From Micromonospora wenchangensis (GTDB lineage: Bacteria; Actinomycetota; Actinomycetes; Mycobacteriales; Micromonosporaceae), in NCBI RefSeq assembly GCF_002210435.1, contig NZ_MZMV01000010.1:62001-126000 (forward strand): a DNA stretch of 64,000 nucleotides, given 5' to 3'. Position 1 is the first letter of the stretch. Every line of letters begins with the position of its first letter. This document shows, piece after piece, positions 1-64,000 of the stretch. A model generated the notes under the pieces. That model was given only the letters and a program-made list of their open reading frames with translations. It did not search any database and was not told the origin of the DNA. Position numbers and translations under genes: made by a program.

Positions 1-19
1 GATGCGCCGCCCCGCCTGA

Positions 20-87
20 CCCCGGTGATCAAGAGGTTCAGGTCGACCGGAGAGCCGGATCTGACGCGAACCTCTTGATCACCGGGG
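20..87. repeat. Long perfect inverted repeat (hairpin A) 3' of paaN
   Basis: Two perfect 20-base arms (positions 20-39 and 68-87, containing GGTGATCAAGAGGTTC and its complement) flank a 28-base loop. It lies 36 bases beyond the stop codon of the minus-strand paaN gene, where a transcription terminator would be expected. No U-run follows. The length and perfection of the arms suggest a mobile or dispersed intergenic hairpin used as a terminator. Only one copy was seen in this window. Confidence 0.75.
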
Positions 88-122
88 CGAGAGCCGGGCG
101 GGGCGAGGGAGGGTGGGGAGGG

Positions 123-1796
123 TCAGGCGGGGCGGCGGGACTGGATGATGCGGAAGCGGTTGGCCACGTAGGCGCCGTCGGTCAGGGCGGCGTTGGCGGC
201 CGGGTTCGCGCCGCTGCCGTGGAAGTCCGAGAAGGCGGCGGACTGGTTCACGAAGACCCCGCCGGTCAGGTTGGCCGACAGGTGCACGCCGGCGTCGATC
301 GCGGCGGCCTCGGCGGCGTCCAGCACCGCCTCGTCGGTGGAGTAGACGGCGGCGGTCAGCGCGCCGCACTCCCCCACCGTGGAGCGGAGGATCTCCAGGC
401 CGTGCGCGGTCGAGTCGGTGGCGATGACGAACGAGATCGGCCCGAACCACTCCCGGCCGTAGACCTCGGTGTCGGTGGCGGCGAGCTTGACGATGGTCGG
501 CGTCCGGACCACCGCGTCGGGCAGCGCCGGGTGCGTGACGGTACGCGACTCCAGCACCGCCTCGCCGACCTTGGTGACCTCGTCGAGGCGTTCCAGCACC
601 CCGTCGTTGACGATCGCCCCGGTCAGCTCCACCGCCCGGGCCGGGTCGGCGGTGAGCTTGCCGACGGCGGCGGCGATACCGGCGGCCACCTCGTCGAAGC
701 TCTTGTGCCCCTGGTCGGTGTCGATGCCGGCGGCGGGGATCAGGATGTTCTGCGAGGTGGTGCACATCTGCCCGCTGTAGAGGGTCAGCGTGAAACCGAG
801 GTTGCGGCACATCCCGGCGAAGTCGTCGGTGGAGTCGATCACGACGGTGTTCAGGCCGGCCTTCTCGGTGTACACCGTCGCCTGCCGGGCGTTGGCCTCC
901 AGCCAGTCGCCGTACCCGGTGGAACCGGTGAAGTCGACGATCTTCACGGCGGGGTGCAGGGCCAGGGTCGAGGCCAGCTTCTCGCCGGGGGCCTCGGGGG
1001 CGAGCAGCACCAGGTCGGGGTCGAAGCCGGCCTCGGCGAGCACCTCCCGGGCGTACCGCACGGTGATGGCCAGGGGCAGCACCGCGCGGGGGTGCGGCTT
1101 GACCACCACCGGATTGCCGGTCACCAGCGAGGCGAACAGCCCGGGGTACGAGTTCCAGGTCGGGAAGGTGTTGCAGCCGATCACCAGGGCCACCCCGCGC
1201 GGCACGACGTGGAACGTCTTGGTCATCCGCAGCGGGTCGCCCTTGCCGGCGGCCTTCTCCCAGCCGGCCGTCCCCGGGTGCCGGGTCATCTCGGCGTACG
1301 CGTAGGCGATCGCCTCCAGCGCCCGGTCCAGCGCGTGCGCGCCGCCGGCCTGGAACGCCATCACGAACGCCTGCCCGCTGGTGAACTGCACCGCGTTGGC
1401 CAGCTCGAAGATGTGCCGGTGCAGCCGGGCGAGGATCTCCAGGCACACCCCCACCCGGGTCTGCGGGCCGGCGTCGCGCCAGGCCGGCAGGGCGGCGGAG
1501 GCGGCGGCGACCACCTCGTCCGCGCCCGGGTGCGGGTAGCGCACGTCCAGGGCCACCCCGAACGGGCTCGTCTCGGTGGCGACCCGGTCGGCCGCGCCCG
1601 GCTGGTCGAGGGGGAAGTCACCACCGAGGTACGCCTCGAAGGCGGCCTTGCCGTCGGCGGCGGCGGTCTCGCCGTACACCCAGGGGCTGGGGGATTCGGG
1701 ATACGCGGACCAGTACCCCCGCTCGGTGATCGCGGTCAGCGCCCGGTGGAGGGTGTCGGCGTGCCTGTCGTACAGCGGGTGCGGGGTCTCCGTCAT
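123..1796 (-). CDS. paaN: PaaN-type aldehyde dehydrogenase (phenylacetate degradation protein)
   Basis: This 557-residue protein belongs to the aldehyde dehydrogenase superfamily and resembles the single-domain PaaN proteins of actinobacteria. It lacks the MaoC-like hydratase half of PaaZ, which fits the roughly 550-residue PaaN family. The visible dehydrogenase signatures are a conserved segment CNTFPTWNSYPG, the EKAGLNTVVID block that replaces the usual ELGGK motif, and the catalytic cysteine in SGQMCTTSQN. By family it would oxidise an aldehyde formed after opening of the aromatic-CoA ring. No other paa gene is present in the window, so the pathway role is inferred. The start chosen is the ATG at 1796; an ATG ATG pair at 1808 is a possible alternative, and neither has a strong ribosome site. 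An acetyltransferase gene lies just upstream on the same strand and hairpin A lies downstream. Confidence 0.85.
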   Translation of the reverse strand: MTETPHPLYDRHADTLHRALTAITERGYWSAYPESPSPWVYGETAAADGKAAFEAYLGGDFPLDQPGAADRVATETSPFGVALDVRYPHPGADEVVAAASAALPAWRDAGPQTRVGVCLEILARLHRHIFELANAVQFTSGQAFVMAFQAGGAHALDRALEAIAYAYAEMTRHPGTAGWEKAAGKGDPLRMTKTFHVVPRGVALVIGCNTFPTWNSYPGLFASLVTGNPVVVKPHPRAVLPLAITVRYAREVLAEAGFDPDLVLLAPEAPGEKLASTLALHPAVKIVDFTGSTGYGDWLEANARQATVYTEKAGLNTVVIDSTDDFAGMCRNLGFTLTLYSGQMCTTSQNILIPAAGIDTDQGHKSFDEVAAGIAAAVGKLTADPARAVELTGAIVNDGVLERLDEVTKVGEAVLESRTVTHPALPDAVVRTPTIVKLAATDTEVYGREWFGPISFVIATDSTAHGLEILRSTVGECGALTAAVYSTDEAVLDAAEAAAIDAGVHLSANLTGGVFVNQSAAFSDFHGSGANPAANAALTDGAYVANRFRIIQSRRPA

Positions 1797-1848
1797 GCCC
1801 GCCATCATGCAACAGATGGCGGCCAGATCAGTAGGGGCGTGTCACAGA

Positions 1849-2886
1849 TCAGATGGTCGACTGCCACTCCGTGGACCCGGCCACCGGCCGGAACCCGAGC
1901 TGCTCGTTGATCGCGATCATGTGGCTGTTCGCCGCCGCGTTGTAGGTGTCGACCGCGTTCAGCTCCGGCTCGTACGTCAGGGTGTGTTCGAGGTTCTCGG
2001 CCTTGCAGAGCAGGCCGAGCCGGCGCCCCCGGTGGGCCGGGTCGACGATGGTGATCTGCTGCCAGGCGTGCCGGGTGGTGTTCGCGGCCAGGCTGAGCAC
2101 GCTCCACGCGACCAGCCGGCCGGACTCCCCGTGCACGGCGGCGACGCTGTACCGGCGGACGCCCCGCGCGTCCAGCGCCCGCTCCATGCCCTGGATGCGC
2201 TCGGCGTCCATCCGCTCGGGTTCCCACTCCAGGTCGCCCAGCGGCGCGTCGGCAAGCAGCCGGCCCTCCAGGTAGGCGAGGTCGGCGAGGTGCTCCGCCG
2301 GCGGGTGGCCGTGCCAGCGGACCGTGCGGTACCCGGCGGCGGCCGACCGCGCCCCGGCCCGCAGCGCCGCCAGCCGGTCCCGGTCGAGCGCGGTGACGTC
2401 GAGCCGGCGACGGACGTCGACGAGCGCCGGCCGGGCGCCGAGCGCCGCCGCGAAGGCGGCCCCGGGGAACTCCCGCCCCACCGGCGTCGCCCCGGCCGGC
2501 TCGTCCGGCAGCGGGGTCACGGCGGAGCCGACCACCCGTTTGCAGCCGGCCTCCCGGAGCAGCCTTCGGGCGTGGGCGAACAACGCCCGCCCCACCCCGC
2601 GCCGCCGGTACGCCGGGTCCACCGCCAGCTCGATGCTGGCGTTCTCGGTGTTGTCCAGCAGGTGCAGGTTGACCCGGAACCAGCCGACGGGCACCCCGTC
2701 GAGCCGGGCCACCGACCACCTGGTGTCGATGCCGGGCATCGGGTGCCGCAGCGGCGCCTCGAACCGTCGCCGGCACAGCGGCGGGAGGTCGGGGGATTCC
2801 CTCGCCTCGACCGTGGCCGCGATCCGGTAGGCGGCGTCGAGGGTGGGCTGATCGGTCGGGTCGATCGTCGCGATGTCCAGGGCCAC
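1849..2886 (-). CDS. Tandem GNAT-family N-acetyltransferase
   Basis: The 345-residue product contains two GNAT acetyltransferase folds in tandem. The first has the acetyl-CoA loop DPAYRRRGVGRALF, and the second has the related VDPAHRGRRLGLLCKAEN. A conserved asparagine-rich stretch NAAANSHMIAINEQLGF near the C-terminus matches the end of a GNAT domain. The substrate is unknown. The architecture recalls mycothiol synthase but the sequence is not recognisably MshD. The start chosen is GTG at 2886, which keeps the protein clear of the perfect hairpin at 2913-2944 and begins at VALDIATIDP. A longer frame to an ATG at 3033 would translate the hairpin and is less likely. The stop is 52 bases before the paaN start on the same strand. 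Confidence 0.8.
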   Translation of the reverse strand: MALDIATIDPTDQPTLDAAYRIAATVEARESPDLPPLCRRRFEAPLRHPMPGIDTRWSVARLDGVPVGWFRVNLHLLDNTENASIELAVDPAYRRRGVGRALFAHARRLLREAGCKRVVGSAVTPLPDEPAGATPVGREFPGAAFAAALGARPALVDVRRRLDVTALDRDRLAALRAGARSAAAGYRTVRWHGHPPAEHLADLAYLEGRLLADAPLGDLEWEPERMDAERIQGMERALDARGVRRYSVAAVHGESGRLVAWSVLSLAANTTRHAWQQITIVDPAHRGRRLGLLCKAENLEHTLTYEPELNAVDTYNAAANSHMIAINEQLGFRPVAGSTEWQSTI

Positions 2887-2912
2887 GCCGCGAGTCTTTC
2901 CCGTGGACGACA

Positions 2913-2944
2913 CCGGGGGCCAGCGGATTTCCGCTGGCCCCCGG
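2913..2944. terminator. Perfect 15-bp hairpin upstream of the GNAT gene
   Basis: Arms 2913-2927 and 2930-2944 (CCGGGGGCCAGCGGA and its exact complement) are separated by two bases. The helix is GC-rich and lacks a clear U-run. On the minus strand it lies between thrC and the acetyltransferase start, so it could stop read-through from thrC or form an attenuator in the acetyltransferase leader. Which of these applies cannot be decided from sequence. Confidence 0.55.
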
Positions 2945-3143
2945 TTCACGTTGGTCGGGAGGGACGTTCGCACAACGCCTCCGGCGTTGGGTCGTAAGAA
3001 CTTAAAAAGTCTCCGGCGAAAGCCCTCCCGCACGGAGCATCTTCCGCCGTCCGGTTCCTGCCGTCAAGTCCTTCCCGACGGCTTTTCACCACCCACCGCG
3101 AAAACCCGGTCACTCAGAGATCCACTCGGACCGCCCTGCGCCG

Positions 3144-3219
3144 TGGTCGACACAACGGGGCCGAAGAGGCGGTGTCCCGCCGCGCAGACACCGCAACGCG
3201 CGCCCCGACGAGTCGATCA
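3144..3219. repeat. Intergenic hairpin repeat, copy B
   Basis: Imperfect 33-base arms at 3144-3176 and 3187-3219 share the half sites TGGTCGAC/TGATCGAC, CGGGGC and GCGGTGTC in the same order. It is the most degenerate member of a family also present at 14.75, 58.9 and 60.4 kb. It lies just 3' of the threonine synthase stop on the minus strand, the usual position for these elements here. Confidence 0.6.
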
Positions 3220-3273
3220 TCGGGGCGGCGGCGGGGCACGACGCGCGGCGGGCAGTGGGTGGCGCGCAGGGAG

Positions 3274-4560
3274 TCAGGAGAGGAGACCGGCGTCGCGGGC
3301 CGCCCGCAGGGACGGCTTGATCCGGTGGGTGGGGCCCACCTGACCGGCGACCGCGTCGATGGTCTTCAGGCCCTCGCCGGTGTTGAAGACGACCGTCTCG
3401 GCGGCCGGGTCGAGCCGGCCGGACTCGACCAGCTTGCGCAGCACCGCCACGGTCACCCCGCCGGCCGTCTCGGCGAAGACGCCTGTGGTACGGGCCAGCA
3501 GCCGGATGCCGGCGCGGATCTCGTCGTCGTCGACGTACTCCATCCAGCCGCCGGTACGCCGCACCGCCTCCAGGGCGTACAGGCCGGCGGCGGGGTCGCC
3601 GATGTTGAGGGACTTGGCGATGCCGGTCGGCCGGACCGGGGTGATGGTGTCGGTGTCGGCGTGCAGGGCGGCGGCGATCGGGTTGCAGCCGGCCGACTGG
3701 GCGCCGAACACCCGCCAGCCCCCGGCCGGGGCCTCGACCAGGCCGATCTCGACCAGTTCGGTGAACGCCTTGTCGATCTTGGTGAGCAGTTCGCCGGAGG
3801 CCATCGGGATGACCACCTGGGCCGGGATCCGCCAGCCGAGCTGCTCGGCCACCTCGTACCCGAGGGTCTTGGAGCCCTCGGCGTAGTAGGGCCGGACGTT
3901 GACGTTGACGAAGGCGGTGTCCTCGAACTCGTCGGTCTCCACCAGCTCGCCGCAGAGCCGGTTCACGTCGTCGTACGAGCCGTCGATGGCGACCAGGTCG
4001 CCGCCGTAGACGGCGGTGGTGATCACCTTGCCCTGCTCCAGGTCGCCCGGGATGAAGACCACCGAGGGTGCGCCGGCGCGGGCCGCGTGGGCGGCCACCG
4101 AGTTGGCCAGGTTGCCGGTCGAGGCGCAGGCGAACCGCTCGAAGCCGAGCGCCTTCGCGGCGGTGAGCGCCACCGAGACCACCCGGTCCTTGAACGAGTG
4201 GGTCGGGTTGGCGCTGTCGTCCTTGACCCACAGCGGCGCGCTGATGCCCAGCTCGGCGGCAAGGTTGGGGGCCGCCACCAGCGGGGTCAGCCCCGGGTCC
4301 AGGGTGACCCGGGTGGCCGGGTCCTGGCCGGCGGGCAGGAGGGCGGCGTACCGCCAGATGTTCTGCGGGCCGGCCTCGATCTGCTCGCGGGTGACGCGGG
4401 CCAGCGCGGCGGTGTCGTAGTCGACCTCCAGCGGGCCGAAACACTCGTAACAGGCGTGCTGCGCGGCGAGCGGGTAGCGGGCGGAGCAGGCGCGGCAGAC
4501 CAGGGCGCGGGCGGGGCTGGCGGCGGTGTCGATACCGGGGGCGGCGAGCGTCGACGTCAT
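3274..4560 (-). CDS. thrC: Threonine synthase with N-terminal zinc ribbon
   Basis: The 428-residue product is a fold-type II pyridoxal-phosphate enzyme. It would convert O-phosphohomoserine to threonine in the cytoplasm. A four-cysteine ribbon occupies residues 18-40 (CRAC then CYEC). The PLP lysine is visible in NPTHSFKDR, and the phosphate-binding region in STGNLANSVAAHAARAG. The start at 4560 (MTSTLAAP) follows AGAGGA at good spacing, and that ribosome site directly abuts the closing helix of a SAM-I riboswitch in the leader. Regulation by S-adenosylmethionine is therefore strongly suggested, which is unusual for this step. Neither homoserine dehydrogenase nor homoserine kinase is adjacent. 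Because the gene is separated from hom/thrB and controlled by SAM, a related PLP reaction in sulfur metabolism cannot be excluded. Confidence 0.88.
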   Translation of the reverse strand: MTSTLAAPGIDTAASPARALVCRACSARYPLAAQHACYECFGPLEVDYDTAALARVTREQIEAGPQNIWRYAALLPAGQDPATRVTLDPGLTPLVAAPNLAAELGISAPLWVKDDSANPTHSFKDRVVSVALTAAKALGFERFACASTGNLANSVAAHAARAGAPSVVFIPGDLEQGKVITTAVYGGDLVAIDGSYDDVNRLCGELVETDEFEDTAFVNVNVRPYYAEGSKTLGYEVAEQLGWRIPAQVVIPMASGELLTKIDKAFTELVEIGLVEAPAGGWRVFGAQSAGCNPIAAALHADTDTITPVRPTGIAKSLNIGDPAAGLYALEAVRRTGGWMEYVDDDEIRAGIRLLARTTGVFAETAGGVTVAVLRKLVESGRLDPAAETVVFNTGEGLKTIDAVAGQVGPTHRIKPSLRAARDAGLLS

Positions 4561-4570
4561 GTCGATTCCT

Positions 4571-4702
4571 CTCATCTTTCCCCGCATCGCACCCTGCGGC
4601 GGGGACGGAATTGGCACCTGCCCCGCCGGACGCTCAGCGATGAGCGCGCGGGGTGGTTGCCGGGGCGTCGTCGGGCCGTATCCCTCAGCCCCTCTGGATG
4701 AG
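4571..4702 (-). promoter_or_regulatory. SAM-I (S-box) riboswitch in the thrC leader
   Basis: Read on the minus strand, the leader shows the S-box landmarks in order. They are CTCATCCAGAGG (5' side of P1 and the kink region), GAGGGATACGGCCC, CCCCGGCAACC, the core GGTGCCAATTCC, and the closing GGGGAAAGATGAG, whose GATGAG pairs with the initial CTCATC. The 3' strand of P1 runs straight into the ribosome site (GATGAGAGGA), 9-10 bases before the ATG. Ligand binding would stabilise P1 and mask part of that site, so translational repression by SAM is the simplest reading. Confidence 0.9.
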
Positions 4703-5016
4703 GTATGCAGTTGTGGGACCGAGTCTAGGCAGCTTCGCGGCCATCGCCCAGCCTGCTTCCCACGGTGTGAACCATGGCGTTGGACACCCCGCCGCCGGGC
4801 ACCGGCCGGACACCCCGGTCGGCACCGATGTTTCGGGCAAGTTTCCAGCTCAACACGCCCGTACGCACGGGGCGGAGAACGCCGTACGCCGGCCCCCCGG
4901 TCGGCCCCTGACCGCGCTCCGACAGGCCGACCCGGGCCGGCCGTGGAGCCGATGACCGGCATTGCCATCGATCAGTACGGTGCGGGTGATCTGACGTCGA
5001 GAGAGGACCCCCGGCA
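4703..5016. other. Divergent intergenic region between thrC leader and a lipoprotein gene
   Basis: This stretch must hold the promoter for the riboswitch transcript on the minus strand and one for the lipoprotein gene on the plus strand. No open frame in it has a plausible ribosome site. I could not identify a confident -35/-10 pair. A GAGAGGA ribosome site for the lipoprotein gene is at 5001-5007. Confidence 0.45.
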
Positions 5017-5739
5017 ATGCGACGGATACCGTTGAGCCTCACCAGCCTCGCCCTGGTCTGCCTGCTCACCGCGTGCGGGGGTGAGCAGGGCACGACGGAC
5101 GGGGCGGCGCCCACGGTCGGCCCGTCCACCGAGCCCTCGACCGCGTCGGTGCTGAACGCGGCCACGCCCGAGCCGACGCCCACCGACGTCGAGCCGACCC
5201 CGCAGCAGAAGAAGAGCGCCCCCGGCACCGCCCCGGCGGCCACCACCACCGCCCCGGCACCGGTGGTCAAGGCGCCGTTGACCTGTGCCCACCTGGCGGG
5301 TGCCAAGCTCGGCAGCAGCAAGACGCCCTACAACGGCTATCCGGACTACCTGCCGTTGACCGAGGGACAGTGGTCGGGCGAGGACGGCGCGACCGTGACG
5401 CTCCAGAAGCCCTGCGGCATCGGCGACCTCGACGGCGACGGCGCGGACGACGCGGTCGGCGTGGTCTCGATCAACTCCGGGGGCAGCGGCACCTTCTACA
5501 CCGTCGCGGTGTGGCGCAACAGCGGCGGCCTGCCGGTGTTCCGGGCGCTGACCGACCTCGGCGACCGGACCCCGGTCGTGTCGGTGAGCGTGGCCGGGCG
5601 GCGGGCCACCGTGGTCTGGCTGACCCGCAGCCCCAGCCGGGGCATGGCCGAGCTGGACATCAAGCGCACCTCGGTCTACAAGCTCGCCGGCAGCACGCTC
5701 ACCGAGGTGAGCCACACCGACGCTCCCTACAACCCCTGA
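5017..5739 (+). CDS. Secreted lipoprotein with a DGDG calcium-type motif
   Basis: The 240-residue product has a lipoprotein signal with lipobox LLTAC, so Cys20 would be lipidated and the protein anchored outside the membrane. A Pro/Thr/Ala-rich linker follows up to about residue 85. The C-terminal domain starts at LTCAHLAGAKLG and carries DLDGDGADDAVG, a motif of the VCBS/FG-GAP calcium-binding type. Only one such motif is present, so a full propeller is not formed. The function is unknown. The start is supported by GAGAGGA about 10 bases upstream. It faces the doxX gene and shares a strong bidirectional terminator with it. Confidence 0.75.
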   Translation: MRRIPLSLTSLALVCLLTACGGEQGTTDGAAPTVGPSTEPSTASVLNAATPEPTPTDVEPTPQQKKSAPGTAPAATTTAPAPVVKAPLTCAHLAGAKLGSSKTPYNGYPDYLPLTEGQWSGEDGATVTLQKPCGIGDLDGDGADDAVGVVSINSGGSGTFYTVAVWRNSGGLPVFRALTDLGDRTPVVSVSVAGRRATVVWLTRSPSRGMAELDIKRTSVYKLAGSTLTEVSHTDAPYNP

Positions 5740-5743
5740 CCTG

Positions 5744-5788
5744 CCGCGTCGCCGGGGCCGCCGCGTCGTGGCGGCCCCGGCGACGCGG
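5744..5788. terminator. Bidirectional 19-bp terminator hairpin
   Basis: Perfect 19-base arms at 5744-5762 and 5770-5788 (CCGCGTCGCCGGGGCCGCC and complement) with a 7-base loop. They sit between the stops of two converging genes, at 5739 and 5794. The helix would terminate both. Confidence 0.85.
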
Positions 5789-5793
5789 GTACG

Positions 5794-6243
5794 TCAGACC
5801 GGCACCGAGGTGGGCTCGGAGGCCGGGGCCGCCGGGGCGTCGGAGCGCCGGCGGCCGAGCAGCGTGTCGAGCGCCCAGGAACCCGGGCCGAGCACCGCGA
5901 TCAGCAGGAACGACCAGCAGAACAGCGCGGACAGCTCGCCGCCGTTGCGCAGCGGCAGCAGGTCCTCCGGCTGGTGCACCACGAAGTAGGCGTACGCCAT
6001 CGAGCCGGACGCGAGCAGCGCCGCGGGCCGGGTGAACAGGCCGGCCAGCACCAGCGCGCCACAGACCAGCTGGATCAGCGCGGCCCACCAGCCCGGCCAG
6101 GTGCCGAACGGGACAGCCTTGCCGGTCATCGGGTTGCCGCCGAACAACCCGAAGACCGACGACAGGCCGTGCAGCATGAACAGCAGGCCGATGACGATGC
6201 GGTACAGGGACAGGGTCGGCCCGCCGAGCCGAGAGACGTTCAT
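5794..6243 (-). CDS. DoxX-family membrane protein
   Basis: The 149-residue product has four predicted membrane helices. The N-terminal one (YRIVIGLLFMLHGLSSVFGL) is followed by the DoxX-typical segments LIQLVCGALVLAGLFTRPAA and AYAYFVVHQP. DoxX proteins are small integral membrane proteins, and some members have been linked to thiol or redox stress in mycobacteria. The role here is inferred only from the family. The start at 6243 (MNVSRLGG) is chosen because GGAGG lies six bases upstream. Longer frames would begin before that site. It appears to be monocistronic, with an AT-rich promoter zone upstream near 6296-6325. Confidence 0.8.
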   Translation of the reverse strand: MNVSRLGGPTLSLYRIVIGLLFMLHGLSSVFGLFGGNPMTGKAVPFGTWPGWWAALIQLVCGALVLAGLFTRPAALLASGSMAYAYFVVHQPEDLLPLRNGGELSALFCWSFLLIAVLGPGSWALDTLLGRRRSDAPAAPASEPTSVPV

Positions 6244-7233
6244 GGGAACCTCCATGGAAGGGATTACTTCCCACCCATGATGAGGCATCGAAGCAGTTAA
6301 ATCGATAAATTCTTTGTTACTGGGAAGATCCCGCCGCGAGACAATACCCCACCTTCCGCACCCCTGGTCGCCGCCCGCCGGCCGACGCCGGGGAGGCCGG
6401 CGTCCAACCCGCCCACCGCGCCCGCGCCGACCGCCCGTCGGGGCGGTCGGCGCGGCCGGGAACGTAATGATTGTTAACTATGAATTAACTGTCATCAAGT
6501 TCATAGGCAATGTTTATGGTAAATGAATATGCGCACAATTCGCGTAGCCTCCGGCGGGTCCGCCGCAGCCAGGCGGCACCACCGTCCGCCCCCGACCGCC
6601 ACCCGCCGGGCGACGCGGCCGGCACGACCCACCGACCGCCGCGTCCGACCCCCGCCCCGGCCGGCGTCACCGCACCACCGCCCCGCCACGTGCACGTTGA
6701 CTGAAGGCGTCGGCAGGCATGGAGACCCGCCTCCCGCCCCGGCGGCAGCCGACGCCCACGACCGTCCACCCCGGCCCGCGCGCCGGCTTCGGACGACAGC
6801 AACCGGTTGGCGCGGTATTCCCGGGAGACCCCGAAAGCCGGACCCATCAGCAATTCACCCGGCCCCCGCGCCGGGGCGTCCCCCGTCGCGTCCGGGCCGC
6901 CGCCCACGGCTCCGACCGACCCGCCGGGCAGTTCAATAATCCTTAACAACCCGCATCGCGGTAACGACCGCCGTAATACGTTAACCTCGTCAATACGTTA
7001 CGCCCGGAACTGCGAACCCACCCCCGGATTCATCAGTCGCCCACACCACCCCCGACCGGCCCGCGATTCTCGTGCCGGCAATTTTCCATTTCCACCGGAC
7101 GAGGTGACCCAGTCGACCGGTGAGGCAATTCCGTGCGTCACGTCGACCATCCATCCCCCCTGGTCGAGAGCGGTCCGCCAGCTCCCCGTCCCGGCTGACG
7201 CCACCTCGACCCGCATTCCCGGAAAGGACCACC
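6244..7233. other. 990-bp gene-poor region with AT-rich islands
   Basis: No frame here has both a ribosome site and actinomycete-like codon use, so it is probably non-coding. It contains three markedly AT-rich patches in an otherwise very GC-rich background: about 6296-6325 (likely the doxX promoter), about 6465-6545, and about 6935-7000. The middle patch contains the repeated GTTAACTATGAATTAACTG. The last patch holds direct repeats of AATACGTTA. The gene downstream encodes a secreted protein starting at 7234, so this is likely a long regulatory leader. The low G+C could also mark acquired DNA. Confidence 0.5.
6975..7000. promoter_or_regulatory. Direct repeat AATACGTTA upstream of the secreted propeller gene
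   Basis: AATACGTTA occurs at 6975-6983 and again at 6992-7000, a 17-base period, in an AT-rich patch about 240 bases before the GTG start at 7234. A nearby GGTAACG faces CGTTAACC as a loose inverted repeat. This is a candidate regulator site. The binding protein is unknown. Confidence 0.35.
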
Positions 7234-8991
7234 GTGCGACGTCGACCACTCCTGCCGTCACGACTGCTGGCCACATTCGGCACCCTGATTCTGCTACCTC
7301 TTCTCGCCACCCCGGCCAGCGCCGACACCCGGCCCGAATCGATACGGCTGCTCGCCAAGGCCGCCGCCGACGAGTGTTTCGCCGGGGTCGGGGTCGACTA
7401 TCCCCCCGGGCCGCCCTGCGCCGTAGGCCAACCCAAGGTCAACCAGTCGTACGTCTGGGGGCTCGCCCAGTCCGGCCGCCGACTCTGGTTCGGCACCGGG
7501 GCGAACGTGCTCTGCCTGAAGCCCAAGGGCTACCAGGTCCGGGAGCCGATCCTCAACGCCGACTACGTCTGCGAGTTCAACCAGAGCCAGCCGGCCCGGA
7601 ACAATCCGGCCTGGCCGGCCACCCTCGGCGACCACCGCGCCCCCGAGGTCTACACCTACGACCTGGCCACCGAACGGCTCACCGAGCGCACCGCCGACAT
7701 CACGTCGGCCTCCCCGGCGGACGCCAACCTGTTGAACACCACGGCCGGGCTGCGCAGCGCCGCCGCCCACCAGGGGGTCGTGCTGCTCGCCGGCCCCAGC
7801 GTGATCGGCGGGGTCAACGTGTTCGCCTTCGACGGCATCACCGGCCGGTACCTCGGCGCGACCAACCTCTCCGCGTACGAGAACATCAGGCACTGGGTGG
7901 TGGCCGGTGGCGTGCTCTACGCCGGGGTCGGCGTGGGCATCAACGGCGGCGAGGCGGGCAAGGTGCTGCGCTGGACCGGTGACCGCACCACCCCGTTCGC
8001 GTTCACCGAGGTCGCCGACCTGCCCACCCAGGTCGCCGACCTGACCGAACACCAGGGCCGGCTCTACGTCTCCACCTGGCCCAAGGCGATCGTCGAGGGC
8101 GCCGTCGCCCCGTCCCCGGTCGACACGGTGGCCCCCGGCGACAGCGGCACCCCGCTGGCGCCACCCCCGGCCGACGACCCCAACGACCTGGCCAGCATCT
8201 GGATGAGCCCGCTGCTCGCCGCCGGCGCACCCGGTCTCAACCCGGAGGACGCCGGGAACTGGACGCAGGTCTGGTCGGCCGCCGAGTACGAGCCGGACCC
8301 GGTGGTCCGCCGGGCGTACGCCCTCGGTGGGCTCGCCTCCTTCGGCGGCCGGCTCTACTGGGGCACCATGCACGTGCCGCTGCAGGCGACCGCCCTGCAC
8401 GTCTCGGTGTACCCGCCGCGCACCCCGGCACAGCTCCAGGCCACCGTGCAGAACACCCAGCGGGCGTTCGCCGTCTTCCGGGGCCAGAACCTCGGCGGTG
8501 CCCACGAGCGGATCGAGACGCTCTACGGCGAGTCGACCCTGCCGGCCTTCGACCCGACCGCGAACAACGGCGTGGGCACCTGGGCACCGGCACCCACCGG
8601 CGTGACCCCGGTCTACGGCGGTTCCGGCTTCGGCGACCCGTTCAACCTGTACGCCTGGAAGATGGCGGTGGCCGGCGGCCGGCTCTACATCGGCACCATG
8701 GACTTCGCCTACATCTCGCTGGAGGGCCAACTGCCGACGCCTCCTGCGGCCGGTGCCACCACCCCGCCCACCTTCGGCTCCGACCTCTGGGCGTTCGACG
8801 CGCCGGACCGCCCGGCCCGCGCGGTCGACACCGGAGGCTTCGGCAACCCGCTCAACCAGGGGGTACGCACGATGATCGTGGACGGCTCCACGCTCTACGT
8901 CGGGATGGCGAACCCGATGAACCTGCGTACCGACCCGACGCCCGGCGTCCCCAAGGGGGGCTGGGAGCTGATCAAGGTCAGCCGCCGGTGA
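7234..8991 (+). CDS. Secreted protein with repeated propeller-like blades, unknown function
   Basis: The 585-residue product starts at a GTG preceded by GGAAAGGA. It has a Sec signal peptide (RRRPLLPSRLL, hydrophobic core, cleavage near TPASADT). The mature chain carries at least six related beta-strand motifs, at roughly residues 80 (RRLWFGT), 224 (GGVLYAGV), 274 (GRLYVST), 370 (GGRLYWGT), 481 (GGRLYIGT) and 550 (STLYVGM). Spacing of about 50-110 residues between such motifs suggests a beta-propeller. Four cysteines lie in the first 120 residues of the mature protein. I do not recognise a catalytic motif or a named family. It is monocistronic and ends at a shared terminator. Confidence 0.75.
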   Translation: MRRRPLLPSRLLATFGTLILLPLLATPASADTRPESIRLLAKAAADECFAGVGVDYPPGPPCAVGQPKVNQSYVWGLAQSGRRLWFGTGANVLCLKPKGYQVREPILNADYVCEFNQSQPARNNPAWPATLGDHRAPEVYTYDLATERLTERTADITSASPADANLLNTTAGLRSAAAHQGVVLLAGPSVIGGVNVFAFDGITGRYLGATNLSAYENIRHWVVAGGVLYAGVGVGINGGEAGKVLRWTGDRTTPFAFTEVADLPTQVADLTEHQGRLYVSTWPKAIVEGAVAPSPVDTVAPGDSGTPLAPPPADDPNDLASIWMSPLLAAGAPGLNPEDAGNWTQVWSAAEYEPDPVVRRAYALGGLASFGGRLYWGTMHVPLQATALHVSVYPPRTPAQLQATVQNTQRAFAVFRGQNLGGAHERIETLYGESTLPAFDPTANNGVGTWAPAPTGVTPVYGGSGFGDPFNLYAWKMAVAGGRLYIGTMDFAYISLEGQLPTPPAAGATTPPTFGSDLWAFDAPDRPARAVDTGGFGNPLNQGVRTMIVDGSTLYVGMANPMNLRTDPTPGVPKGGWELIKVSRR

Positions 8992-9017
8992 CCCCGGCCG
9001 GCTGACCGTGGCCCGGC

Positions 9018-9057
9018 GGCCGGGGTGGTCCCCACCGGCCGCCGGACCACCCCGGCC
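9018..9057. terminator. Bidirectional terminator hairpin
   Basis: Perfect 14-base arms at 9018-9031 and 9044-9057 (GGCCGGGGTGGTCC and complement) with a 12-base loop. They lie between converging genes that stop at 8991 and 9135. Confidence 0.8.
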
Positions 9058-9134
9058 CGCGCGTCACGCCCGTCACCGGGTGTGCCGCGCGGGCCGGGGG
9101 CACGTCGCCGACCGGGCGACGCCGGGCCGGGCGG

Positions 9135-10391
9135 TCACGGGGCGGCGAGGGCCTCGGTGGGCGAGAGCCGACTGGCCCGGATCGCCGGGTAGAGCCCGGC
9201 CAGCGCGCCGATCGCGATGGTCGCCCCGATGCCGCCGGCCACCACCCAGAGCGGCACCACCGTCGGCCACCCCTGCGAGCTGGCGTAACCGGCGGTGACC
9301 AGAGCACCGACCAGCACCCCGCCGACGCCGCCCAGGGCGGACAGCAGCAGCGACTCGGCGAGGAACTGGGTCCGGATCTGCCCCCGGGTGGCACCCAGCG
9401 ACCGCCGCAACCCGATCTCGGCCCGCCGCTCGATCACCGAGATGACCATGGTGTTGGCCACCCCCACCCCACCGACCAGCAACGCCACCGCGCCCAGCCC
9501 GAGCAGCAGGCCGGTGAACGCCTCGTCGGTGGCCTGCTGGGCGGCGAGCGCGTCCGACGGCCGGGAAACCTGGATCTCGTTGGACTGCTCCGGGTTGGCC
9601 GTCGCCGCCAGCACCGCCCGCACGGCCTCGACGTGCTGCTCGGCCGAGCGGGTGTAGATCCGGGTCGGATGCCCGTCCAGGCCGAGGTAGGTGGTCGCGG
9701 CCGGCCAGCCGACCAGCGCCGACGAGTCGAGTTCCGGGGCGAGCGGGACCGGCCGCAGGATGCCGATCACGGTGAACCACCGCCCGTCGACGTACACCTG
9801 GATGTCCGGCCCGGCCGCGCCGAGGCCGAGCCGCTCGGCGGCCACCGACCCGAGCACCGTGGCCGGATACCGCGCGGTGGCCTCGTTGAGCCAGGTCCCG
9901 CTGGCCAGCGAACCGCCGACGGTGTCGAGGAGGTCCAGTTCCACCGCCTGGGTGCCCAGGCCACCGGTCTCCGCCGCCGGAATCCGGTCCGACCGGTAGA
10001 CCGGGGTGTCCGCCAGTTGCGCGGTGGCCGACACCTGACGTACCGGGCCGATCCGGCTGATCATGCCGACCGCCTCGACCGGCAGTTGGGCGTCCGCACC
10101 GAACAGGGTGCTGCCCGGCGCGACGGTGAGCAGGTTGGTGCCGAGGGCGGCCAGCGTCCGGTCCAGGTCGGCCCGGGACGACGACGAGATACCGACCACG
10201 CTGATCATCGCCGCGATGCCGATGGCGATGCCCAGGGCGGACAGGAACGCCCGCAGTGGCCGGGTGCGCAGCCCCACGCCGCCGACCCGCAGCACGTCCC
10301 GTGGGCTCATCCGGGCCGGTCGCAGCCGCTCCGGCCGCCCGGTGCCGTCCCGGCGTCCCGCGCCGGTCGGCCGCAGTGGCGTCGTGGTCAT
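9135..10391 (-). CDS. MacB-type ABC transporter permease
   Basis: The 418-residue product has an N-terminal membrane helix ([20 protein letters not shown]), a large extracytoplasmic MacB-core domain and a C-terminal FtsX domain with three helices ending near residue 410. This is the layout of MacB/FtsX mechanotransmission exporters, which act on substrates outside the membrane and do not form a conventional import channel. It is the last gene of a four-gene operon and overlaps the upstream ATPase gene by four bases. The substrate is unknown. Peptides, lipids or antibiotics are typical for the family. Confidence 0.88.
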
Positions 10392-11110
10392 CGGAGCACC
10401 CCTCCGGTCGGCGCGGCGGAGTCCGCCACGATCAGCCCGTCGCGCATCTGCACCTGCCGGGGCAGGCTCGCCGCGATCTCCCGGTCGTGGGTGATGACCA
10501 CGACGGTGGTGCCGGCCGCGTGCAGTTCGTGCAGCAGCTCCATCACCCCCGCACCGGAGCTGGAGTCGAGGTTGCCGGTCGGCTCGTCGGCCAGCAGCAG
10601 CGGCGGTTCACCGACCACCGCCCGCGCGATCGCCGCCCGCTGCCGCTCACCGCCGGAGAGCTGGTGCGGCCGGTGGTCCAGCCGGTGCCCCAGGCCGACC
10701 CGTCGCAGCGCCGCCTCCGCCCGCCGCCGCCGCTCCCGCCGGGGCACCCCGGCATAGAGCAGGCCGTCCGCCACGTTCTCCACCAGGGGTACGCCGGCAG
10801 CCAGGTGGAACTGCTGGAACACGAACCCGATCCGGCTGGCCCGCAGCGCGGACAGTTCCCGGTCGGACAGCCGGGCGGCGTCGTACCCGTCGATGCGGAC
10901 CGCGCCGGAGCTGGGCCGGTCCAGGGTGCCGATCACGTTGAGCATGGTGGACTTCCCCGACCCGGACGGGCCGACGATGGCCACCAGGGCGCCCCGGTCG
11001 ACGGTCATCGACACCCCGCCGAGGGCGGCGACCGTGTCGCCGTACCGTTTCGTGACGTCGCGCAGCTCGACCACGTGGTCGGGGCCGGCGGGCCGGGCCG
11101 GCTCAGTCAC
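10388..11110 (-). CDS. MacB/LolD-type ABC transporter ATPase
   Basis: The 240-residue ATPase shows Walker [10 protein letters not shown], the signature [14 protein letters not shown], Walker [17 protein letters not shown] and the switch histidine in TTVVVITHD. The TGNLDSS extension after Walker B is characteristic of the LolD/MacB/FtsE group. It would power the permease encoded immediately downstream. The gene overlaps both neighbours by ATGA, so the operon is tightly translationally coupled. The start begins at MTEPARPAG. Confidence 0.92.
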
Positions 11111-12236
11111 CGGGCATCCCCACGGTCATGCCCGCGGTGACCCCCTCGCCGGAGACCTCCACCCGGCCGGCCGCGAAGAGACCGGTGCGCACCGCGACGA
11201 TCCGGGTGCCGGTCTCCTCCACCACCTGGAGCCCGTAACCGCCCTCGGCGAGGGTGAGCAGCGCCGCGACCGGTACGGAGAGCACGTCGGCGCGTTCCGA
11301 GGCGATCAGGCCCAGATCCACCGCCGCCTTGTCGTAGCCGGCCAGCACCTTCGGGTCGTCCCCGGTGACGGTGACCTCGATCTTGGTTTCGGTCTCCGGG
11401 TCCTTGCCGGACGCCGCCGACGTCTGCACCACCGTCTCGACCGTGTCGACCTTGCCGGTGCTGCGGGTGCCGTCCGGCAGGGTGATGGTCACCTCCGCGC
11501 CCTTGCGGGCCAGCCGCTGGTCCTCGACGTCCAGGGTGCAGGTGACCAGCCGGGCCGTGCCGGTGGTCGACAGCACCACCTTGCCCGCGCCGACGGTGTC
11601 GCCCACCTCCACGGCGTGGCTCTCCACCCGCACCTCGCCGGGGGCGTAGGCGATCCGCGCCGGTTCGACCTGGCCGGTCTCCGGCAGGCCCAGGTCCTCC
11701 TGCCAGTCGCGGACCGCGTCGGCGGTCGCCGAGGTGAAGTCCTCGTCGACGTCGAAGCCGGTGTGCCCGAGCGCGGCGAGGTTCTGCTCGAACTGCTTGA
11801 CGTCGGTGCCGCTGACCCCGGACCGCAGCATCCGGTACGCCGGCAGGCCGCCGTAGAGCAGCACCACCGGCTCGTCGTCGATCCGGTAGAGCGCCTTGCC
11901 CCGCTTGACCGTCGCGCCACCCGGGGCGAGCCAGGTGACCGTCCCGGACAGCCGGCTCTCCCGGGCGCGCGGGGTGCCGTACCCCAGCTCGCCGTTCTTG
12001 GTCTCCCGGTCGACCAGGGTCTGCCGGGTCACGGTGGCGGTCGCCGGCGGCCGGTCGACGGCGGCGGACCGGTCGGCCCGGCCGTCGGCGGCGGACGTGA
12101 CCGCGACGACCGCCACCGCCACGACGAGCAGGGCCACCGCACCGAGGAGGACCCCGGCCCGGGGACGTCGCCGCCGGGTCGGTGGCTCGTCGGGTGCGGT
12201 GGCGGTCGACTCGGCGGGACGGGCCGTGGTGCTCAT
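11107..12236 (-). CDS. Membrane-fusion adaptor with peptidoglycan-binding domain
   Basis: The 376-residue product has one N-terminal membrane helix ([19 protein letters not shown]), followed by an HlyD/RND-type adaptor scaffold. A peptidoglycan_binding_1 domain ([18 protein letters not shown] through [16 protein letters not shown]) is inserted where Gram-negative adaptors carry the coiled-coil hairpin. This layout is common in actinobacterial MacB systems, where the adaptor contacts cell wall and not an outer-membrane duct. It overlaps the ATPase gene (four bases) and the upstream lipoprotein gene, so the four form one transcription unit. Confidence 0.85.
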
Positions 12237-12775
12237 GACGTCCTCCGGCGTTCACCCAGGTTGGGCATGATCTCCCGGCACTTGTCGAACGCGGCCCGCA
12301 CCTTCGGGTCCTTCAGGTCGATGTTGGCCCGGCCGGGCTGGATGCGCCCGTCGGCGGCCGGGTCCGGGAAGTCCGGCACGCCGTTCTCCCGCATGCAGCC
12401 GGCCAGCTTGCGGACCTGCTCGGTCTGCTCGGCGTCGAGCTGCCGGGGTTGACCGCCGTTGGGGGCGTACTCGCGGCACTGCTGCAGCGCCGCCTGCACC
12501 TTGCCCAGGTCGATGTCCGACCCCGCGTCGAACCGGGGCCCCTTCTGCCCCGGCTGCGGGTCCGGCACGTCGAGGCCCTGTTCCCGCAGGCACGCGGTGA
12601 ACTTGAGCTGGCGTTGCTCGTCGCTCAGCCCGGCGGCGGAGACCGAGGGCTCCGCGCCACCGCCACCGGCGGTGGCCACCCCGGGTTCGTCGTCGCCCCC
12701 GCCCTGGCAGCCGCTCAGGGCCAGCGCCGCCAGCACGGGCAGGGCCAGCAGCAGGCCCAGTGGATTTCGTCGCAT
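12233..12775 (-). CDS. Cysteine-repeat lipoprotein of the MacB operon
   Basis: The 180-residue product begins with a lipoprotein signal peptide (lipobox LSGC, Cys23) and an acidic/glycine linker. The mature part is an internal duplication. FTACLREQGLDVPDP ending in CREYAP is repeated as LAGCMRENGVPDFPDP ending in CREIMP, each unit with two cysteines. That pattern suggests two similar helical units, each possibly closed by a disulfide. It is the first gene of the MacB operon and overlaps the adaptor by four bases, so it is likely an accessory surface component. The function is unknown. Confidence 0.8.
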   Translation of the reverse strand: MRRNPLGLLLALPVLAALALSGCQGGGDDEPGVATAGGGGAEPSVSAAGLSDEQRQLKFTACLREQGLDVPDPQPGQKGPRFDAGSDIDLGKVQAALQQCREYAPNGGQPRQLDAEQTEQVRKLAGCMRENGVPDFPDPAADGRIQPGRANIDLKDPKVRAAFDKCREIMPNLGERRRTS

Positions 12776-12899
12776 CGTCGGTCTCCCTTCGGCCGGCAGA
12801 GAGCCGGCATTACGGATAACTCAACTCCTGAGGCGGTATCCAGGGCATAAGCGATGGCGTTAACGCGGTGGTTATCCCGGCATAGGCGAGGATGGAACG
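12776..12899. promoter_or_regulatory. Divergent promoter region of the MacB operon and two-component genes
   Basis: This 124-base spacer separates two divergently transcribed operons, so it must carry both promoters. It contains GGATAACTC at about 12814 and the related GGTTATCCC at about 12870 in opposite orientation, which could be response-regulator half sites. A plausible plus-strand promoter is TTAACG, 17 bases, TAGGCG just upstream of GAGGATGGAACG. These assignments are tentative. Confidence 0.35.
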
Positions 12900-13556
12900 G
12901 TGCGCGTACTGGTGTGCGAGGACGAGAAGCTGCTCGCGGACGCGATCGCCGAATGGCTCCGCCGGGAGTCGTTCGCGGTCGACGTCGCGTACGACGGCGA
13001 CGCGGCCCTGGAACGGATCGGCGTCAACGGGTACGACGTGGTCGTCCTCGACCGGGACCTGCCCGTCGTGCACGGCGACGACGTGTGCCGGGCCCTGGTC
13101 CGTGCCGAACGGGACACCCGGGTGCTGATGCTGACCGCTGCCGCCGCCGTGCGGGAACGGGTCGCCGGCCTGGCCATCGGCGCCGACGACTACCTCACCA
13201 AGCCGTTCGCGTTCGTCGAGCTGAGCGCCCGGGTGCACGCGCTGACCCGGCGCACCCGGCCGGCCGCCCCGCCGAAGCTGAGCCGGGCCGGGATCGTCCT
13301 GGACCCGTCCCGGCTGGAGGTCACCCGGGACGGGCACTTCGTGCCGCTGTCCCGTAAGGAGTTCGGCGTGCTGGCCGAGCTGCTGCGCGCCGACGGCGCG
13401 GTCGTCTCCGCCGAGGACCTGCTGGAACGGGCCTGGGACGAGCACATCGACCCGATGACCAACGTGCTGCGGGTCACCGTGATGAAGCTGCGCCGCAAAC
13501 TCGGCGACCCGCCGGTCATCGAGACGGTGCCCGGGGTGGGATACCAGATCCGATGA
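12900..13556 (+). CDS. OmpR/PhoB-family response regulator
   Basis: The 218-residue product has a receiver domain (acidic pocket Glu7-Asp8, phospho-acceptor Asp51 in VVVLDRDLP, Lys101 in DDYLTKPF) and a C-terminal winged helix (RKEFGVLAELLRADG, NVLRVTVMKLRRKLG, VPGVGYQIR). It starts at GTG 12900 after GAGGATGG. It overlaps the kinase gene by four bases. Its divergence from the MacB operon suggests it controls that exporter, a common arrangement in actinobacteria for antibiotic or envelope-stress responses. Confidence 0.92.
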   Translation: MRVLVCEDEKLLADAIAEWLRRESFAVDVAYDGDAALERIGVNGYDVVVLDRDLPVVHGDDVCRALVRAERDTRVLMLTAAAAVRERVAGLAIGADDYLTKPFAFVELSARVHALTRRTRPAAPPKLSRAGIVLDPSRLEVTRDGHFVPLSRKEFGVLAELLRADGAVVSAEDLLERAWDEHIDPMTNVLRVTVMKLRRKLGDPPVIETVPGVGYQIR

Positions 13557-14725
13557 GGAAACCGACGATCCGGGCCAGGCTCACCCTCATCTACGGCGGC
13601 CTGTTCCTGCTCGCCGGCACGGTGCTGCTCGCCGTGACGTACGTGCTCGTCGACCAGCGGCTCGCCCACGGTCTCGGGTTCAACCTGCGCGGCAGCGGCG
13701 GCAAGGATTCGATCTCGCTGCCGCAGGGCACCCAGATCAGCGCCAACCAGGCCGAACACCTGCGCACCATCGTCCGGCAGGTGCAGGACGACGCCCGCCG
13801 CGACGCCCTGGACTCGCTGCTCACCCAGGGCGGGGTGGCACTGGCCGTGGTGACCATCGCCGCGGTCGCCTTCGGCTGGCTGGTCGCCGGCCGGGCGTTG
13901 CAGCCGTTGCAGCAGATCACCGGCACCGCCCGCCGGATCGCCGGGGCCGACGGGGCGGGCCGGGGGCTGCACGAACGGATCGCCCTGGTCGGGCCGACCG
14001 ACGAGGTGAAGGAGCTGGCCGACACGTTCGACCTGATGCTCGAACGCCTCGACCGGTCCTTCGACGGGCAGCGGCGCTTCGTCGCCAACGCCTCGCACGA
14101 ACTGCGTACCCCGCTGGCGATCAACCGGTCCCTGGTGGAGCTGGCGATCACCCGGCCGGACTCCCCACCCGAACTGCGGCAGCTCGGGGAGACCCTGCTG
14201 GCCGTCAACGAACGCCACGAACGGCTGATCGACGGGCTGCTCACCCTCGCCGACTCGGAGAACGCCCTGGCCGAACACGCCGAGGTGGACCTCGCCGAGA
14301 TCGCCGGGCACGTCGCGGAGCAGACCGCCCGGTCGACCACGCTCGCCGTCACCCGCGAACTGGCCCCGGCACGTACGGCCGGCGACCCGGTCCTGCTGGA
14401 ACGGCTCACCCAGAACCTGGTGGAGAACGCCGTCCGGCACAACGTCGACGTCGACGGCTGGCTCTCGGTCGCCACGGCGGTCGTCGACGGCCGGGCCACC
14501 CTGACCGTCAGCAACAGCGGGCCGGTGGTGCCCGGGTACGAGGTCGAGACGATGTTCCTGCCGTTCCGCCGGCTCAACCGGGAACGGGTCGCCGGTCAGC
14601 GGGGCTTCGGCCTGGGGCTGTCCATCGTCCGGGCGGTGGCGCGGGCACACGGCGGGACGGTGCGGGCCGTGCCCCGCCCCGACGGCGGCCTGGTGGTCAC
14701 CGTCTCCCTGCCCAGCCCTTCCTGA
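13553..14725 (+). CDS. Two-component sensor histidine kinase
   Basis: The 390-residue kinase has two membrane helices (about residues 10-30 and 93-115) bounding a short extracytoplasmic loop of roughly 60 residues. They are followed by HAMP, the HisKA dimerisation domain with the phosphorylated histidine in FVANASHELRTPLAI, and an ATPase domain with N-box NLVENAVRHN and G-box RGFGLGLSIVRAVARAHGG. The short sensor loop suggests detection within or near the membrane. It is cotranscribed with the response regulator, which is its likely partner. Intergenic hairpin repeat C lies just after the stop. Confidence 0.92.
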   Translation: MRKPTIRARLTLIYGGLFLLAGTVLLAVTYVLVDQRLAHGLGFNLRGSGGKDSISLPQGTQISANQAEHLRTIVRQVQDDARRDALDSLLTQGGVALAVVTIAAVAFGWLVAGRALQPLQQITGTARRIAGADGAGRGLHERIALVGPTDEVKELADTFDLMLERLDRSFDGQRRFVANASHELRTPLAINRSLVELAITRPDSPPELRQLGETLLAVNERHERLIDGLLTLADSENALAEHAEVDLAEIAGHVAEQTARSTTLAVTRELAPARTAGDPVLLERLTQNLVENAVRHNVDVDGWLSVATAVVDGRATLTVSNSGPVVPGYEVETMFLPFRRLNRERVAGQRGFGLGLSIVRAVARAHGGTVRAVPRPDGGLVVTVSLPSPS

Positions 14726-14755
14726 CCGGCCCCGCAACCCCGGTCGTGATCGACC

Positions 14756-14813
14756 CAACGGGGCCCGTGTTGCGGTATCCGACGGCAGTGATAGCGCAAC
14801 ATCGGCCCCGTTG
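14756..14813. repeat. Intergenic hairpin repeat, copy C
   Basis: Arms 14756-14779 and 14790-14813 are 24 bases long with three mismatches. They share CAACGGGGCC, TGTTGCG and TATC. GTGATCGAC precedes the left arm at 14746. The element fills the gap between two converging genes (stops at 14725 and 14841), so it is placed as a bidirectional terminator. Confidence 0.7.
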
Positions 14814-14840
14814 CGACGGCGAGCCGCCAGACGGGCCGGG

Positions 14841-15746
14841 TCAGCTCGTAACGTCCTTGCGGGTGAAGCGCCAGAAGGCCAGACCCCAGAACAGGGTGGC
14901 GTAGCTGACCGCCGAGATCGCACCCCGGACCACGTCGTCGGTCTGCATCGGGGTGGACAGCAGGCCCAGCCAGGCGCTGCTGTAGTGGGTCGGCAGGAAG
15001 TCGCGCAGCACCCCCAGCGCGGTGATCTGGTCCAGGATGCTGGACAGGATCCACAGCAGCACCGCGCCACCGACCGCACCCAGCGCGGCGTCGGTGACCA
15101 CCGACAGCAGGAACGCCAGCCCGGCCACCACCAGCAGCACCACCGCCAGGTAGCCGAGCACCGCCAGCAGCCGCACCAGCCCCTCGGTGGGGGTCAGCTC
15201 GGCGGCGACCTGGCTGGTCAGCGGCGACCAGCCGTAGCGCAGGGTGCCGGCGAGCAGGGCCGTGCCGGCCAGCAACAGCAGGGCCAGCCCCGAGTACGCC
15301 AGCGCCACCAGCAGCTTCACCGTCAGCAGCCGGGCCCGGGGCACCGGCACCGCCAACAGGTAGCGCAGGCTGCCCCAGCTCGCCTCGCTGGCGACCGTGT
15401 CACCGCAGAACAGCGCCACCACCACGACCAGCAGGAACGACGCCGACACCAGGATCGAGAAGAGGGTGAAGTTGAGCCCGCCCGAGGTGGCCAGGTCGGC
15501 GAGGCTGGCGAACTCGCCCCCGCCCCCGCCGTCGTCGTCCCCGGAGTCGAACTGGAACGCCACCAGGATGATCAACGGCAGCAGCACCATGAACCCGAGC
15601 GCCAACTGGGTACGCCGCCGCGACGCCTGCCGGCGGAACTCCGCCCCGAACGGCAGGGTCGCCCCCGGCCGGTACCCGGCCGCCGCCCCACCCGGCCCGA
15701 ACTCCCCCACACCCGACGGGGAACCCACCGAAGAACCTGCCATCAC
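14841..15746 (-). CDS. ABC-2-type transporter permease
   Basis: The 301-residue integral membrane protein has about six hydrophobic helices. One is near residue 50 (LALGFMVLLPLIILVAF), followed by an acidic-glycine extracytoplasmic loop (DSGDDDGGGGG), and there are several helices between residues 95 and 285. The proline/glycine-rich N-terminus is cytoplasmic. It overlaps the upstream fused hydrolase-ATPase gene by ATGA, so the ATPase domain of that protein is its probable energy partner. The substrate is unknown. Confidence 0.82.
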   Translation of the reverse strand: MMAGSSVGSPSGVGEFGPGGAAAGYRPGATLPFGAEFRRQASRRRTQLALGFMVLLPLIILVAFQFDSGDDDGGGGGEFASLADLATSGGLNFTLFSILVSASFLLVVVVALFCGDTVASEASWGSLRYLLAVPVPRARLLTVKLLVALAYSGLALLLLAGTALLAGTLRYGWSPLTSQVAAELTPTEGLVRLLAVLGYLAVVLLVVAGLAFLLSVVTDAALGAVGGAVLLWILSSILDQITALGVLRDFLPTHYSSAWLGLLSTPMQTDDVVRGAISAVSYATLFWGLAFWRFTRKDVTS

Positions 15747-18613
15747 CGGTCACCGCTTCCCCGAGAGTTCTCGCCCACCAGGGCGAGGAACGCGTCCTCC
15801 AGGCGACGCCGTGGCACCACCCGGTCCACCCCGATCCCGGCCCGGACCAGCTCGGCCACCACCTCGCTGCGGGCGGTCCCGTTCGTGTCCACCACCAGCC
15901 CACCGGCGTCGTCGGCGGTCAGCACCTGCACCGCGTCGAGGCGGCCCAGCACCTCCCGCGCGGCGGCCTGGTCGGTCACCTCGAACAGGGTGCTCGGCGA
16001 CTCGCCGACGATCTCCTCGACCGGACCGGAGGCGACGATCCGGCCCTTGTTCACCACCACCGCGTGCGTGCAGGTCTGCTCCACCTCGGCCAGCAGGTGA
16101 CTGGAGACCAGCACCGCCCGGCCGTCGGTGGCGTAGCGCTGGAGCACCCGGCGCATCTCCGCGATCTGCGGCGGGTCCAGCCCGTCGGTCGGCTCGTCGA
16201 GCACCAGCAGCTCCGGCAGGCCCAGCATGGCCTGCGCGATGGCCAGCCGCTGCCGCATCCCGTGGCTGTAGTTCTTGGTCCGCCGGTGCACCGAGTCGCC
16301 CAGTCCCGCGATCTCCAACGCCTCGTCGAAGTGCGCGTCGGCCCACGGCCGCCCGGTCGCCCGCCAGTACGCCTTCAGGTTGTCCAGGCCGGACAGGTGC
16401 GGCAGGAAACCGGGCCCCTCCACCAGCGCGCCGATCCGCGACAGCACCGGCGAGCCGGGCACCAGCCGGTGCCCGAAGACGTAGATCTCCCCGGCGGTCG
16501 GCTGGGTCAGGCCCATCAGCACCCGCAGGGTGGTGGTCTTGCCCGCGCCGTTCGGGCCGAGCAGCCCCATCACCTGGCCGGGGTGCACCTCGAAGTCCAC
16601 CCGGGACACCGCGACGAACCCGTCCGCGTACTCCTTGCGCAGGTCGCGGACGGCGAGCGGGATGCCCGCGTACTCGGGGTGGACGGAGTCGTCCTGGCGG
16701 CGGTGCCGGCGGCGGACCACAGCGACGAGCCCGACGAGCCCGACCAGGATCGCGGCCAGCAGGCCGACCAGCACCCAGCGCCACACCGTCGCGGTGGTCG
16801 GGATAGGCGAGGCGGTGACCGTCGGCAGGCTCACCGCCCCGTCGACCGCCACCGTGTAGACGGCCGGCGCGGCCGGCGTGGTGTACGCCTGGTCGGCGGT
16901 GGCCAGCACCACCCGCAGCCGGTGTCCGGCCTCGACCCGACGGACGATCGCCGGCAGGGTCACCCGGACCGGCTGCGCGGCGTCGATCGTGGCCGGCAGC
17001 CCGGTCAACCGGATAGGGGCGACCAGCCCGTCGGGCAGCGTCGCCGCGCCGGCCGGGTCGACGTCGTAGAGCTTGGCGAACAGCACCGCCTCGCCGGTCG
17101 CCGACGCGGCCCGGACGGTGACGGTGGGCGCGCCCACCACGTCCACCGCCTCGGCCAGCGGCGTCGACTCGAACCGGGCGTGCTGGCCGGGCACGTCGCC
17201 GGCCACCCCGTCGAGCAGGGAGCCGAGCGACCCGGCGAACGGGATCGCGGAGATCGCCGCCGGGTTGCCGTTGGGCGGGTTGGCGACCGGCTGGGCCGGC
17301 CCGGTCACCGGCACCTCCCGCCGCGCGTCCCCGGTCACCCCGGGATAGTCGGCGGTGCGGTACCCGGTGGCGACCAGTCCCCGGTCGAGGGCGTCGAAGC
17401 CGGCGATCCGGGAGAACGTGAAGTCGTCACCGGGGGCCGCGCCGGTGCCCTTGACGTAGTGGTCCAGCCACTGCACGGTCAGGTACTTCACCCGGTCGGA
17501 GTCGCTGGTCGGCCCGGTGCCGCCGTCGTGGCCGCCGGTGAACCAGGCCACCCCCACGGGGGTGCCGCCGGCGGCGATGCCGCGCGCGTTGGCGTCCGCC
17601 TCGGTGAGCGGGAAGAGGGTGTCCGCCTCGCCCTGCACCAGCAGGGCGGGGGCCTTGATCCGGTCCAGCACGCCGGCCGGGGAGGAGCGCCGGAGCAGGT
17701 CCACCGCCGCCTGGTCGGCCCGCCCGGTGGTGGCGATCCGCAGGTACGCGGCGCAGACGTCGGCGGCGAACCGGCCGCAGGACGGGTCGGCGGCGGCCCC
17801 CGGGGCGCGCGGCGACCGGCTACCCGGCCCGTCACCTGGCTGCGGGCTGGGCGCACCGGCCGACGCGGGGGCCCCTTCCGGCTGGGCGGCGGCGGTGTTG
17901 CCGGAGAGCCCGGCCGGCCCGGAACCGGCGCTGCCGCCGCCCCCGAAGAAGATGCCGGCCCAACCCTTCTTGAACACGCCCTCGGTGGCCGGCTTACCGG
18001 TGCTCTCCGGCAGGAAGGCGCGGGACAGGTCGTTCCAGGTGATCATGGGGACGATCGCGTCGACCCGGGGGTCCTGGGCGGCCAGCAGCAGGGCCAGGCC
18101 GCCGCCGTACGAGCCGCCGACCACCCCGACCCGGGGGTCACCGGCGGCGTCGGTACGCACGTCGGGGCGGGCGGCCAGCCAGTCCAGCAGCCGCTGGGCG
18201 TCGCGCACCTCGTAGTCGGGGCTGTCCAGGTGGATCTGCCCGCCGCTGCGGCCGAAGCCCCGCGCCGTCCAGGTCAGCACCGCGTAGCCCTGGCCCACCA
18301 GGTCCTCGGCGTCGGCGCGGACGGAGTCCTTCGTACCGCCGAAGCCGTGCGCCAGCAGCACGGCCGGGACCTTCCGGTCGGCCGACGCCCCCTCGGGCAG
18401 GTAGAACGTGGTGTCCAGGTCGACGGGCTCGTCACCGGCGGGTCCGGAGCGCACGGTGAGCATGGTCGACTCGGTGCGGAAATCCGGCCGGTCCGGCCAG
18501 ACCGCCCAGCCGACGACCGCCGCCAGCAGGACGACGACCACCGACGCGGCTACCGCGCGACGGCCGGTGGGCAGGGCACGACGGACCCGTGCGGCCGACA
18601 ACGGCGATTTCAT
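15743..18613 (-). CDS. Alpha/beta-hydrolase (CocE/S15-like) fused to an ABC transporter ATPase
   Basis: The 956-residue protein has an unusual two-part architecture. Residues 22-39 form a membrane helix. Residues about 60-600 form an alpha/beta-hydrolase of the X-Pro dipeptidyl-peptidase/CocE type, with LLAHGFGGTKDS, the nucleophile elbow GGSYGG (Ser about 168), a C-terminal jelly-roll region, and GGHDGG holding a candidate catalytic histidine. A second helix lies at about 610-633. The rest is a complete ABC ATPase with Walker A GPNGAGKTT (from about 686), the signature region YSHGMRQR and Walker B LLVLDEPTDGLDPP. The predicted topology puts the hydrolase outside and the ATPase inside. The start at 18613 (MKSPLSAA) is the best guess because no clear ribosome site is visible; longer frames run to 18718. 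Confidence 0.85.
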   Translation of the reverse strand: MKSPLSAARVRRALPTGRRAVAASVVVVLLAAVVGWAVWPDRPDFRTESTMLTVRSGPAGDEPVDLDTTFYLPEGASADRKVPAVLLAHGFGGTKDSVRADAEDLVGQGYAVLTWTARGFGRSGGQIHLDSPDYEVRDAQRLLDWLAARPDVRTDAAGDPRVGVVGGSYGGGLALLLAAQDPRVDAIVPMITWNDLSRAFLPESTGKPATEGVFKKGWAGIFFGGGGSAGSGPAGLSGNTAAAQPEGAPASAGAPSPQPGDGPGSRSPRAPGAAADPSCGRFAADVCAAYLRIATTGRADQAAVDLLRRSSPAGVLDRIKAPALLVQGEADTLFPLTEADANARGIAAGGTPVGVAWFTGGHDGGTGPTSDSDRVKYLTVQWLDHYVKGTGAAPGDDFTFSRIAGFDALDRGLVATGYRTADYPGVTGDARREVPVTGPAQPVANPPNGNPAAISAIPFAGSLGSLLDGVAGDVPGQHARFESTPLAEAVDVVGAPTVTVRAASATGEAVLFAKLYDVDPAGAATLPDGLVAPIRLTGLPATIDAAQPVRVTLPAIVRRVEAGHRLRVVLATADQAYTTPAAPAVYTVAVDGAVSLPTVTASPIPTTATVWRWVLVGLLAAILVGLVGLVAVVRRRHRRQDDSVHPEYAGIPLAVRDLRKEYADGFVAVSRVDFEVHPGQVMGLLGPNGAGKTTTLRVLMGLTQPTAGEIYVFGHRLVPGSPVLSRIGALVEGPGFLPHLSGLDNLKAYWRATGRPWADAHFDEALEIAGLGDSVHRRTKNYSHGMRQRLAIAQAMLGLPELLVLDEPTDGLDPPQIAEMRRVLQRYATDGRAVLVSSHLLAEVEQTCTHAVVVNKGRIVASGPVEEIVGESPSTLFEVTDQAAAREVLGRLDAVQVLTADDAGGLVVDTNGTARSEVVAELVRAGIGVDRVVPRRRLEDAFLALVGENSRGSGDR

Positions 18614-18748
18614 TCGGCTCACGGTACGGCCCGGAAGCTGAGCGTTGGCTGAGATCCGCCGTACGTCCGTCCTGGCCAGCCGATCGTCGGTCGGACAGGG
18701 CAAACCGCACAAGGTCACCCGGCGTTCACGCAGAACGAATTCGGATTA

Positions 18749-18760
18749 CGTGAATTCACG
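18749..18760. promoter_or_regulatory. Perfect 12-bp palindrome CGTGAATTCACG
   Basis: This perfect palindrome lies 10 bases upstream of the AT-rich TATATAGCTAT, where a -35 element would be expected for a plus-strand promoter. It is a candidate operator. The regulator is unknown. Confidence 0.4.
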
Positions 18761-18835
18761 CGTAAGCCGCTATATAGCTATGGAAACGAGCATGTCACCG
18801 TGACAACAGTACGCAGCGTCACGAGCAGGTCAATC

Positions 18836-18863
18836 TTGCGTCACATCACTCGAAGTGACGCAA
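18836..18863. promoter_or_regulatory. Inverted repeat TTGCGTCAC-N10-GTGACGCAA
   Basis: Perfect 9-base arms at 18836-18844 and 18855-18863 with a 10-base spacer. They lie about 120 bases before the first gene of the conservon operon. GTCAC/GTGAC half sites recur at 18794-18804 and near 18817, so a dimeric regulator may bind cooperatively. It could alternatively be a leader hairpin. Confidence 0.4.
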
Positions 18864-18982
18864 AACTGACCCGCGTAGACCTCCGGCCAGGGATCACCCG
18901 TCGATTAGGTTCTCGGTCCGACGCACGGGACCGAAGTGTCACGCCATCCCGAACCCCTGCGCCGCCGCCGGAGGAGACAACC

Positions 18983-20167
18983 ATGACCGTTCCCGCCTCG
19001 CGGGTCCGTCGACGGCCCAGGACACCGGGCCGCCTGTTGCCGCTGCTACTCGCCACCGCGCTACTGCTGCCGGTGGCGTTCCTCGTCGTACAGGGCTACC
19101 GGCTCGTGGACACCGACCGCGAACTGGCCGAACGGGAACGGCTCGGCGTCGAGTACCTGCGCGCCCTCGGCCCGGTCACCGAGGCGCTGGTCGACGCGCA
19201 GACCGCCGCCGTCGCCGGCCGACCGGTGCCCCGCGACGCCCTGGACCGGGCGGTGGAGGAGGCCGCGGCGGTCGACGCCCGGGTCGGCGGCGAACTGCGC
19301 AGCACCGAACGGTGGGCCGGCCTACGCGCGAAACTGGAGGGCCTGCCCAGCCGGTCGCTCACCGACCCGGAAACCGCCTTCACCGCGTACGGCGAGGTCA
19401 CCGACCTGCTGCTCGCCCTGCACGGCAAAATCCGCGAAACCTCCGGCCTGATCCGCGACCCCGGTTCCGACTCGTACTTCCTCCAGGACGGCGTCGGTGA
19501 GGAGATGCCGGAGGCGACGGTCGCCGCCGGACGCCTCGTCGACCTGGCCGTACTGGCGCAGCGACGCCCCGCCGCCGACCAGGCCCGCACCGTGGGTGAA
19601 CTGGCCACCCTCCGGTTCGCCGCCCTGCAACCGGCAGGTGACCTGGTCAACGACCTTCAGACGGTGGTCGACACCTCGGAGAGCGCCGACATCGGCGCCG
19701 ACGTGCTCACCCCGTTCGACAAGTACCAGCGGGCCGTCGAGGCCCTGGGGGCGCTGTCCCAGCCCCGGGGCCGGACCCAGGAGCTGGACGTGGCGAAACT
19801 CGCCGCCGCCCGGACCCAGGCGCAGACCGCCGCCCGGGAACTCCAGCCGGTCCTGCTCGACGAGATCGACCGGCTGCTGCGGCAGCGCATCGACCAGCTC
19901 GACCGCGACGCCCTGCTGATCCTCGCCGCAGGTGGGGTGGCCGGACTGCTCCTGGTGGCGCTCGGCGCGAGCGGTTGGCTCACCCGCCGCCGCGGCGACC
20001 GCCCGACCGGCCGCGACACCCCGGCCGTCGAGCCGGCCGACGCGACCGGGCCCGCCCCGTGGGACCCGCCGACGCCGCCCGGCCGCCTGCCCACCGGACC
20101 GGTGCTCCAGCCGGCCGGCCGGGGCACCGAACCCGACCGGTGGAGGCCCTTCGATGCTGCTCGGTAG
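18983..20167 (+). CDS. Membrane sensor-like protein at the head of the conservon operon
   Basis: The 394-residue product begins at ATG 18983 after GGAGGAGA. It has a helix near residues 15-35, a mostly helical extracytoplasmic domain, and a second helix near 320-340 (LLILAAGGVAGLLLVALGAS). It ends in a Pro-rich cytoplasmic tail with no HAMP, kinase or signalling domain. The segment IRDPGSDSYFLQDGVGEEMP matches the four-helix input domains of kinases and chemoreceptors. Its stop overlaps the start of the kinase gene by 14 bases, so the two are translationally coupled. An input or co-sensor subunit for the conservon kinase is the best inference. It is an addition to the standard four-gene conservon. 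Confidence 0.8.
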   Translation: MTVPASRVRRRPRTPGRLLPLLLATALLLPVAFLVVQGYRLVDTDRELAERERLGVEYLRALGPVTEALVDAQTAAVAGRPVPRDALDRAVEEAAAVDARVGGELRSTERWAGLRAKLEGLPSRSLTDPETAFTAYGEVTDLLLALHGKIRETSGLIRDPGSDSYFLQDGVGEEMPEATVAAGRLVDLAVLAQRRPAADQARTVGELATLRFAALQPAGDLVNDLQTVVDTSESADIGADVLTPFDKYQRAVEALGALSQPRGRTQELDVAKLAAARTQAQTAARELQPVLLDEIDRLLRQRIDQLDRDALLILAAGGVAGLLLVALGASGWLTRRRGDRPTGRDTPAVEPADATGPAPWDPPTPPGRLPTGPVLQPAGRGTEPDRWRPFDAAR

Positions 20168-22925
20168 GCTGCGAATCCGGGGCAAGCTGGCCCTGCTGGT
20201 GGTGGTCCCGCTGCTCTGCATGGCCGGGCTCACCGTGCCGGTGGTCTGGGAGCGGGCCTCCGAGGCCCAGCGGGCCGGCGACATCGCCGACCGGGTCCGG
20301 ATCGCCAGCCGGGTCGGCACGATCCTGCAACACCTCCAGCAGGAACGCCTGCTCGCCGTCGGCCTGCTGCTCGGGCAGGTGCAGCGCACCGACCTCGTGC
20401 AGAAGATCGCCGAGGTGGACGACCGGGTCGCCGACCTGCGCACCGACCTCGGCGACGACCTGCCCGCCGAGGTCGACACCGCCCTCGACGGGGTACGCCA
20501 GCTCGCCGCCCTGCGGACGGCGGCGGTCGCCGGGCAGACCGGCCCCGACCAGCTCATGGCCGGGTACGGGCCGGTGAACACCGCCCTGATCGACTCGCTG
20601 CGGCTGCGGCTCAACGCGGACACCCGTACCCCGGCCGGACGACAGGTGCTGGCCCTGGACGGCCTGCTGCGCACCGGCGAGAGCCTCAGCGCCGGGGCCA
20701 CCCTGATCGTGCTGGTCGCCGCCCGGCCCAACGCCCAGACCGTCACCGCCTACGTGGCCAACTTCGCCGTCCTCCAAGACGAGAGCGCCCGGCTCCAGGC
20801 CCTGGTCACCCCCGAGCAGCTCGACCTGCTCACCCTGGAGGAGATCGCGGTCGCCAACCGCACCGGGCCGAACTTCATCGACCAGAGCGCCGTCGACCCG
20901 GCCACCGCCATCGGCGCGCTGGACGTGGCGACCCTCTTCCCCACCGTCGGCTCGATGATCACGCTCGGCCAGTTCGTCGAGAAGAAACTGGCCGCCGACG
21001 TCACCGCCGAGGTACGCGCCGACCGGCAGGTGGCGCTCGCCGGGGCGTACTGGGTGACCCTGCTGATCGTGACCATCCTGATCGCGGTCATCCTGCTCAC
21101 CATGGCGGTCGGCCGGGCGGTGGCCCGACCGCTCACCCGGCTGACCCGCTCCGCCGACCGGGTCGCCCGGGTCGCCGAGTCCGAACTGGTCCGGGTCGCC
21201 GACGACGAATCCGAGACCACCCCACCGGTACGCCTCGACCCGGTCGACGTGGGGGCCCGGGACGAGATCGGCGACCTGGCCCGCGCCTTCGAGCGGGTGC
21301 AGAACACCGCCGCCCGGCTGGTGGAACGGCAGGTGGCGAGCCGACGCAACGTGGCCCAGATGTTCGGCCACGTCGGGCGGCGTACCCAGAACCTGGTCGG
21401 CCGGCAGATCGCCCTGATCGACCGGCTGGAGCAGCAGGAGACCGAGCCGGGGCGGCTGGAGCACCTGTACCGGCTCGACCACATCTCCAGCCGGTTGCGC
21501 CGCAACGCGGGCAGCCTGGTGGTGCTCTCCGGCGCGACGGGCGACGACGCGCACGTCGCACCGGTCCCGGTCGCCGACGTGGTCCGGTTGGCCCTCGGTG
21601 AGATCGAGGACTACACCCGGGTGGACGTGCAGGTCCCGCCGGAGGTGGTCGCCGCACCGGCGATCGTCGGTGACCTGGTGCTGACGCTGGCCGAGCTGAT
21701 GGAGAACGCCACCGTGTTCTCCCCGCCGCACACCCGGGTCGTGGTCACCGCCGAGACGACCGACGACGGCGCCCGGCTGGCCGTCATCGACCAGGGCATC
21801 GGGATGAGCGAGCAGCGGCTCGCCGAGGAGAACGCCCGGTTCACCCGCCGGGAGCGGCTGGACCTGGCCCCGTCCGAGGTGCTGGGACTCTTCGTGGTGG
21901 GTCGGCTCGCCCGCCGGCACGGCTGGACCGTGGAACTCGCCGCGACCCCGGGCGGCGGGGTGACCGCCAGCCTGGTGCTCCCCGGCTCCGCCCTGGCGCG
22001 CCCCACGGCCGGGCGTACCGGGGAACCCGTCAGCCGGGTCGCGCTGCCGTCGCGGGACCGCCCCGTGACGATCCCGCCGGCCGGACTGCCGTCGCGGGAA
22101 CGGCCCGGACCGACCGGCCCGGTCACCGGGCCCGGCACCGACGGCCCCCTGCGGACCGGCCGCACGCCGGTCGTGCTCGACGCCGGTCCCGCCCGGCACA
22201 CTGTCGACGCCGCGTCGACCCGGCCGGTGGTCGACGCCACGGCGCTGCCCGGGTTCGACCCGACGCTACTCAGCAAGGCGACCAGGAGCATGGCGGCCAC
22301 CGGCCCCTGGGACGCGTTCGGCACCGCGCCGGCCGACGCGGAGCCGGGCACCGGCACCGACCCGGAACCGGGCCTTCCTGTCGGCGGCGACCCGGTCGGG
22401 ACCACGACGGTGCTGCCGGCCCGGGGCACCGCCACGGTGACCCCGGTGGCCGACTCGCCGCGCCCGACGGTCCCGCAGGCCGTCCTGCTCCCCACCGTGG
22501 GGCAGCCCACGACGCCCACGGCGGACCGGCCGGCCCCGCTGCCGGGCATCCGGCAGCGGGTCCCCGGTGCCAGCCTGCCCCGCACCGCACCGGTCGTCGG
22601 GCCGGTGGACGGCAGCCGGGCCGATCCGGAGGCCGCGCGGGCCCTGGTCGAGCAGTTCCAGTCCGGGGTGCACCGGGCCGAACAGGCCGGGCCGACCGCC
22701 CCGCCCGCTGCCGACCGGCCCCCCGCCGCACCGGCGGTGCCCCGGCTGACCCGGCGGATCCCGGGTGCCAACCTGACCGTCTCACCGCCCCGGCAAGCGC
22801 CGAGTGAGAATCCGGGAGATCCGGGCGAGGTCCGCGATCTCATCAACGCGTTCGAGACGGGCGTCGCCCGGGCTCTGCGCGAAGTCCGCACCGACCACCG
22901 CACTGAAGAAGGAACGACACGGTGA
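20154..22925 (+). CDS. cvnA: Conservon sensor histidine kinase (CvnA-like)
   Basis: The 923-residue product has an N-terminal helix (GKLALLVVVPLLCMAGLTV) and a nitrate/nitrite-sensor-like helical extracytoplasmic domain. A second helix lies at about residues 300-325, followed by HAMP. A degenerate dimerisation region with the histidine in LYRLDHISSRLRRN is followed by an ATPase domain (N-box ELMENATVFSPP, DQGIGM). A very long Pro/Ala/Thr-rich tail contains two copies of an RIPGA-type motif (RQRVPGASLPR and RRIPGANLTV). This matches conservon kinases of Streptomyces and relatives, which act with the roadblock, DUF742 and GTPase proteins encoded next. The start at 20154 has GGAGG eight bases upstream. 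Confidence 0.88.
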   Translation: MLLGRLRIRGKLALLVVVPLLCMAGLTVPVVWERASEAQRAGDIADRVRIASRVGTILQHLQQERLLAVGLLLGQVQRTDLVQKIAEVDDRVADLRTDLGDDLPAEVDTALDGVRQLAALRTAAVAGQTGPDQLMAGYGPVNTALIDSLRLRLNADTRTPAGRQVLALDGLLRTGESLSAGATLIVLVAARPNAQTVTAYVANFAVLQDESARLQALVTPEQLDLLTLEEIAVANRTGPNFIDQSAVDPATAIGALDVATLFPTVGSMITLGQFVEKKLAADVTAEVRADRQVALAGAYWVTLLIVTILIAVILLTMAVGRAVARPLTRLTRSADRVARVAESELVRVADDESETTPPVRLDPVDVGARDEIGDLARAFERVQNTAARLVERQVASRRNVAQMFGHVGRRTQNLVGRQIALIDRLEQQETEPGRLEHLYRLDHISSRLRRNAGSLVVLSGATGDDAHVAPVPVADVVRLALGEIEDYTRVDVQVPPEVVAAPAIVGDLVLTLAELMENATVFSPPHTRVVVTAETTDDGARLAVIDQGIGMSEQRLAEENARFTRRERLDLAPSEVLGLFVVGRLARRHGWTVELAATPGGGVTASLVLPGSALARPTAGRTGEPVSRVALPSRDRPVTIPPAGLPSRERPGPTGPVTGPGTDGPLRTGRTPVVLDAGPARHTVDAASTRPVVDATALPGFDPTLLSKATRSMAATGPWDAFGTAPADAEPGTGTDPEPGLPVGGDPVGTTTVLPARGTATVTPVADSPRPTVPQAVLLPTVGQPTTPTADRPAPLPGIRQRVPGASLPRTAPVVGPVDGSRADPEAARALVEQFQSGVHRAEQAGPTAPPAADRPPAAPAVPRLTRRIPGANLTVSPPRQAPSENPGDPGEVRDLINAFETGVARALREVRTDHRTEEGTTR

Positions 22926-23392
22926 CCAGCCCGCACGTACACGAGAACGTCGACTACCAGAACCATTCGGCCGGGGACCTCAGCCCGGAGGCGCGCACGT
23001 TCAACTGGCTGTTGGACTCGTTCACCTCCAGCACCGCCGGCGTCCTGGAGGCCATCGCGGTCTCCTCCGACGGGCTGCTGATGGCCATGTCGTCGATCAA
23101 GGACCGGTCCAACGCGGAACGCCTCGCCGCCGTCGTCTCGGGCATGACCAGCCTGGCCGGCGGTGCCGCCAGCTGGTACGCCCTCGGCGGGCTCAACCGG
23201 GTGATCGTGGACATGGCCGACGGCTACCTGCTGATCACGGCGATCAGCAGCGGTTCCGTGCTCGGCGTGATCGCCGACCGGTCGGCCAACCTGGGCACCG
23301 TCGCGTACGAGATGACACTCTTCGCCGGCCGGGCCGGCGGCGCGCTGACACCGAGACTCATCGCCGAGCTGAAGAACGCCGTTCAGCAATGA
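22922..23392 (+). CDS. cvnB: Roadblock/LC7 domain protein of the conservon (CvnB-like)
   Basis: The 156-residue product is a single roadblock/LC7 domain (FNWLLDSFTSSTAGVLEAIAVSSDGLL and VSGMTSLAGGAASWYALGG). Roadblock proteins act as platforms or GTPase-activating partners for small Ras-like GTPases. The GTG start overlaps the kinase stop by four bases, and its own stop overlaps the next start. In conservons this subunit is thought to work with the GTPase CvnD at the membrane. The gene is of normal length for the family. Confidence 0.9.
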   Translation: MTSPHVHENVDYQNHSAGDLSPEARTFNWLLDSFTSSTAGVLEAIAVSSDGLLMAMSSIKDRSNAERLAAVVSGMTSLAGGAASWYALGGLNRVIVDMADGYLLITAISSGSVLGVIADRSANLGTVAYEMTLFAGRAGGALTPRLIAELKNAVQQ

Positions 23393-23856
23393 CCCGGGAC
23401 GCCGCTGGCGAGGAACCGGAACCCGAACCGATGGTCCGGGTCCGCCCCTACCTGCGGACCCCGGTGGGCGACCCGACACCGACGCCCGTCCCCGAGCCGG
23501 AGACCGACCGCCCCGCCAGCCCCCGCCCGTTCGTGCTGACCGCCGGACGGGTGGCCGGCGCGGACCCGGCGATCGGCCTGGAGACCCAGGTCACCGCCCG
23601 GTCCGGGCCGGGCCGGGCCGCCGCCGTGGCGGCCCTGCTGGCCCCCGAGCTGCAGGCGATCGTCGCCCTGTGTGGTGAGCCCATCTCGGTGGCGGAGATC
23701 TCCGCCCGGATGCGGCTGCAGCTCGGCGTGACCCGGGTGCTGGTCGGTGACCTGCGGGCCGCCGGCCATCTCGACGTGCACGTCGGCGCCGTCGACGACG
23801 CATTTGACCCCGACCTCATCCTGCGAGTGATTGATGGACTCCGTGCGATCTCCTGA
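23389..23856 (+). CDS. cvnC: DUF742 protein of the conservon (CvnC-like)
   Basis: The 155-residue product has an acidic, Pro-rich N-terminus and a DUF742 domain. The domain begins at VRVRPYLRTPVG, continues through FVLTAGR and ends with a winged-helix-like stretch (EISARMRLQLGVTRVLVGDLRAAGHL). DUF742 proteins accompany roadblock and GTPase genes throughout actinobacteria. The ATG at 23389 overlaps the roadblock stop by four bases. It overlaps the GTPase gene by about 23 bases. Confidence 0.9.
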   Translation: MTRDAAGEEPEPEPMVRVRPYLRTPVGDPTPTPVPEPETDRPASPRPFVLTAGRVAGADPAIGLETQVTARSGPGRAAAVAALLAPELQAIVALCGEPISVAEISARMRLQLGVTRVLVGDLRAAGHLDVHVGAVDDAFDPDLILRVIDGLRAIS

Positions 23857-24589
23857 ATGGCCGGTCGCCCCGCTCGGCGGGCTCGCCGCGAACAGTGCCT
23901 CCGCCCGTTACGGACAGCCCGTGGGCGGTCCTCCCCCGGCACCGCAGCACCCGAGCGCACCACCGGCGTACCGACCACCGGCGGCGTCGGCGACACCGAC
24001 GGAGGACACCCGGACCGGGCCGCCGGCCGCGCCGCCGATCCCGGTCAAGCTGCTCATCGCCGGGGGGTTCGGGGTGGGCAAGACGACCACGGTCGGTGCC
24101 ATCTCCGAGATCGCCCCGCTGACCACCGAGGCCGAGATGACCAGCGCCGGGATCGGGGTGGACGACCCGGGGGCCCGCAGCGGGAAGACCACCACCACGG
24201 TGGCGATGGACTTCGGCTGCGTGACCATCGACCGGAGCCTGAAGCTCTACCTGTTCGGCACGCCCGGCCAGGACCGGTTCGGTTTCATGTGGGACGACCT
24301 GGCGCGGGGCGCGCTCGGCGCGTTGGTGGTGGTGGACAGCTCCCGGCTGGACGACTGCTACCCGGCGATCGACTTCTTCGAGCGGGCCGGTCTGCCCTTC
24401 GTGGTCGGGGTGAACACCTTCGACGGCCGGCTGACCCACGAGCTGGGGGCGATCCGGTGGGCGCTGGCGATCGGCGACCACGTGCCGCTGGTGCAGTTCG
24501 ACGCCCGGGAACGGCTGTCGGTGCGGGACGCCCTGCTGGTCGTCCTGGACCGGGCGCTGGACCGGGCGGTTCGGGAGAAGGGCGCCTGA
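23834..24589 (+). CDS. cvnD: Ras-like small GTPase of the conservon (CvnD-like)
   Basis: The 251-residue product has a Pro/Ala-rich N-terminal extension of about 70 residues, followed by a GTPase domain. The P-loop is GGFGVGKTT, the G3 motif FGTPGQDRF. The guanine-specificity motif is NTFDG in place of the NKxD of true Ras, which is usual for this prokaryotic family. It would act as a membrane-proximal switch with the roadblock and DUF742 partners and the sensor kinase. The chosen start is ATG 23834; the TTG just before it could also serve. It ends the canonical conservon. Confidence 0.9.
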   Translation: MDSVRSPEWPVAPLGGLAANSASARYGQPVGGPPPAPQHPSAPPAYRPPAASATPTEDTRTGPPAAPPIPVKLLIAGGFGVGKTTTVGAISEIAPLTTEAEMTSAGIGVDDPGARSGKTTTTVAMDFGCVTIDRSLKLYLFGTPGQDRFGFMWDDLARGALGALVVVDSSRLDDCYPAIDFFERAGLPFVVGVNTFDGRLTHELGAIRWALAIGDHVPLVQFDARERLSVRDALLVVLDRALDRAVREKGA

Positions 24590-24628
24590 CCGAACCGACG
24601 CCCGGTCGTTTCCATCGGAGAGGGGGAC

Positions 24629-25288
24629 GTGATGAGGGGTGGCCTGGACGAGACACTGGCCCGGCTGGCCCGCCGTGAGGAGGCCCGTCGCCGCCGGTCG
24701 GCCGATCCGGAGACCGACGACGGCGGGTCGACCCTGGCCTTCGAGGCCACCGGCCGCGCGACCACCGCCCCGGCCGGTGTCGACTCGGCCCACCCCGGGT
24801 CGGCCGCGACCGAGCCGGCACGTCCCGGGCCGGGACCTGCCGCGACGGCGGCTGCCGAACTGGCCCGCACCGGGCCCGGGTGGGCCGGGCCGGGCCCCGC
24901 CCCCGGCGGCGACCCGGTGGAGGAGGTGGCCGAGGCGGTCCGCCGGGTGGTGGCCACCCGTCCCGGGCTGACCGTGGTGCTGCGGGTCGAGTACGCGGGA
25001 CGCACGTACCCGCTGCGGATCGAACAGGCGCAGCCCGCGGCCCGCAACGAGCGGCCGGGCGTCGGGGCGCGCACCGACCGGCCGGAGAACGGGGTACGCA
25101 ACGAGCGGCCCGAGGTCGGGGCGCGGGCGGGTGTCGACCCCCCGGCCTCCCCGCCACCGGCCTGGCCGCTGGCCGACCGGACGCCACCGGCGTGGACCCC
25201 GGCCCGGGAGGTGCCTGGTGTCGATCCGGCCGCCCGGCTCGCCGAGATGATCCGGCGGGACCCGACCCTGCTCGACAACGACACCTGA
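24629..25288 (+). CDS. Uncharacterised protein following the conservon
   Basis: The 219-residue product starts at GTG 24629 (or ATG 24632) behind GGAGAGGGGG. It has an Arg-rich amphipathic N-terminus (LDETLARLARREEARRRR) and long Pro/Ala/Gly-rich linkers. One short folded segment lies near residues 95-130 (VEEVAEAVRRVVATRPGLTV, VLRVEYAGRTYPLRIE), and a C-terminal helix has RLAEMIRRDPTLLDND. The pair of TDRPENGVRNERPEVGAR-like units is an internal repeat. No family is recognised. Only 39 bases separate it from cvnD, so it is probably cotranscribed and may be an adaptor. Confidence 0.65.
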   Translation: MMRGGLDETLARLARREEARRRRSADPETDDGGSTLAFEATGRATTAPAGVDSAHPGSAATEPARPGPGPAATAAAELARTGPGWAGPGPAPGGDPVEEVAEAVRRVVATRPGLTVVLRVEYAGRTYPLRIEQAQPAARNERPGVGARTDRPENGVRNERPEVGARAGVDPPASPPPAWPLADRTPPAWTPAREVPGVDPAARLAEMIRRDPTLLDNDT

Positions 25289-25397
25289 CGGTACGACCGG
25301 GCGCGGCACCCCGGGTCCGGGCCGACCGGGCGCTGGCCTGGGCGGTCGTACCGGCTGACCACGGGCGTCGGCGGCGGCGGGCGGCTACTGTCGGGCG

Positions 25398-27674
25398 ATG
25401 CCCGCACCGGATCTGACCCTGACCGCCAGCCTGCGCCCGGCCGCGCTGGACGCCCGACGTGGCATCGTCCGGCTGCACCCGGAGGTACTCACCGCCCTGG
25501 CCCTGCGCCCGGGGGACCCGGTACGGCTGGCCGGCAGGCGGGTCACTGCCGGGATCGTCGCGCCCGCCGAGCCGACCGCCAGCGCCGCCCTGCTCTACGC
25601 CGACGACCTGACGCTGGGCAACCTCGGGCTGCGCGACGGCGGTCAGGTGACCGTCGGTCCCGCCCCGGTGACCCCGGCCCGTCGGGTGACCCTGGCCGGC
25701 CCGGTGTCGGTGCTCGCTGCGGTGTCCCCGGAGATGCTCCGGCTCGCCCTGCTCGGCAAGGTCGTCAGCGAGGGCGACAACGTCTCGCTGCTCCCCCAGG
25801 ACGTGCTCCCCGACGCCTCGGTTCGCGGTCTGGTCGAGGCCGCCCGCCGCAGCCTCGCCAACACCGTCGGGTACGCCTGGACGAGCACCCTGTTGACCGT
25901 GGTCGCCGCCGATCCGCAGACCGGTGGCCTGGTCACCATGGACACCGTGGTCGGTTGGGAACACGGCCAGGTCACCCACGGTTCGTCCGGCCCGGCCGAC
26001 CCCGGGCGGGTTCCGACCGGCCGGACCGGGGCGGCTCCGGCCGGCAGCACGACGGCCCCGACCGGCAGCGCGACGGGCGGGGAGGCCGGCGGGACCGGGC
26101 ACGACGACGACGTGCCGCACGTGGACGAGCTGCCCGGCCTGCGGGCGCAGGCCGAGGAGCTGACCGAACTGTTGGACCTCGGCTTCCACCACCGCGAGGT
26201 GCTGGGACGGCTGGGCACCACGGTCTCGCTCGGTGTGCTGCTCAGCGGGCCGGCCGGCTCGGGCAAGTCGGCGCTGGTGCGGGCGGTGGCGAAGGCGGTG
26301 GGTGCCCGGGTACGCCCGCTGTGGGCACCGGAACTCGCCGCGCTGACCAACGACGCGGCGGCCCGCCGGCTGCGCGAGACCGCCACCGAGCTGGCCTCGG
26401 GCGGGCCGGCCGTGCTGCTGGTCACCGACGTGGAGGCGCTGGCCCCGGCGGAGGACGCCGGGCCGCTGGCCACCGTGTTCCGGCAGGTGCTCGCCGGTGC
26501 CGTCCGGTCGGGCACGGCGGTGGTGTGCACCACGTCGCGGCCGGAGTCGGTCGATCCGGGGTTGCGCGCGCCGGATCTGCTGTCGCTGCGGATCTCGGTG
26601 CCGCTGCCCGATCCGGCGTTGCGCCGGGAACAGTTGACCGTGTTGACCCGGCAGGTGCCGCTGGCCGAGGACGTCCGGCTCGACGAGGTGGCCGGGCGTA
26701 CCCCCGGGTTCGTCGCCGCCGACCTGGCCGCGCTGGTCCGCGAGGCCGGGGTGCGGGCGGCGCTGCGGCAGAAGACGGCGCAGACGCCGACGGTGGCGAT
26801 GGCCGACTTCACGGCGGCGCTGGAGGTGGTCCGGCCGACCACCATGGCGGCGTCCACGCTGGAGCTGGCGACGGTCACCCTGGACGACGTCGGTGGTCTC
26901 GGCGAGGTGAAGCAGACCCTCACCGAGTCGGTGCTCTGGCCGCTGACCTACCCGGACACCTTCGCCCGGCTGGGGGTGCAGCCGCCCCGGGGGGTGCTGC
27001 TCTACGGGCCGCCCGGGTGCGGCAAGACCTACCTGGTGACCGCCCTGGCCGGGACCGGACGGGCGAACGTGCTGTCGGTGAAGGGTGCCGAGCTGCTGTC
27101 CAAGTGGGTGGGCGAGAGCGAGCGGGCCGTGCGGGAGCTGTTCCGCCGGGCCCGCGAGGCCGCGCCGACGCTGGTCTTCCTCGACGAGATGGACGCGCTG
27201 GCCCCGGTGCGCGGCCAGGCCACCGACGGCGGTACGACCGACCGGGTGGTGGCCGCCCTGCTGACCGAGCTGGACGGGGTGGAGGCGCTGCGCAACGTGG
27301 TGGTGATCGGGGCGACCAACCGCCCGGACCTGGTCGACCCGGCCCTGCTGCGCCCCGGCCGGCTGGAACGGCTGGTGTACGTGCCGCCGCCGGACGGCCC
27401 GGCCCGCGCGGAGATCCTGCGGGCCGCGTCCCGCGCTGTGCCGCTCGCCGAGGACGTCGACCTGGCGGCGCTCGGCGAGGAGTTGACCGGCTTCTCGGCG
27501 GCGGACTGTGCGGCGCTGGTGCGGGAGGCGGCGCTGGCCGCGATGCGGGAGTCGCTGTCGGCCGCCACGGTCACCGCCGCGCACGTCGCCACCGCCCGGG
27601 ACCGCGTCCGCCCCTCCCTGGACCCGGAGCAGGTCGCCTGGCTGGCCGCCTACGCCGACAAGCACGCAGGCTGA
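25398..27674 (+). CDS. CDC48-like double AAA ATPase
   Basis: The 758-residue protein has a CDC48-type N-terminal double-psi barrel domain (residues about 5-180), a linker rich in Thr/Gly, and two AAA modules. Module D1 has Walker A GPAGSGKSA (about 283), but the Walker B position reads LLVTDVEAL, so the catalytic Glu is Val. Its arginine-finger region LRAPDLLSL also lacks the usual RPGRFD. Module D2 is intact, with GPPGCGKTY (about 537), LVFLDEMDALAP and LLRPGRLERLV. The layout matches actinobacterial CDC48-like proteins, some of which work with the proteasome. No proteasome genes are adjacent. A single active ring (D2) is inferred. Confidence 0.88.
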   Translation: MPAPDLTLTASLRPAALDARRGIVRLHPEVLTALALRPGDPVRLAGRRVTAGIVAPAEPTASAALLYADDLTLGNLGLRDGGQVTVGPAPVTPARRVTLAGPVSVLAAVSPEMLRLALLGKVVSEGDNVSLLPQDVLPDASVRGLVEAARRSLANTVGYAWTSTLLTVVAADPQTGGLVTMDTVVGWEHGQVTHGSSGPADPGRVPTGRTGAAPAGSTTAPTGSATGGEAGGTGHDDDVPHVDELPGLRAQAEELTELLDLGFHHREVLGRLGTTVSLGVLLSGPAGSGKSALVRAVAKAVGARVRPLWAPELAALTNDAAARRLRETATELASGGPAVLLVTDVEALAPAEDAGPLATVFRQVLAGAVRSGTAVVCTTSRPESVDPGLRAPDLLSLRISVPLPDPALRREQLTVLTRQVPLAEDVRLDEVAGRTPGFVAADLAALVREAGVRAALRQKTAQTPTVAMADFTAALEVVRPTTMAASTLELATVTLDDVGGLGEVKQTLTESVLWPLTYPDTFARLGVQPPRGVLLYGPPGCGKTYLVTALAGTGRANVLSVKGAELLSKWVGESERAVRELFRRAREAAPTLVFLDEMDALAPVRGQATDGGTTDRVVAALLTELDGVEALRNVVVIGATNRPDLVDPALLRPGRLERLVYVPPPDGPARAEILRAASRAVPLAEDVDLAALGEELTGFSAADCAALVREAALAAMRESLSAATVTAAHVATARDRVRPSLDPEQVAWLAAYADKHAG

Positions 27675-27710
27675 TCCTGCTGGTGTCGCCCGTGGGGTGC
27701 TGCGCGGACC

Positions 27711-27762
27711 GGCGGTGCCGGGCGGCATTCGGCGGTGCCGGGCGGCATTCGGCCGTGCCGGG
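27711..27762. repeat. Tandem 20-bp repeat after the AAA gene
   Basis: GGCGGTGCCGGGCGGCATTC occurs exactly twice (27711-27730 and 27731-27750) with a partial, diverged third copy to about 27762. It lies in the converging intergenic region just beyond the AAA ATPase stop. It is too short to encode anything and is prone to slippage. Confidence 0.75.
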
Positions 27763-27806
27763 TAGGTCGGCCAGTGCGGGCGTGTCGTCGGGGCGGATGG
27801 ATGTGC

Positions 27807-27862
27807 CGGTGAGCGATATGCCTGAGCGGCATAAATATGACTGGTAGTCATATCGCTCACCG
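27807..27862. repeat. Perfect three-way-junction palindrome
   Basis: A 10-bp outer stem (27807-27816 with 27853-27862, CGGTGAGCGA) encloses two adjacent hairpins. Hairpin 1 is 27817-27833 (TATGCC/GGCATA, loop TGAGC). Hairpin 2 is 27836-27852 (TATGACT/AGTCATA, loop GGT). The two are separated by AA. Every stem base is paired. It is much more AT-rich than its surroundings and lies between converging genes. It could act as a terminator in both directions. Its compact, exact design suggests a dispersed repeat or a structured RNA. Confidence 0.8.
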
Positions 27863-27945
27863 TGGGAACCGCGACCGTCGGCGACACGCCGCCCGCGCGG
27901 GCCGTCGGCGGGGTCAGCCCTCGGCCGGGCCAGCCGTCGGCGGGA

Positions 27946-28458
27946 TCAGCCGTCGGCGGGGGGCGTCGCGTCGAGTGAGATCTCCGCGTACACCTTGTCG
28001 TCGTCCTCGCGGAGCTTGGCGCCGCAGTTGCGCAGCACCGCGACGGCCCCCAGGTTGTCCGGGGTGGTCTCGGAGACGACGGAGTGCATGCCGGCCGCCG
28101 CCGCGGCGTTGAGCAGTTGCCGCAGGGCCGCCGCGCCGAGCCCCTGGCCCCGGGCCGACCTGCCGAGCCACATCCCGGTCTCGACCACGCCGGGAGCGTC
28201 GCAGCGGGTCATCCGGATCATGCCGACCACCTCGCCGCCGGCACACACGGCGAACATCAGGGTGCGGGTCGGGCCGTCCAGCCCGCCGAAGCTGGCCCGG
28301 TGGAAGTCCCGGAACGCGTCCCGACGGGCGAGCGACCAGCCGGCAGGGGCGTCGACCGGGGGCATGACGTCACTCGGCTCCGCCTCGGCCGCCGCTACGG
28401 AGAGCAACGATTCCAGGTTCGCCTCGTCCACCGGTTCCAGCCGTACCGTGCCTGCCAC
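27946..28458 (-). CDS. GNAT-family N-acetyltransferase
   Basis: The 170-residue product has the GNAT fold of the RimJ/RimL-like type. Its acetyl-CoA binding loop reads GMWLGRSARGQGLGAAAL and is followed by SETTPDNLGAVAVLRNCGAK, the usual motif for side-chain or ribosomal-protein acetyltransferases. The chosen GTG start at 28458 begins VAGTVRLEPVDE, where the family normally begins. The longer frame is low-complexity. The substrate cannot be told from sequence. It converges on the AAA gene across the three-way-junction element. Confidence 0.8.
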   Translation of the reverse strand: MAGTVRLEPVDEANLESLLSVAAAEAEPSDVMPPVDAPAGWSLARRDAFRDFHRASFGGLDGPTRTLMFAVCAGGEVVGMIRMTRCDAPGVVETGMWLGRSARGQGLGAAALRQLLNAAAAAGMHSVVSETTPDNLGAVAVLRNCGAKLREDDDKVYAEISLDATPPADG

Positions 28459-28591
28459 GTGCCGCAGTCTGCCGGCCGCACCGGCCCCCGTCCACCCCTT
28501 TGGCCGGTGACTGGCGGTCTGGTCGCAGGTCTCGGCCGGTCGTCCCATCGGAGCGGGGAACCTCACGCTCCGCTGTCAGCGCGGGCGGGGC

Positions 28592-29017
28592 TCAGCGGCG
28601 GCGGTTGCGGGCGCGGGAGGCGCGCAGCCGGCGGAGCCGGCCGATCAGCAGCGGCTCGGCGGCGAGCGCGGCGGGGCGGTCCAGCAGGGCGTTGAGCAAC
28701 TGGTAGTAGCGGGTCGCGGACAGCCCGAAGGTGTCCCGGATGGCCTGTTCCTTGGCCCCGGCGTGCCGCCACCACTGCTGTTCGAAGGCGAGGATCGACA
28801 GCTCCCGCTCGGTCAGCGCATCGCCGCCGGCCGCCGCCCGCGCACCGGCCTCCGACCCGGATCGGGGGGACGGCACGTCGGCGTCGGGGGCCGGTCGGGG
28901 TGCGGGGAGGTCGCCCTCGGGGGCCGGTCGGGGTGCGGGCACCGGGGGCGGGGCGGACCGGGCGTCGGTGGGCGGTGTGGGGTCGGCGGGCGGCATGGCG
29001 TCGGTGGGCGGCGGCAC
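28592..29017 (-). CDS. DUF3263-domain protein
   Basis: The 141-residue product has a Pro-rich N-terminal half with PAPRPAPEGDL-like repeats and a C-terminal DUF3263 domain: LTERELSILAFEQQWWRHAG, then FGLSATRYYQLLNALLDRPA and an Arg-rich end. DUF3263 is an actinobacterial helix-turn-helix-like domain and is probably DNA-associated. The GTG start at 29017 is chosen because GAGGAG lies five bases upstream. It seems to stand alone between two unrelated genes. Confidence 0.8.
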   Translation of the reverse strand: MPPPTDAMPPADPTPPTDARSAPPPVPAPRPAPEGDLPAPRPAPDADVPSPRSGSEAGARAAAGGDALTERELSILAFEQQWWRHAGAKEQAIRDTFGLSATRYYQLLNALLDRPAALAAEPLLIGRLRRLRASRARNRRR

Positions 29018-29176
29018 GGCGCTCCTCGGCAGGGTGGACGACCGGGCGGGCCGGCCGGGGAAGCCCAGCTTAACCAGGGTGGGCGACGCTTCCGGACGAC
29101 GGACGGGCCCGGCTCGACCACCTGTCGAGCCGGGCCCGTAACGGCCGGGTACCGCCCGCACCGGGCGGCACCCGGA

Positions 29177-30190
29177 TCAGGTGATGTCCCGCCGGCGCAT
29201 CATCCAGAACGTGGCGACCAGCACCACGACGGTGCCGATGCCGAACACCAGTGCCGAGTCCTGCCAGGTCACCAGCATCTCCTTGGGCGTGCACTGGCCC
29301 TGGACGAAGTCGCAGGAGCGGTAGTCGACGAGCGTCCACTGCTTCTGGAACCAGGCCAGCGCGTAGGTGGACAGCACCCACCGGTCACCGAACCGGACCC
29401 CGGCGATCGTCGTGGCGATCCGGATGCCGATCTCGCTGACCACCCCGGCCCCCACGGCCACCCCGAGCGCCATCGCCGTGTGCCGGCCCAGGGACGCCAG
29501 GGCGAAGGCCACCGCGCCGGCGGCGAGGATCATCGCCAGCGCCCGCAGGCCGCTGATCCCGGCGGACTGCCACACCCCGGAGGTGACCTTCGCGGTGGTC
29601 CCCCGGAAGTTGGCGATCAGCCAGAAGGCCAGGGTCCACAGCGCCCCGAGCACCACGGTCACCCCGGTCAGCGTGGTGAGCACCGCGGCCAGTTTGGTAC
29701 CGAGCACGGTGAGCCGTTTCGGCCGCCACAGCAGCAGGTTCATCATCCCGCCGGTGCTCCACTCGGCACCCACGAACGAGGCGCCGACCAGGAAGCCGAA
29801 CAGTGCCACCGCCCCGGCGAAGACGGCGATGAAGTCGCCGAACTCGGCCCGGAAGTCGAACTGGTAGGGCAGGTTCCACTTCGGGTCGAACATGTCGGCG
29901 GTGGGCTTCCAGTCCCGGCCGCAGTTCGGGCCGTACCGCTCGTCGGTCTGCTCGCCGCGCGCCTTGGCCGCGTCGCACTCGACGATCGAACGCTCCCACT
30001 CCCGGAGGGCGTCGCGGAAGTTCGCGTCCGACTCCGCCTGTGCCTGGGCGATCACGGCAGGCGAGAGTTTGTGGCTGGAGAAGGCGAAGGCGGTGACGAT
30101 GCCGGCCAGCCCGACGACGAGCAGGATCAGCATGACCCGGGTGAGCCGGCGCTTGGCCAGCCGACGCAGTTCGGTGACGTACAGGCTCAT
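29177..30190 (-). CDS. ABC-2-type transporter permease
   Basis: The 337-residue protein has six predicted membrane helices. One is at residues 18-38 (VMLILLVVGLAGIVTAFAF), four lie between about 120 and 260, and the last is near 310-330. A large extracytoplasmic loop of about 70 residues (containing two cysteines) follows helix 1. It would form the membrane part of the exporter whose ATPase is encoded immediately upstream with a four-base overlap. The start at 30190 (MSLYVTELRRLAKRR) has GGGTGGGG upstream. Confidence 0.85.
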   Translation of the reverse strand: MSLYVTELRRLAKRRLTRVMLILLVVGLAGIVTAFAFSSHKLSPAVIAQAQAESDANFRDALREWERSIVECDAAKARGEQTDERYGPNCGRDWKPTADMFDPKWNLPYQFDFRAEFGDFIAVFAGAVALFGFLVGASFVGAEWSTGGMMNLLLWRPKRLTVLGTKLAAVLTTLTGVTVVLGALWTLAFWLIANFRGTTAKVTSGVWQSAGISGLRALAMILAAGAVAFALASLGRHTAMALGVAVGAGVVSEIGIRIATTIAGVRFGDRWVLSTYALAWFQKQWTLVDYRSCDFVQGQCTPKEMLVTWQDSALVFGIGTVVVLVATFWMMRRRDIT

Positions 30191-31197
30191 GCGCCCCACC
30201 CTCCCGTGGTGCCGGCGGTGTGGCCCGGCTCGCCGATCTTGGCGGACTGGTCGACCTGGCGGTGTTGACCGGGGACCGGAGCGGTGGCGGTGATCTCCAG
30301 GAAGACGCTCTCCAGGTCCACCGAGACCGGGGCCAGTTCGCTGACGTACAGGTGTTGTTCGGCGAGCAGCCGGCTGACCGTGGCCGGCTTGTCCACGCCG
30401 GCCAGCATCAGGTGGTCCGGGTGGCGGGTGACCGCGACGCCGGCCCGGTCGAGCAGTTCGGCGGCGGCGGCGAGGTCCTCGGCGGCGTCCAGCCGCACCC
30501 GTACGCCGCCGTGCGAGTGCTGGGCCAGCACCTGCTCCACCGGGCCGGCGGCGACCCGGCGGCCCAGCGAGATGATGGTGACCTCGTCGCAGATGAGTTG
30601 GATCTCGCCGAGGATGTGGCTGGAGAGCACCACGGTCATCCCGGATTCGGCGAGGTTGCGCATCAGGGTGCGCATCTCCCGGATGCCGCCCGGGTCGAGG
30701 CCGTTGGCCGGCTCGTCGAGGATCAGCAGCTTGGGGTTCTTGAGCAGGGCGGACGCGACGGCGAGCCGCTGCTTCATGCCGAGCGAGTACGTCTTGACCC
30801 GCTCGCCGGCGCGGTCGCGCAGCCCGACGAGTTCGAGCACCTCGTCGACCCGTACGGCGGGGACGTCGCCGGCCCCGGCGAGCAGGGACAGGGTGTCCCG
30901 GGCGGAGAAGTGCGGGAAGAACTGCGGGCTCTCCACGATCGCGCCGACCTGGCCGGCGACGGCGGGCAGTGCGCCGGGCACCTCGTGACCGAGGATGGCC
31001 ATCCGCCCACCGTCGGGCTGGATCAGCCCGAGCAGGGTACGCAGGGTGGTGGTCTTGCCCGACCCGTTGGGGCCGAGGAAGCCGTGCACCTGACCGGCCT
31101 CCACCCGCATGTCGAAGCCGTCCAGCGCGTTGCGGACCCCGCGCCGGCGGCTCTTGTACGTCTTACGTAGACCTTCGATCTCCAGGACAGCCGACAA
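30187..31197 (-). CDS. ABC transporter ATPase (export type)
   Basis: The 336-residue ATPase has Walker A GPNGSGKTTT, the signature-equivalent YSLGMKQRLAVASAL, Walker B LLILDEPANGLDPGG and the switch histidine in LSSHIL. A C-terminal extension of about 100 residues follows. This is the DrrA/NatA-like exporter class. The start is the TTG at 31197, chosen because GGGGGAGG lies six bases upstream. Two palindromic sites overlap a promoter-like sequence 38 bases before it, so the two-gene operon looks actively repressed. Confidence 0.9.
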   Translation of the reverse strand: MSAVLEIEGLRKTYKSRRRGVRNALDGFDMRVEAGQVHGFLGPNGSGKTTTLRTLLGLIQPDGGRMAILGHEVPGALPAVAGQVGAIVESPQFFPHFSARDTLSLLAGAGDVPAVRVDEVLELVGLRDRAGERVKTYSLGMKQRLAVASALLKNPKLLILDEPANGLDPGGIREMRTLMRNLAESGMTVVLSSHILGEIQLICDEVTIISLGRRVAAGPVEQVLAQHSHGGVRVRLDAAEDLAAAAELLDRAGVAVTRHPDHLMLAGVDKPATVSRLLAEQHLYVSELAPVSVDLESVFLEITATAPVPGQHRQVDQSAKIGEPGHTAGTTGGWGA

Positions 31198-31234
31198 GCT
31201 GCGCCTCCCCCGATGGTGGCTGATGACAGCGGTC

Positions 31235-31272
31235 ACCATACTCGGTATACCCGGCAGGGCAATACCCGGTAT
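31235..31272 (-). promoter_or_regulatory. Promoter with two ATACCCGGTAT-like palindromes before the ABC operon
   Basis: On the minus strand TTGCCC (31262-31257), 16 bases and TATGGT (31240-31235) form a plausible promoter, 38 bases before the TTG start. The palindrome ATACCGGGTAT (31262-31272) abuts the -35, and its near copy (31238-31248) overlaps the -10. The two are centred 24 bases apart. This is the layout expected for a repressor-bound operator. No regulator gene is adjacent except the DeoR gene downstream, which is more likely linked to the amino-sugar operon. Confidence 0.5.
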
Positions 31273-31315
31273 GCATCGACGCTCGATTACTACCGACGGT
31301 GCACCGGCGGGCCAC

Positions 31316-32101
31316 TCAGGCGCAGATGACGGTCACTCCGGCGGCGCGGAACGCATCGACCAGTTCCGGGGCCGCCCCGGAGTCGGTCACCAGGGTCTCC
31401 ACCCGTTCCACCGGGCAGATCCGGGCGAACGCGTGACCGCCCAGCTTGGACGAGTCCGCGATGATCACGACCCGCTTGGCCCGCGCCACCATCAGGTTGT
31501 TCATCGCCGCCTCCCCCTCGTGGTGGGCGGCGGCACCCAACTGGGGATCGAGCGCGTCCACGCCCAACAGGGCGACGTCGAGGGTGACCTCGCGCAGCAG
31601 CGCCCCGCCCAGCGGCCCGACCAGCTCGAACGACTTCGGCCGCACCACGCCCCCGGCGACCACCACCTTCATCCGGGAACGGACCAGCAGTTCGTTGGCG
31701 ATGTTCAGGGCATTGGTGACCACGGTGAGCTGGGCACCCTCGGCGCTGGTGTTCAGGTCGGGGCGGACGGCCAGGGCGCGGGCCACCTCGGTGCTGGTGG
31801 TGCCGCCGTTGAGGCCGACCACGGTGCCGGGCGCGACGAGCGCGGCGGCGGCGGCGCCGATCCGCTGCTTCTCGGCCGAGTGCTTGGCCGTCTTGTAGCG
31901 CAGCGGCAGGTCGTAGGAGACGCCGTTGGCGACCGCGCCGCCCCGGGTCCGGGTGATCATCTGCTGCTGGGCGAGCTGGTCGAAGTCGCGCCGGATGGTC
32001 GCCTGGGAGACGTCCAGCCGCCCGGCGGCCTCCTCGACGCTGACCCGACCACTGTCGGTGAGCATTTCGAGCAGAGCGTTCCACCTGGCGTACCGGTCCA
32101 C
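31316..32101 (-). CDS. DeoR-family repressor of the amino-sugar operon
   Basis: The 261-residue protein has an N-terminal DeoR helix-turn-helix (GRVSVEEAAGRLDVSQATIRRDFDQLA, quoted here only as its position, residues 16-42). The sugar-phosphate sensing domain has GLNGGTTSTEVA and a C-terminal LVTDSG. DeoR proteins sense phosphorylated sugars. It is divergent from the SIS, ROK and nagA genes and separated from them by repeated TGCGCGAAA motifs, so it most likely represses that operon and itself. The start GTG at 32101 has GGAGG six bases upstream. Confidence 0.88.
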   Translation of the reverse strand: MDRYARWNALLEMLTDSGRVSVEEAAGRLDVSQATIRRDFDQLAQQQMITRTRGGAVANGVSYDLPLRYKTAKHSAEKQRIGAAAAALVAPGTVVGLNGGTTSTEVARALAVRPDLNTSAEGAQLTVVTNALNIANELLVRSRMKVVVAGGVVRPKSFELVGPLGGALLREVTLDVALLGVDALDPQLGAAAHHEGEAAMNNLMVARAKRVVIIADSSKLGGHAFARICPVERVETLVTDSGAAPELVDAFRAAGVTVICA

Positions 32102-32150
32102 GGGGGGCCTCCGACTCTGCACGAAGGGTGATCGAATGCGTGCACAGTAG

Positions 32151-32243
32151 TGCGCGAAACTCCTGGTGCGCAAAACCCCCGACTGCGCGATCCGGAGGCA
32201 GGTTGCCACGCGCACCTCGTTTCGCGCAGAATAACGCGCGAAA
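32151..32243. promoter_or_regulatory. Operator cluster between deoR and the amino-sugar operon
   Basis: The half site TGCGCGAAA occurs at 32151-32159. A close copy, TGCGCAAAA, lies at 32167-32175, and TGCGCGA lies at 32184-32190. A perfect inverted pair TTTCGCGC-N8-GCGCGAAA is at 32220-32243. Repeated half sites in a divergent promoter region are typical of DeoR binding. The site at 32220-32243 lies about 55 bases before the SIS gene start. Confidence 0.55.
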
Positions 32244-32298
32244 GACGGTGGTAATGAGCCGTATTGCGCACCTCCCTCCCCTGTGCGAGGAGTTCCCC

Positions 32299-33228
32299 AT
32301 GGCGTACGTCGACGCGGAGATCGCCAGCCAGCCCGACTGCTGGCGGGCGGCGGCCCGGCTGGCCGGCACCGTCACCGACGCACTCCCGCACCCCGGCGAG
32401 CGGGTCGCCGTCGTCGGCTGCGGCACGTCGTGGTTCATGGCCATGGCCTACGCCGGGCTGCGCGAGCGGGCCGGCCACGGCGAGACCGACGCCTTCCAGG
32501 CCAGCGAGTTCCCCGCCGACCGCCGCTACGACCGGCTGATCGCGGTCACCCGCTCCGGCACCACCACCGAGGTGCTCGACCTGCTCGCCGCGCTGCGCGG
32601 CCGGACCCCCACCACCGTCCTGGTCGGCGACCCCGGCTCGCCCGCCGTCACGCTGGCCGACACGGCCGTGCCGATGCCCTTCGCCGACGAGCGTTCGGTG
32701 GTGCAGACCCGGTTCGCCACCACCGCCCTGGCGCTGCTGCGCGCCCACCTCGGCGACAACGTCGAGGCGCTGGCCGCCGACGCCGAGGTCGCCGTCCGCG
32801 CCCCGCTGCCGCTCGACCCGGCCCGTATCGACCAGGCCACCTTCCTCGGTCGCGGCTGGACGGTCGGGCTGGCCCAGGAGGCCGCGCTGAAGTGCCGCGA
32901 GGCGGCCACCTTCTGGGCCGAGGCGTACCCGGCGATGGACTACCGGCACGGCCCCATCTCGATCGCCGGCCCCGGCCGGCTGGTCTGGGCGTTCGGGGAG
33001 CTGCCCGACGGCCTGCCGGAGGACGTGGCGGCCACCGGGGCGGCGTTCGTGCACAGCCGGCACCACGGCTGCCACACCGTGCTCGGCAGTTGGGCGGCCG
33101 GCCGGACCCCGGTCGACCCGATGGCCGACCTGATCCTCGCCCAACGCTTCGCGGTGGCCCTGGCGACCAGCCGGGGGCTGGACCCGGACGCGCCCCGGCA
33201 CCTGACCCGCTCCGTGGTGCTGGCATGA
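32299..33228 (+). CDS. SIS-domain sugar isomerase/deaminase (NagB-II/AgaS-like)
   Basis: The 309-residue product has two SIS (sugar isomerase) domains. The first has VVGCGTSWFMAMAYAG and TRSGTTTEVLDLL. The second has GRGWTVGLAQEAALKCREA and MDYRHGPIS. These match glucosamine-6-phosphate isomerase/deaminase-type SIS proteins (NagB-II, AgaS, GlmS C-terminal half). In this operon with a ROK kinase and NagA, the most likely job is conversion of glucosamine 6-phosphate to fructose 6-phosphate. The start at 32299 follows GCGAGGAG. No glutaminase domain is present, so it is not GlmS. Confidence 0.82.
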   Translation: MAYVDAEIASQPDCWRAAARLAGTVTDALPHPGERVAVVGCGTSWFMAMAYAGLRERAGHGETDAFQASEFPADRRYDRLIAVTRSGTTTEVLDLLAALRGRTPTTVLVGDPGSPAVTLADTAVPMPFADERSVVQTRFATTALALLRAHLGDNVEALAADAEVAVRAPLPLDPARIDQATFLGRGWTVGLAQEAALKCREAATFWAEAYPAMDYRHGPISIAGPGRLVWAFGELPDGLPEDVAATGAAFVHSRHHGCHTVLGSWAAGRTPVDPMADLILAQRFAVALATSRGLDPDAPRHLTRSVVLA

Positions 33229-34163
33229 CCGACGGGCCGACGGGCGACGACCGGGTCGTCGTCGCGTTGGACGTCGGCGGCACCGGCATGAAGTGCGCCC
33301 TGGTCCGCCCGGACGGCAGCGTGCTGCACGCCGAACGGCACCCGACCGACGCCGGGCGCGGGCCGGACGCCGTGGTCGAGACCGTCCTCGCCGTCGCCGA
33401 AGGACTGGCCGACCGGGCGCGCGCCGCCGGGTCGACCCCGGTGGCCTGCGGCGTCGCCGTGCCCGGGGTGGTCGACGAGGCCGCCGGGGTGGCGGTCTGG
33501 TCGGCCAACGTCGGCTTCCGGGACGTACCGCTGCGCACGCTGGTGGGGGCGCGGCTCGGGCTGCCGGCGGCGCTCGGCCACGACGTGCGGGTGGGCGGGA
33601 TCGCCGAGGCCCGGCTCGGTGCCGGCCGGGACGCCCGGCACGTGCTCTTCGTCGCGATCGGCACCGGCATCGCCGCCGCGCACGTGGTCGCCGGCTCGGC
33701 CGCCGTCGGCGCGCACGGTGCGGCCGGCGAGATCGGCCACATCCTGGTACGCCCTGACGGCCCGCGCTGCGGCTGCGGTCGGCCCGGCTGCCTGGAGGCC
33801 GTCTCGTCCGCCTCGGCCGTGGCCCGCCGCTACGCCGAACTGGCCGGATCGGCGGCGAGCGCGGCGGACGTGGCCGGGCGGGCGGCGGCCGGTGAGGAAC
33901 TGGCCGGGCGGGTGTGGCGGGAGGCCGTCGAGGCCCTCGCCGACGGGCTCGCCACCGGGCAGGCGCTCTACGACGTCGACACCATGGTCATCGGCGGCGG
34001 CCTGGCCCGGGCCGGCGGGCAACTGCTCGACCCGCTCCGCGCGGCGCTGCGCGAACGGATGACCTTCCATCGGGAGCCGCGCCTGGTCGCGGCGGCCCTC
34101 GGCGACGAGGCCGGCTGCCTCGGTGCCGCCCTGCTCGCCCTCGACAGTCTGGAGAGACGATGA
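33225..34163 (+). CDS. ROK-family sugar kinase (probable N-acetylglucosamine kinase)
   Basis: The 312-residue kinase shows the ATP-binding DVGGTGMKCALV motif near the N-terminus. The ROK zinc motif CGCGRPGCLEA is preceded by the histidine in GEIGHILV, and IGTGIAAAHV is also visible. ROK kinases phosphorylate N-acetylglucosamine, N-acetylmannosamine or glucose. The next gene is NagA, which deacetylates GlcNAc 6-phosphate, so GlcNAc is the best inferred substrate. The ATG overlaps the SIS gene stop by four bases, and the gene overlaps nagA by four bases. Confidence 0.88.
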   Translation: MTDGPTGDDRVVVALDVGGTGMKCALVRPDGSVLHAERHPTDAGRGPDAVVETVLAVAEGLADRARAAGSTPVACGVAVPGVVDEAAGVAVWSANVGFRDVPLRTLVGARLGLPAALGHDVRVGGIAEARLGAGRDARHVLFVAIGTGIAAAHVVAGSAAVGAHGAAGEIGHILVRPDGPRCGCGRPGCLEAVSSASAVARRYAELAGSAASAADVAGRAAAGEELAGRVWREAVEALADGLATGQALYDVDTMVIGGGLARAGGQLLDPLRAALRERMTFHREPRLVAAALGDEAGCLGAALLALDSLERR

Positions 34164-35269
34164 CCCAGCGGGTGACCGGCAAGGTGGTGACCCCGACCGG
34201 CGTGATCCGGCAGGGGTGCGTGGAGCTGGACGGCGAGCGGATCACCGCCGTCGCCGAGTACCCCGCCAAGCGCGACGGGCACTGGATCGTGCCGGGGTTC
34301 GTGGACATGCACACCCACGGCGGGGGCGGGCACACCTTCACCACCGGCGACGCCGACGCCGCCCGCGAGGCAGCCGGATTCCACAGGCGGCACGGCACCA
34401 CCACCCTGCTGGCCAGCCTGGTCAGTTCCCCGTTCGAGCTGATGCGCACGGCGACCGCCGCGTTCGCGCCGCTGGTCGACGAGGGCGTGCTGGCCGGCGT
34501 CCACTTCGAGGGGCCGTACCTGTCGGCGGCCCGGTGCGGCGCGCAGAACCCGGAGTTCCTCCGCGACCCGTCCACCGACGAGCTGGGCCGGCTCATCGCG
34601 GACGGCGGCGGGGCGGTCCGCATGGTCACCCTGGCCCCCGAGCGCCCCGGCGCGCTGGACGCCATCAAGCTGCTCACCTCGCACGGGGTGGTCGCCGCCG
34701 TCGGCCACACCGACGCCACCTGGGAGCAGACCCGGGCCGCCGTCTCGGCCGGGGCGAGCGTCGGCACCCACCTGTTCAACGGGATGCGCCCGCTGCACCA
34801 CCGCGAACCGGGCCCGGTGGTGGCCCTGCTGGAGGCCCCGAACGTGGTCTGCGAGCTGGTCGCCGACGGGGTGCACCTGCACGACGGGATGCTCACCTTC
34901 GCCGCCACCGTGGCCGGCCCGGAGCGGATCGCCCTGGTCACCGACGCGATGGCCGCCGCCGGGATGCCCGACGGCGAGTACGAGCTGGGCGGCCAGCCGG
35001 TCGCCGTGGCCGACGGGGTGGCCCGGCTGGCCCGGGACGGGGCGATCGCCGGCAGCACCCTCACCATGGACGCGGCGCTGCGGCACGCCGTCACCGCCGG
35101 CATCCCGATCACCGACGCGGTACGCATGGTCGCCACCACCCCGGCCCGCGCCATCGGCCTCGGCGACCGGGTCGGCGCGCTCCAGCCGGGCCGCCGCGCG
35201 GACCTGGTGGTGCTCGACGACGAGCTGAACGTGGTCCGGGTGATGCGCGCCGGCACCTGGCTCGACTGA
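34160..35269 (+). CDS. nagA: N-acetylglucosamine-6-phosphate deacetylase
   Basis: The 369-residue amidohydrolase has the metal-binding DMHTHGGGG motif, HFEGPYLS, GHTDATWEQ and the catalytic Asp in LVTDAMAAAGMPDG. These signatures define NagA, which hydrolyses GlcNAc 6-phosphate to glucosamine 6-phosphate and acetate. The length is normal. The start ATG at 34160 is preceded by GGAGAG and overlaps the kinase stop. Its stop lies inside the left arm of a shared terminator. Confidence 0.93.
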   Translation: MTQRVTGKVVTPTGVIRQGCVELDGERITAVAEYPAKRDGHWIVPGFVDMHTHGGGGHTFTTGDADAAREAAGFHRRHGTTTLLASLVSSPFELMRTATAAFAPLVDEGVLAGVHFEGPYLSAARCGAQNPEFLRDPSTDELGRLIADGGGAVRMVTLAPERPGALDAIKLLTSHGVVAAVGHTDATWEQTRAAVSAGASVGTHLFNGMRPLHHREPGPVVALLEAPNVVCELVADGVHLHDGMLTFAATVAGPERIALVTDAMAAAGMPDGEYELGGQPVAVADGVARLARDGAIAGSTLTMDAALRHAVTAGIPITDAVRMVATTPARAIGLGDRVGALQPGRRADLVVLDDELNVVRVMRAGTWLD

Positions 35270-35300
35270 CCCCGCCCGCAGGAGAGGGCGGGCGGGTCAG
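35266..35300. terminator. Bidirectional terminator spanning both stop codons
   Basis: CTGACCC-C-GCCCGC pairs with GCGGGC-GGGTCAG with one bulged C. The loop is short and A/G-rich. The helix covers the nagA stop (35267-35269) and the stop of the converging DUF4032 gene (35297-35299), an economical shared terminator. Confidence 0.8.
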
Positions 35301-36505
35301 GCGGTGGGGACCTCGACGCCCAGGACGGCCTGCTCGTCGGGGCGGTGCACCAGCACGTCGGCCAGGTAGGACTGCACCGCCGGCCCCATCCCCACGTCCC
35401 GGCCGGCCCGCTCGGAGAGCAGCCACTTGTGCTCGATGATCTGCGCGAAGACCTCCTGCGGCTCCAGCTTGTGCCGCAGGTGCGCCGGGACCGCCCGGAC
35501 GACCGGCTCGAAGACCTCGGTCAGCCAGCGGTGGGCCGCCTGCTGCTCGTCGGTCAGGTCGCTCTCCACCCGGTAGGCGTCCAGGTCGTTGAGCAGCCGG
35601 CGGGCCTGGTTCTCCTCGGCGTCCAGGCCGGTGAGCCGGATCAGCCGCCGGGTGTGGTAGCCGGCGTCGACGACCTTCGGGCGGACCAGGTACCGCCCGT
35701 CGTCGACCGTCGACAGGGCCACCTCGGCCACGTCGAAGCCGAGCTCGTTGAGGCGGCGGATGCGGCGCTCGATGTCGTGCCGGGCCTCCCGCTCGACCTG
35801 CTGCTCGTAGGTGATCTCGTGCCAGAGCCGTTCGTAGCGCTGCACGACCTCCTCGCAGACCACCTCCGGGTCGATCGACTCGTGCAGCAACCCCGCGGCC
35901 TGGAGGTCCAGCGCCTCACCGAAGATGTTGACCCGGGCAATCTCCAGGTCCTCACCGCGCTGCCCGTTGGACAGCGACCGGTGCAGCGCGCCGGTCTCGG
36001 CGTCGACCAGGTAGGCGGCGAACGCCCCGGCGTCCCGCCGGAACAGGGTGTTCGACAGCGAGCAGTCGCCCCAGAAGAAGCCGGTCAGGTGCATCCGCAC
36101 CAGCAGCACGGCGAGGGCGTCGAGCAGCCGTCCCATCGTCTCCGGGCGCAGCGTGCGGGAGAACAGCGCCCGGTAGGGCAGCGAGAACTGGAGGTGCCTG
36201 GTGATCAGCACCGGGTCCAGCGGGGTGCCGTCATCGGCCTGCCGGTCGGCCACGATGGCGATCGCCTCCACCGACGGAAAGTCGATCCGTTCCAGCGCCC
36301 GCAGCAGGTCGTACTCGCGTTCGGCGACCCGTTCCCCGGTCTCCTTGACCGCGTACACGTAGTCGCCGAGGCGGACGAACCGGACGATGTGCCGGGAGAT
36401 GCCCTGCGGCAGCGCCACCAGGTGCCGGGCGGGCCACTGCGTGAGCGGGGTCGACCAGGGAAGGTCGAGCAGCGCCGGGTCGACGAGGGCCGAGGTGATC
36501 CGCAC
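35297..36505 (-). CDS. DUF4032-domain protein (kinase-like fold)
   Basis: The 402-residue product matches actinobacterial DUF4032 proteins, which have a lipopolysaccharide-kinase-like N-terminal part. Visible features are YVYAVKETGERVAEREYDLL (candidate ATP-binding lysine and conserved glutamate), MHLTGFFWGDCSLSNTLFR (catalytic-loop-like HxxGxxxGDxxxxN) and YLVDAETGAL (metal-binding Asp). A long helical C-terminal domain follows. These motifs suggest a phosphotransferase fold; a substrate cannot be named. The start is a GTG at 36505 without a strong ribosome site. Frames extending further upstream have no protein-like sequence. Confidence 0.82.
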   Translation of the reverse strand: MRITSALVDPALLDLPWSTPLTQWPARHLVALPQGISRHIVRFVRLGDYVYAVKETGERVAEREYDLLRALERIDFPSVEAIAIVADRQADDGTPLDPVLITRHLQFSLPYRALFSRTLRPETMGRLLDALAVLLVRMHLTGFFWGDCSLSNTLFRRDAGAFAAYLVDAETGALHRSLSNGQRGEDLEIARVNIFGEALDLQAAGLLHESIDPEVVCEEVVQRYERLWHEITYEQQVEREARHDIERRIRRLNELGFDVAEVALSTVDDGRYLVRPKVVDAGYHTRRLIRLTGLDAEENQARRLLNDLDAYRVESDLTDEQQAAHRWLTEVFEPVVRAVPAHLRHKLEPQEVFAQIIEHKWLLSERAGRDVGMGPAVQSYLADVLVHRPDEQAVLGVEVPTA

Positions 36506-36616
36506 GGGGACAAGTGTGCCGGCTGTCCCCCGTCCGACGCCCCCCTTCGTGGTTGGGCACACATCGACCCCGGGCCGTGCCGCCCCGGCCACCGCGTCGG
36601 CCGGTAGCGTGATCGC

Positions 36617-37429
36617 GTGCGGGAGCGAACCACGACGGTACGCGGCGGGGTACGGCTCAGACCGGTCCGCCCGGCCGGCTGGTGGTACGACCTGCTGCTG
36701 CTCACCGCCCTGGTCGCGCTGACCGGGGCGCTCGCCACCGACCACCTGTTCGGCGTCGACCGGGCGGTCGCCGACTGGGCCGGGGCGCACCGGCCGACCG
36801 CCGCCTACTGGATCGCCCGGGTGCTCAACCTGCTCGGCCAGGGCACCCCGTTGACGCTGCTCGCCACCGCCCTGGGGGTGCTGCTGGCCGTCCGGCTCCG
36901 TTCGGTCCGCCCGGTGCTGCCCCCGGTGGTCGCGTTCGCGCTCACCAACCTGACCATCGGGCCGCTCAAGGTGTGGACGGCCCGCCCGGCCCCGAGCGCC
37001 AGCGTGAAGGAGCCGTTCCTGTCGCCGGAGCAGACCCTGCCGCTGTTCCAGCACGAGCTGCCGGTCCGCTACGCCCAGTCGTACCCGTCGGGGCACGTGG
37101 CCAACGCGATCGTCTGGTACGGCGTGCTCGCCCTGCTGCTCGTCCCGCTGCTGCGGACCGTCGGCCGGCGGATGCCGCCCCGGCTGGCCACCGCCGTGCG
37201 GGTGGTGCCGCCGCTGGTGGTCCTGTGCACCACCACCTACCTGGGCTGGCACTGGCTGACCGACTCGGTGGCCGGGCTGCTGCTGGGGCTGCTGCTGGAC
37301 CGGCTGCTGCGCCGGGTCCCCTGGGACGACCTGCCGCTGCCCCGCCGGCTGCGCGACCGGGGCGGCCCGTTCACCGCCGACCCGGGCCGGTCGCCCGACG
37401 GGGGCCACCCGTTCACCTCCGCCCCCTAA
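36617..37429 (+). CDS. PAP2-family membrane phosphatase
   Basis: The 270-residue integral membrane protein carries the type-2 phosphatidic-acid phosphatase signature in three parts: KVWTARPAP (KX6RP), YPSGH and the GWHWLTDSVAG catalytic histidine. Six hydrophobic helices are visible. Such enzymes remove phosphate from phosphatidate, undecaprenyl pyrophosphate or related lipids at the outer face. The GTG start at 36617 is the first in frame. The APC permease gene follows after seven bases. Confidence 0.85.
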   Translation: MRERTTTVRGGVRLRPVRPAGWWYDLLLLTALVALTGALATDHLFGVDRAVADWAGAHRPTAAYWIARVLNLLGQGTPLTLLATALGVLLAVRLRSVRPVLPPVVAFALTNLTIGPLKVWTARPAPSASVKEPFLSPEQTLPLFQHELPVRYAQSYPSGHVANAIVWYGVLALLLVPLLRTVGRRMPPRLATAVRVVPPLVVLCTTTYLGWHWLTDSVAGLLLGLLLDRLLRRVPWDDLPLPRRLRDRGGPFTADPGRSPDGGHPFTSAP

Positions 37430-37435
37430 CCTGCG

Positions 37436-38671
37436 GTGGTGGATCGACTGAGCCGGCGGTTGGGCGTACCCGATGCGGTGGTGGTCGGGTTGGGGGCGAT
37501 GCTCGGCGCGGGCGTGTTCGTGGTCTTCGCCCCGGCCGCCGCGGCGGCCGGCGGCACCGGGCTGCTGGTGGCGCTGGCGCTGGCCGGGTTCGTCGCGTAC
37601 TGCAACGCGACCAGCTCGGCCCGGCTGGCCGCCCGCTACCCGGAGTCCGGCGGCACGTACGTCTACGGGCGGGAACGCCTCGGCCCGTTCGCCGGGTTCC
37701 TCGCCGGCTGGGGTTTCGTGGTCGGCAAGACGGCGAGCTGCGCGGCGATGGCGCTGACCATCGGGGCCTACCTGTGGCCGGGGCAGGCCCGGCTGGTCGC
37801 GGTCGGCGCGGTGCTCGCGGTGACCGGGGTGAACCTGCGCGGCGTCACCCGCACGGTCGCCGCCACGAAGGTGCTGGTGGTCGTGGTGCTGGCGGTGCTG
37901 GCCCTGGTCGCGGTGACCGGCCTGGCCGGCGGGGAGGTGCGGCTCGACCGGCTCGCCGAGGGCGGCGGTACGGCCCGGGGTGTGCTGACCGCCGCCGGCC
38001 TGCTCTTCTTCGCCTTCGCCGGGTACGCCCGGATCGCCACCCTCGGCGAGGAGGTCCGTGACCCGGCCCGGACGATTCCCCGGGCGGTGCCGCTGGCCCT
38101 CGGCCTGGTGCTGGCGGTCTACCTGGTCCTCGCGGTGGTCGCGGTCGGCGTGCTCGGCCCCGACCGGCTGGCCGGCTCCGTCGCGCCCCTGGCCGACGTG
38201 GTGACCGTCGCGGGGCTGCCCGGCCTGGCCTGGGTGGTCCGGGCCGGGGCGACGGTGGCGGTGACCGGGGTGCTGCTGTCCCTGCTCGCCGGGGTGGGCC
38301 GCACCCTGCTGGCGATGGCCCGCCGCCGGGACGTGCCGGGGGTGCTGGCCGCCGTGCACCCGGTGCACCGGGTGCCGCACCGCGCGGAGCTGACGGTGGC
38401 CGCCGTGGTGGTCGCGGTGGTGGCGCTCGGTGACGTCCGGGGCGCGATCGGCTTCTCCAGTTGCACGGTGCTGGTCTACTACGCGATCACCAACGCCGCC
38501 GCGTGGACCCTGGGCCCGGACCCGACCCGACGGCTGCCCACCCGGGCGCTCGCCGGGGCGGGGCTGGTCGGCTGCCTGCTGCTCGCGGTCAACCTGCCGG
38601 CCGCGAGCGTCCTCGCCGGTTTCGGGGTGCTCGCCCTCGGCGCGCTCTGGTACGCCGTCCGACCCCGCTGA
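37436..38671 (+). CDS. APC-superfamily amino-acid permease
   Basis: The 411-residue transporter has about twelve membrane helices. Helix 1 carries the APC signature GLGAMLGAGVFVV. A conserved FFAFAGYARIATLGEEVRDP lies at helix 6, a hallmark of amino-acid/polyamine/organocation transporters. It would import an amino acid or amine. The substrate is not indicated by context. The start is a GTG seven bases after the PAP2 stop, with no strong ribosome site, so coupling to the upstream gene is likely. Confidence 0.85.
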   Translation: MVDRLSRRLGVPDAVVVGLGAMLGAGVFVVFAPAAAAAGGTGLLVALALAGFVAYCNATSSARLAARYPESGGTYVYGRERLGPFAGFLAGWGFVVGKTASCAAMALTIGAYLWPGQARLVAVGAVLAVTGVNLRGVTRTVAATKVLVVVVLAVLALVAVTGLAGGEVRLDRLAEGGGTARGVLTAAGLLFFAFAGYARIATLGEEVRDPARTIPRAVPLALGLVLAVYLVLAVVAVGVLGPDRLAGSVAPLADVVTVAGLPGLAWVVRAGATVAVTGVLLSLLAGVGRTLLAMARRRDVPGVLAAVHPVHRVPHRAELTVAAVVVAVVALGDVRGAIGFSSCTVLVYYAITNAAAWTLGPDPTRRLPTRALAGAGLVGCLLLAVNLPAASVLAGFGVLALGALWYAVRPR

Positions 38672-40465
38672 TCACTCCTGCGGGTCACGGGAGGCCGGCA
38701 CCCCGGCGGGCGGAGGCGTGGCCGGTGGTGGCGGCGGGGTGGTCTCGCGGAGCAGGGCGCTCAGCCCCGCCCGCCGGGCCACCACGGTCAGCCGGTCCCC
38801 CGCCGAGATCACCATCCGGGGGTCGGCCCGCCAGTCGGTCCTGTGGCCGGGCCGGGAGTGGGCCAGCAGGCGCACCTCGCCGGGACGGGCCACCGCGCCG
38901 AGCGGGCGACCGTCCAGGGCCGCACCGGCCGCCACCGGCACCTCCACCACCAGCAGGGCGTGCCGGTCGACCGGGATGGTGGCGATCACCGCCCGGTCCA
39001 GCAGCGCGGCGGCGAAGGACGGCGCGGCCAGGTAGGACACGCTGCGCGAGATGCCGATGCCGAACGCCCGCTGGATACGTTCGGCGAAGTCGCCGTCGAA
39101 GAGCCGCAGCACCACCCGCAGCTCCGGGTTGAGCGCCCGGCCGTTCAGCGCGGCCCGCAGGTTGACCCCGTCGTCGGTGGAGACCACCACCAGCGCCTGG
39201 CAGTGTTCCACCGAGGCCGAACGCAGCGTCTCCTCGCGGGCGGCGTCCCCGACGATCAGCGGTACGCCCAGCCGCCGGGCCAGCGCCGCGCCGCGCGCCT
39301 CCGCGCTGCGGTCGATCGCCACCACCTCGACGCCGAAGTCGTGCAGTTGGGCCATCACCCGGGTGCCGATGTTGCCCAGTCCGACGACCACCACGTGCCC
39401 GGTGCGCTCCGGCTGGATGCGCCCGGCGTGCAGGGCCAGCCGGGCGTTGACGATGCCGTCGACCACCACGGCGGTGATCAGCGGGATCAGCGCCAGCCCG
39501 GCCAGGTTGAGCACCACCTGCATGATCTGGGCGGCGGCCGGTTTGGTGACGTCCGGGTCCTGGCCGCTGAGCGTGGTGACCAGGGTCAGGTAGAGCGCCT
39601 CCGTCCAGCTCACCGCGACCGCACGGGCGTTGAGCCAGCCGAGCAGGGCGATCACCCCGAGCAGGGTCAGCACCGCGATACCGATCTTGCGGGTGGCGAA
39701 GCTGCGGACCGCCCGCAGCAGCACCGCCAGGGGTCGCCGGCGACGCCGGGCCCGGACCAGCCGGCGGGCCGCCAGCTCGGTGCCGGCGGGCTGGCCGGTC
39801 GCCTCGGCGAGCACCACGTCGGCGGCCTTCTCGTCGGCGGGCAGCACCCGGACCAGTTCCGGATCGGCGGTGACGGCCAGCCCGCAGACCACGTCGGCGG
39901 GGCGGACGTCGGCACGGCGGGCCACGTAGAGGGTGCGACCGCCGTGCCGGAAGTGGGTCGGGGCCACCTCGCCGAGGGCGGCGGCGACGAACGCCGGGGC
40001 GGCCATCGAGGCGTCGGAGAGGACCGCCGAGTCGGGGAAGAGCTGCCGCAGGCCGTTGGCGAGGCTGGTGTTGAACATCCGGACCACCAGGCGCAGCCGG
40101 GGTTCGACCTCCTGCGCGCAGAGCGCAGCCTGCATGTTGCCCACGTCGTCCTGGTGCAGCAGGGCCAGGCCGTCCGCCCCGGCCAGGCCGGCCCGGCGGA
40201 AGGTGGCCTCGTCGAGCCGGTCGGCCCGGACCACCTGGACACCGTCGACGTCGCGCCCGTCGGGGCCCTCGGAGCGGCGGCGTTCCGGCACCACCAGGGT
40301 GATCCGGACCCGGCCGTGCGCCAGGTCGGTGCCGAGCAGCGCCCGCACCACCCAGTACGCCAGCGGGTCGCTGCCGCAGACCACGTAGTGCGGACGGGTG
40401 TCGCCGTTCATCCGTAACCGCCAGCCGGTCGCGCGCCGGGCCCGGTCCCGCAGGGGTTCGGCCAT
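38672..40465 (-). CDS. Two-RCK ion-channel-like protein (TrkA-N domains)
   Basis: The 597-residue product has a NAD-binding RCK/TrkA-N domain at each end (VVCGSDPLAYWVVRALL, and VVVGLGNIGTRVMAQL with AIDRSAEAR). Between them lie two membrane helices, near residues 260-280 and 315-345, joined by a pore-loop-like segment, LYLTLVTTLSGQDPDV. This is the CASTOR/POLLUX-like layout, RCK-TM-P-TM-RCK. The canonical TVGYGD filter is replaced by TLSGQDPD. A cation channel with altered selectivity is inferred. The start at 40465 is a guess; MNGDTRPH at 40411 is an alternative. The C-terminal tail is Pro-rich. Confidence 0.82.
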   Translation of the reverse strand: MAEPLRDRARRATGWRLRMNGDTRPHYVVCGSDPLAYWVVRALLGTDLAHGRVRITLVVPERRRSEGPDGRDVDGVQVVRADRLDEATFRRAGLAGADGLALLHQDDVGNMQAALCAQEVEPRLRLVVRMFNTSLANGLRQLFPDSAVLSDASMAAPAFVAAALGEVAPTHFRHGGRTLYVARRADVRPADVVCGLAVTADPELVRVLPADEKAADVVLAEATGQPAGTELAARRLVRARRRRRPLAVLLRAVRSFATRKIGIAVLTLLGVIALLGWLNARAVAVSWTEALYLTLVTTLSGQDPDVTKPAAAQIMQVVLNLAGLALIPLITAVVVDGIVNARLALHAGRIQPERTGHVVVVGLGNIGTRVMAQLHDFGVEVVAIDRSAEARGAALARRLGVPLIVGDAAREETLRSASVEHCQALVVVSTDDGVNLRAALNGRALNPELRVVLRLFDGDFAERIQRAFGIGISRSVSYLAAPSFAAALLDRAVIATIPVDRHALLVVEVPVAAGAALDGRPLGAVARPGEVRLLAHSRPGHRTDWRADPRMVISAGDRLTVVARRAGLSALLRETTPPPPPATPPPAGVPASRDPQE

Positions 40466-40586
40466 GCCCGGATGGTAGCCAGCCGGTCGCCGGGGACGCA
40501 GCCCTGGTGAGCGCACCGGGCAGCGGGGGGGACGGCACGGTGCTCGGGCAGGCATGGTGGGCGTGGCGGTGGGTAGAGCAGCGGGC

Positions 40587-41105
40587 GTGCAGACGTTCCT
40601 GCCGTACCCGGACTTCCTGGCCAGCGCGCGGACCCTCGACCAGCGGCGGCTGGGCAAACAGCGGGTGGAGGCGCTCCAGGTGCTGCGCGGGCTGACCCGG
40701 CCGGGGTACGGCTGGCGCAACCACCCGGCGGTGAAGATGTGGGCCGGCTACGAGGAGGCGTTGACCCGGTACGGGCTGGACGTGTGCGCGGTGTGGTCGG
40801 CGACGGGTCGGGCGGACACCTGCGCGTCGACCCTGGTCACCGACCTGACCACCGCCCGGGGCCACGGCCGGGTACGCAGCCAGGCCGAGCTGGCCGCCGC
40901 CGGTGAGCTGCCGCCCTGGCTGGGCCGCGACGACCTGCACCGCAGCCACCGGTCGGCGCTGCTGCGCAAGGACCCGGAGCACTACCGCCCGCAGTTCAGC
41001 GACGTACCGTCCGATCTGGAGTACGTCTGGCCGCCCTCCGACCGTCCCCCGCTCGCCGCCGGCCGACCGGTCGACGACTCCGGTGGCGGCACCGCACCGG
41101 TCTGA
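40587..41105 (+). CDS. Pyrimidine-dimer glycosylase-like (MSMEG_6728-type) protein
   Basis: The 172-residue product starts VQTFLPYPDF at GTG 40587. It resembles small actinobacterial proteins of the pyrimidine dimer DNA glycosylase-like fold (TLDQRRLGKQRVEALQVLRGL, NHPAVKMWAGYEEAL, and HRSHRSALLRKDPEHY). In T4 endonuclease V a related N-terminal threonine and adjacent Arg/Lys residues form the active site. Here the start residue precedes Gln, Thr and Phe, so catalysis is unproven. DNA repair is an inference from the family. It precedes a flavoprotein gene on the same strand. Confidence 0.75.
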   Translation: MQTFLPYPDFLASARTLDQRRLGKQRVEALQVLRGLTRPGYGWRNHPAVKMWAGYEEALTRYGLDVCAVWSATGRADTCASTLVTDLTTARGHGRVRSQAELAAAGELPPWLGRDDLHRSHRSALLRKDPEHYRPQFSDVPSDLEYVWPPSDRPPLAAGRPVDDSGGGTAPV

Positions 41106-41163
41106 CCGGGCCGGATCGGGCCTGGTCGGGCAGACTGGGGTTCCCTCGGGTCGGAAGGTGCAC

Positions 41164-42690
41164 ATGGCGCTGTCGCAGAAGCTGGGCCGGCTCATCGGCG
41201 TACGCGAGCACGTGGTGGACCCGGGCGGGGGTGGCGCTCCCCGGGTGGCCCGGCCGACCACGGCCGTGGTGGTGGGCGGCGGGATCGCCGGCATGTCGGC
41301 GGCGGTGGTGCTCGCCGAACGCGGGGTGGACGTGACGGTGTTGGAGGCCGCGCCGACGCTCGGCGGCCGGCTCGGCGCGTGGCCGGAGGCGCTCGCCGAC
41401 GGCAGCCAGCTCAACGAGCACGGCTTCCACGCGTTCTTCAGGCAGTACTACAACTGGCGGTCGATCCTGCGGCGGGTCGATCCGACGCTCGGTTTCCTCA
41501 AGCCGATCCCCGGCTACCCGATCCTGTCCGCGCAGTGGCCCACCGAGGAGTTCGGCAGGCTGCCCCCGGCCCCGCCGGCCAACCTGCTGGCGCTCCTGCT
41601 GCGCAGCCCCAGCCTGCGCCTGGCCGACCTGCGCACGATGGACCGGGACGCCGCGCTGCCGCTGCTCAGCTACGACCCGGTGCGCACGTACGCCGAGTTC
41701 GACGACACCACCGCCGACGCGCTGCTCGCCTCGCTGAAGCTGCCGGACCGGGCGCGGGCGATGCTGTTCGAGGTCTTCTCGCACTCGTTCTTCAACCACG
41801 AGACCGAGATGTCGGCCGCCGAGATGATCGCCCAGTTCCACTTCTACCTGCTGGGCAACCCGGAGGGGTTGGCGTTCGACTGCCCCGACGAGGACTACGC
41901 CACCGCGATCTGGCAGCCGCTGACCCGTTACCTGGAGAAGCACGGCGGCCGGGTGCGCACCGGCTCGGCGGTCGCCCGACTGGACCGGGAGCCGGACGGC
42001 TGGCGGGTGACCACCGCCGACGGCACGGTCCATCCCGCCGGGCAGGTGGTGCTGGCCGTCGACCCGCCCGCGCTGGCGGCGCTGGTCGCCGCCTCCCCCG
42101 GCCTGGTCGCGGTGGCGCCCGAGCTGGTGGCGCGGATGCCCGCGTTCGGTCGGCCCGGCCCGCCGTACGCGGTGGCGCGGTACTGGCTCGACGGGGACGT
42201 CCGGGCCGACCGGGCGGTGTTCAGCGGGGTGTCCCGCCAGCCCACCCTGGACTCGGTGACCCTCTACCACCGGCTGGAGAACGAGTCCCGGCGGTGGGCG
42301 CAGCGCACCGGCGGCGCGGTGGTGGAGCTGCACGCGTACGCCTGCGACGAGGGGGTGCCGGCGGAGGAACTGGCCGAGCGGATGCGCACCGAACTGGTCA
42401 TGCTCTGGCCGGAGGTCGCCGGGCTGGGGGTGCGGGAGCTGCGCGCCCGGGTCGAGGCGCAGGCCCCGGCGTTCACCCCGGGCAGCCACGCCGGCCGCCC
42501 AGGGGTACGCACCGACGCCGACGGGCTCTACCTGGCCGGGGACGGCATCGGCACCGACTTCCCCAGCGCGTTGATGGAACGGTCGGCGGCGACCGGGATC
42601 ATCGCCGCCAACCACATCCTGCGGGCCGCGGGGGCGGCCACCGAACCGGTCCGTTCGATCCGCCCCCGGGGGCTGCTCGCCGGGAAGTGA
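41164..42690 (+). CDS. FAD-dependent oxidoreductase, CrtU/CrtI-like
   Basis: The 508-residue flavoprotein begins after GGAAGG. It has a Rossmann FAD-binding motif (VVGGGIAGMSAAVVLAERG, residues about 36-54) and the amine-oxidase/desaturase signatures EAAPTLGGRLGAW, NEHGFHAFFRQYYNWR and a C-terminal GLYLAGDGIGTDFPSAL. The HGFHAFFRQYYN segment is shared with the carotenoid desaturase/methyltransferase CrtU. A role in carotenoid aromatic-ring formation or a related desaturation is inferred, but no other carotenoid gene is in the window. It converges on adhE across a terminator. Confidence 0.8.
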   Translation: MALSQKLGRLIGVREHVVDPGGGGAPRVARPTTAVVVGGGIAGMSAAVVLAERGVDVTVLEAAPTLGGRLGAWPEALADGSQLNEHGFHAFFRQYYNWRSILRRVDPTLGFLKPIPGYPILSAQWPTEEFGRLPPAPPANLLALLLRSPSLRLADLRTMDRDAALPLLSYDPVRTYAEFDDTTADALLASLKLPDRARAMLFEVFSHSFFNHETEMSAAEMIAQFHFYLLGNPEGLAFDCPDEDYATAIWQPLTRYLEKHGGRVRTGSAVARLDREPDGWRVTTADGTVHPAGQVVLAVDPPALAALVAASPGLVAVAPELVARMPAFGRPGPPYAVARYWLDGDVRADRAVFSGVSRQPTLDSVTLYHRLENESRRWAQRTGGAVVELHAYACDEGVPAEELAERMRTELVMLWPEVAGLGVRELRARVEAQAPAFTPGSHAGRPGVRTDADGLYLAGDGIGTDFPSALMERSAATGIIAANHILRAAGAATEPVRSIRPRGLLAGK

Positions 42691-42696
42691 ACCGCC

Positions 42697-42719
42697 CGCC
42701 CGGCCGGTGGGGCCGGGCG
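42697..42719. terminator. Bidirectional terminator hairpin
   Basis: Nine-base arms CGCCCGGCC (42697-42705) and GGCCGGGCG (42711-42719) with loop GGTGG lie between converging genes whose stops are at 42690 and 42721. Confidence 0.75.
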
Positions 42720-42720
42720 G

Positions 42721-45294
42721 TCAGCGCGCCGTGCCGTGGTACGCGTCCCGCATGAGCTGCTGCATGTCGTCGAGCATCGGCATCCGGGGGTTCGCCGGGG
42801 CGCACTGGTCCTCGTAGGCGTTGAGGGCCTGCTGCGGCAGCGCCGCCTCGAACGCCGCCCGGTCGACGCCGATCGCGGCGAACGACGGTTCGATGCCGAC
42901 CGCGTCGCGCAGCCGTTCCACCGCGTCGGCCAGCGACGCCACCCCTTCCGCCGGGGTGCCCGCCGGCAGGCCGAGCTGGGCGGCGATCTCGGCGAACCGT
43001 TCCGGTGCCCGGTAGCTCTCGTAGCGCGGCCAGCCGGACAGCTTCGCCGGGACGGTGCCGTTGTAGCGGATCACGTGCGGCAGCAGCACCGCGTTGGTCC
43101 GGCCGTGGGCGATGTGGAACGTCGCGCCGAGGGTGTGCGACATGGCGTGCACGATGCCGAGGAAGGCGCTGCCGAACGCCATCCCGGCGATGGTGCCCGC
43201 GTTGTGCATCCGTTCCCGCGCCTCGGGGTCGGCGTCGACCACCGCCCGTTCCAGGTTGCCGAAGATCAGCCGGATGGCGTGCAGGGCGAGCCCGTCGGTG
43301 AAGTCGTTCGCGTACACCGACACGTACGCCTCGATGGCGTGGGTGAGCGCGTCGAAGCCGCTGTCGGCGGCGATGGTCGCCGGCATGCTGGCGGTCAGCA
43401 CCGGGTCGACGATCGCCACGGTCGGGGTGAGCGCGTAGTCGGCCAGCGGGTACTTCTTGCCGGTGCGGTGGTCGGTGATCACCGCGAACGGGGTGACCTC
43501 CGCGCCGGTGCCCGACGTGGTCGGCACGCACACCAGCCGGGCCAGCGCGCCGAGGGTGGGGAAGGTGAAGGCGCGCTTGCGGATGTCGAAGAACTTCTCC
43601 CGCATGTCGTCGAAGACCACGTCCGGGTGCTCGTAGCGCAGCCACATCACCTTGGCGGCGTCCATCGCCGAGCCGCCGCCGAGGGCGACGATGGTGTCCG
43701 GCCGGAAGGCCCGCATCAACTCGGCACCCCGGTCGACGGTGTCGACGCTCGGCTCGGGTTCCACGTCGTCGATGATCTGGAGGGCGATCCGCTCGGGGCG
43801 ACGTTGCAGCACCCGGTTGATCCGGTCGACGAAGCCGAGCCGGGTCATGGTGGCGTCGGTGACCACGGTGACCCGGTGCACGTCGGGCATCTCGGCGAGG
43901 TAGCGGATCGCGTTCGCCTCGAAGAAGATCTTCGACGGGACCTTGAACCACTGCATGTTGTTGTTCCGCCGGCCGATCCGCTTGATGTTGAGCAGGTTGA
44001 CCGCCGAGACGTTGTCGGACACCGAGGTACGGCCGTAGCTGCCGCAGCCCAGCGTCAGCGACGGCAGGAACGCGTTGTACATGTCGCCGATGCCGCCCTG
44101 CGAGGCCGGCGAGTTCCAGATGATCCGGACCGCCTTGACCCGGCGGCCGAACTCCTCCACCAGGTCCTCGTCGGCGGTGTGGATGACCGCGCTGTGCCCG
44201 AGCCCGTGGAACTCGACCATCTGCTCGGCGTACCGAAGGCCCTGCTCGCGGCTGTCGGCGCGCAGCACCGCCAGCACCGGGCAGAGCTTCTCCCGGGTCA
44301 GCGGCTCGTCGGGGCCGACCCGGTCGACCTCGACCAGGATGATCGAGGTGTCCGGGGCGACGGTGATCCCGGCGGCGTCGGCGATCCAGGCGGCGGTCCG
44401 GCCGACCACGTCGGGGTTGAGCTTGCCGGCGGGGAACAGCAGCGCCTCCAGCTTGGCCTTCTCGGCCGGGGTGGCCAGGTGGGCGTGCAGGGTGCGGAAC
44501 TCCGCGAGGGCGGCGTCGTGGATCGCCGCGTCGAGGATGACGGCCTGCTCGGAGGCGCAGATCATGCCGTTGTCGAACGACTTGGACAGCACGACGTCGT
44601 TGACCGCGCGCTTGAGCTTGGCGGTCGCCTCGATCCAGGCCGGCACGTTGCCCGCGCCCACGCCGAGCGCCGGCTTGCCCGCCGAGTACGCGGCCCGCAC
44701 CATGGCGTTGCCGCCGGTGGCGAGGATGGTGGCGATCCCGGGGTGGTGCATCAGCGCGGTGGTCGCCTCGACCGACGGCTCCTCGATCCACTGGATGCAG
44801 TGTTCCGGGGCGCCGGCGGCGACGGCCGCGTCGCGTACCGTGCGGGCGGCCTCGACGCTGCACCGCTGCGCCGCCGGGTGGAAGGCGAAGACGATCGGGT
44901 TGCGGGTCTTGAGCGCCAGCAGCGCCTTGAAGATGGTGGTCGAGGTGGGGTTGGTGACCGGGGTGATCCCGGCGACCACGCCCACCGGGTCGGCGATCTC
45001 GACGATCCCGCTGATCTCGTCCCGGGCGATCACCCCGACGGTACGGGTCTTCGCCATGCTGTGCGTGACGTGCTCGCAGGCGAAGATGTTCTTCACCGCC
45101 TTGTCCTCGAACACCCCCCGCCCGGTCTCGGCGACGGCGAGCTGGGCGAGGGCGGCGTGCCGGTCCAGCGCGGCCACCGACGCCTTCCGGACGATGTGGT
45201 CGATCTGCTCCTGGTCGTACCGGTCGTAGTCGGCCAGGGCCTTGAGGCCGTCGGCGACCAGGGCGTCGATCGTGGTGGCGAGTGCGGTCGACAT
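42721..45294 (-). CDS. adhE: Bifunctional acetaldehyde-CoA/alcohol dehydrogenase
   Basis: The 857-residue protein fuses a CoA-acylating aldehyde dehydrogenase (residues about 1-430, nucleophilic cysteine in NGMICASEQAVI) to an iron-dependent alcohol dehydrogenase (PTTSGTGAEVTPFAVI, DALTHAIEAYVS, and the metal-binding HAMSHTLGATFHIAHG). It would reduce acetyl-CoA to ethanol, regenerating NAD under oxygen limitation. The length is normal for AdhE. The start at 45294 (MSTALATT) follows GAGGTG at good spacing. Three helically phased GACGGGACCTT-type boxes lie 70-150 bases upstream, so control by a DosR/OsdR-type hypoxia regulator is likely. Confidence 0.93.
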   Translation of the reverse strand: MSTALATTIDALVADGLKALADYDRYDQEQIDHIVRKASVAALDRHAALAQLAVAETGRGVFEDKAVKNIFACEHVTHSMAKTRTVGVIARDEISGIVEIADPVGVVAGITPVTNPTSTTIFKALLALKTRNPIVFAFHPAAQRCSVEAARTVRDAAVAAGAPEHCIQWIEEPSVEATTALMHHPGIATILATGGNAMVRAAYSAGKPALGVGAGNVPAWIEATAKLKRAVNDVVLSKSFDNGMICASEQAVILDAAIHDAALAEFRTLHAHLATPAEKAKLEALLFPAGKLNPDVVGRTAAWIADAAGITVAPDTSIILVEVDRVGPDEPLTREKLCPVLAVLRADSREQGLRYAEQMVEFHGLGHSAVIHTADEDLVEEFGRRVKAVRIIWNSPASQGGIGDMYNAFLPSLTLGCGSYGRTSVSDNVSAVNLLNIKRIGRRNNNMQWFKVPSKIFFEANAIRYLAEMPDVHRVTVVTDATMTRLGFVDRINRVLQRRPERIALQIIDDVEPEPSVDTVDRGAELMRAFRPDTIVALGGGSAMDAAKVMWLRYEHPDVVFDDMREKFFDIRKRAFTFPTLGALARLVCVPTTSGTGAEVTPFAVITDHRTGKKYPLADYALTPTVAIVDPVLTASMPATIAADSGFDALTHAIEAYVSVYANDFTDGLALHAIRLIFGNLERAVVDADPEARERMHNAGTIAGMAFGSAFLGIVHAMSHTLGATFHIAHGRTNAVLLPHVIRYNGTVPAKLSGWPRYESYRAPERFAEIAAQLGLPAGTPAEGVASLADAVERLRDAVGIEPSFAAIGVDRAAFEAALPQQALNAYEDQCAPANPRMPMLDDMQQLMRDAYHGTAR

Positions 45295-45363
45295 GCTTTC
45301 ACCTCGGCGGTTGGCGGCGTCTCGGACACCTTCAGCATCCATCGACGGCCGTCTCGGCGGTGG

Positions 45364-45446
45364 GGCGCAAGGACCCGTCCGACGGTGGCCAAAGGTCCCG
45401 TCGTCACGCCGTCCCGGGCGTGTCCGGTCAGCCGAAGGTCCCGATG
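45364..45446 (-). promoter_or_regulatory. Three phased DosR/OsdR-like boxes upstream of adhE
   Basis: Read on the minus strand, CATCGGGACCTTCGGC (45446-45431), GACGGGACCTTTGGCC (45402-45387) and GACGGGTCCTTGCGCC (45379-45364) share GGG(A/T)CCTT. Starts are 23 and 44 bases apart, about two and four helical turns, which places them on one face of the helix. They resemble the GGGAC-type sites reported for hypoxia regulators of the DevR/OsdR family. They lie between 70 and 152 bases before the adhE start. Confidence 0.55.
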
Positions 45447-45506
45447 TCGAGCGGTGACCACACAGCGTCGCCTACCCGACACCGTGCCCCGCCGCCCCCG
45501 GCCACC

Positions 45507-46463
45507 ATGATTCGCATGACGGGACCGCGAAAGGCCTACACGTTGCTCGCCGTGGCCGCCATCGGGGTGGCGGTGCTGGCCTGGCGGATCGGGGTCGACA
45601 AGGCCAACGCCCTGGTGGGCCTGGCCGGCGTCTTCGCCGCGAGCGCGCTCGGGCTGTTGTCCCTGTTCAGCGCGATCGACCCTCGGCTGTCCCGGGCGGC
45701 GGCGGACGCCGCCGCCCTGCCGCCGGGGTCGACCCCGGCCGCGTCCGACGCACCGGCACCGGCCGCCGGCACCGGGTCGGGCCCGGGGCTGCGTCGCCGC
45801 TGGCGACGCTGGCGGCTGCCGGCCGGGATCGCCGCGCTGCTGTTGGTGATCGTCGGTACGGTGACCGTGCTCTCCTGGCCGACGGACCGCACGCCGGACG
45901 CGCGGGGCACCTCCCCCACGGCCTCCGTCGACGCCGCGTCGGCCGACCCCGGCGTCACGTCGACCCCGGTCGGGCCGACACCCACCACCGGTCCGTCCGG
46001 AGCGACGCCCACCACCACCCCGGCGACCCCGGAGCCGGGCCCGGACGGGTCGACGACCGGCCCTCCACCGACCCCCACGCCCACCAGGGGGCCCGACTGG
46101 GTGCCACCGGCGGGCGCACCGCACTGGACCCTGCACGCCGACGACTCGGTCTACTTCCTGCCGAAGCCCCGGGTGGCGAGGGGCACCGGCGCGGGCACCC
46201 TGATCTTCCAGGCGCAGCACCACCAGCTCGCCCTCTACGACTGGACCGACGACCCGACCGACCTCAGCTACGAGGGTTGCCGGAACCCGAAGGCGCAGCG
46301 GTACGCGAGCATCGACCTCGAACAGCTCGAACCCACCCCGGTCACCTACTGCCAGCCCGACCCGGGTGACCCGACGGTGGTCAACTACGTCCGGATCGAC
46401 CGCAACCGCTACCAGGCGTCGCCGGCCTCGGTCGACGTCACCGTCTGGTCGGTCCGCTCGTAA
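45507..46463 (+). CDS. Membrane protein with Pro/Thr-rich stalk, unknown function
   Basis: The 318-residue product has two N-terminal helices (about 8-25 and 32-50), a charged cytoplasmic loop, a third helix near 105-122 (LPAGIAALLLVIVGTVTVLSW) and an extracytoplasmic Pro/Thr/Gly-rich stalk of about 80 residues. A C-terminal domain carries WTLHADDSVYFLPKPRV and a Cys pair (YEGCRN and VTYCQP). No family is recognised. It may be a surface protein with a disulfide-closed tip. It is divergent from adhE and starts at ATG 45507. Confidence 0.7.
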   Translation: MIRMTGPRKAYTLLAVAAIGVAVLAWRIGVDKANALVGLAGVFAASALGLLSLFSAIDPRLSRAAADAAALPPGSTPAASDAPAPAAGTGSGPGLRRRWRRWRLPAGIAALLLVIVGTVTVLSWPTDRTPDARGTSPTASVDAASADPGVTSTPVGPTPTTGPSGATPTTTPATPEPGPDGSTTGPPPTPTPTRGPDWVPPAGAPHWTLHADDSVYFLPKPRVARGTGAGTLIFQAQHHQLALYDWTDDPTDLSYEGCRNPKAQRYASIDLEQLEPTPVTYCQPDPGDPTVVNYVRIDRNRYQASPASVDVTVWSVRS

Positions 46464-46847
46464 CCGGGTCTGCCGGTCCGGCAGCCCGAAGGGGAGGCAC
46501 GGCCGGCGGGTGGCATCGAAATGCGTTGCCCGCCCGCACCGCCGCGCATAGCGTGATCCGCGCACGGTCAACCAGTCGAACCGGGAGCACACGATGACGT
46601 CGCCGCACCTCACCAGCGCGTGGTCGACGCTACCCGTCGGCGGTTGTCGAGCCGAACATCCCCGGGACGGGAATCCCGACTGACGCGTGCCCGTACGCGC
46701 CGGCCGCCCCGTCCCACCCGAGGACCGGGCGGCCTTCGTCGTCCGGGCCGACCTCCGGCGGCGGCCCGGTCCGGGCCGGCCCCACTGCGGACCGCCGACC
46801 CCGCCCGCCGACCCCGATCGACCCACCGACCGCGAAGGGAGAGCCCG
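46464..46847. other. Gene-free spacer with a small hairpin at its start
   Basis: A hairpin of CGGG-T-CTGCCG and CGGCAG-CCCG (46465-46488) lies right after the stop of the membrane-protein gene and is a likely terminator. The rest of the spacer is arginine-codon-rich and has no ribosome site in any frame until GAAGGGAGA before the HNH gene. I see nothing else in it. Confidence 0.5.
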
Positions 46848-47291
46848 GTGGACGCCGTCCTCGTCATCAACGCCGACCTCGGCCCGCTGCACCGGGTCAC
46901 CGTCCAACACGCGATCCGGATGCTGTGCCGTCGGGTCGCCGAGATCCACGAGGCCGAACCGGACCGGGTGATCGGGGTCTTCCCCGTCCCCCGGGTGGTC
47001 CGCCTCGTCCGGTACGTCGTCACCCGCTGGCGGTTCAGCGCCGGCCCGGCCTGGTCCCGGGCGGGGGTGCTGCGCCGCGACGGTGGGCGGTGCGCGTACT
47101 GCGGCGGGCCGGCCAGCACCGTCGACCACGTGCTGCCCCGTTCGCGCGGTGGTGGCAACACCTGGCGGAACACCACCGCCGCCTGTTACCCGTGCAACCA
47201 GCGCAAGGGTGACCGGACCCCGGCCGAGGCGGACATGCCGCTGCGGCGGGAACCGGCGACGCCGAGTTGGGCGAGCCTCGCCGGGCGGTGA
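46848..47291 (+). CDS. HNH endonuclease
   Basis: The 147-residue product has a short N-terminal alpha/beta region (MDAVLVINADLGPLHRVTVQ) shared with many actinobacterial HNH proteins. A C-terminal HNH motif follows: CAYCGGPASTVDHVLPRSRGG, then NTTAACYPCNQRKGDRTP. The two CxxC pairs bind zinc. The His-Asn-His catalytic residues are in DHVLP and CNQRKGD. The length is usual for the stand-alone class. GTG 46848 is preceded by GAAGGGAGA. The cellular target is unknown, and no mobile element is nearby. Confidence 0.85.
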   Translation: MDAVLVINADLGPLHRVTVQHAIRMLCRRVAEIHEAEPDRVIGVFPVPRVVRLVRYVVTRWRFSAGPAWSRAGVLRRDGGRCAYCGGPASTVDHVLPRSRGGGNTWRNTTAACYPCNQRKGDRTPAEADMPLRREPATPSWASLAGR

Positions 47292-47423
47292 CCGGACCGG
47301 CCGGCGGGCACAGGGGGTCGCGTCGGGTACGCCCGGTGCGACGCCCGCCGGCCCCACCGCCAACGACGGGCCCCCGGGAACGCAGCCCCGCGCCACCGCT
47401 TTCCGCCGCAGACCCTCGTCAGC

Positions 47424-47490
47424 GTGATCGACTCACTTTCGCGGATGTAGTGGCATCCGTCAGCTCCGTTACCACTACATCCACGGTCGT
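47424..47490. repeat. Intergenic hairpin with GTGATCGACTC tag (element F)
   Basis: An 11-bp perfect stem GGATGTAGTGG (47443-47453 with 47472-47482) and an 18-base loop are preceded by GTGATCGACTCAC at 47424. It is related to the repeat family by this 5' tag, but its core differs. It lies between converging genes (stops at 47291 and 47527), again in a terminator position. Confidence 0.6.
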
Positions 47491-47526
47491 GCACCCACCC
47501 CGACGGTGGCAGCCGGGCGGGCCGGG

Positions 47527-48291
47527 TCACCGACCGGCGGACGGGGACCACGGGAAGTCGGGCGGACGGCGTTCGTGGTGGGCGGCGATGCCCTCGCGGG
47601 CCTCGCCGCTGTCCCGCACCTTCCCGTGCCACCAGGCGATCCGGGCCGGGCCGGCCCGGTCGTCGATGATCTCCTTGGCGGCGGCGATGCTGAGCTGGGA
47701 GCGGGCGGCGATGGCGGCGGTGATCGCGGTGACCCGGCCGGGCAGGTCGTCGACCACCTCGTCGGCCAGGCCGACCCGCAGCGCCCGTTCGGCGTCGATC
47801 AGCTCGGCGGTGAAGATCAGAAACTTGGCCGTGGACGGGCCGACGAGCCGGGTCAGCCGCCGGGTGGTGGGTGCCGGGTAGACCAGCCCGAGCCGGGCCG
47901 GCGGCACCCCGAACCGGGCGTCCGGGGCGGCGATCCGCAGGTCGCAGGCGACCGCGAGCAGGCAGCCACCGCCCACGCAGGGGCCCTGCACCGCCGCGAC
48001 GGTGGGCTTGGCGAACGCGGCCAGCCGTTCCTCGGCGGCCACCGCGATGCCCGCGTCCCCGTTCGCGTCCAGCAGCTCGTCGAGGTCGCCGAGGTCGGCA
48101 CCGGCGCAGAACGCCCCGTCGGCGCCGGTGAGCACCAGGGCGCGCACGGCCGGGTCGGCCTCCAGCCCGTCCAGCAGCACGGGCAGCCGTCGCCACATGG
48201 CCGGCGTCATCGCGTTGCGCCGGGTGGGGTTACGGATGGTCACCGTCGCCACCGCGCCGGTCACCCCGACGGTCAACTCCGCGTCCGACAC
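47527..48291 (-). CDS. Enoyl-CoA hydratase/isomerase family protein
   Basis: The 254-residue crotonase-fold protein has the oxyanion-hole segments GAFCAGADLGDL and GPCVGGGCLLAVACDLRIAA. The position of the hydratase Glu pair reads GLVYPAPTTRRLTRLVG, where one Glu is replaced, so it may not be a classical hydratase. Many crotonases in actinobacteria act on varied acyl-CoAs. The GTG start at 48291 has GAGAGGGG upstream. No beta-oxidation partner is adjacent. Confidence 0.82.
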   Translation of the reverse strand: MSDAELTVGVTGAVATVTIRNPTRRNAMTPAMWRRLPVLLDGLEADPAVRALVLTGADGAFCAGADLGDLDELLDANGDAGIAVAAEERLAAFAKPTVAAVQGPCVGGGCLLAVACDLRIAAPDARFGVPPARLGLVYPAPTTRRLTRLVGPSTAKFLIFTAELIDAERALRVGLADEVVDDLPGRVTAITAAIAARSQLSIAAAKEIIDDRAGPARIAWWHGKVRDSGEAREGIAAHHERRPPDFPWSPSAGR

Positions 48292-48339
48292 CGTCGCACC
48301 CCTCTCGTCGTGTCACCGGTGCGGCGACCATAACGGCGC

Positions 48340-48378
48340 GGGCCCGACGACCACCCGGGAGGGGTGGCCGCCGGGCCC
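48340..48378. terminator. Terminator hairpin after the M4 protease gene
   Basis: GGGCCCG-A-CG-A-CCACCC pairs with GGGTGG-C-CG-C-CGGGCCC around a five-base loop, a 17-base stem with two internal mismatches. It lies downstream of the protease stop at 48397 on the minus strand and overlaps the promoter area of the hydratase gene. Confidence 0.6.
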
Positions 48379-48396
48379 ACCGACGCAGGGGTCAGG

Positions 48397-50778
48397 TCAG
48401 GACACGTCGAGCGCGGTGTCGTCGACCACGAAGGACGTCCGCAGCGAGGCGTCCTCGGTGCCGGTGAACTTCAGGGTCACGCTCTGGCCGGCGTACGCGG
48501 CCAGCGAGAACGAGCGCTGGGTGTACCCGGTGGCCTTGTTCAGGTTCGAGTAGGTCGCCAGGGTCGCCAGCACGGTGCCGGAGGAGTTCAGCACCTGCAC
48601 GGTCAGCTTGTCGTACGCGGTCGTGGTGGTGACCTCCCGCGAGTCGATGTGCAGCCAGAAGCTGAAGTTGTACGTCGCGCAGCCGGCCGGCAGGCTCACC
48701 GACTGGGAGAGCGTCTCGGTCAGGGTGCCACCGGTGCCGCCCAGCCAGGCGTTCCAGGTGCCGCCGTGGGTGGGCTGGCTGGCACCGTTCTGCCCGATGA
48801 CGCCGGTGCTGGCCGCCCAGACCGTGTTGCCGGACTCGAAGCCGGGATTGCCCAGGAGCTGGCCGGCGGTGCAGCCACCACCGACGCTGCTGACGGTCAA
48901 CGCGTAGCTGGCCGAGTGTGCCACCGCACCGGTGCCGGTGACCGTCACCGTGTAGCTGCCGGCCGGGGTGCTGGCCGAGGTGGCGATGGTCAGGGTCGAC
49001 GCGGCGCCCGAGGTCACCGAGGCCGGGCTGAACGTCGCGGTCGCGCCGGCCGGCAGGCCGGACGCGGAGAACGTCACGGTCTGCGCGGTGCCGCTGGTGG
49101 TCGCGGTGGCGACGGTGGTGGAAACCGAGCCGCCCGCGGTCACCGAACCGGAGGTCGGGGAGAGCGAGACGGAGAAGTCGTTACCGGTCGAGGAGCAGGG
49201 GGCGTCGCTGCCGGAGACGGCCACCGCGGTCCACGCCGCCTGGACGGCCTTGTACTCGGTGGAGCAGCTGCCGTACAGGTCGGTCGCCGCCTTGAGGCTG
49301 TACGCGCGGGCGGTGTTCGACGGGGTGCTGGTGTTGACGTACGACGTGTTGGAGGTGAAGTACACGTCCAGCGCGCGGAACCAGATCTTCTCGGCCTTCT
49401 CCCGGCCGATGCCGGTGACCGCCGGGGCGGAGCCGCAGACCGGCGAGGTGCCGTACGACGTGGCGCCGGTGCCCTCGGCGAGGTTGAAGAAGAAGTGGTT
49501 GCCGACGCCGGAGGAGTAGTGCACGTCCTTGTTCTTGGTGCTGGTGGTCCAGCACGAGTCGGACGAGCCGTCCAGCGACGGGTTGTACATGTAGCGCAGC
49601 GGGGTGCCGTTGCCGTTGATGTTGATCTTCTCGCCGACCTGGTAGTCGCCCGGGTCGCTCGGCGCGGCGGCGTAGAACTCGACCATGTTGCCGAAGATGT
49701 CGCTGGTGGACTCGTTGAGGCCGCCCGACTCGCCGGAGTAGACCAGGCCGGAGACGGCCTCGGTGACGCCGTGGCTCATCTCGTGGCCGGCCACGTCGAG
49801 GGAGACCAGCGGCCGGGAGTTGCTGGCGCCGTCGCCGTAGGTCATCTGGGCGCCGTCCCAGAAGGCGTTGATGTAGTTGCGGCCGTAGTGCACCCGGCTC
49901 GGCACGCCCGCGCCGTTGCCGAAGATGCCGTTGCGGCCGTGCACGTTCTTGAAGTAGTCGAACGTCTTGGCCGCGCCGAAGTGGGCGTCGACGCCGGCGG
50001 ACTGCCGGTTGGCGTTGGTGCCGTCGCCCCAGACGTTGTCGGCGTCGGTGAACGTGGTGCAGGTGGTGGTGCCGTTGTTCATGTCGCAGGTGCGGCCGTT
50101 GCCGTGCGACGGGTCGATCATCTGGTAGGTGCTGCCGGAGAGCGTGGTGTCGATGCTGACCGAGCCGGTGTAGATGCCCTGGCCGCTGCCGACCACCGAC
50201 TCGATCTCGTCGTGCGCGCCGATGACCCGGCCGGTGACGGCGTCGGTGATCACGTGCAGCTTCGACGGGGTCTGCTGGTCGGCCTTCCAGCCGGACAGCA
50301 CGGTCTCCCAGGCGAGCCGGCCCTTGCCGGAGGTGGCGTCGACGAAGAGTTCCGGCGTACCCACCTCGGTGATCTTGCCGGAGAACGCCTTGCGGGCCGT
50401 CGCGGCGGCCGCCGCCGGGCTGATCTTGGCGGTCGTGCCGAGGGTCAGCGGGGCGGCCAGGCCGACCGAGGTGCCGGCGAGGGTGCCGTTGGGCGCGGTG
50501 TGGATGACGAAGTCACCGCCGTACACCCGCAACCCCTGGTAGGTACGGGTGTAGCGGGTGTGCGCCGCGCCGTTGGCATCGACCTTGGTGCGGACCGCCT
50601 GGTACGCCTCCGCGCCGGTGCCCTGGACCACGCCCGGGTTGCTGCGCAGCAGGCTCTCGGCGCGGGCGGCGGGGGCGGCATCGGGGGCGGGGGGAGCCGC
50701 GTGCGCTGCGGTGGCGACGCAGGTCAGCATTCCGCTGGTGAGCAGAGCTGCGCTGACGGCGGCGAGGGGTCTTTTCAC
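48397..50778 (-). CDS. Secreted M4 (thermolysin-like) metalloprotease
   Basis: The 793-residue preproenzyme has a signal peptide (VKRPLAAVSAALL to ATAAHAAP), an FTP/PepSY propeptide and the M4 domain with HEMSH at about residue 332 and GGLNESTSDIFG supplying the third zinc ligand. The catalytic His region (VGNHFFFN) is present. After the protease come an Ig-like domain (SLSPTSGSVTAGGSV to YALTVSS, residues about 560-660) and a C-terminal jelly-roll domain rich in Thr/Ser. The protein would be secreted and self-processed, and would digest extracellular proteins. The GTG start has GGAGG five bases upstream. Confidence 0.92.
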   Translation of the reverse strand: MKRPLAAVSAALLTSGMLTCVATAAHAAPPAPDAAPAARAESLLRSNPGVVQGTGAEAYQAVRTKVDANGAAHTRYTRTYQGLRVYGGDFVIHTAPNGTLAGTSVGLAAPLTLGTTAKISPAAAAATARKAFSGKITEVGTPELFVDATSGKGRLAWETVLSGWKADQQTPSKLHVITDAVTGRVIGAHDEIESVVGSGQGIYTGSVSIDTTLSGSTYQMIDPSHGNGRTCDMNNGTTTCTTFTDADNVWGDGTNANRQSAGVDAHFGAAKTFDYFKNVHGRNGIFGNGAGVPSRVHYGRNYINAFWDGAQMTYGDGASNSRPLVSLDVAGHEMSHGVTEAVSGLVYSGESGGLNESTSDIFGNMVEFYAAAPSDPGDYQVGEKININGNGTPLRYMYNPSLDGSSDSCWTTSTKNKDVHYSSGVGNHFFFNLAEGTGATSYGTSPVCGSAPAVTGIGREKAEKIWFRALDVYFTSNTSYVNTSTPSNTARAYSLKAATDLYGSCSTEYKAVQAAWTAVAVSGSDAPCSSTGNDFSVSLSPTSGSVTAGGSVSTTVATATTSGTAQTVTFSASGLPAGATATFSPASVTSGAASTLTIATSASTPAGSYTVTVTGTGAVAHSASYALTVSSVGGGCTAGQLLGNPGFESGNTVWAASTGVIGQNGASQPTHGGTWNAWLGGTGGTLTETLSQSVSLPAGCATYNFSFWLHIDSREVTTTTAYDKLTVQVLNSSGTVLATLATYSNLNKATGYTQRSFSLAAYAGQSVTLKFTGTEDASLRTSFVVDDTALDVS

Positions 50779-50946
50779 GTGCCCTCCTGGCAAGGGAAAG
50801 ATGTGACGGGGGTAGTCACGCATGTAGATATAGCGATACACCCGGGAAAAGAGAAGGGATGGAGCGGTTCCATGACACGACACTGGCCGAACGGGGGAGG
50901 GGTCTTGCCCAGGGAACCGATTGACGTCGATACGCGTCCGATCGGG
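50779..50946. promoter_or_regulatory. Divergent promoter region of the protease and a lipoprotein gene
   Basis: This short spacer separates divergent genes. It contains GTGACGGGGGTAGTCAC (inverted 5-base arms) near 50803 and an AT-rich GTAGATATAGCGATACACC near 50825, which could hold the protease promoter on the minus strand. The protease ribosome site CAGGAGGG is at about 50780-50790 on the minus strand. Assignments are tentative. Confidence 0.4.
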
Positions 50947-51486
50947 ATGAGATCATCCGCCCTGGTCCTGACCGCGCTCGCGGCCACCGCCGCGCTACTG
51001 ACCGGCTGCTCAGCAGACGAGCCGGGAACCCCCGCGCCACCAGCGGCCACTACCGCTGCGACCTCCGGCGGAACCGCCACCACAGGCACCCCGGCCGGGA
51101 CCCCGGCGACCGGCACGCCCGGCGACCCCGGCACCCGGGACGCGGGCGCGGACCGGGTCGTCCTGACCCGCTCCGGCGGTTTCGCCGGCAACCGGGACAC
51201 GGTGACCGTCGAGCCCGACGGCAGGTGGACCACGACCGACCGGGCCGGCGCGACACGTGCCGGCCGGCTCGACCCGGCGGCCCTCGACCGGCTCCGGATG
51301 CTCGTCGGCCCGGCCACCCGCGGCGGTGCCGGCACCCCGTCCGACGACGGCTGCGCCGACACGTACCGCTATCAGCTCACCGTCGGGACGACCCGCGTCG
51401 ACTGGACCGACTGCCCGACCGGCCCGCAGCCACCGGCCGCCACCCAGGAACTGGCCGCGCTGCTGCTGAAGACCACCACCGGCTGA
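50947..51486 (+). CDS. Lipoprotein, unknown function
   Basis: The 179-residue product has a lipoprotein signal (lipobox LLTGC, Cys21) and a long Thr/Gly/Pro-rich linker with GTPAGTPATGTPGDPG-like repeats. The folded C-terminal domain begins VVLTRSGGFAGNRDTVTVEP and contains two cysteines (DDGCADTYRYQLTVG, DWTDCPTGP). The layout of a strand-rich domain with DxxxVEPDGRW resembles small secreted inhibitors or accessory lipoproteins, but no family is certain. It is divergent from the metalloprotease gene, and an inhibitor role is only a suggestion. Confidence 0.65.
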   Translation: MRSSALVLTALAATAALLTGCSADEPGTPAPPAATTAATSGGTATTGTPAGTPATGTPGDPGTRDAGADRVVLTRSGGFAGNRDTVTVEPDGRWTTTDRAGATRAGRLDPAALDRLRMLVGPATRGGAGTPSDDGCADTYRYQLTVGTTRVDWTDCPTGPQPPAATQELAALLLKTTTG

Positions 51487-51614
51487 CCGCGATCCGGTCC
51501 TCCCCCGCTTCCGGCCAGCGGTGGCGCGGCTCACGGCGGCCTGCGGGGGCGGACACCGCCCGGGGGTGACACTGGTCGGATAACCTACCCGCTCCGATTC
51601 GTGCGAGGAGCGTT

Positions 51615-52238
51615 GTGCCGAAGAGACGACCCGCCGGTCCGCGCCACCCGTCGCGCCCGGCCGGCCCGCGCCGGATGCTCGGCCGGGTCGGGTTGCTGCC
51701 GGCGGTGGTCGCCACCATCCTCGTCGCGGGCTGCGCGGTCGCCGACGTCGAACGGACCGCCGACCCCGCCCCGACACCGGTGGCGCGGACGCTACGGACC
51801 CCGGACACCCTGCTGGGGCTGCCCCGCTCGGGTACGCCACTGCCCGCCGGGCTGCCCCGGTTCCGGCTCAACGAGCTGACCCGCGAGGCCACCCCGGCCA
51901 CCAGCACCGTCGAGGGGGTCTACGGGCGGGGTCGGCCCGCCCCCGAGACGATCGTGGTGAGCGCCGTCTCGGGCACCGTCGCCGACCCGCAGGCCACACT
52001 GGACCGGCTGCTCAAGCCGTACCGGATTCCGAAGCCCCGGTCGGTGGAGTTCGGCAGGTACGGCGGCGAGGCCCGGTGTGGGCGCGGGCGGACCGCCGAC
52101 GAGGGCCACCTCACCGCCTGCGCCTGGGCCGACCCGGAGGTCGCCGGGGTGGTGGTGTTCCTGACCGCCACCAAACAGCCGGACCGCAAGGAGGACTTCC
52201 TCACCATCCGCGACGAGCTGGAACAGCCCACCGGCTGA
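51615..52238 (+). CDS. Putative lipoprotein, unknown function
   Basis: The 207-residue product begins at GTG 51615 (GCGAGGAG upstream). Its N-terminus is basic and long, and the hydrophobic segment LGRVGLLPAVVATILVAGC ends in a lipobox-like VAGC at residue 40. A start at Met21 would give a more typical lipoprotein signal. The mature part has one cysteine pair (ARCGRGRT and LTACAWAD) and the segment VVFLTATKQPDRKEDFLTIR. No family is recognised. It is not in an obvious operon. Confidence 0.65.
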   Translation: MPKRRPAGPRHPSRPAGPRRMLGRVGLLPAVVATILVAGCAVADVERTADPAPTPVARTLRTPDTLLGLPRSGTPLPAGLPRFRLNELTREATPATSTVEGVYGRGRPAPETIVVSAVSGTVADPQATLDRLLKPYRIPKPRSVEFGRYGGEARCGRGRTADEGHLTACAWADPEVAGVVVFLTATKQPDRKEDFLTIRDELEQPTG

Positions 52239-52256
52239 CCGGCCCGCCACCCCGGG

Positions 52257-52691
52257 TCAACCGGGGACGCCCGGCACCACCCGGAAGCGTTCGACGACGG
52301 CGAGGGTGTCGTCGTCCACCCGGAACCCGGGATCACCCAGCCAGCCCAGGTAGTCCGACCCGTGCCAGTACTCCTCGTGGCCGGCCCGCCAGGCCGCCAT
52401 CGAGTCGTACCCCTCCCCCTCGTCACGGGCGTGGTCGAGGTCGACGTCGCCGAGCCGGACCACCCGCACCCCGGTCACCTCGATCACCGCGACCGGCCGG
52501 TCGGCGGAGTCGACCACCACCGACCGGTCGCCCACCACCGGTAACGGCTCGCCGTCGCGCTCGTAGTCCTGGAGCAGGCCCGTGGTGGAGGTCTTCGCCC
52601 CGCTGAGCACGGCGGCGACGAGCTGGTCACGCAGCGGGCCGGGGAAGGCGAACTCGCATTTCGGCAGGTCGGAAGAACTCGGCGTGGTCAC
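52257..52691 (-). CDS. ASCH-domain protein
   Basis: The 144-residue product has the ASCH fold signature: FAFPGPLRDQLVAAVLSGAKTSTTGLL near the N-terminus (SGAKTST being the core), then VGDRSVVVDSADRPVAVIEVTGVRVV. The end is DDDTLAVVERFRVV. ASCH domains bind RNA and some are amidohydrolases acting on modified nucleosides. The GTG start at 52691 begins VTTPSSSDLPK, and it lacks a clear ribosome site. The function is not known. Confidence 0.82.
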   Translation of the reverse strand: MTTPSSSDLPKCEFAFPGPLRDQLVAAVLSGAKTSTTGLLQDYERDGEPLPVVGDRSVVVDSADRPVAVIEVTGVRVVRLGDVDLDHARDEGEGYDSMAAWRAGHEEYWHGSDYLGWLGDPGFRVDDDTLAVVERFRVVPGVPG

Positions 52692-52749
52692 CGGGCGACG
52701 GTAGCCCGGTGACCACCCCGCCCGCACCCGCGATACGGGCGTCGCCGGG

Positions 52750-53169
52750 TCAGGCCCGGGGGAACATCTGGCCGATCCGGATCCGGTTGCCGAACGGGTC
52801 ACGGATGCCGAAGTCGATGCCGTACGGCCGCTCGGTCGGCTCGTCGGTGATGTCGACGCCCTTGGCGACCAGATCCTCGTACGTCTTGTGCGCGTCGTCG
52901 GTGGTGATGCTCAGCCACCCGCCGATCGCGCCCTTGGTCAGCAGCTCCCGGACCTGCTCGGCGGTCGCCGGGTCCAGCGCGGGCGGGCCGGGCTTCTCCA
53001 GCAGCACCTCCCGCTGCGGGTCGCCGGGCACGTTGACCGTCAGCCACCGCATGAAGCCCAGATCCTGGTCGGTGTTGACCTCGAAGCCCAGCTTGCCGAC
53101 GTAGAAGTCGAGCGCCTCGTCCTGGTCGAGGACGTAGAGCTGGGAGCGGGTGATCGCGTTCATCGTCAT
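52750..53169 (-). CDS. VOC-superfamily (glyoxalase-like) protein
   Basis: The 139-residue product shows the vicinal-oxygen-chelate fold in one unit. It has a beta-strand start SQLYVLDQDEALDFYVGKLGFEV, a mid section LLEKPGPPALDPATAEQVRELL, and the closing segment GIDFGIRDPFGNRIRIGQ typical of these proteins. Members include glyoxalases, dioxygenases and resistance proteins. Metal ligands cannot be assigned confidently. Two start codons, at 53169 and 53163, are possible. An AraC regulator gene precedes it on the same strand. Confidence 0.8.
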   Translation of the reverse strand: MTMNAITRSQLYVLDQDEALDFYVGKLGFEVNTDQDLGFMRWLTVNVPGDPQREVLLEKPGPPALDPATAEQVRELLTKGAIGGWLSITTDDAHKTYEDLVAKGVDITDEPTERPYGIDFGIRDPFGNRIRIGQMFPRA

Positions 53170-53204
53170 GCCCGGAACGCTATGCCAGGCCGCTGACCTG
53201 CTGC

Positions 53205-53609
53205 TTATCCAAAACTGCTGGGCCTGGTCCAGGCCTTGGTGAAGCAGCTCGGCACCGTCGCGTCGCCTGCCGACCGGCGGCTGCGGTACTCGCTGGGTGA
53301 CTCGCCCACGATCTGCCGGAAGGTGCGGCTGAACGAGCCGAGACTGCTGAACCCGACGGCGAAACAGATGTCGGTGACGTCCCGGCCGGTCTCCACCAGC
53401 ATCGACATCGCCCGTTCCACCCGACGTCGTTGCAGGTAGCGGTGCGGGGTCTCGCCGAAGGTGGCCCGGAAGGTACGGATGAAGTGCGCCTCGGACACCA
53501 GCGCGATCCGGGCCAGCGCCGGGATGTCCAGCGGTTCGGCGTACGCCCGGTCCATCGCGTCCCGGGCCCGCAACATTGCCCGGTTCGACTGCTCCACCGC
53601 ACGACTCAT
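53205..53609 (-). CDS. AraC-family transcriptional regulator
   Basis: The 134-residue product is essentially a lone AraC DNA-binding domain with two helix-turn-helix motifs: DIPALARIALVSEAHFIRTF and DVTDICFAVGFSSLGSFSRTFRQ, followed by GESPSEYR. It lacks the usual N-terminal sensing domain, so it may respond directly or act with a partner. It lies directly upstream of the VOC gene on the same strand with a 35-base gap, and the two may be cotranscribed. The start is GTG/ATG at 53609. Confidence 0.8.
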   Translation of the reverse strand: MSRAVEQSNRAMLRARDAMDRAYAEPLDIPALARIALVSEAHFIRTFRATFGETPHRYLQRRRVERAMSMLVETGRDVTDICFAVGFSSLGSFSRTFRQIVGESPSEYRSRRSAGDATVPSCFTKAWTRPSSFG

Positions 53610-53788
53610 CGGCCCCCGCCCGTCGTCCCCGTTTCGCGCCGACCCAGGTTACCCAGCCGGACCCGGCCGGTGGGGCCCGCGCCGGGGCGTCGACGCCCCG
53701 GCGGGGAGCCGGAGCGGGCGTCGGCCGCTCCCGCGCGCCGCCGACGGATCGACAAGCGGCAACGCCAGTGGCGGCCGTGCTGTGGAAT

Positions 53789-53865
53789 TGGAGCCCCCGG
53801 CCGGGATCGAACCGGCGACATCTCGCTTACAAGGCGAGTGCTCTGGCCAGCTGAGCTACAGGGGC
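53789..53865 (-). tRNA. tRNA-Thr (anticodon TGT)
   Basis: Read on the minus strand, the cloverleaf is complete. The acceptor GCCCCTG pairs with CGGGGGC, the D-arm is present, the anticodon stem CTCGC/GCGAG holds loop CTTGTAA with anticodon TGT at 53829-53831, and the T-arm has GGTTCGATCC. The CCA end is encoded (T-CCA). The anticodon reads ACA and, by wobble, other threonine codons. The gene is single, and no other tRNA was seen in the window. Confidence 0.97.
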
Positions 53866-54230
53866 GCGTGGTGCGAGGTCAGCATAGCGACTGACGTCGG
53901 GAAATCCCGGCCGGCAGGGTGCCCGAGCATGGAAAACGTCAATCCCACGCCCGCGCCGCCGACGAATCGACGCACCGGAGCCCCGTCAGGCGAGGGGATT
54001 GATGCCCGGCCGTGCCCGCCTGACCGAAATGCGTATGCCGTCCGTCCCACTCGGTGTATCCCGTCTTGGCACAGCTGGAAATCCCGTTTACCGTGCAGTG
54101 ACACGGATGACACCCGGGGTCGGTCAAGGCTGCCTCCGGATGTGGTCCGCGGGTCGGCACCGTGGGTGCCGACAGCTCCTTCACTCGGATCGTCCGGCAC
54201 GTTCCTGCCGGTGAAAGGAAGCGCACCACC
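53866..54230. other. Promoter region of the msiK-like gene
   Basis: No protein gene is evident. On the plus strand TTGGCA (54066-54071), a 17-base spacer and TACCGT (54089-54094) make a good sigma-70-like promoter. The leader then runs about 135 bases to the start codon, with GAAAGGAAG as ribosome site. Confidence 0.5.
54066..54094 (+). promoter_or_regulatory. Sigma-70-like promoter of msiK
   Basis: -35 TTGGCA at 54066-54071 and -10 TACCGT at 54089-54094, separated by 17 bases, match actinobacterial vegetative promoters. It is the best-defined promoter I found in the window. Confidence 0.5.
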
Positions 54231-55322
<1,092 letters not shown>

Positions 55323-55336
55323 TCCCACCGCACGGA

Positions 55337-55372
55337 AGAAGGGGCGGTCCGCTTCGGCGGGCCGCCCCTTCT
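55337..55372 (+). terminator. UUCG-tetraloop terminator after msiK
   Basis: A 16-bp stem (AGAAGGGGCGGTCCGC at 55337-55352 with its complement at 55357-55372, one G-U pair) is capped by TTCG, an especially stable tetraloop in RNA. It follows the msiK stop by 14 bases and precedes the converging rlmB stop. Confidence 0.9.
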
Positions 55373-55411
55373 CGTCGTGTCTTCGTCCCGGGCACGGGTG
55401 CCCGCGCCGGA

Positions 55412-56556
55412 TCAGCCCTCCGCAGCGCGGCGGCGGGCCACCTCGGCGAGGGTGACGGCGGCGGCGACGCTGGCGTTCAACGACTCCACGTCGGAGATCA
55501 TCGGGATGCTGACGGTCAGGTCACACGTCTCCCCGACCAGCCGGGACAGCCCGCGCCCCTCGGAGCCGACCACCACGACCAGCGGGCCGACGGCGGCCTC
55601 CAGGTCGTACAGGTCGGTGTCGCCGTCGGCGTCCAGGCCGACCACCATGAAGCCGGCGTCCTGACACGCCTTCAACGACCGGGTCAGGTTGGTGACCTGG
55701 GCGACCGGCACCCGCGCCGCCGCGCCGGCACTGGTCCGCCAGGCGGTCGCGGTGATCCCGGCAGCCCGCCGCTCCGGTACGAACACGCCCTGCGCGCCGA
55801 ACGCGGCGGCGGACCGGATCACCGCACCCAGGTTGCGCGGGTCGGTGACCCCGTCCAGCGCGACCAGCAGCGGAGCGGGCTGCTCCAGGGAGGCCGCCAG
55901 CAGATCCTCGAACAGTTCGTAGGCGAACGGCGGCACCTGGAGACCGACACCCTGGTGCAGCACGCCGCCGGTCATCCGGTCCAGCTCGGCCCGGCTGATC
56001 TCCAGGATGGCGATGCCCCGGTCGGCGGCCGTACGGGTGATCTCGTTGACCCGGTCGTCGGCGTCGATGCCCTGCGCGGTGTAGAGGGCGGTCGCCGGCA
56101 CCTGGGCGCGCAGCGACTCCAGCACCGGGTTCCGGCCCACCAACAGCTCCGGGCTGTCCCGCGACGGATTGGACTTCCGCCCCGGCGCGACCCGGGGACC
56201 ACTGCGGCCCGCGCCGGCACCACCCCGGCCACCCGCGCCGGACCGACCACCGCCGCCGGCCCGGACGGGGGCCACGCCCCGGGTGCCCCTGCCCCAGGTG
56301 GTGTCCTTGGTGCCCGGCTGACCGATCTTGGGGGCGCGGCCCTCCTCCGCCGCCGCCCGGCGCTCCTTGTCCTGCTTCCAGGCGGTGCGCTGGGGCAGCT
56401 TCTCGGTCCCCGAGTACGCCTTGTGCCAGGGACGCTCGTCGGCGGGCAGGGTCTTGCCCCGGCCCGCGAGGGAGTCCTTGTTCTTGCCGCCGGAGCCCTT
56501 GGGGGCACCCGCCTTCGACGTCAGTCGCCGGCCACGGCGCTGCGAGTTGCCGGCCA

Positions 56557-56557
<1 letters not shown>
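55412..56557 (-). CDS. rlmB: 23S rRNA 2'-O-methyltransferase (RlmB/TrmH family)
   Basis: The 381-residue protein has a long basic/Gly-rich N-terminal extension (residues 1-130, with repeated RGGAGAGR-type stretches). A substrate-binding domain begins at [15 protein letters not shown]. The SPOUT methyltransferase domain has the signature motifs [29 protein letters not shown] and SIPM...[10 protein letters not shown]. It methylates a 23S rRNA guanosine ribose using SAM. The start ATG at 56557 overlaps the cysS stop by one base (TGATG) and has AGGA upstream, so the two are cotranscribed. The basic extension is common in actinobacteria. Confidence 0.9.
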
Positions 56558-57972
<1,415 letters not shown>

Positions 57973-58035
57973 CGTACCAGGGTAGCTGTCCGTGCTCCCC
58001 CGGGTCGGCCCGAGCCGGGTCGTACGCTGCCTGCT

Positions 58036-58800
58036 GTGGAGACGACGGCGGCCCCCGACGAGCCGGGCGACCGGGTGCCCGCAGGTGACGACCCCGGCCA
58101 CCGCGTACCTGCCGACGATCAGGGCCGCCGCGTGCCTGCCGGTGACGGACCCGGCCAGCAGGTTCCCGCCGGGGGCGAGACGGCGCAGACCCTGGACCGG
58201 GGTCTGCGCCTGCTGCACCTGGTGGCCGACGCGTCGGCCGGGTTGACCGTCACCGAGGCCGCCCACCGGCTCGGCATCGGTCGGGCCGCCGTCTACCGGC
58301 TGGTCGGCGCGCTGACCGGGCACGGGATGCTGCGCCGGGGCGGTGACGGCCGGCTGCGCCTCGGCGTCGGCGTGCTGCACCTGGCCCGGCGGGCCCAGCC
58401 GCTGCTGGCCGAGGGGGCCCTGCCGGCGCTGCGGCGGCTCGCCGAACAGACCGGGGCGACCGCGCACCTGACCGTGGTGGAGGGCGGCGAGGGGGTCGCC
58501 CTGGCCGTGGTCGAGCCGAGCTGGACGTCGTTCCACGTGGCGTACCGGCCGGGGGCGCGGCACCCGTTGGAACGCGGGGCCGCCGGGCGGGCCGTCCTCG
58601 CCGGGCGGGCCGGTCACGCGGGCCCGGTGAGCACCACCGGGGAACTCCAGGCCGGGGCGTACGGGGTGGCCGCGCCGGTACTCGGGGTGCCCGGCCTGGA
58701 GGCGAGCGTCGGGGTAATCTCGCTGGCCCCGCTGCCGGTCGACACGGTCGGCCCGCAGGTCACCGCCGCCGCCCGGACGATCGCCACCGCCCTGTCCTGA
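58036..58800 (+). CDS. IclR-type transcriptional regulator
   Basis: The 254-residue product has a helix-turn-helix (LTVTEAAHRLGIGRAAVYRLV, residues about 69-89) and an IclR-like effector domain with LRLGVGVLHLARRAQPLL and GATAHLTVVEGGEGVALAVVE. It is somewhat shorter in the effector region than typical IclR members. The N-terminus carries a four-fold RVPAGDGPGQ-type repeat of 9-10 residues (residues 12-48), reflected in tandem DNA repeats from 58070 to 58170. The start is GTG 58036. The controlled genes cannot be told from context. Confidence 0.8.
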   Translation: METTAAPDEPGDRVPAGDDPGHRVPADDQGRRVPAGDGPGQQVPAGGETAQTLDRGLRLLHLVADASAGLTVTEAAHRLGIGRAAVYRLVGALTGHGMLRRGGDGRLRLGVGVLHLARRAQPLLAEGALPALRRLAEQTGATAHLTVVEGGEGVALAVVEPSWTSFHVAYRPGARHPLERGAAGRAVLAGRAGHAGPVSTTGELQAGAYGVAAPVLGVPGLEASVGVISLAPLPVDTVGPQVTAAARTIATALS

Positions 58801-58862
58801 CCCTCCCCCCGCCCTACCGGACCCGGCCCCGGGTCCGGCTCGGCTCGGCCCGGCTCGGCTCG

Positions 58863-58947
58863 GCCGTGATCGACTCCTCTGGGCCGAAACAGCGGTATCC
58901 CGCCGGCCTCCACCCCGCAACTTCGGCCCAGATGAGTCGATCACGGC
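58863..58947. repeat. Intergenic hairpin repeat, copy D (best copy)
   Basis: Arms 58863-58895 and 58915-58947 are 33 bases long with only four mismatches. They contain GCCGTGATCGACTC, CTGGGCCGAA and GCGG, with a 19-base loop. It lies 62 bases after the IclR-type gene stop. It is the most complete copy of the family and shows the consensus half sites. Confidence 0.85.
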
Positions 58948-59077
58948 GATCTTCCCTCGCCAGCGCTCGCGGGGCGGGGCGTGGAGCGCCCAGGAGCGGA
59001 GAGCGGGCGGGTGATGGTCGGGGCGCGCTGACGGGAAGGAGACCGCGCCATACCACGCTCCGGCGGGCGGTGGGGGT

Positions 59078-59121
59078 TTGTCCACAGGGGGTGGATTCAC
59101 GGACAGGGGCGGTTGTCCACA
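59078..59121 (+). promoter_or_regulatory. Two DnaA-box-like sites TTGTCCACA
   Basis: TTGTCCACA is present at 59078-59086 and 59113-59121 in the same orientation, 35 bases apart. A weaker copy (ACGGACAGG) lies between them. TTGTCCACA equals the reported actinomycete DnaA-box consensus. They are 41-84 bases before the start of the DUF559 gene, so DnaA or another protein with the same site could control it. No other origin-like feature is near. Confidence 0.55.
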
Positions 59122-59161
59122 GGGGTGTCGCCGGGCGTCCGCCAGGCCCGACGCTGAGGTC

Positions 59162-60397
59162 ATGCCACCTCGACCTCATCGTCCGGCCGCCCTCGTCGGG
59201 CAGGTGTTCCGCGGCTCGGACGCGATCCGCCAGGGCCTCCTCACCCGACACCAGTTGCGCGGGGCATCCTGGCTCCGGCTCGGCCACGACGTGTACGCCG
59301 ATGCCCGACTCGCCCGCAACCACGCCCTGACCTGCCGCGCCGCCCTCCTCCGGATGCCCGCCGGCACGCTCGTCGCCGGCCCGTCGGCGGCGTACCTGCA
59401 CGGGATCGAGCACGCCGCCGGCTTCGGCGACGAGGTGCACGTGCTCGTCCCCCGGGCGGCCCGGGTCGGCTCCCAGGGGGCGGTCACGTCCTCCTTCCGC
59501 CGTACCGCCGGTACCAGCAGAATCCGGCTCGAAGCGGACGGGGCTCGACGCGACGCGGCTGGTGGGTGGCCCGGCGCGGCCGGTGGATGGTCGGGCGCGG
59601 GCGACGGGTGGCCTGGTCCGCCGGGCGGTATCCGGGTGCACAGCGTCGCCATCCCCGGTGAGCCGGTCGCTCATCCGCGACGGTATGCGTCCCACCAGCT
59701 CCCCGAGGACGCCACGCCCACGCCACCAGAAGCCCACCACCTCACATCGGCCAGTCTCACCACGCAGGTCCGGCTCCGGCCCGGCACACCCACGTCGGCC
59801 CCGGAACCCCAGCCGCCCCTGCCCACACCTCCGGCGCTGTCCGGTCCCCCCACCGCGACGGCACCGCCCGTCCTGCCCCGGTCGTCCCCCGCGCTCGCCG
59901 CCTGGGAGACGGCGGCCTGGCTGGACCCGGTCCGGGCGGTCGGCATCGTCGACTCGCTGCTTGGCAGGGGCCTGACCAACCAGACCGCCCTCGCCGAGAT
60001 CGCCGCGCGCTTCGCCGACCGGCGGGGTGGGGTGCGGGCCCGCCGGGTCTTCGACCTGACCGATCCGGCCGCGCAGTCACCGCCCGAGTCGCACCTGCGG
60101 GTACGACTCGTGCTGGCCGGCCTGCCCCGTCCGGTCGCGCAGCACCCCGTACTGCTGCCGTCGGGGCTGGTGCTGCACCCCGATCTCGCCTGGCCACAGT
60201 TCCGGGTCGCGGTGGAGTACGACGGGCACTGGCACAGCGATCCCGGGCAACTGCACCATGACCGTCGCCGGCTCAACCACCTGGTCGCCGCCGGCTGGAC
60301 CGTCCTGCACGTGACCAGCCGCCAACTGAGGGACGACTTCCCCACCGTGGCCGGCGAGGTCCGCATGGTCCTCACCCGACACGGCTGGCGCCGATGA
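59162..60397 (+). CDS. AbiEi-antitoxin-like N-terminus with DUF559 nuclease domain
   Basis: The 411-residue product has an N-terminal domain like AbiEi-type antitoxin/DNA-binding proteins (FRGSDAIRQGLLTRHQL, GASWLRLGHDVYADARL). The middle section, residues about 120-240, is Pro/Gly-rich low complexity. The C-terminal DUF559 domain is a PD-(D/E)XK/Vsr-like fold: ESHLRVRLVLAGLP, HPDLAWPQFRVAVEYDGHWH, RRLNHLVAAGWTVLHVT. The key residues D and E-Y-D are present, so nuclease activity is plausible. No toxin partner is adjacent. The start at 59162 follows GAGGTC, and two DnaA-box-like sites precede it. The stop runs into repeat E. Confidence 0.82.
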   Translation: MPPRPHRPAALVGQVFRGSDAIRQGLLTRHQLRGASWLRLGHDVYADARLARNHALTCRAALLRMPAGTLVAGPSAAYLHGIEHAAGFGDEVHVLVPRAARVGSQGAVTSSFRRTAGTSRIRLEADGARRDAAGGWPGAAGGWSGAGDGWPGPPGGIRVHSVAIPGEPVAHPRRYASHQLPEDATPTPPEAHHLTSASLTTQVRLRPGTPTSAPEPQPPLPTPPALSGPPTATAPPVLPRSSPALAAWETAAWLDPVRAVGIVDSLLGRGLTNQTALAEIAARFADRRGGVRARRVFDLTDPAAQSPPESHLRVRLVLAGLPRPVAQHPVLLPSGLVLHPDLAWPQFRVAVEYDGHWHSDPGQLHHDRRRLNHLVAAGWTVLHVTSRQLRDDFPTVAGEVRMVLTRHGWRR

Positions 60398-60408
60398 TCC
60401 GCCCCCTT

Positions 60409-60499
60409 GGGCCGGTGTTGCGCTGTCCCCCCGCCCCGACACCGCAACATCGGCCCCGTCGCGCAGAATCGGCCCCGACACCGCAACATCGGCCCCGTC
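60409..60499. repeat. Intergenic hairpin repeat, copy E, with duplicated right arm
   Basis: The left arm is 60409-60427 (GGGCCGGTGTTGCGCTGTC). It can pair with either of two copies of GACACCGCAACATCGGCCC, at 60438-60456 and 60477-60495. These belong to a 27-bp direct repeat (60434-60460 and 60473-60499) with a 12-base spacer. The element sits between converging genes and after the DUF559 stop. The duplicated arm implies recent slippage or recombination. Confidence 0.8.
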
Positions 60500-60576
60500 A
60501 TGCAGGAGCAGAAGGGGCCGGACACGGAGAGGCCCGGACGACCGGGGTCGTCCGGGCCTCTCCCAGGGCCGTGGCG

Positions 60577-62271
60577 TCAGGGGTTGACGTTCGGCTTGAG
60601 CGGGCTGCGGACCGCCGCGTTGGCATCCACGATGCCGTACCCGTAGAAGCCGTTGAAGTTCAGCGACCCGGCGCAGTACGCGTCGAACTCGGTCGACCGG
60701 CCCTCGTTGGCGTAGCTCTGCAGACGCGGCTCCGGGCAGGCGTGCTCGGTGGCGGTCCGGTAGAGGTGCTGCTCCACCTTGGCCGGTGCCAGGCCGTAGC
60801 CGTCCTTACCCTCCTTCTTGCCCCACTTGCTGACGATCAGCGCGGCGACCCCGCTGACGTGCGGCGACGCCATCGAGGTGCCCTGGAGGTAGGTGTAGTA
60901 GCCGCACTCACCGGCGGTGGTGCACTGCTTGAACACCGAGTTCTCGAAGCCCGGCACGACGTTGCCGTTCTCGTCGACCGACCCCTCCTCCTGGAGCACC
61001 TTCTTCGGGTACGTCGAGAGGATCATGTTGGCGTCGGTGCGGTAGGTGTCGGTGCCGAAGCCGTCGCGGAACCAGCCACCCGGCGCGGCGACCGAGATCT
61101 GCTCGGTGCCGTAGTTGGAGAAGTCGGCCTTCTTGCCGGACGGGCCGATGGCGGACACGCCGATCACGTGCGGGCCCTCCACCGGGAAGTCCCAGCAGCT
61201 CTCGTTGTCGATCGGGCGCGGGTACGGGTCGGCGCCGTAGTCCGGGCTGGACACGTCGGTGCGGGGCGCGCCGAGGTCCTCGTGGTTGTTGCCCAGCGAG
61301 CCGACCAGGGTGACGCCCTTGTTGTGGGCGAAGTTCAGGGCCCGCTTCATCGCCTTGATGACGGCCCGCTGCTCGGCCTGCGACTCGGGCGAGTCGGCCG
61401 GGTTGGCGGTGCAGTTGTAGAGCCACGGGTCGACGTAGAACGACATGTTCACCACGTCGAGGCCGGACTTGCCGGCGTGCACCAGTGCGTTGACGACCGG
61501 GTTGAGGAAGAAGTACCCGGAGTCCTGGCCGCCCTTGAGCTCCACCAGCGAGACGTTCGGAGCGACGCCGGACAGGCCGAAGCCGTTGGCGGCCGCGCCG
61601 ATGGTGCCGGCGACGTGGGTGCCGTGCCCGCCGTCGTCGGTGCCGACCGGGTCGAGGCAGCTCGGCACCTCGCACGGGCCGTCGACCTCGGCGATGTCCG
61701 GGGCGAAGTTGCGCGACAGCGCCCAGTTGAAGTTGGGCGCGAGGTCGGGCTGGCTGGCGTCGACACCGGTGTCCAGGATGCCCACGGTGACCCGCTTGTC
61801 GCCCGGCATGACCTTGCGGGCCTTGTCGGCCCCGATCATGGTGAGACCCCAGAGCTTGTCGTCGAGCGGGTCCAGCTTCTTGCCCTTGGCGTTGGCCGCC
61901 GCCTTGGCCGCCTTCCGGGTCTCGGTCAGCAGGTTCTCCTGCGCGACCCGGTCCAGCTTGGGCTTGCGGCCGATGGCCCGCTGCTCGGCCGCGCCGACCA
62001 GCGCGGAAGCGGCGGTGACCCGGCCGGCGAAGTCGGCCCGGTCGCTGGTGACCTGGTAGAGACCGACGTCGTCCGTACGGGACACGACGGTGCCACCGGC
62101 GGCACGGATCGCGGCGATAGCCGCGTCCGCCGAAACGCCGTCCTCGGCCACCACGGTGAACGTCCGGCTGGTGGTCGGCCCGGCGTTCGCCGGGACGGTC
62201 AGGCCGGTCACCGTAAGTGCCAGGGCCGCCGCGGTCGCGACGGCTCCGGCGGTGAAGCGCTTGCTCACCAC
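60577..62271 (-). CDS. Secreted subtilisin-like serine protease (S8)
   Basis: The 564-residue preproenzyme has a signal peptide (VVSKRFTAGAVATAAALAL to PANAG) and an inhibitor I9-like propeptide (residues about 40-115). The S8 triad is visible as Asp in VGILDTGVDASQPDL, His in DDGGHGTHVAGTIG and Ser in GTSMASPHVSGVAAL; GSLGNN carries the oxyanion Asn. Extra cysteine pairs are present. The enzyme would digest extracellular protein. The GTG start at 62271 has GAGAGGA six bases upstream. A second GTG three bases later is also possible. Confidence 0.92.
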   Translation of the reverse strand: MVSKRFTAGAVATAAALALTVTGLTVPANAGPTTSRTFTVVAEDGVSADAAIAAIRAAGGTVVSRTDDVGLYQVTSDRADFAGRVTAASALVGAAEQRAIGRKPKLDRVAQENLLTETRKAAKAAANAKGKKLDPLDDKLWGLTMIGADKARKVMPGDKRVTVGILDTGVDASQPDLAPNFNWALSRNFAPDIAEVDGPCEVPSCLDPVGTDDGGHGTHVAGTIGAAANGFGLSGVAPNVSLVELKGGQDSGYFFLNPVVNALVHAGKSGLDVVNMSFYVDPWLYNCTANPADSPESQAEQRAVIKAMKRALNFAHNKGVTLVGSLGNNHEDLGAPRTDVSSPDYGADPYPRPIDNESCWDFPVEGPHVIGVSAIGPSGKKADFSNYGTEQISVAAPGGWFRDGFGTDTYRTDANMILSTYPKKVLQEEGSVDENGNVVPGFENSVFKQCTTAGECGYYTYLQGTSMASPHVSGVAALIVSKWGKKEGKDGYGLAPAKVEQHLYRTATEHACPEPRLQSYANEGRSTEFDAYCAGSLNFNGFYGYGIVDANAAVRSPLKPNVNP

Positions 62272-62357
62272 ATCAGATCCTCTCGTTGAGGGACGTGGCA
62301 GCCATCCCATAGCACCGGCGACGATTCCGCCAGATACAAATCCGAATTCGTCCCGCA

Positions 62358-63047
62358 TCAGGCATTCGTCGGTTGCAGGTTGCGTAGCGCCGCCGGCAGG
62401 TCGGTGAGCGTGCGCACCTCGGCGTCGGGGCGTACCCCTTCGGGGAGGGGGAGTCCGGGCCGGTTGAGCCAGATGCCGCGCATCCCGGCCTGCTGGGGGC
62501 CCAGCACGTCGTGGGCGATCGAGTCGCCGACGTACGCGATCTGATCCGCCGGCACCCCGGCGGCGGCGACGATCGCGGCGTAGAACGCCGGGTCGGGCTT
62601 CTTGGGCAGGCCGCCCTCGTGGGCGTACAACTCGAAGGCGAACTCTCCGGGCAGGCCGCAGCGTTCGGCGCGGCTGTTGCCGTTGGTGGCGTAACCGAGG
62701 GTGAAGTCGGCCCGCAGCGCGGCCAGCGCCGGCAGGGCGTCGGGGTACGGGTGGCTGAGCGCGTAGCGCCTGGTGAAGAAGAGTTCGGCGAACTCGTCGA
62801 GCTGACCGACCAGCCCGGCCCGGTCGAGGGACCGGGCCAGCGCGGCCCGGCGGATCTCCATCACCGGCGCGGCGGTCATCGACCCGAACACCGCCTGCCA
62901 GTCGGACTCCACCTCGGCGAAGGTCACCCCGGCCGCCACCGGCGTCCGGCGACGCATCTCCTCCAGTACGGCCACCAGGGCCCCGGTGACCGCCGGGCGC
63001 AGGTCGATCAGGGTCTCGTCGGCGTCGAACACCACCACGCTGAGCAT
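62358..63047 (-). CDS. HAD-superfamily hydrolase
   Basis: The 229-residue product has the HAD motif I VVVFDADETLIDLRPA with both aspartates, motif II in YATNGNSRAE, the lysine in LPKKPDPAFYAA and motif IV YVGDSIAHDVLG. The cap is the small helical type between motifs I and II. It is likely a phosphatase or dehalogenase-like enzyme; the substrate is unknown. The start at 63047 (MLSVVVFDADET) follows GAGAGGG. It is followed by the subtilase gene on the same strand. Confidence 0.88.
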   Translation of the reverse strand: MLSVVVFDADETLIDLRPAVTGALVAVLEEMRRRTPVAAGVTFAEVESDWQAVFGSMTAAPVMEIRRAALARSLDRAGLVGQLDEFAELFFTRRYALSHPYPDALPALAALRADFTLGYATNGNSRAERCGLPGEFAFELYAHEGGLPKKPDPAFYAAIVAAAGVPADQIAYVGDSIAHDVLGPQQAGMRGIWLNRPGLPLPEGVRPDAEVRTLTDLPAALRNLQPTNA

Positions 63048-63181
63048 GTCCGACACCCTCTCACGTTCGTCGCACCCGGCCACGCCGAGCAGGCCGCCCC
63101 GGCGGCGGCAGGGCCGGGCAGGTCGCCCCCACGCACTGGGCAGCGTGCCGCCCGGTCACCCCGGGGCGATCATCGGGCGGC

Positions 63182-64000
63182 TCAGGTCAGTGCCGGCTCG
63201 TCCGTCCGGGCCGCCGCCTGTTCGGTGCGGCCCGCGCGCAGCTCGTCGAGGCGGACCAGGGCCACCCCGGCGACGATCAGCACACCCCCGGCGAGCTGCA
63301 CGGGCACCGGCAGCTCGCCGAGCACCAGCCAGGCGATGAGCACCGCGAACATCACCTCGGTCAGCCCGACGAACGACGACAGCCGGGCGCCGAGCAGGCG
63401 CGTCGCGGCGATCCCGGTCAGGTACGCCACCACGGCGGCGACCAGCGACAGCCCGACGATCGGGACGAGCCAACTGGTGCGCTGCCCGGCGAAGTCGACC
63501 GCGCCGAAGGTGGCCCGCAGTGGCAGCACCCCGACCAGGCCGAGCAGGGCGAGCACGGCCGCGCCGACGGCCATCCCGCCGCTGGCCATGGTCACCGAGG
63601 GCAGGTCGGCGTCGACCCGGGCGGCGAGGACGAAGTAGCCGGCCAGCCCGACGGCCGCGCCGAGGCCCCAGAGCACGCCGACCGGGTCGAGCCTGCCGGT
63701 GCCGGTCAGGTCGAGCACCAGGACGAGCCCGACCAGGGCGGCCAGCGAACCGGCGACGGTGAGCCGGCGGGGGCGCTGCCCGTGCACCAGCCACAGCCAG
63801 CCGACCACGAGGATGATGCCGAGGTATTCCAGCAGCAGGGCCACCCCGACCGGCAGGTAGCGGACGGCGTTGAAGAAGCAGGCCTGGGCGGTGGCGACGC
63901 CGAGCAGGCCGAAGACGGTGACCGGGCCGAGGTTGCGACGCAGCACCCCGGCCCGGCCGCGCAGCGCGAGCACGGCGGGGACGGCCAGCACCAGGGCGGC
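63182..64000 (-). CDS. EamA/DMT-family transporter, truncated by the window edge
   Basis: The visible 273 residues give about eight membrane helices of an EamA (drug/metabolite transporter) protein. They include VFGLLGVATAQACFFNAVRY with the EamA-typical conserved Asn, and LGARLSSFVGLTEVMFAVLIAWLVLGE at the second repeat. The stop is at 63182 and the N-terminus lies beyond the window. The family includes amino-acid and drug exporters. The charged C-terminal tail is short. Confidence 0.85.
   Translation of the reverse strand, partial: AALVLAVPAVLALRGRAGVLRRNLGPVTVFGLLGVATAQACFFNAVRYLPVGVALLLEYLGIILVVGWLWLVHGQRPRRLTVAGSLAALVGLVLVLDLTGTGRLDPVGVLWGLGAAVGLAGYFVLAARVDADLPSVTMASGGMAVGAAVLALLGLVGVLPLRATFGAVDFAGQRTSWLVPIVGLSLVAAVVAYLTGIAATRLLGARLSSFVGLTEVMFAVLIAWLVLGELPVPVQLAGGVLIVAGVALVRLDELRAGRTEQAAARTDEPALT

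Follow-up and report, generated by a model that had tools for sequence, protein, structure and literature searches.

Why should a riboswitch that senses SAM stand in front of a gene named threonine synthase? The locus lies near one end of a 64,000-nt stretch of the Micromonospora wenchangensis genome (the window). The initial annotation placed an S-box element there at positions 4571-4702 and remarked that high SAM would then lower threonine formation, the opposite of what pathway balance predicts.

A complete SAM-I aptamer

A SAM-I (S-box) riboswitch aptamer (RF00162) is detected by Rfam cmscan on the minus strand at 4704-4569. The match covers the complete model (positions 1-108) and scores 72.8 bits (E 4e-15), where the gathering score is 44.4, confirming a full-length SAM-I aptamer. 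The element first annotated is this match without its outermost two positions on either side, which are unpaired in the Rfam alignment, and the complete S-box core claimed for it is borne out by the fit of the whole aptamer to the covariance model. The minimum-energy fold includes P1 to P4. Since the stability of this fold as a whole is unremarkable given its composition (z -1.74; 12 of 200 shuffles were equally stable), the evidence for an S-box is the covariance-model score together with conservation, rather than fold energy. A chance match is ruled out by the full-model score and conservation. In S-box RNAs, SAM stabilises P1, and the 4704-4569 aptamer presumably binds SAM. The Rfam search found no other S-box in the 7.5 Mb genome. 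Elsewhere in the window, an msiK RNA motif (RF01747, 50.6 bits) lies at 54168-54226 on the plus strand, with a tRNA nearby (53865-53792, minus strand).

The riboswitch most likely shuts off translation

The two strands of P1 are CUCAUC (4697-4702, minus strand; placed by the Rfam alignment and the fold) and GAUGAG (4571-4576, minus strand; placed by the fold and a comparison of leaders). The last base of GAUGAG opens a Shine-Dalgarno-like GAGGA (4571-4567, minus strand, read from the sequence), which is spaced six nt from the AUG at 4560-4558. P1 had been described as lying beside the ribosome site, and the two in fact share this base. Between the aptamer and the start codon of the next gene, which encodes a 428-aa PLP enzyme, there are 8 nt. 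Because this distance leaves no room for a terminator, control should be translational and OFF, and because P1 abuts the ribosome site, SAM should shut translation off. We conclude that the S-box most likely acts on translation in the OFF direction. Compared with SAM-I riboswitches in general (RF00162), the M. wenchangensis aptamer is complete and scores well over threshold, but its P1 directly abuts the ribosome site and no separate expression platform is seen. For Xanthomonas, SAM-I control that is mainly translational has been described (PMC7270179).

We compared 61 leaders, namely that of M. wenchangensis and the 30 best-scoring loci each from the family and class searches, a sample that is biased to good scores. 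All six P1 pairs are possible in 61/61 leaders; the sequence of P1 varies in eight, on both sides in one (L036). The Shine-Dalgarno-like word begins within P1 in 46 of the 61, as counted with a permissive pattern and without a chance control. In a folding model without ligand, P1 is already formed (probability 0.80-0.86). When the 5' strand of P1 is barred from pairing in this model, G4568 is freed (0.26 to 0.76), G4571 and G4569 are not, and for A4570 the value falls (0.84 to 0.36), so that one Shine-Dalgarno base of five is clearly freed. The on/off contrast at the ribosome site is therefore unproven by the folding model. That the ribosome site as a whole is not clearly released when P1 is barred is also the one observation we found in favor of an ON-type switch, an option raised in the initial annotation. 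Against it, P1 in the compared leaders reaches up to or into the ribosome site, and the 8 nt between aptamer and start codon again offer no space for a terminator. We consider an ON-type switch extremely improbable.

The downstream gene is most likely metM

The gene behind the aptamer (3274-4560, minus strand) encodes a PLP-dependent enzyme of the threonine synthase family (P0001, 428 aa; Pfam PALP, 214 bits). Family models call it threonine synthase: it scores 242 bits with TIGR00260 (thrC), passing the cut-off of 167.1, and with NF006050 it reaches 283 bits, under the cut-off of 303. However, a Streptomyces-type MetM also passes TIGR00260 (267.9 bits), so this model does not separate ThrC from MetM. 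According to passages of PMC12172450, Hasebe 2024 identified the Streptomyces MetM as a homocysteine synthase, the metM of S. albulus has a SAM riboswitch upstream, and the S. albulus metO belongs to the sulfur carrier family.

P0001 is 60% identical to the Streptomyces-type MetM and 60-82% identical to MetM of other genera and families; identity to its M. wenchangensis paralogues is 38% (ThrC, on contig C7) and 35% (on C1). A quick tree of 89 rows set MetM apart from both paralogues, which sit on very long branches, and in it family f1 formed one group (support 87). This tree took in 87 of the 113 MetM rows, leaving out same-genome or near-duplicate loci, rows shorter than 300 aa, and L107. 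The words NPTHSFKDRVV, STGNL, and ASG are invariant in 111/111 MetM rows (each a locus, with some genomes contributing more than one), and at those sites the M. wenchangensis ThrC and three solved ThrCs (PDB 2d1f, 1uim, and 6cgq) have NPTGSFKDRG, STGNT, and GNA. P0001 shares with these ThrCs its fold family, the PLP lysine motif SFKDR, and the expected substrate. It does not match the ThrC active-site words NPTGSFKDRG, STGNT, and GNAGN, carrying NPTHSFKDRV, STGNL, and ASGEL instead; that is, it has H rather than G before SFKDR, L rather than T after STGN, and ASG rather than GNA. Its N-terminus also contains a CxxC...CxxC stretch, and these CxxC motifs are not in the M. wenchangensis ThrC.

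By these sequence comparisons, P0001 is the orthologue of the Streptomyces MetM, and the label "threonine synthase" is most likely wrong, with homocysteine synthase as the candidate function. Of the initial reading, a SAM riboswitch controlling threonine synthase, the riboswitch stands, while the threonine synthase gives way to a gene in a separate, MetM-matching clade with fixed active-site differences. The reservation made at the time, that the enzyme might have a sulfur-related job, was well placed.

Threonine and methionine genes elsewhere in the genome

M. wenchangensis has two further clear relatives of P0001. One is the other thrC (C7; 377 aa; TIGR00260, 309.7 bits), directly behind hom as identified by Pfam, with a lysA-like gene there too (by eye); roughly 6.5 kb from it, the same strand of that contig also carries thrB (194.5 bits, cut-off 168.25). 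The proposed search for a second thrC, next to hom and thrB, thus turns one up behind hom, and the possibility that the S-box gene is the only threonine synthase of the genome, raised at the same time, is rejected. The plant-like activation by SAM that had also been brought up found no support, as the genome has this other thrC with thrB, and the S-box gene matches MetM. The other relative (G000 C1:216970-218118, L024; 395 aa) is a third threonine-synthase-like protein with a cysteine-rich N-terminal start (NF006050, 604.5 bits).

A search for an acyl-homoserine route to methionine came up empty: there is no metA in the M. wenchangensis genome and no recognisable metX, the best match of 24.3 bits being noise. 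The genome does encode proteins that match the models for cystathionine gamma-synthase (G000 C8:62272; NF005871, 664 bits, cut-off 513) and cystathionine gamma-lyase (578 bits, cut-off 440).

metM and the S-box are linked across the Micromonosporaceae

The family sample consisted of 101 genomes, M. wenchangensis and 100 drawn from the Micromonosporaceae. The S-box was found in 96 of these and MetM in 95 (E<=1e-100). An S-box lies upstream of 95/95 MetM genes on the same strand; measured in coordinates to the residue where the alignment starts, the offset is 9-265, with a median of 24. There are 103 S-boxes in the 101 genomes, and the eight that are not at metM comprise seven second S-boxes and one in G030, a genome without MetM. 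In G030, the S-box precedes metX (NF006449, a succinyl-type model, 422.6 bits, cut-off 296) and metB (TIGR02080, 565.3 bits, cut-off 504.55), and the row (L193) continues with a hom-like gene that scores below its models' cut-offs. An amino-acid-type ABC transporter, a candidate methionine uptake system, stands behind the second S-box in both loci inspected (L211 and L212, two of the seven). In the class, MetM was detected in 193 of 296 genomes (E<=1e-80) and the S-box in 202 of 296; these are separate tallies, not gene-by-gene pairs.

For metX, we used a threshold of at least 420 bits. The TIGR01392 cut-off of 500 was passed by 0/101 genomes and 0/14 controls, with Corynebacterium glutamicum falling below it, so TIGR01392 is no clean test by itself. 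At our threshold, metX-like genes occur in 29 of the 101 genomes, 27 of these among the 95 with MetM. Matches to metA were found in three genomes of 101, one of them partial and in a MetM genome. Neither metX nor metA is present in 66 of the 95 MetM genomes (G043, which has a 129-bit metX match, was also set aside). Six genomes lack MetM. Of these, metX occurs in G005 and G033 and, as part of its operon, in G030; metA occurs in G033, with a fragment of it at the edge of a contig in G059; and neither gene turned up in G097 or in G063, which is 77% complete. This distribution fits a role of MetM as the usual entry to homocysteine in the family. It should also be noted that our searches found no S-box, MetM, metX, or metA in G097 (99% complete, 3.4 Mb), which is possibly a methionine auxotroph.

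metO is not found behind metM in the Micromonosporaceae

Our Streptomyces-type set was the best 80 of 580 relatives, 79 titled Streptomyces and one "Actinobacteria bacterium", with the Streptomyces-type MetM first in the query. Among these best 80, the Streptomyces-type orthologue is 88-96% identical to named Streptomyces, 80/80 loci have a carrier gene no more than 600 nt behind metM, and a simple S-box pattern is present in 74/80. An Rfam scan of ten of these 80 loci, including one of the six pattern misses, found an S-box in 10/10.

The place that metO takes in these loci is filled in M. wenchangensis by an ORF for a GNAT acetyltransferase and by non-coding sequence (1849-3273, minus strand), assessed with PF02597, a local carrier HMM, and Pfam. 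No sulfur-carrier gene was found near metM: the whole-genome PF02597 search gave no match on this contig, which rejects a metO hidden behind metM, and the local carrier HMM found none. Farther downstream on the same strand are csp and groEL, in the same arrangement that follows metO in the Streptomyces-type locus L163, and between metM and csp lie the GNAT gene (Pfam) and paaN (863 bits). The M. wenchangensis locus therefore resembles the Streptomyces metM-metO locus in its orthologous PLP enzyme, its upstream S-box, and the csp and groEL farther downstream (L163 by eye; L032 by Pfam), but differs in that metM has no metO behind it, a GNAT ORF and paaN come before csp, and CysO, the putative carrier, is encoded at a different locus.

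The same holds for the family: metO was found behind metM in 0/56 genomes examined, out of 95 with MetM. The 56 comprise 36 genomes with at least 5 kb downstream, M. wenchangensis, and 19 with 0.5-1.5 kb downstream. Nor was metO found in family f19 (0/25 loci, with downstream sequence of 30 to about 1,490 bases). For 20 other families, each with one representative, a carrier gene is behind metM in 14; the match begins at the metM stop or overlaps it in 9 of these 14 loci, and in the others it starts no farther than 106 nt away. No carrier was seen in six: L153, L159, L162, and L170, plus L156 and L166. The downstream DNA of the last two extends just 2.3 and 1.2 kb, and because it is so short they were dropped from the count of metO states on the tree. 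Having metO behind metM characterises the Streptomyces locus rather than the enzyme.

CysO as a possible sulfur carrier for MetM

Four carriers in the M. wenchangensis genome exceed the PF02597 cut-off, none of them on the metM contig. CysO (G000 C1:200697-200969, L213) is encoded between a PALP gene (cysM-like) and a JAB-domain gene (mec-like), ThiS is in a thiamin-like locus (by eye), and a third carrier is beside a MoaA-like gene. The fourth (G000 C4:56727-56987, L026; 102 aa, with a short tail after GG) is in a cluster that by eye resembles secondary metabolism. A CysO orthologue (E<=3.3e-35, 63-100% identity) is present in 97/101 genomes, that is, in all 95 with MetM and in G005 and G097 without it; none was found in the MetM-less G030, G033, and G059, and G063 has a weak match. 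The association of CysO with MetM (Fisher p = 3.7e-6, which ignores phylogeny) rests on six MetM-less genomes, two of them of one genus (G033 and G059) and three less than 90% complete. As many family genomes carry further, less similar carriers, CysO is not the sole candidate everywhere.

A precedent for an enzyme borrowing the sulfur carriers of other pathways is BexX of Amycolatopsis, for which carriers are shared from primary metabolism (Sasaki 2014, via passages of PMC4784017 and PMC11323500). BexX belongs to secondary metabolism, whereas the proposed borrower in M. wenchangensis is the methionine pathway. Going by gene distribution, the case that CysO is the sulfur donor of MetM appears evenly balanced. 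We likewise give an even chance to the broader proposal that in the Micromonosporaceae, and perhaps in f19, the methionine pathway dropped its own carrier and uses CysO, such that one carrier, together with its machinery, serves the synthesis of both cysteine and methionine and the methionine branch alone is under SAM control. Alternatively, the Micromonosporaceae MetM could use free sulfide or another donor with no carrier protein, as the 56/56 family genomes lacking metO behind metM might suggest. We find this rather unlikely given that CysO accompanies MetM in 95/95 genomes and is absent or weak in 4/6 without it, and that the sharing of carriers is known from BexX.

The CysO protein extends 8 to about 40 residues beyond GG in 10/10 family loci (L213, L214-L222), and the solved M. 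tuberculosis counterpart (3dwg_C) ends at GG. A tailed CysO would need a processing step, perhaps by the neighboring JAB-domain (mec-like) protein.

Proposed mechanism and alternative explanations

We consider it highly probable that this SAM-I riboswitch turns off translation of metM, encoding an O-phosphohomoserine-dependent homocysteine synthase, as end-product feedback. When SAM is plentiful, the aptamer would be bound and P1 (CUCAUC/GAUGAG) locked, blocking the ribosome site at the last P1 base; when SAM is low, P1 would open and metM would be translated. MetM would then take O-phosphohomoserine, which is also the substrate of the C7 ThrC, and add sulfur to form homocysteine, and the switch would close the loop as homocysteine is converted to methionine and SAM. 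In the Micromonosporaceae-like relatives, the sulfur would most likely come from the shared CysO of the cysteine pathway, and less likely from free sulfide.

Two other explanations retain the riboswitch and assign MetM a different role. The gene could truly be a second threonine synthase, through which SAM adjusts how much O-phosphohomoserine goes to threonine and how much to methionine. The family models give it that name, with TIGR00260 over cut-off, and passages of PMC12172450 report that a cyanobacterial relative, 51.6% identical to the S. albulus MetM, made some threonine in vitro and had threonine deaminase activity, and judge that it does not fully function as MetM in the cell. SAM riboswitches on the aspartate-family gene hom are also reported in Bacillota (passages of PMC12452182, in which the thrC rows are T-box). 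However, the other thrC adjoins hom, the active-site differences from ThrC are fixed, the S-box is linked to MetM in 95/95 cases, and in the MetM-less G030 the S-box precedes metX, metB, and the hom-like gene. A second threonine synthase is therefore very improbable.

Homocysteine could instead be formed by the cystathionine gamma-synthase-like protein (G000 C8:62272), leaving MetM some other role under SAM. This protein is over its NF005871 cut-off (664 vs 513 bits) and, by analogy with the plant enzyme, could in principle use O-phosphohomoserine; a review describes transsulfuration as the Streptomyces route. Loss of metO could also mean that the chemistry of MetM has changed. Yet the gamma-synthase-like gene has no S-box in M. 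wenchangensis, whereas MetM has one in 95/95 genomes, and the chemistry of MetM is reported for S. albulus (passages of PMC12172450). We judge this route quite improbable and favor MetM as the homocysteine synthase under SAM control.

Implications

In a partial search of the open literature, we found nothing beyond PMC12172450 on a SAM riboswitch before metM in actinobacteria and no description of a metM variant without metO, most subscription papers being outside its scope; the passages of PMC11356490 and PMC13257386 that were covered do not contain MetM. Feedback on metM by a SAM riboswitch, of the kind described for Streptomyces, is thus known already, and the missing metO behind metM in the Micromonosporaceae seems to be new. 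As the sampled family keeps MetM and the S-box, with metO not found behind metM, it provides a natural test of sulfur-carrier specificity. With a gene that matches the methionine-pathway MetM, an OFF switch would be end-product feedback, and the apparent paradox of a SAM switch on threonine synthesis, by which high SAM would lower threonine, is removed. Genes named thrC behind an S-box in the Micromonosporaceae are very probably misnamed methionine genes.
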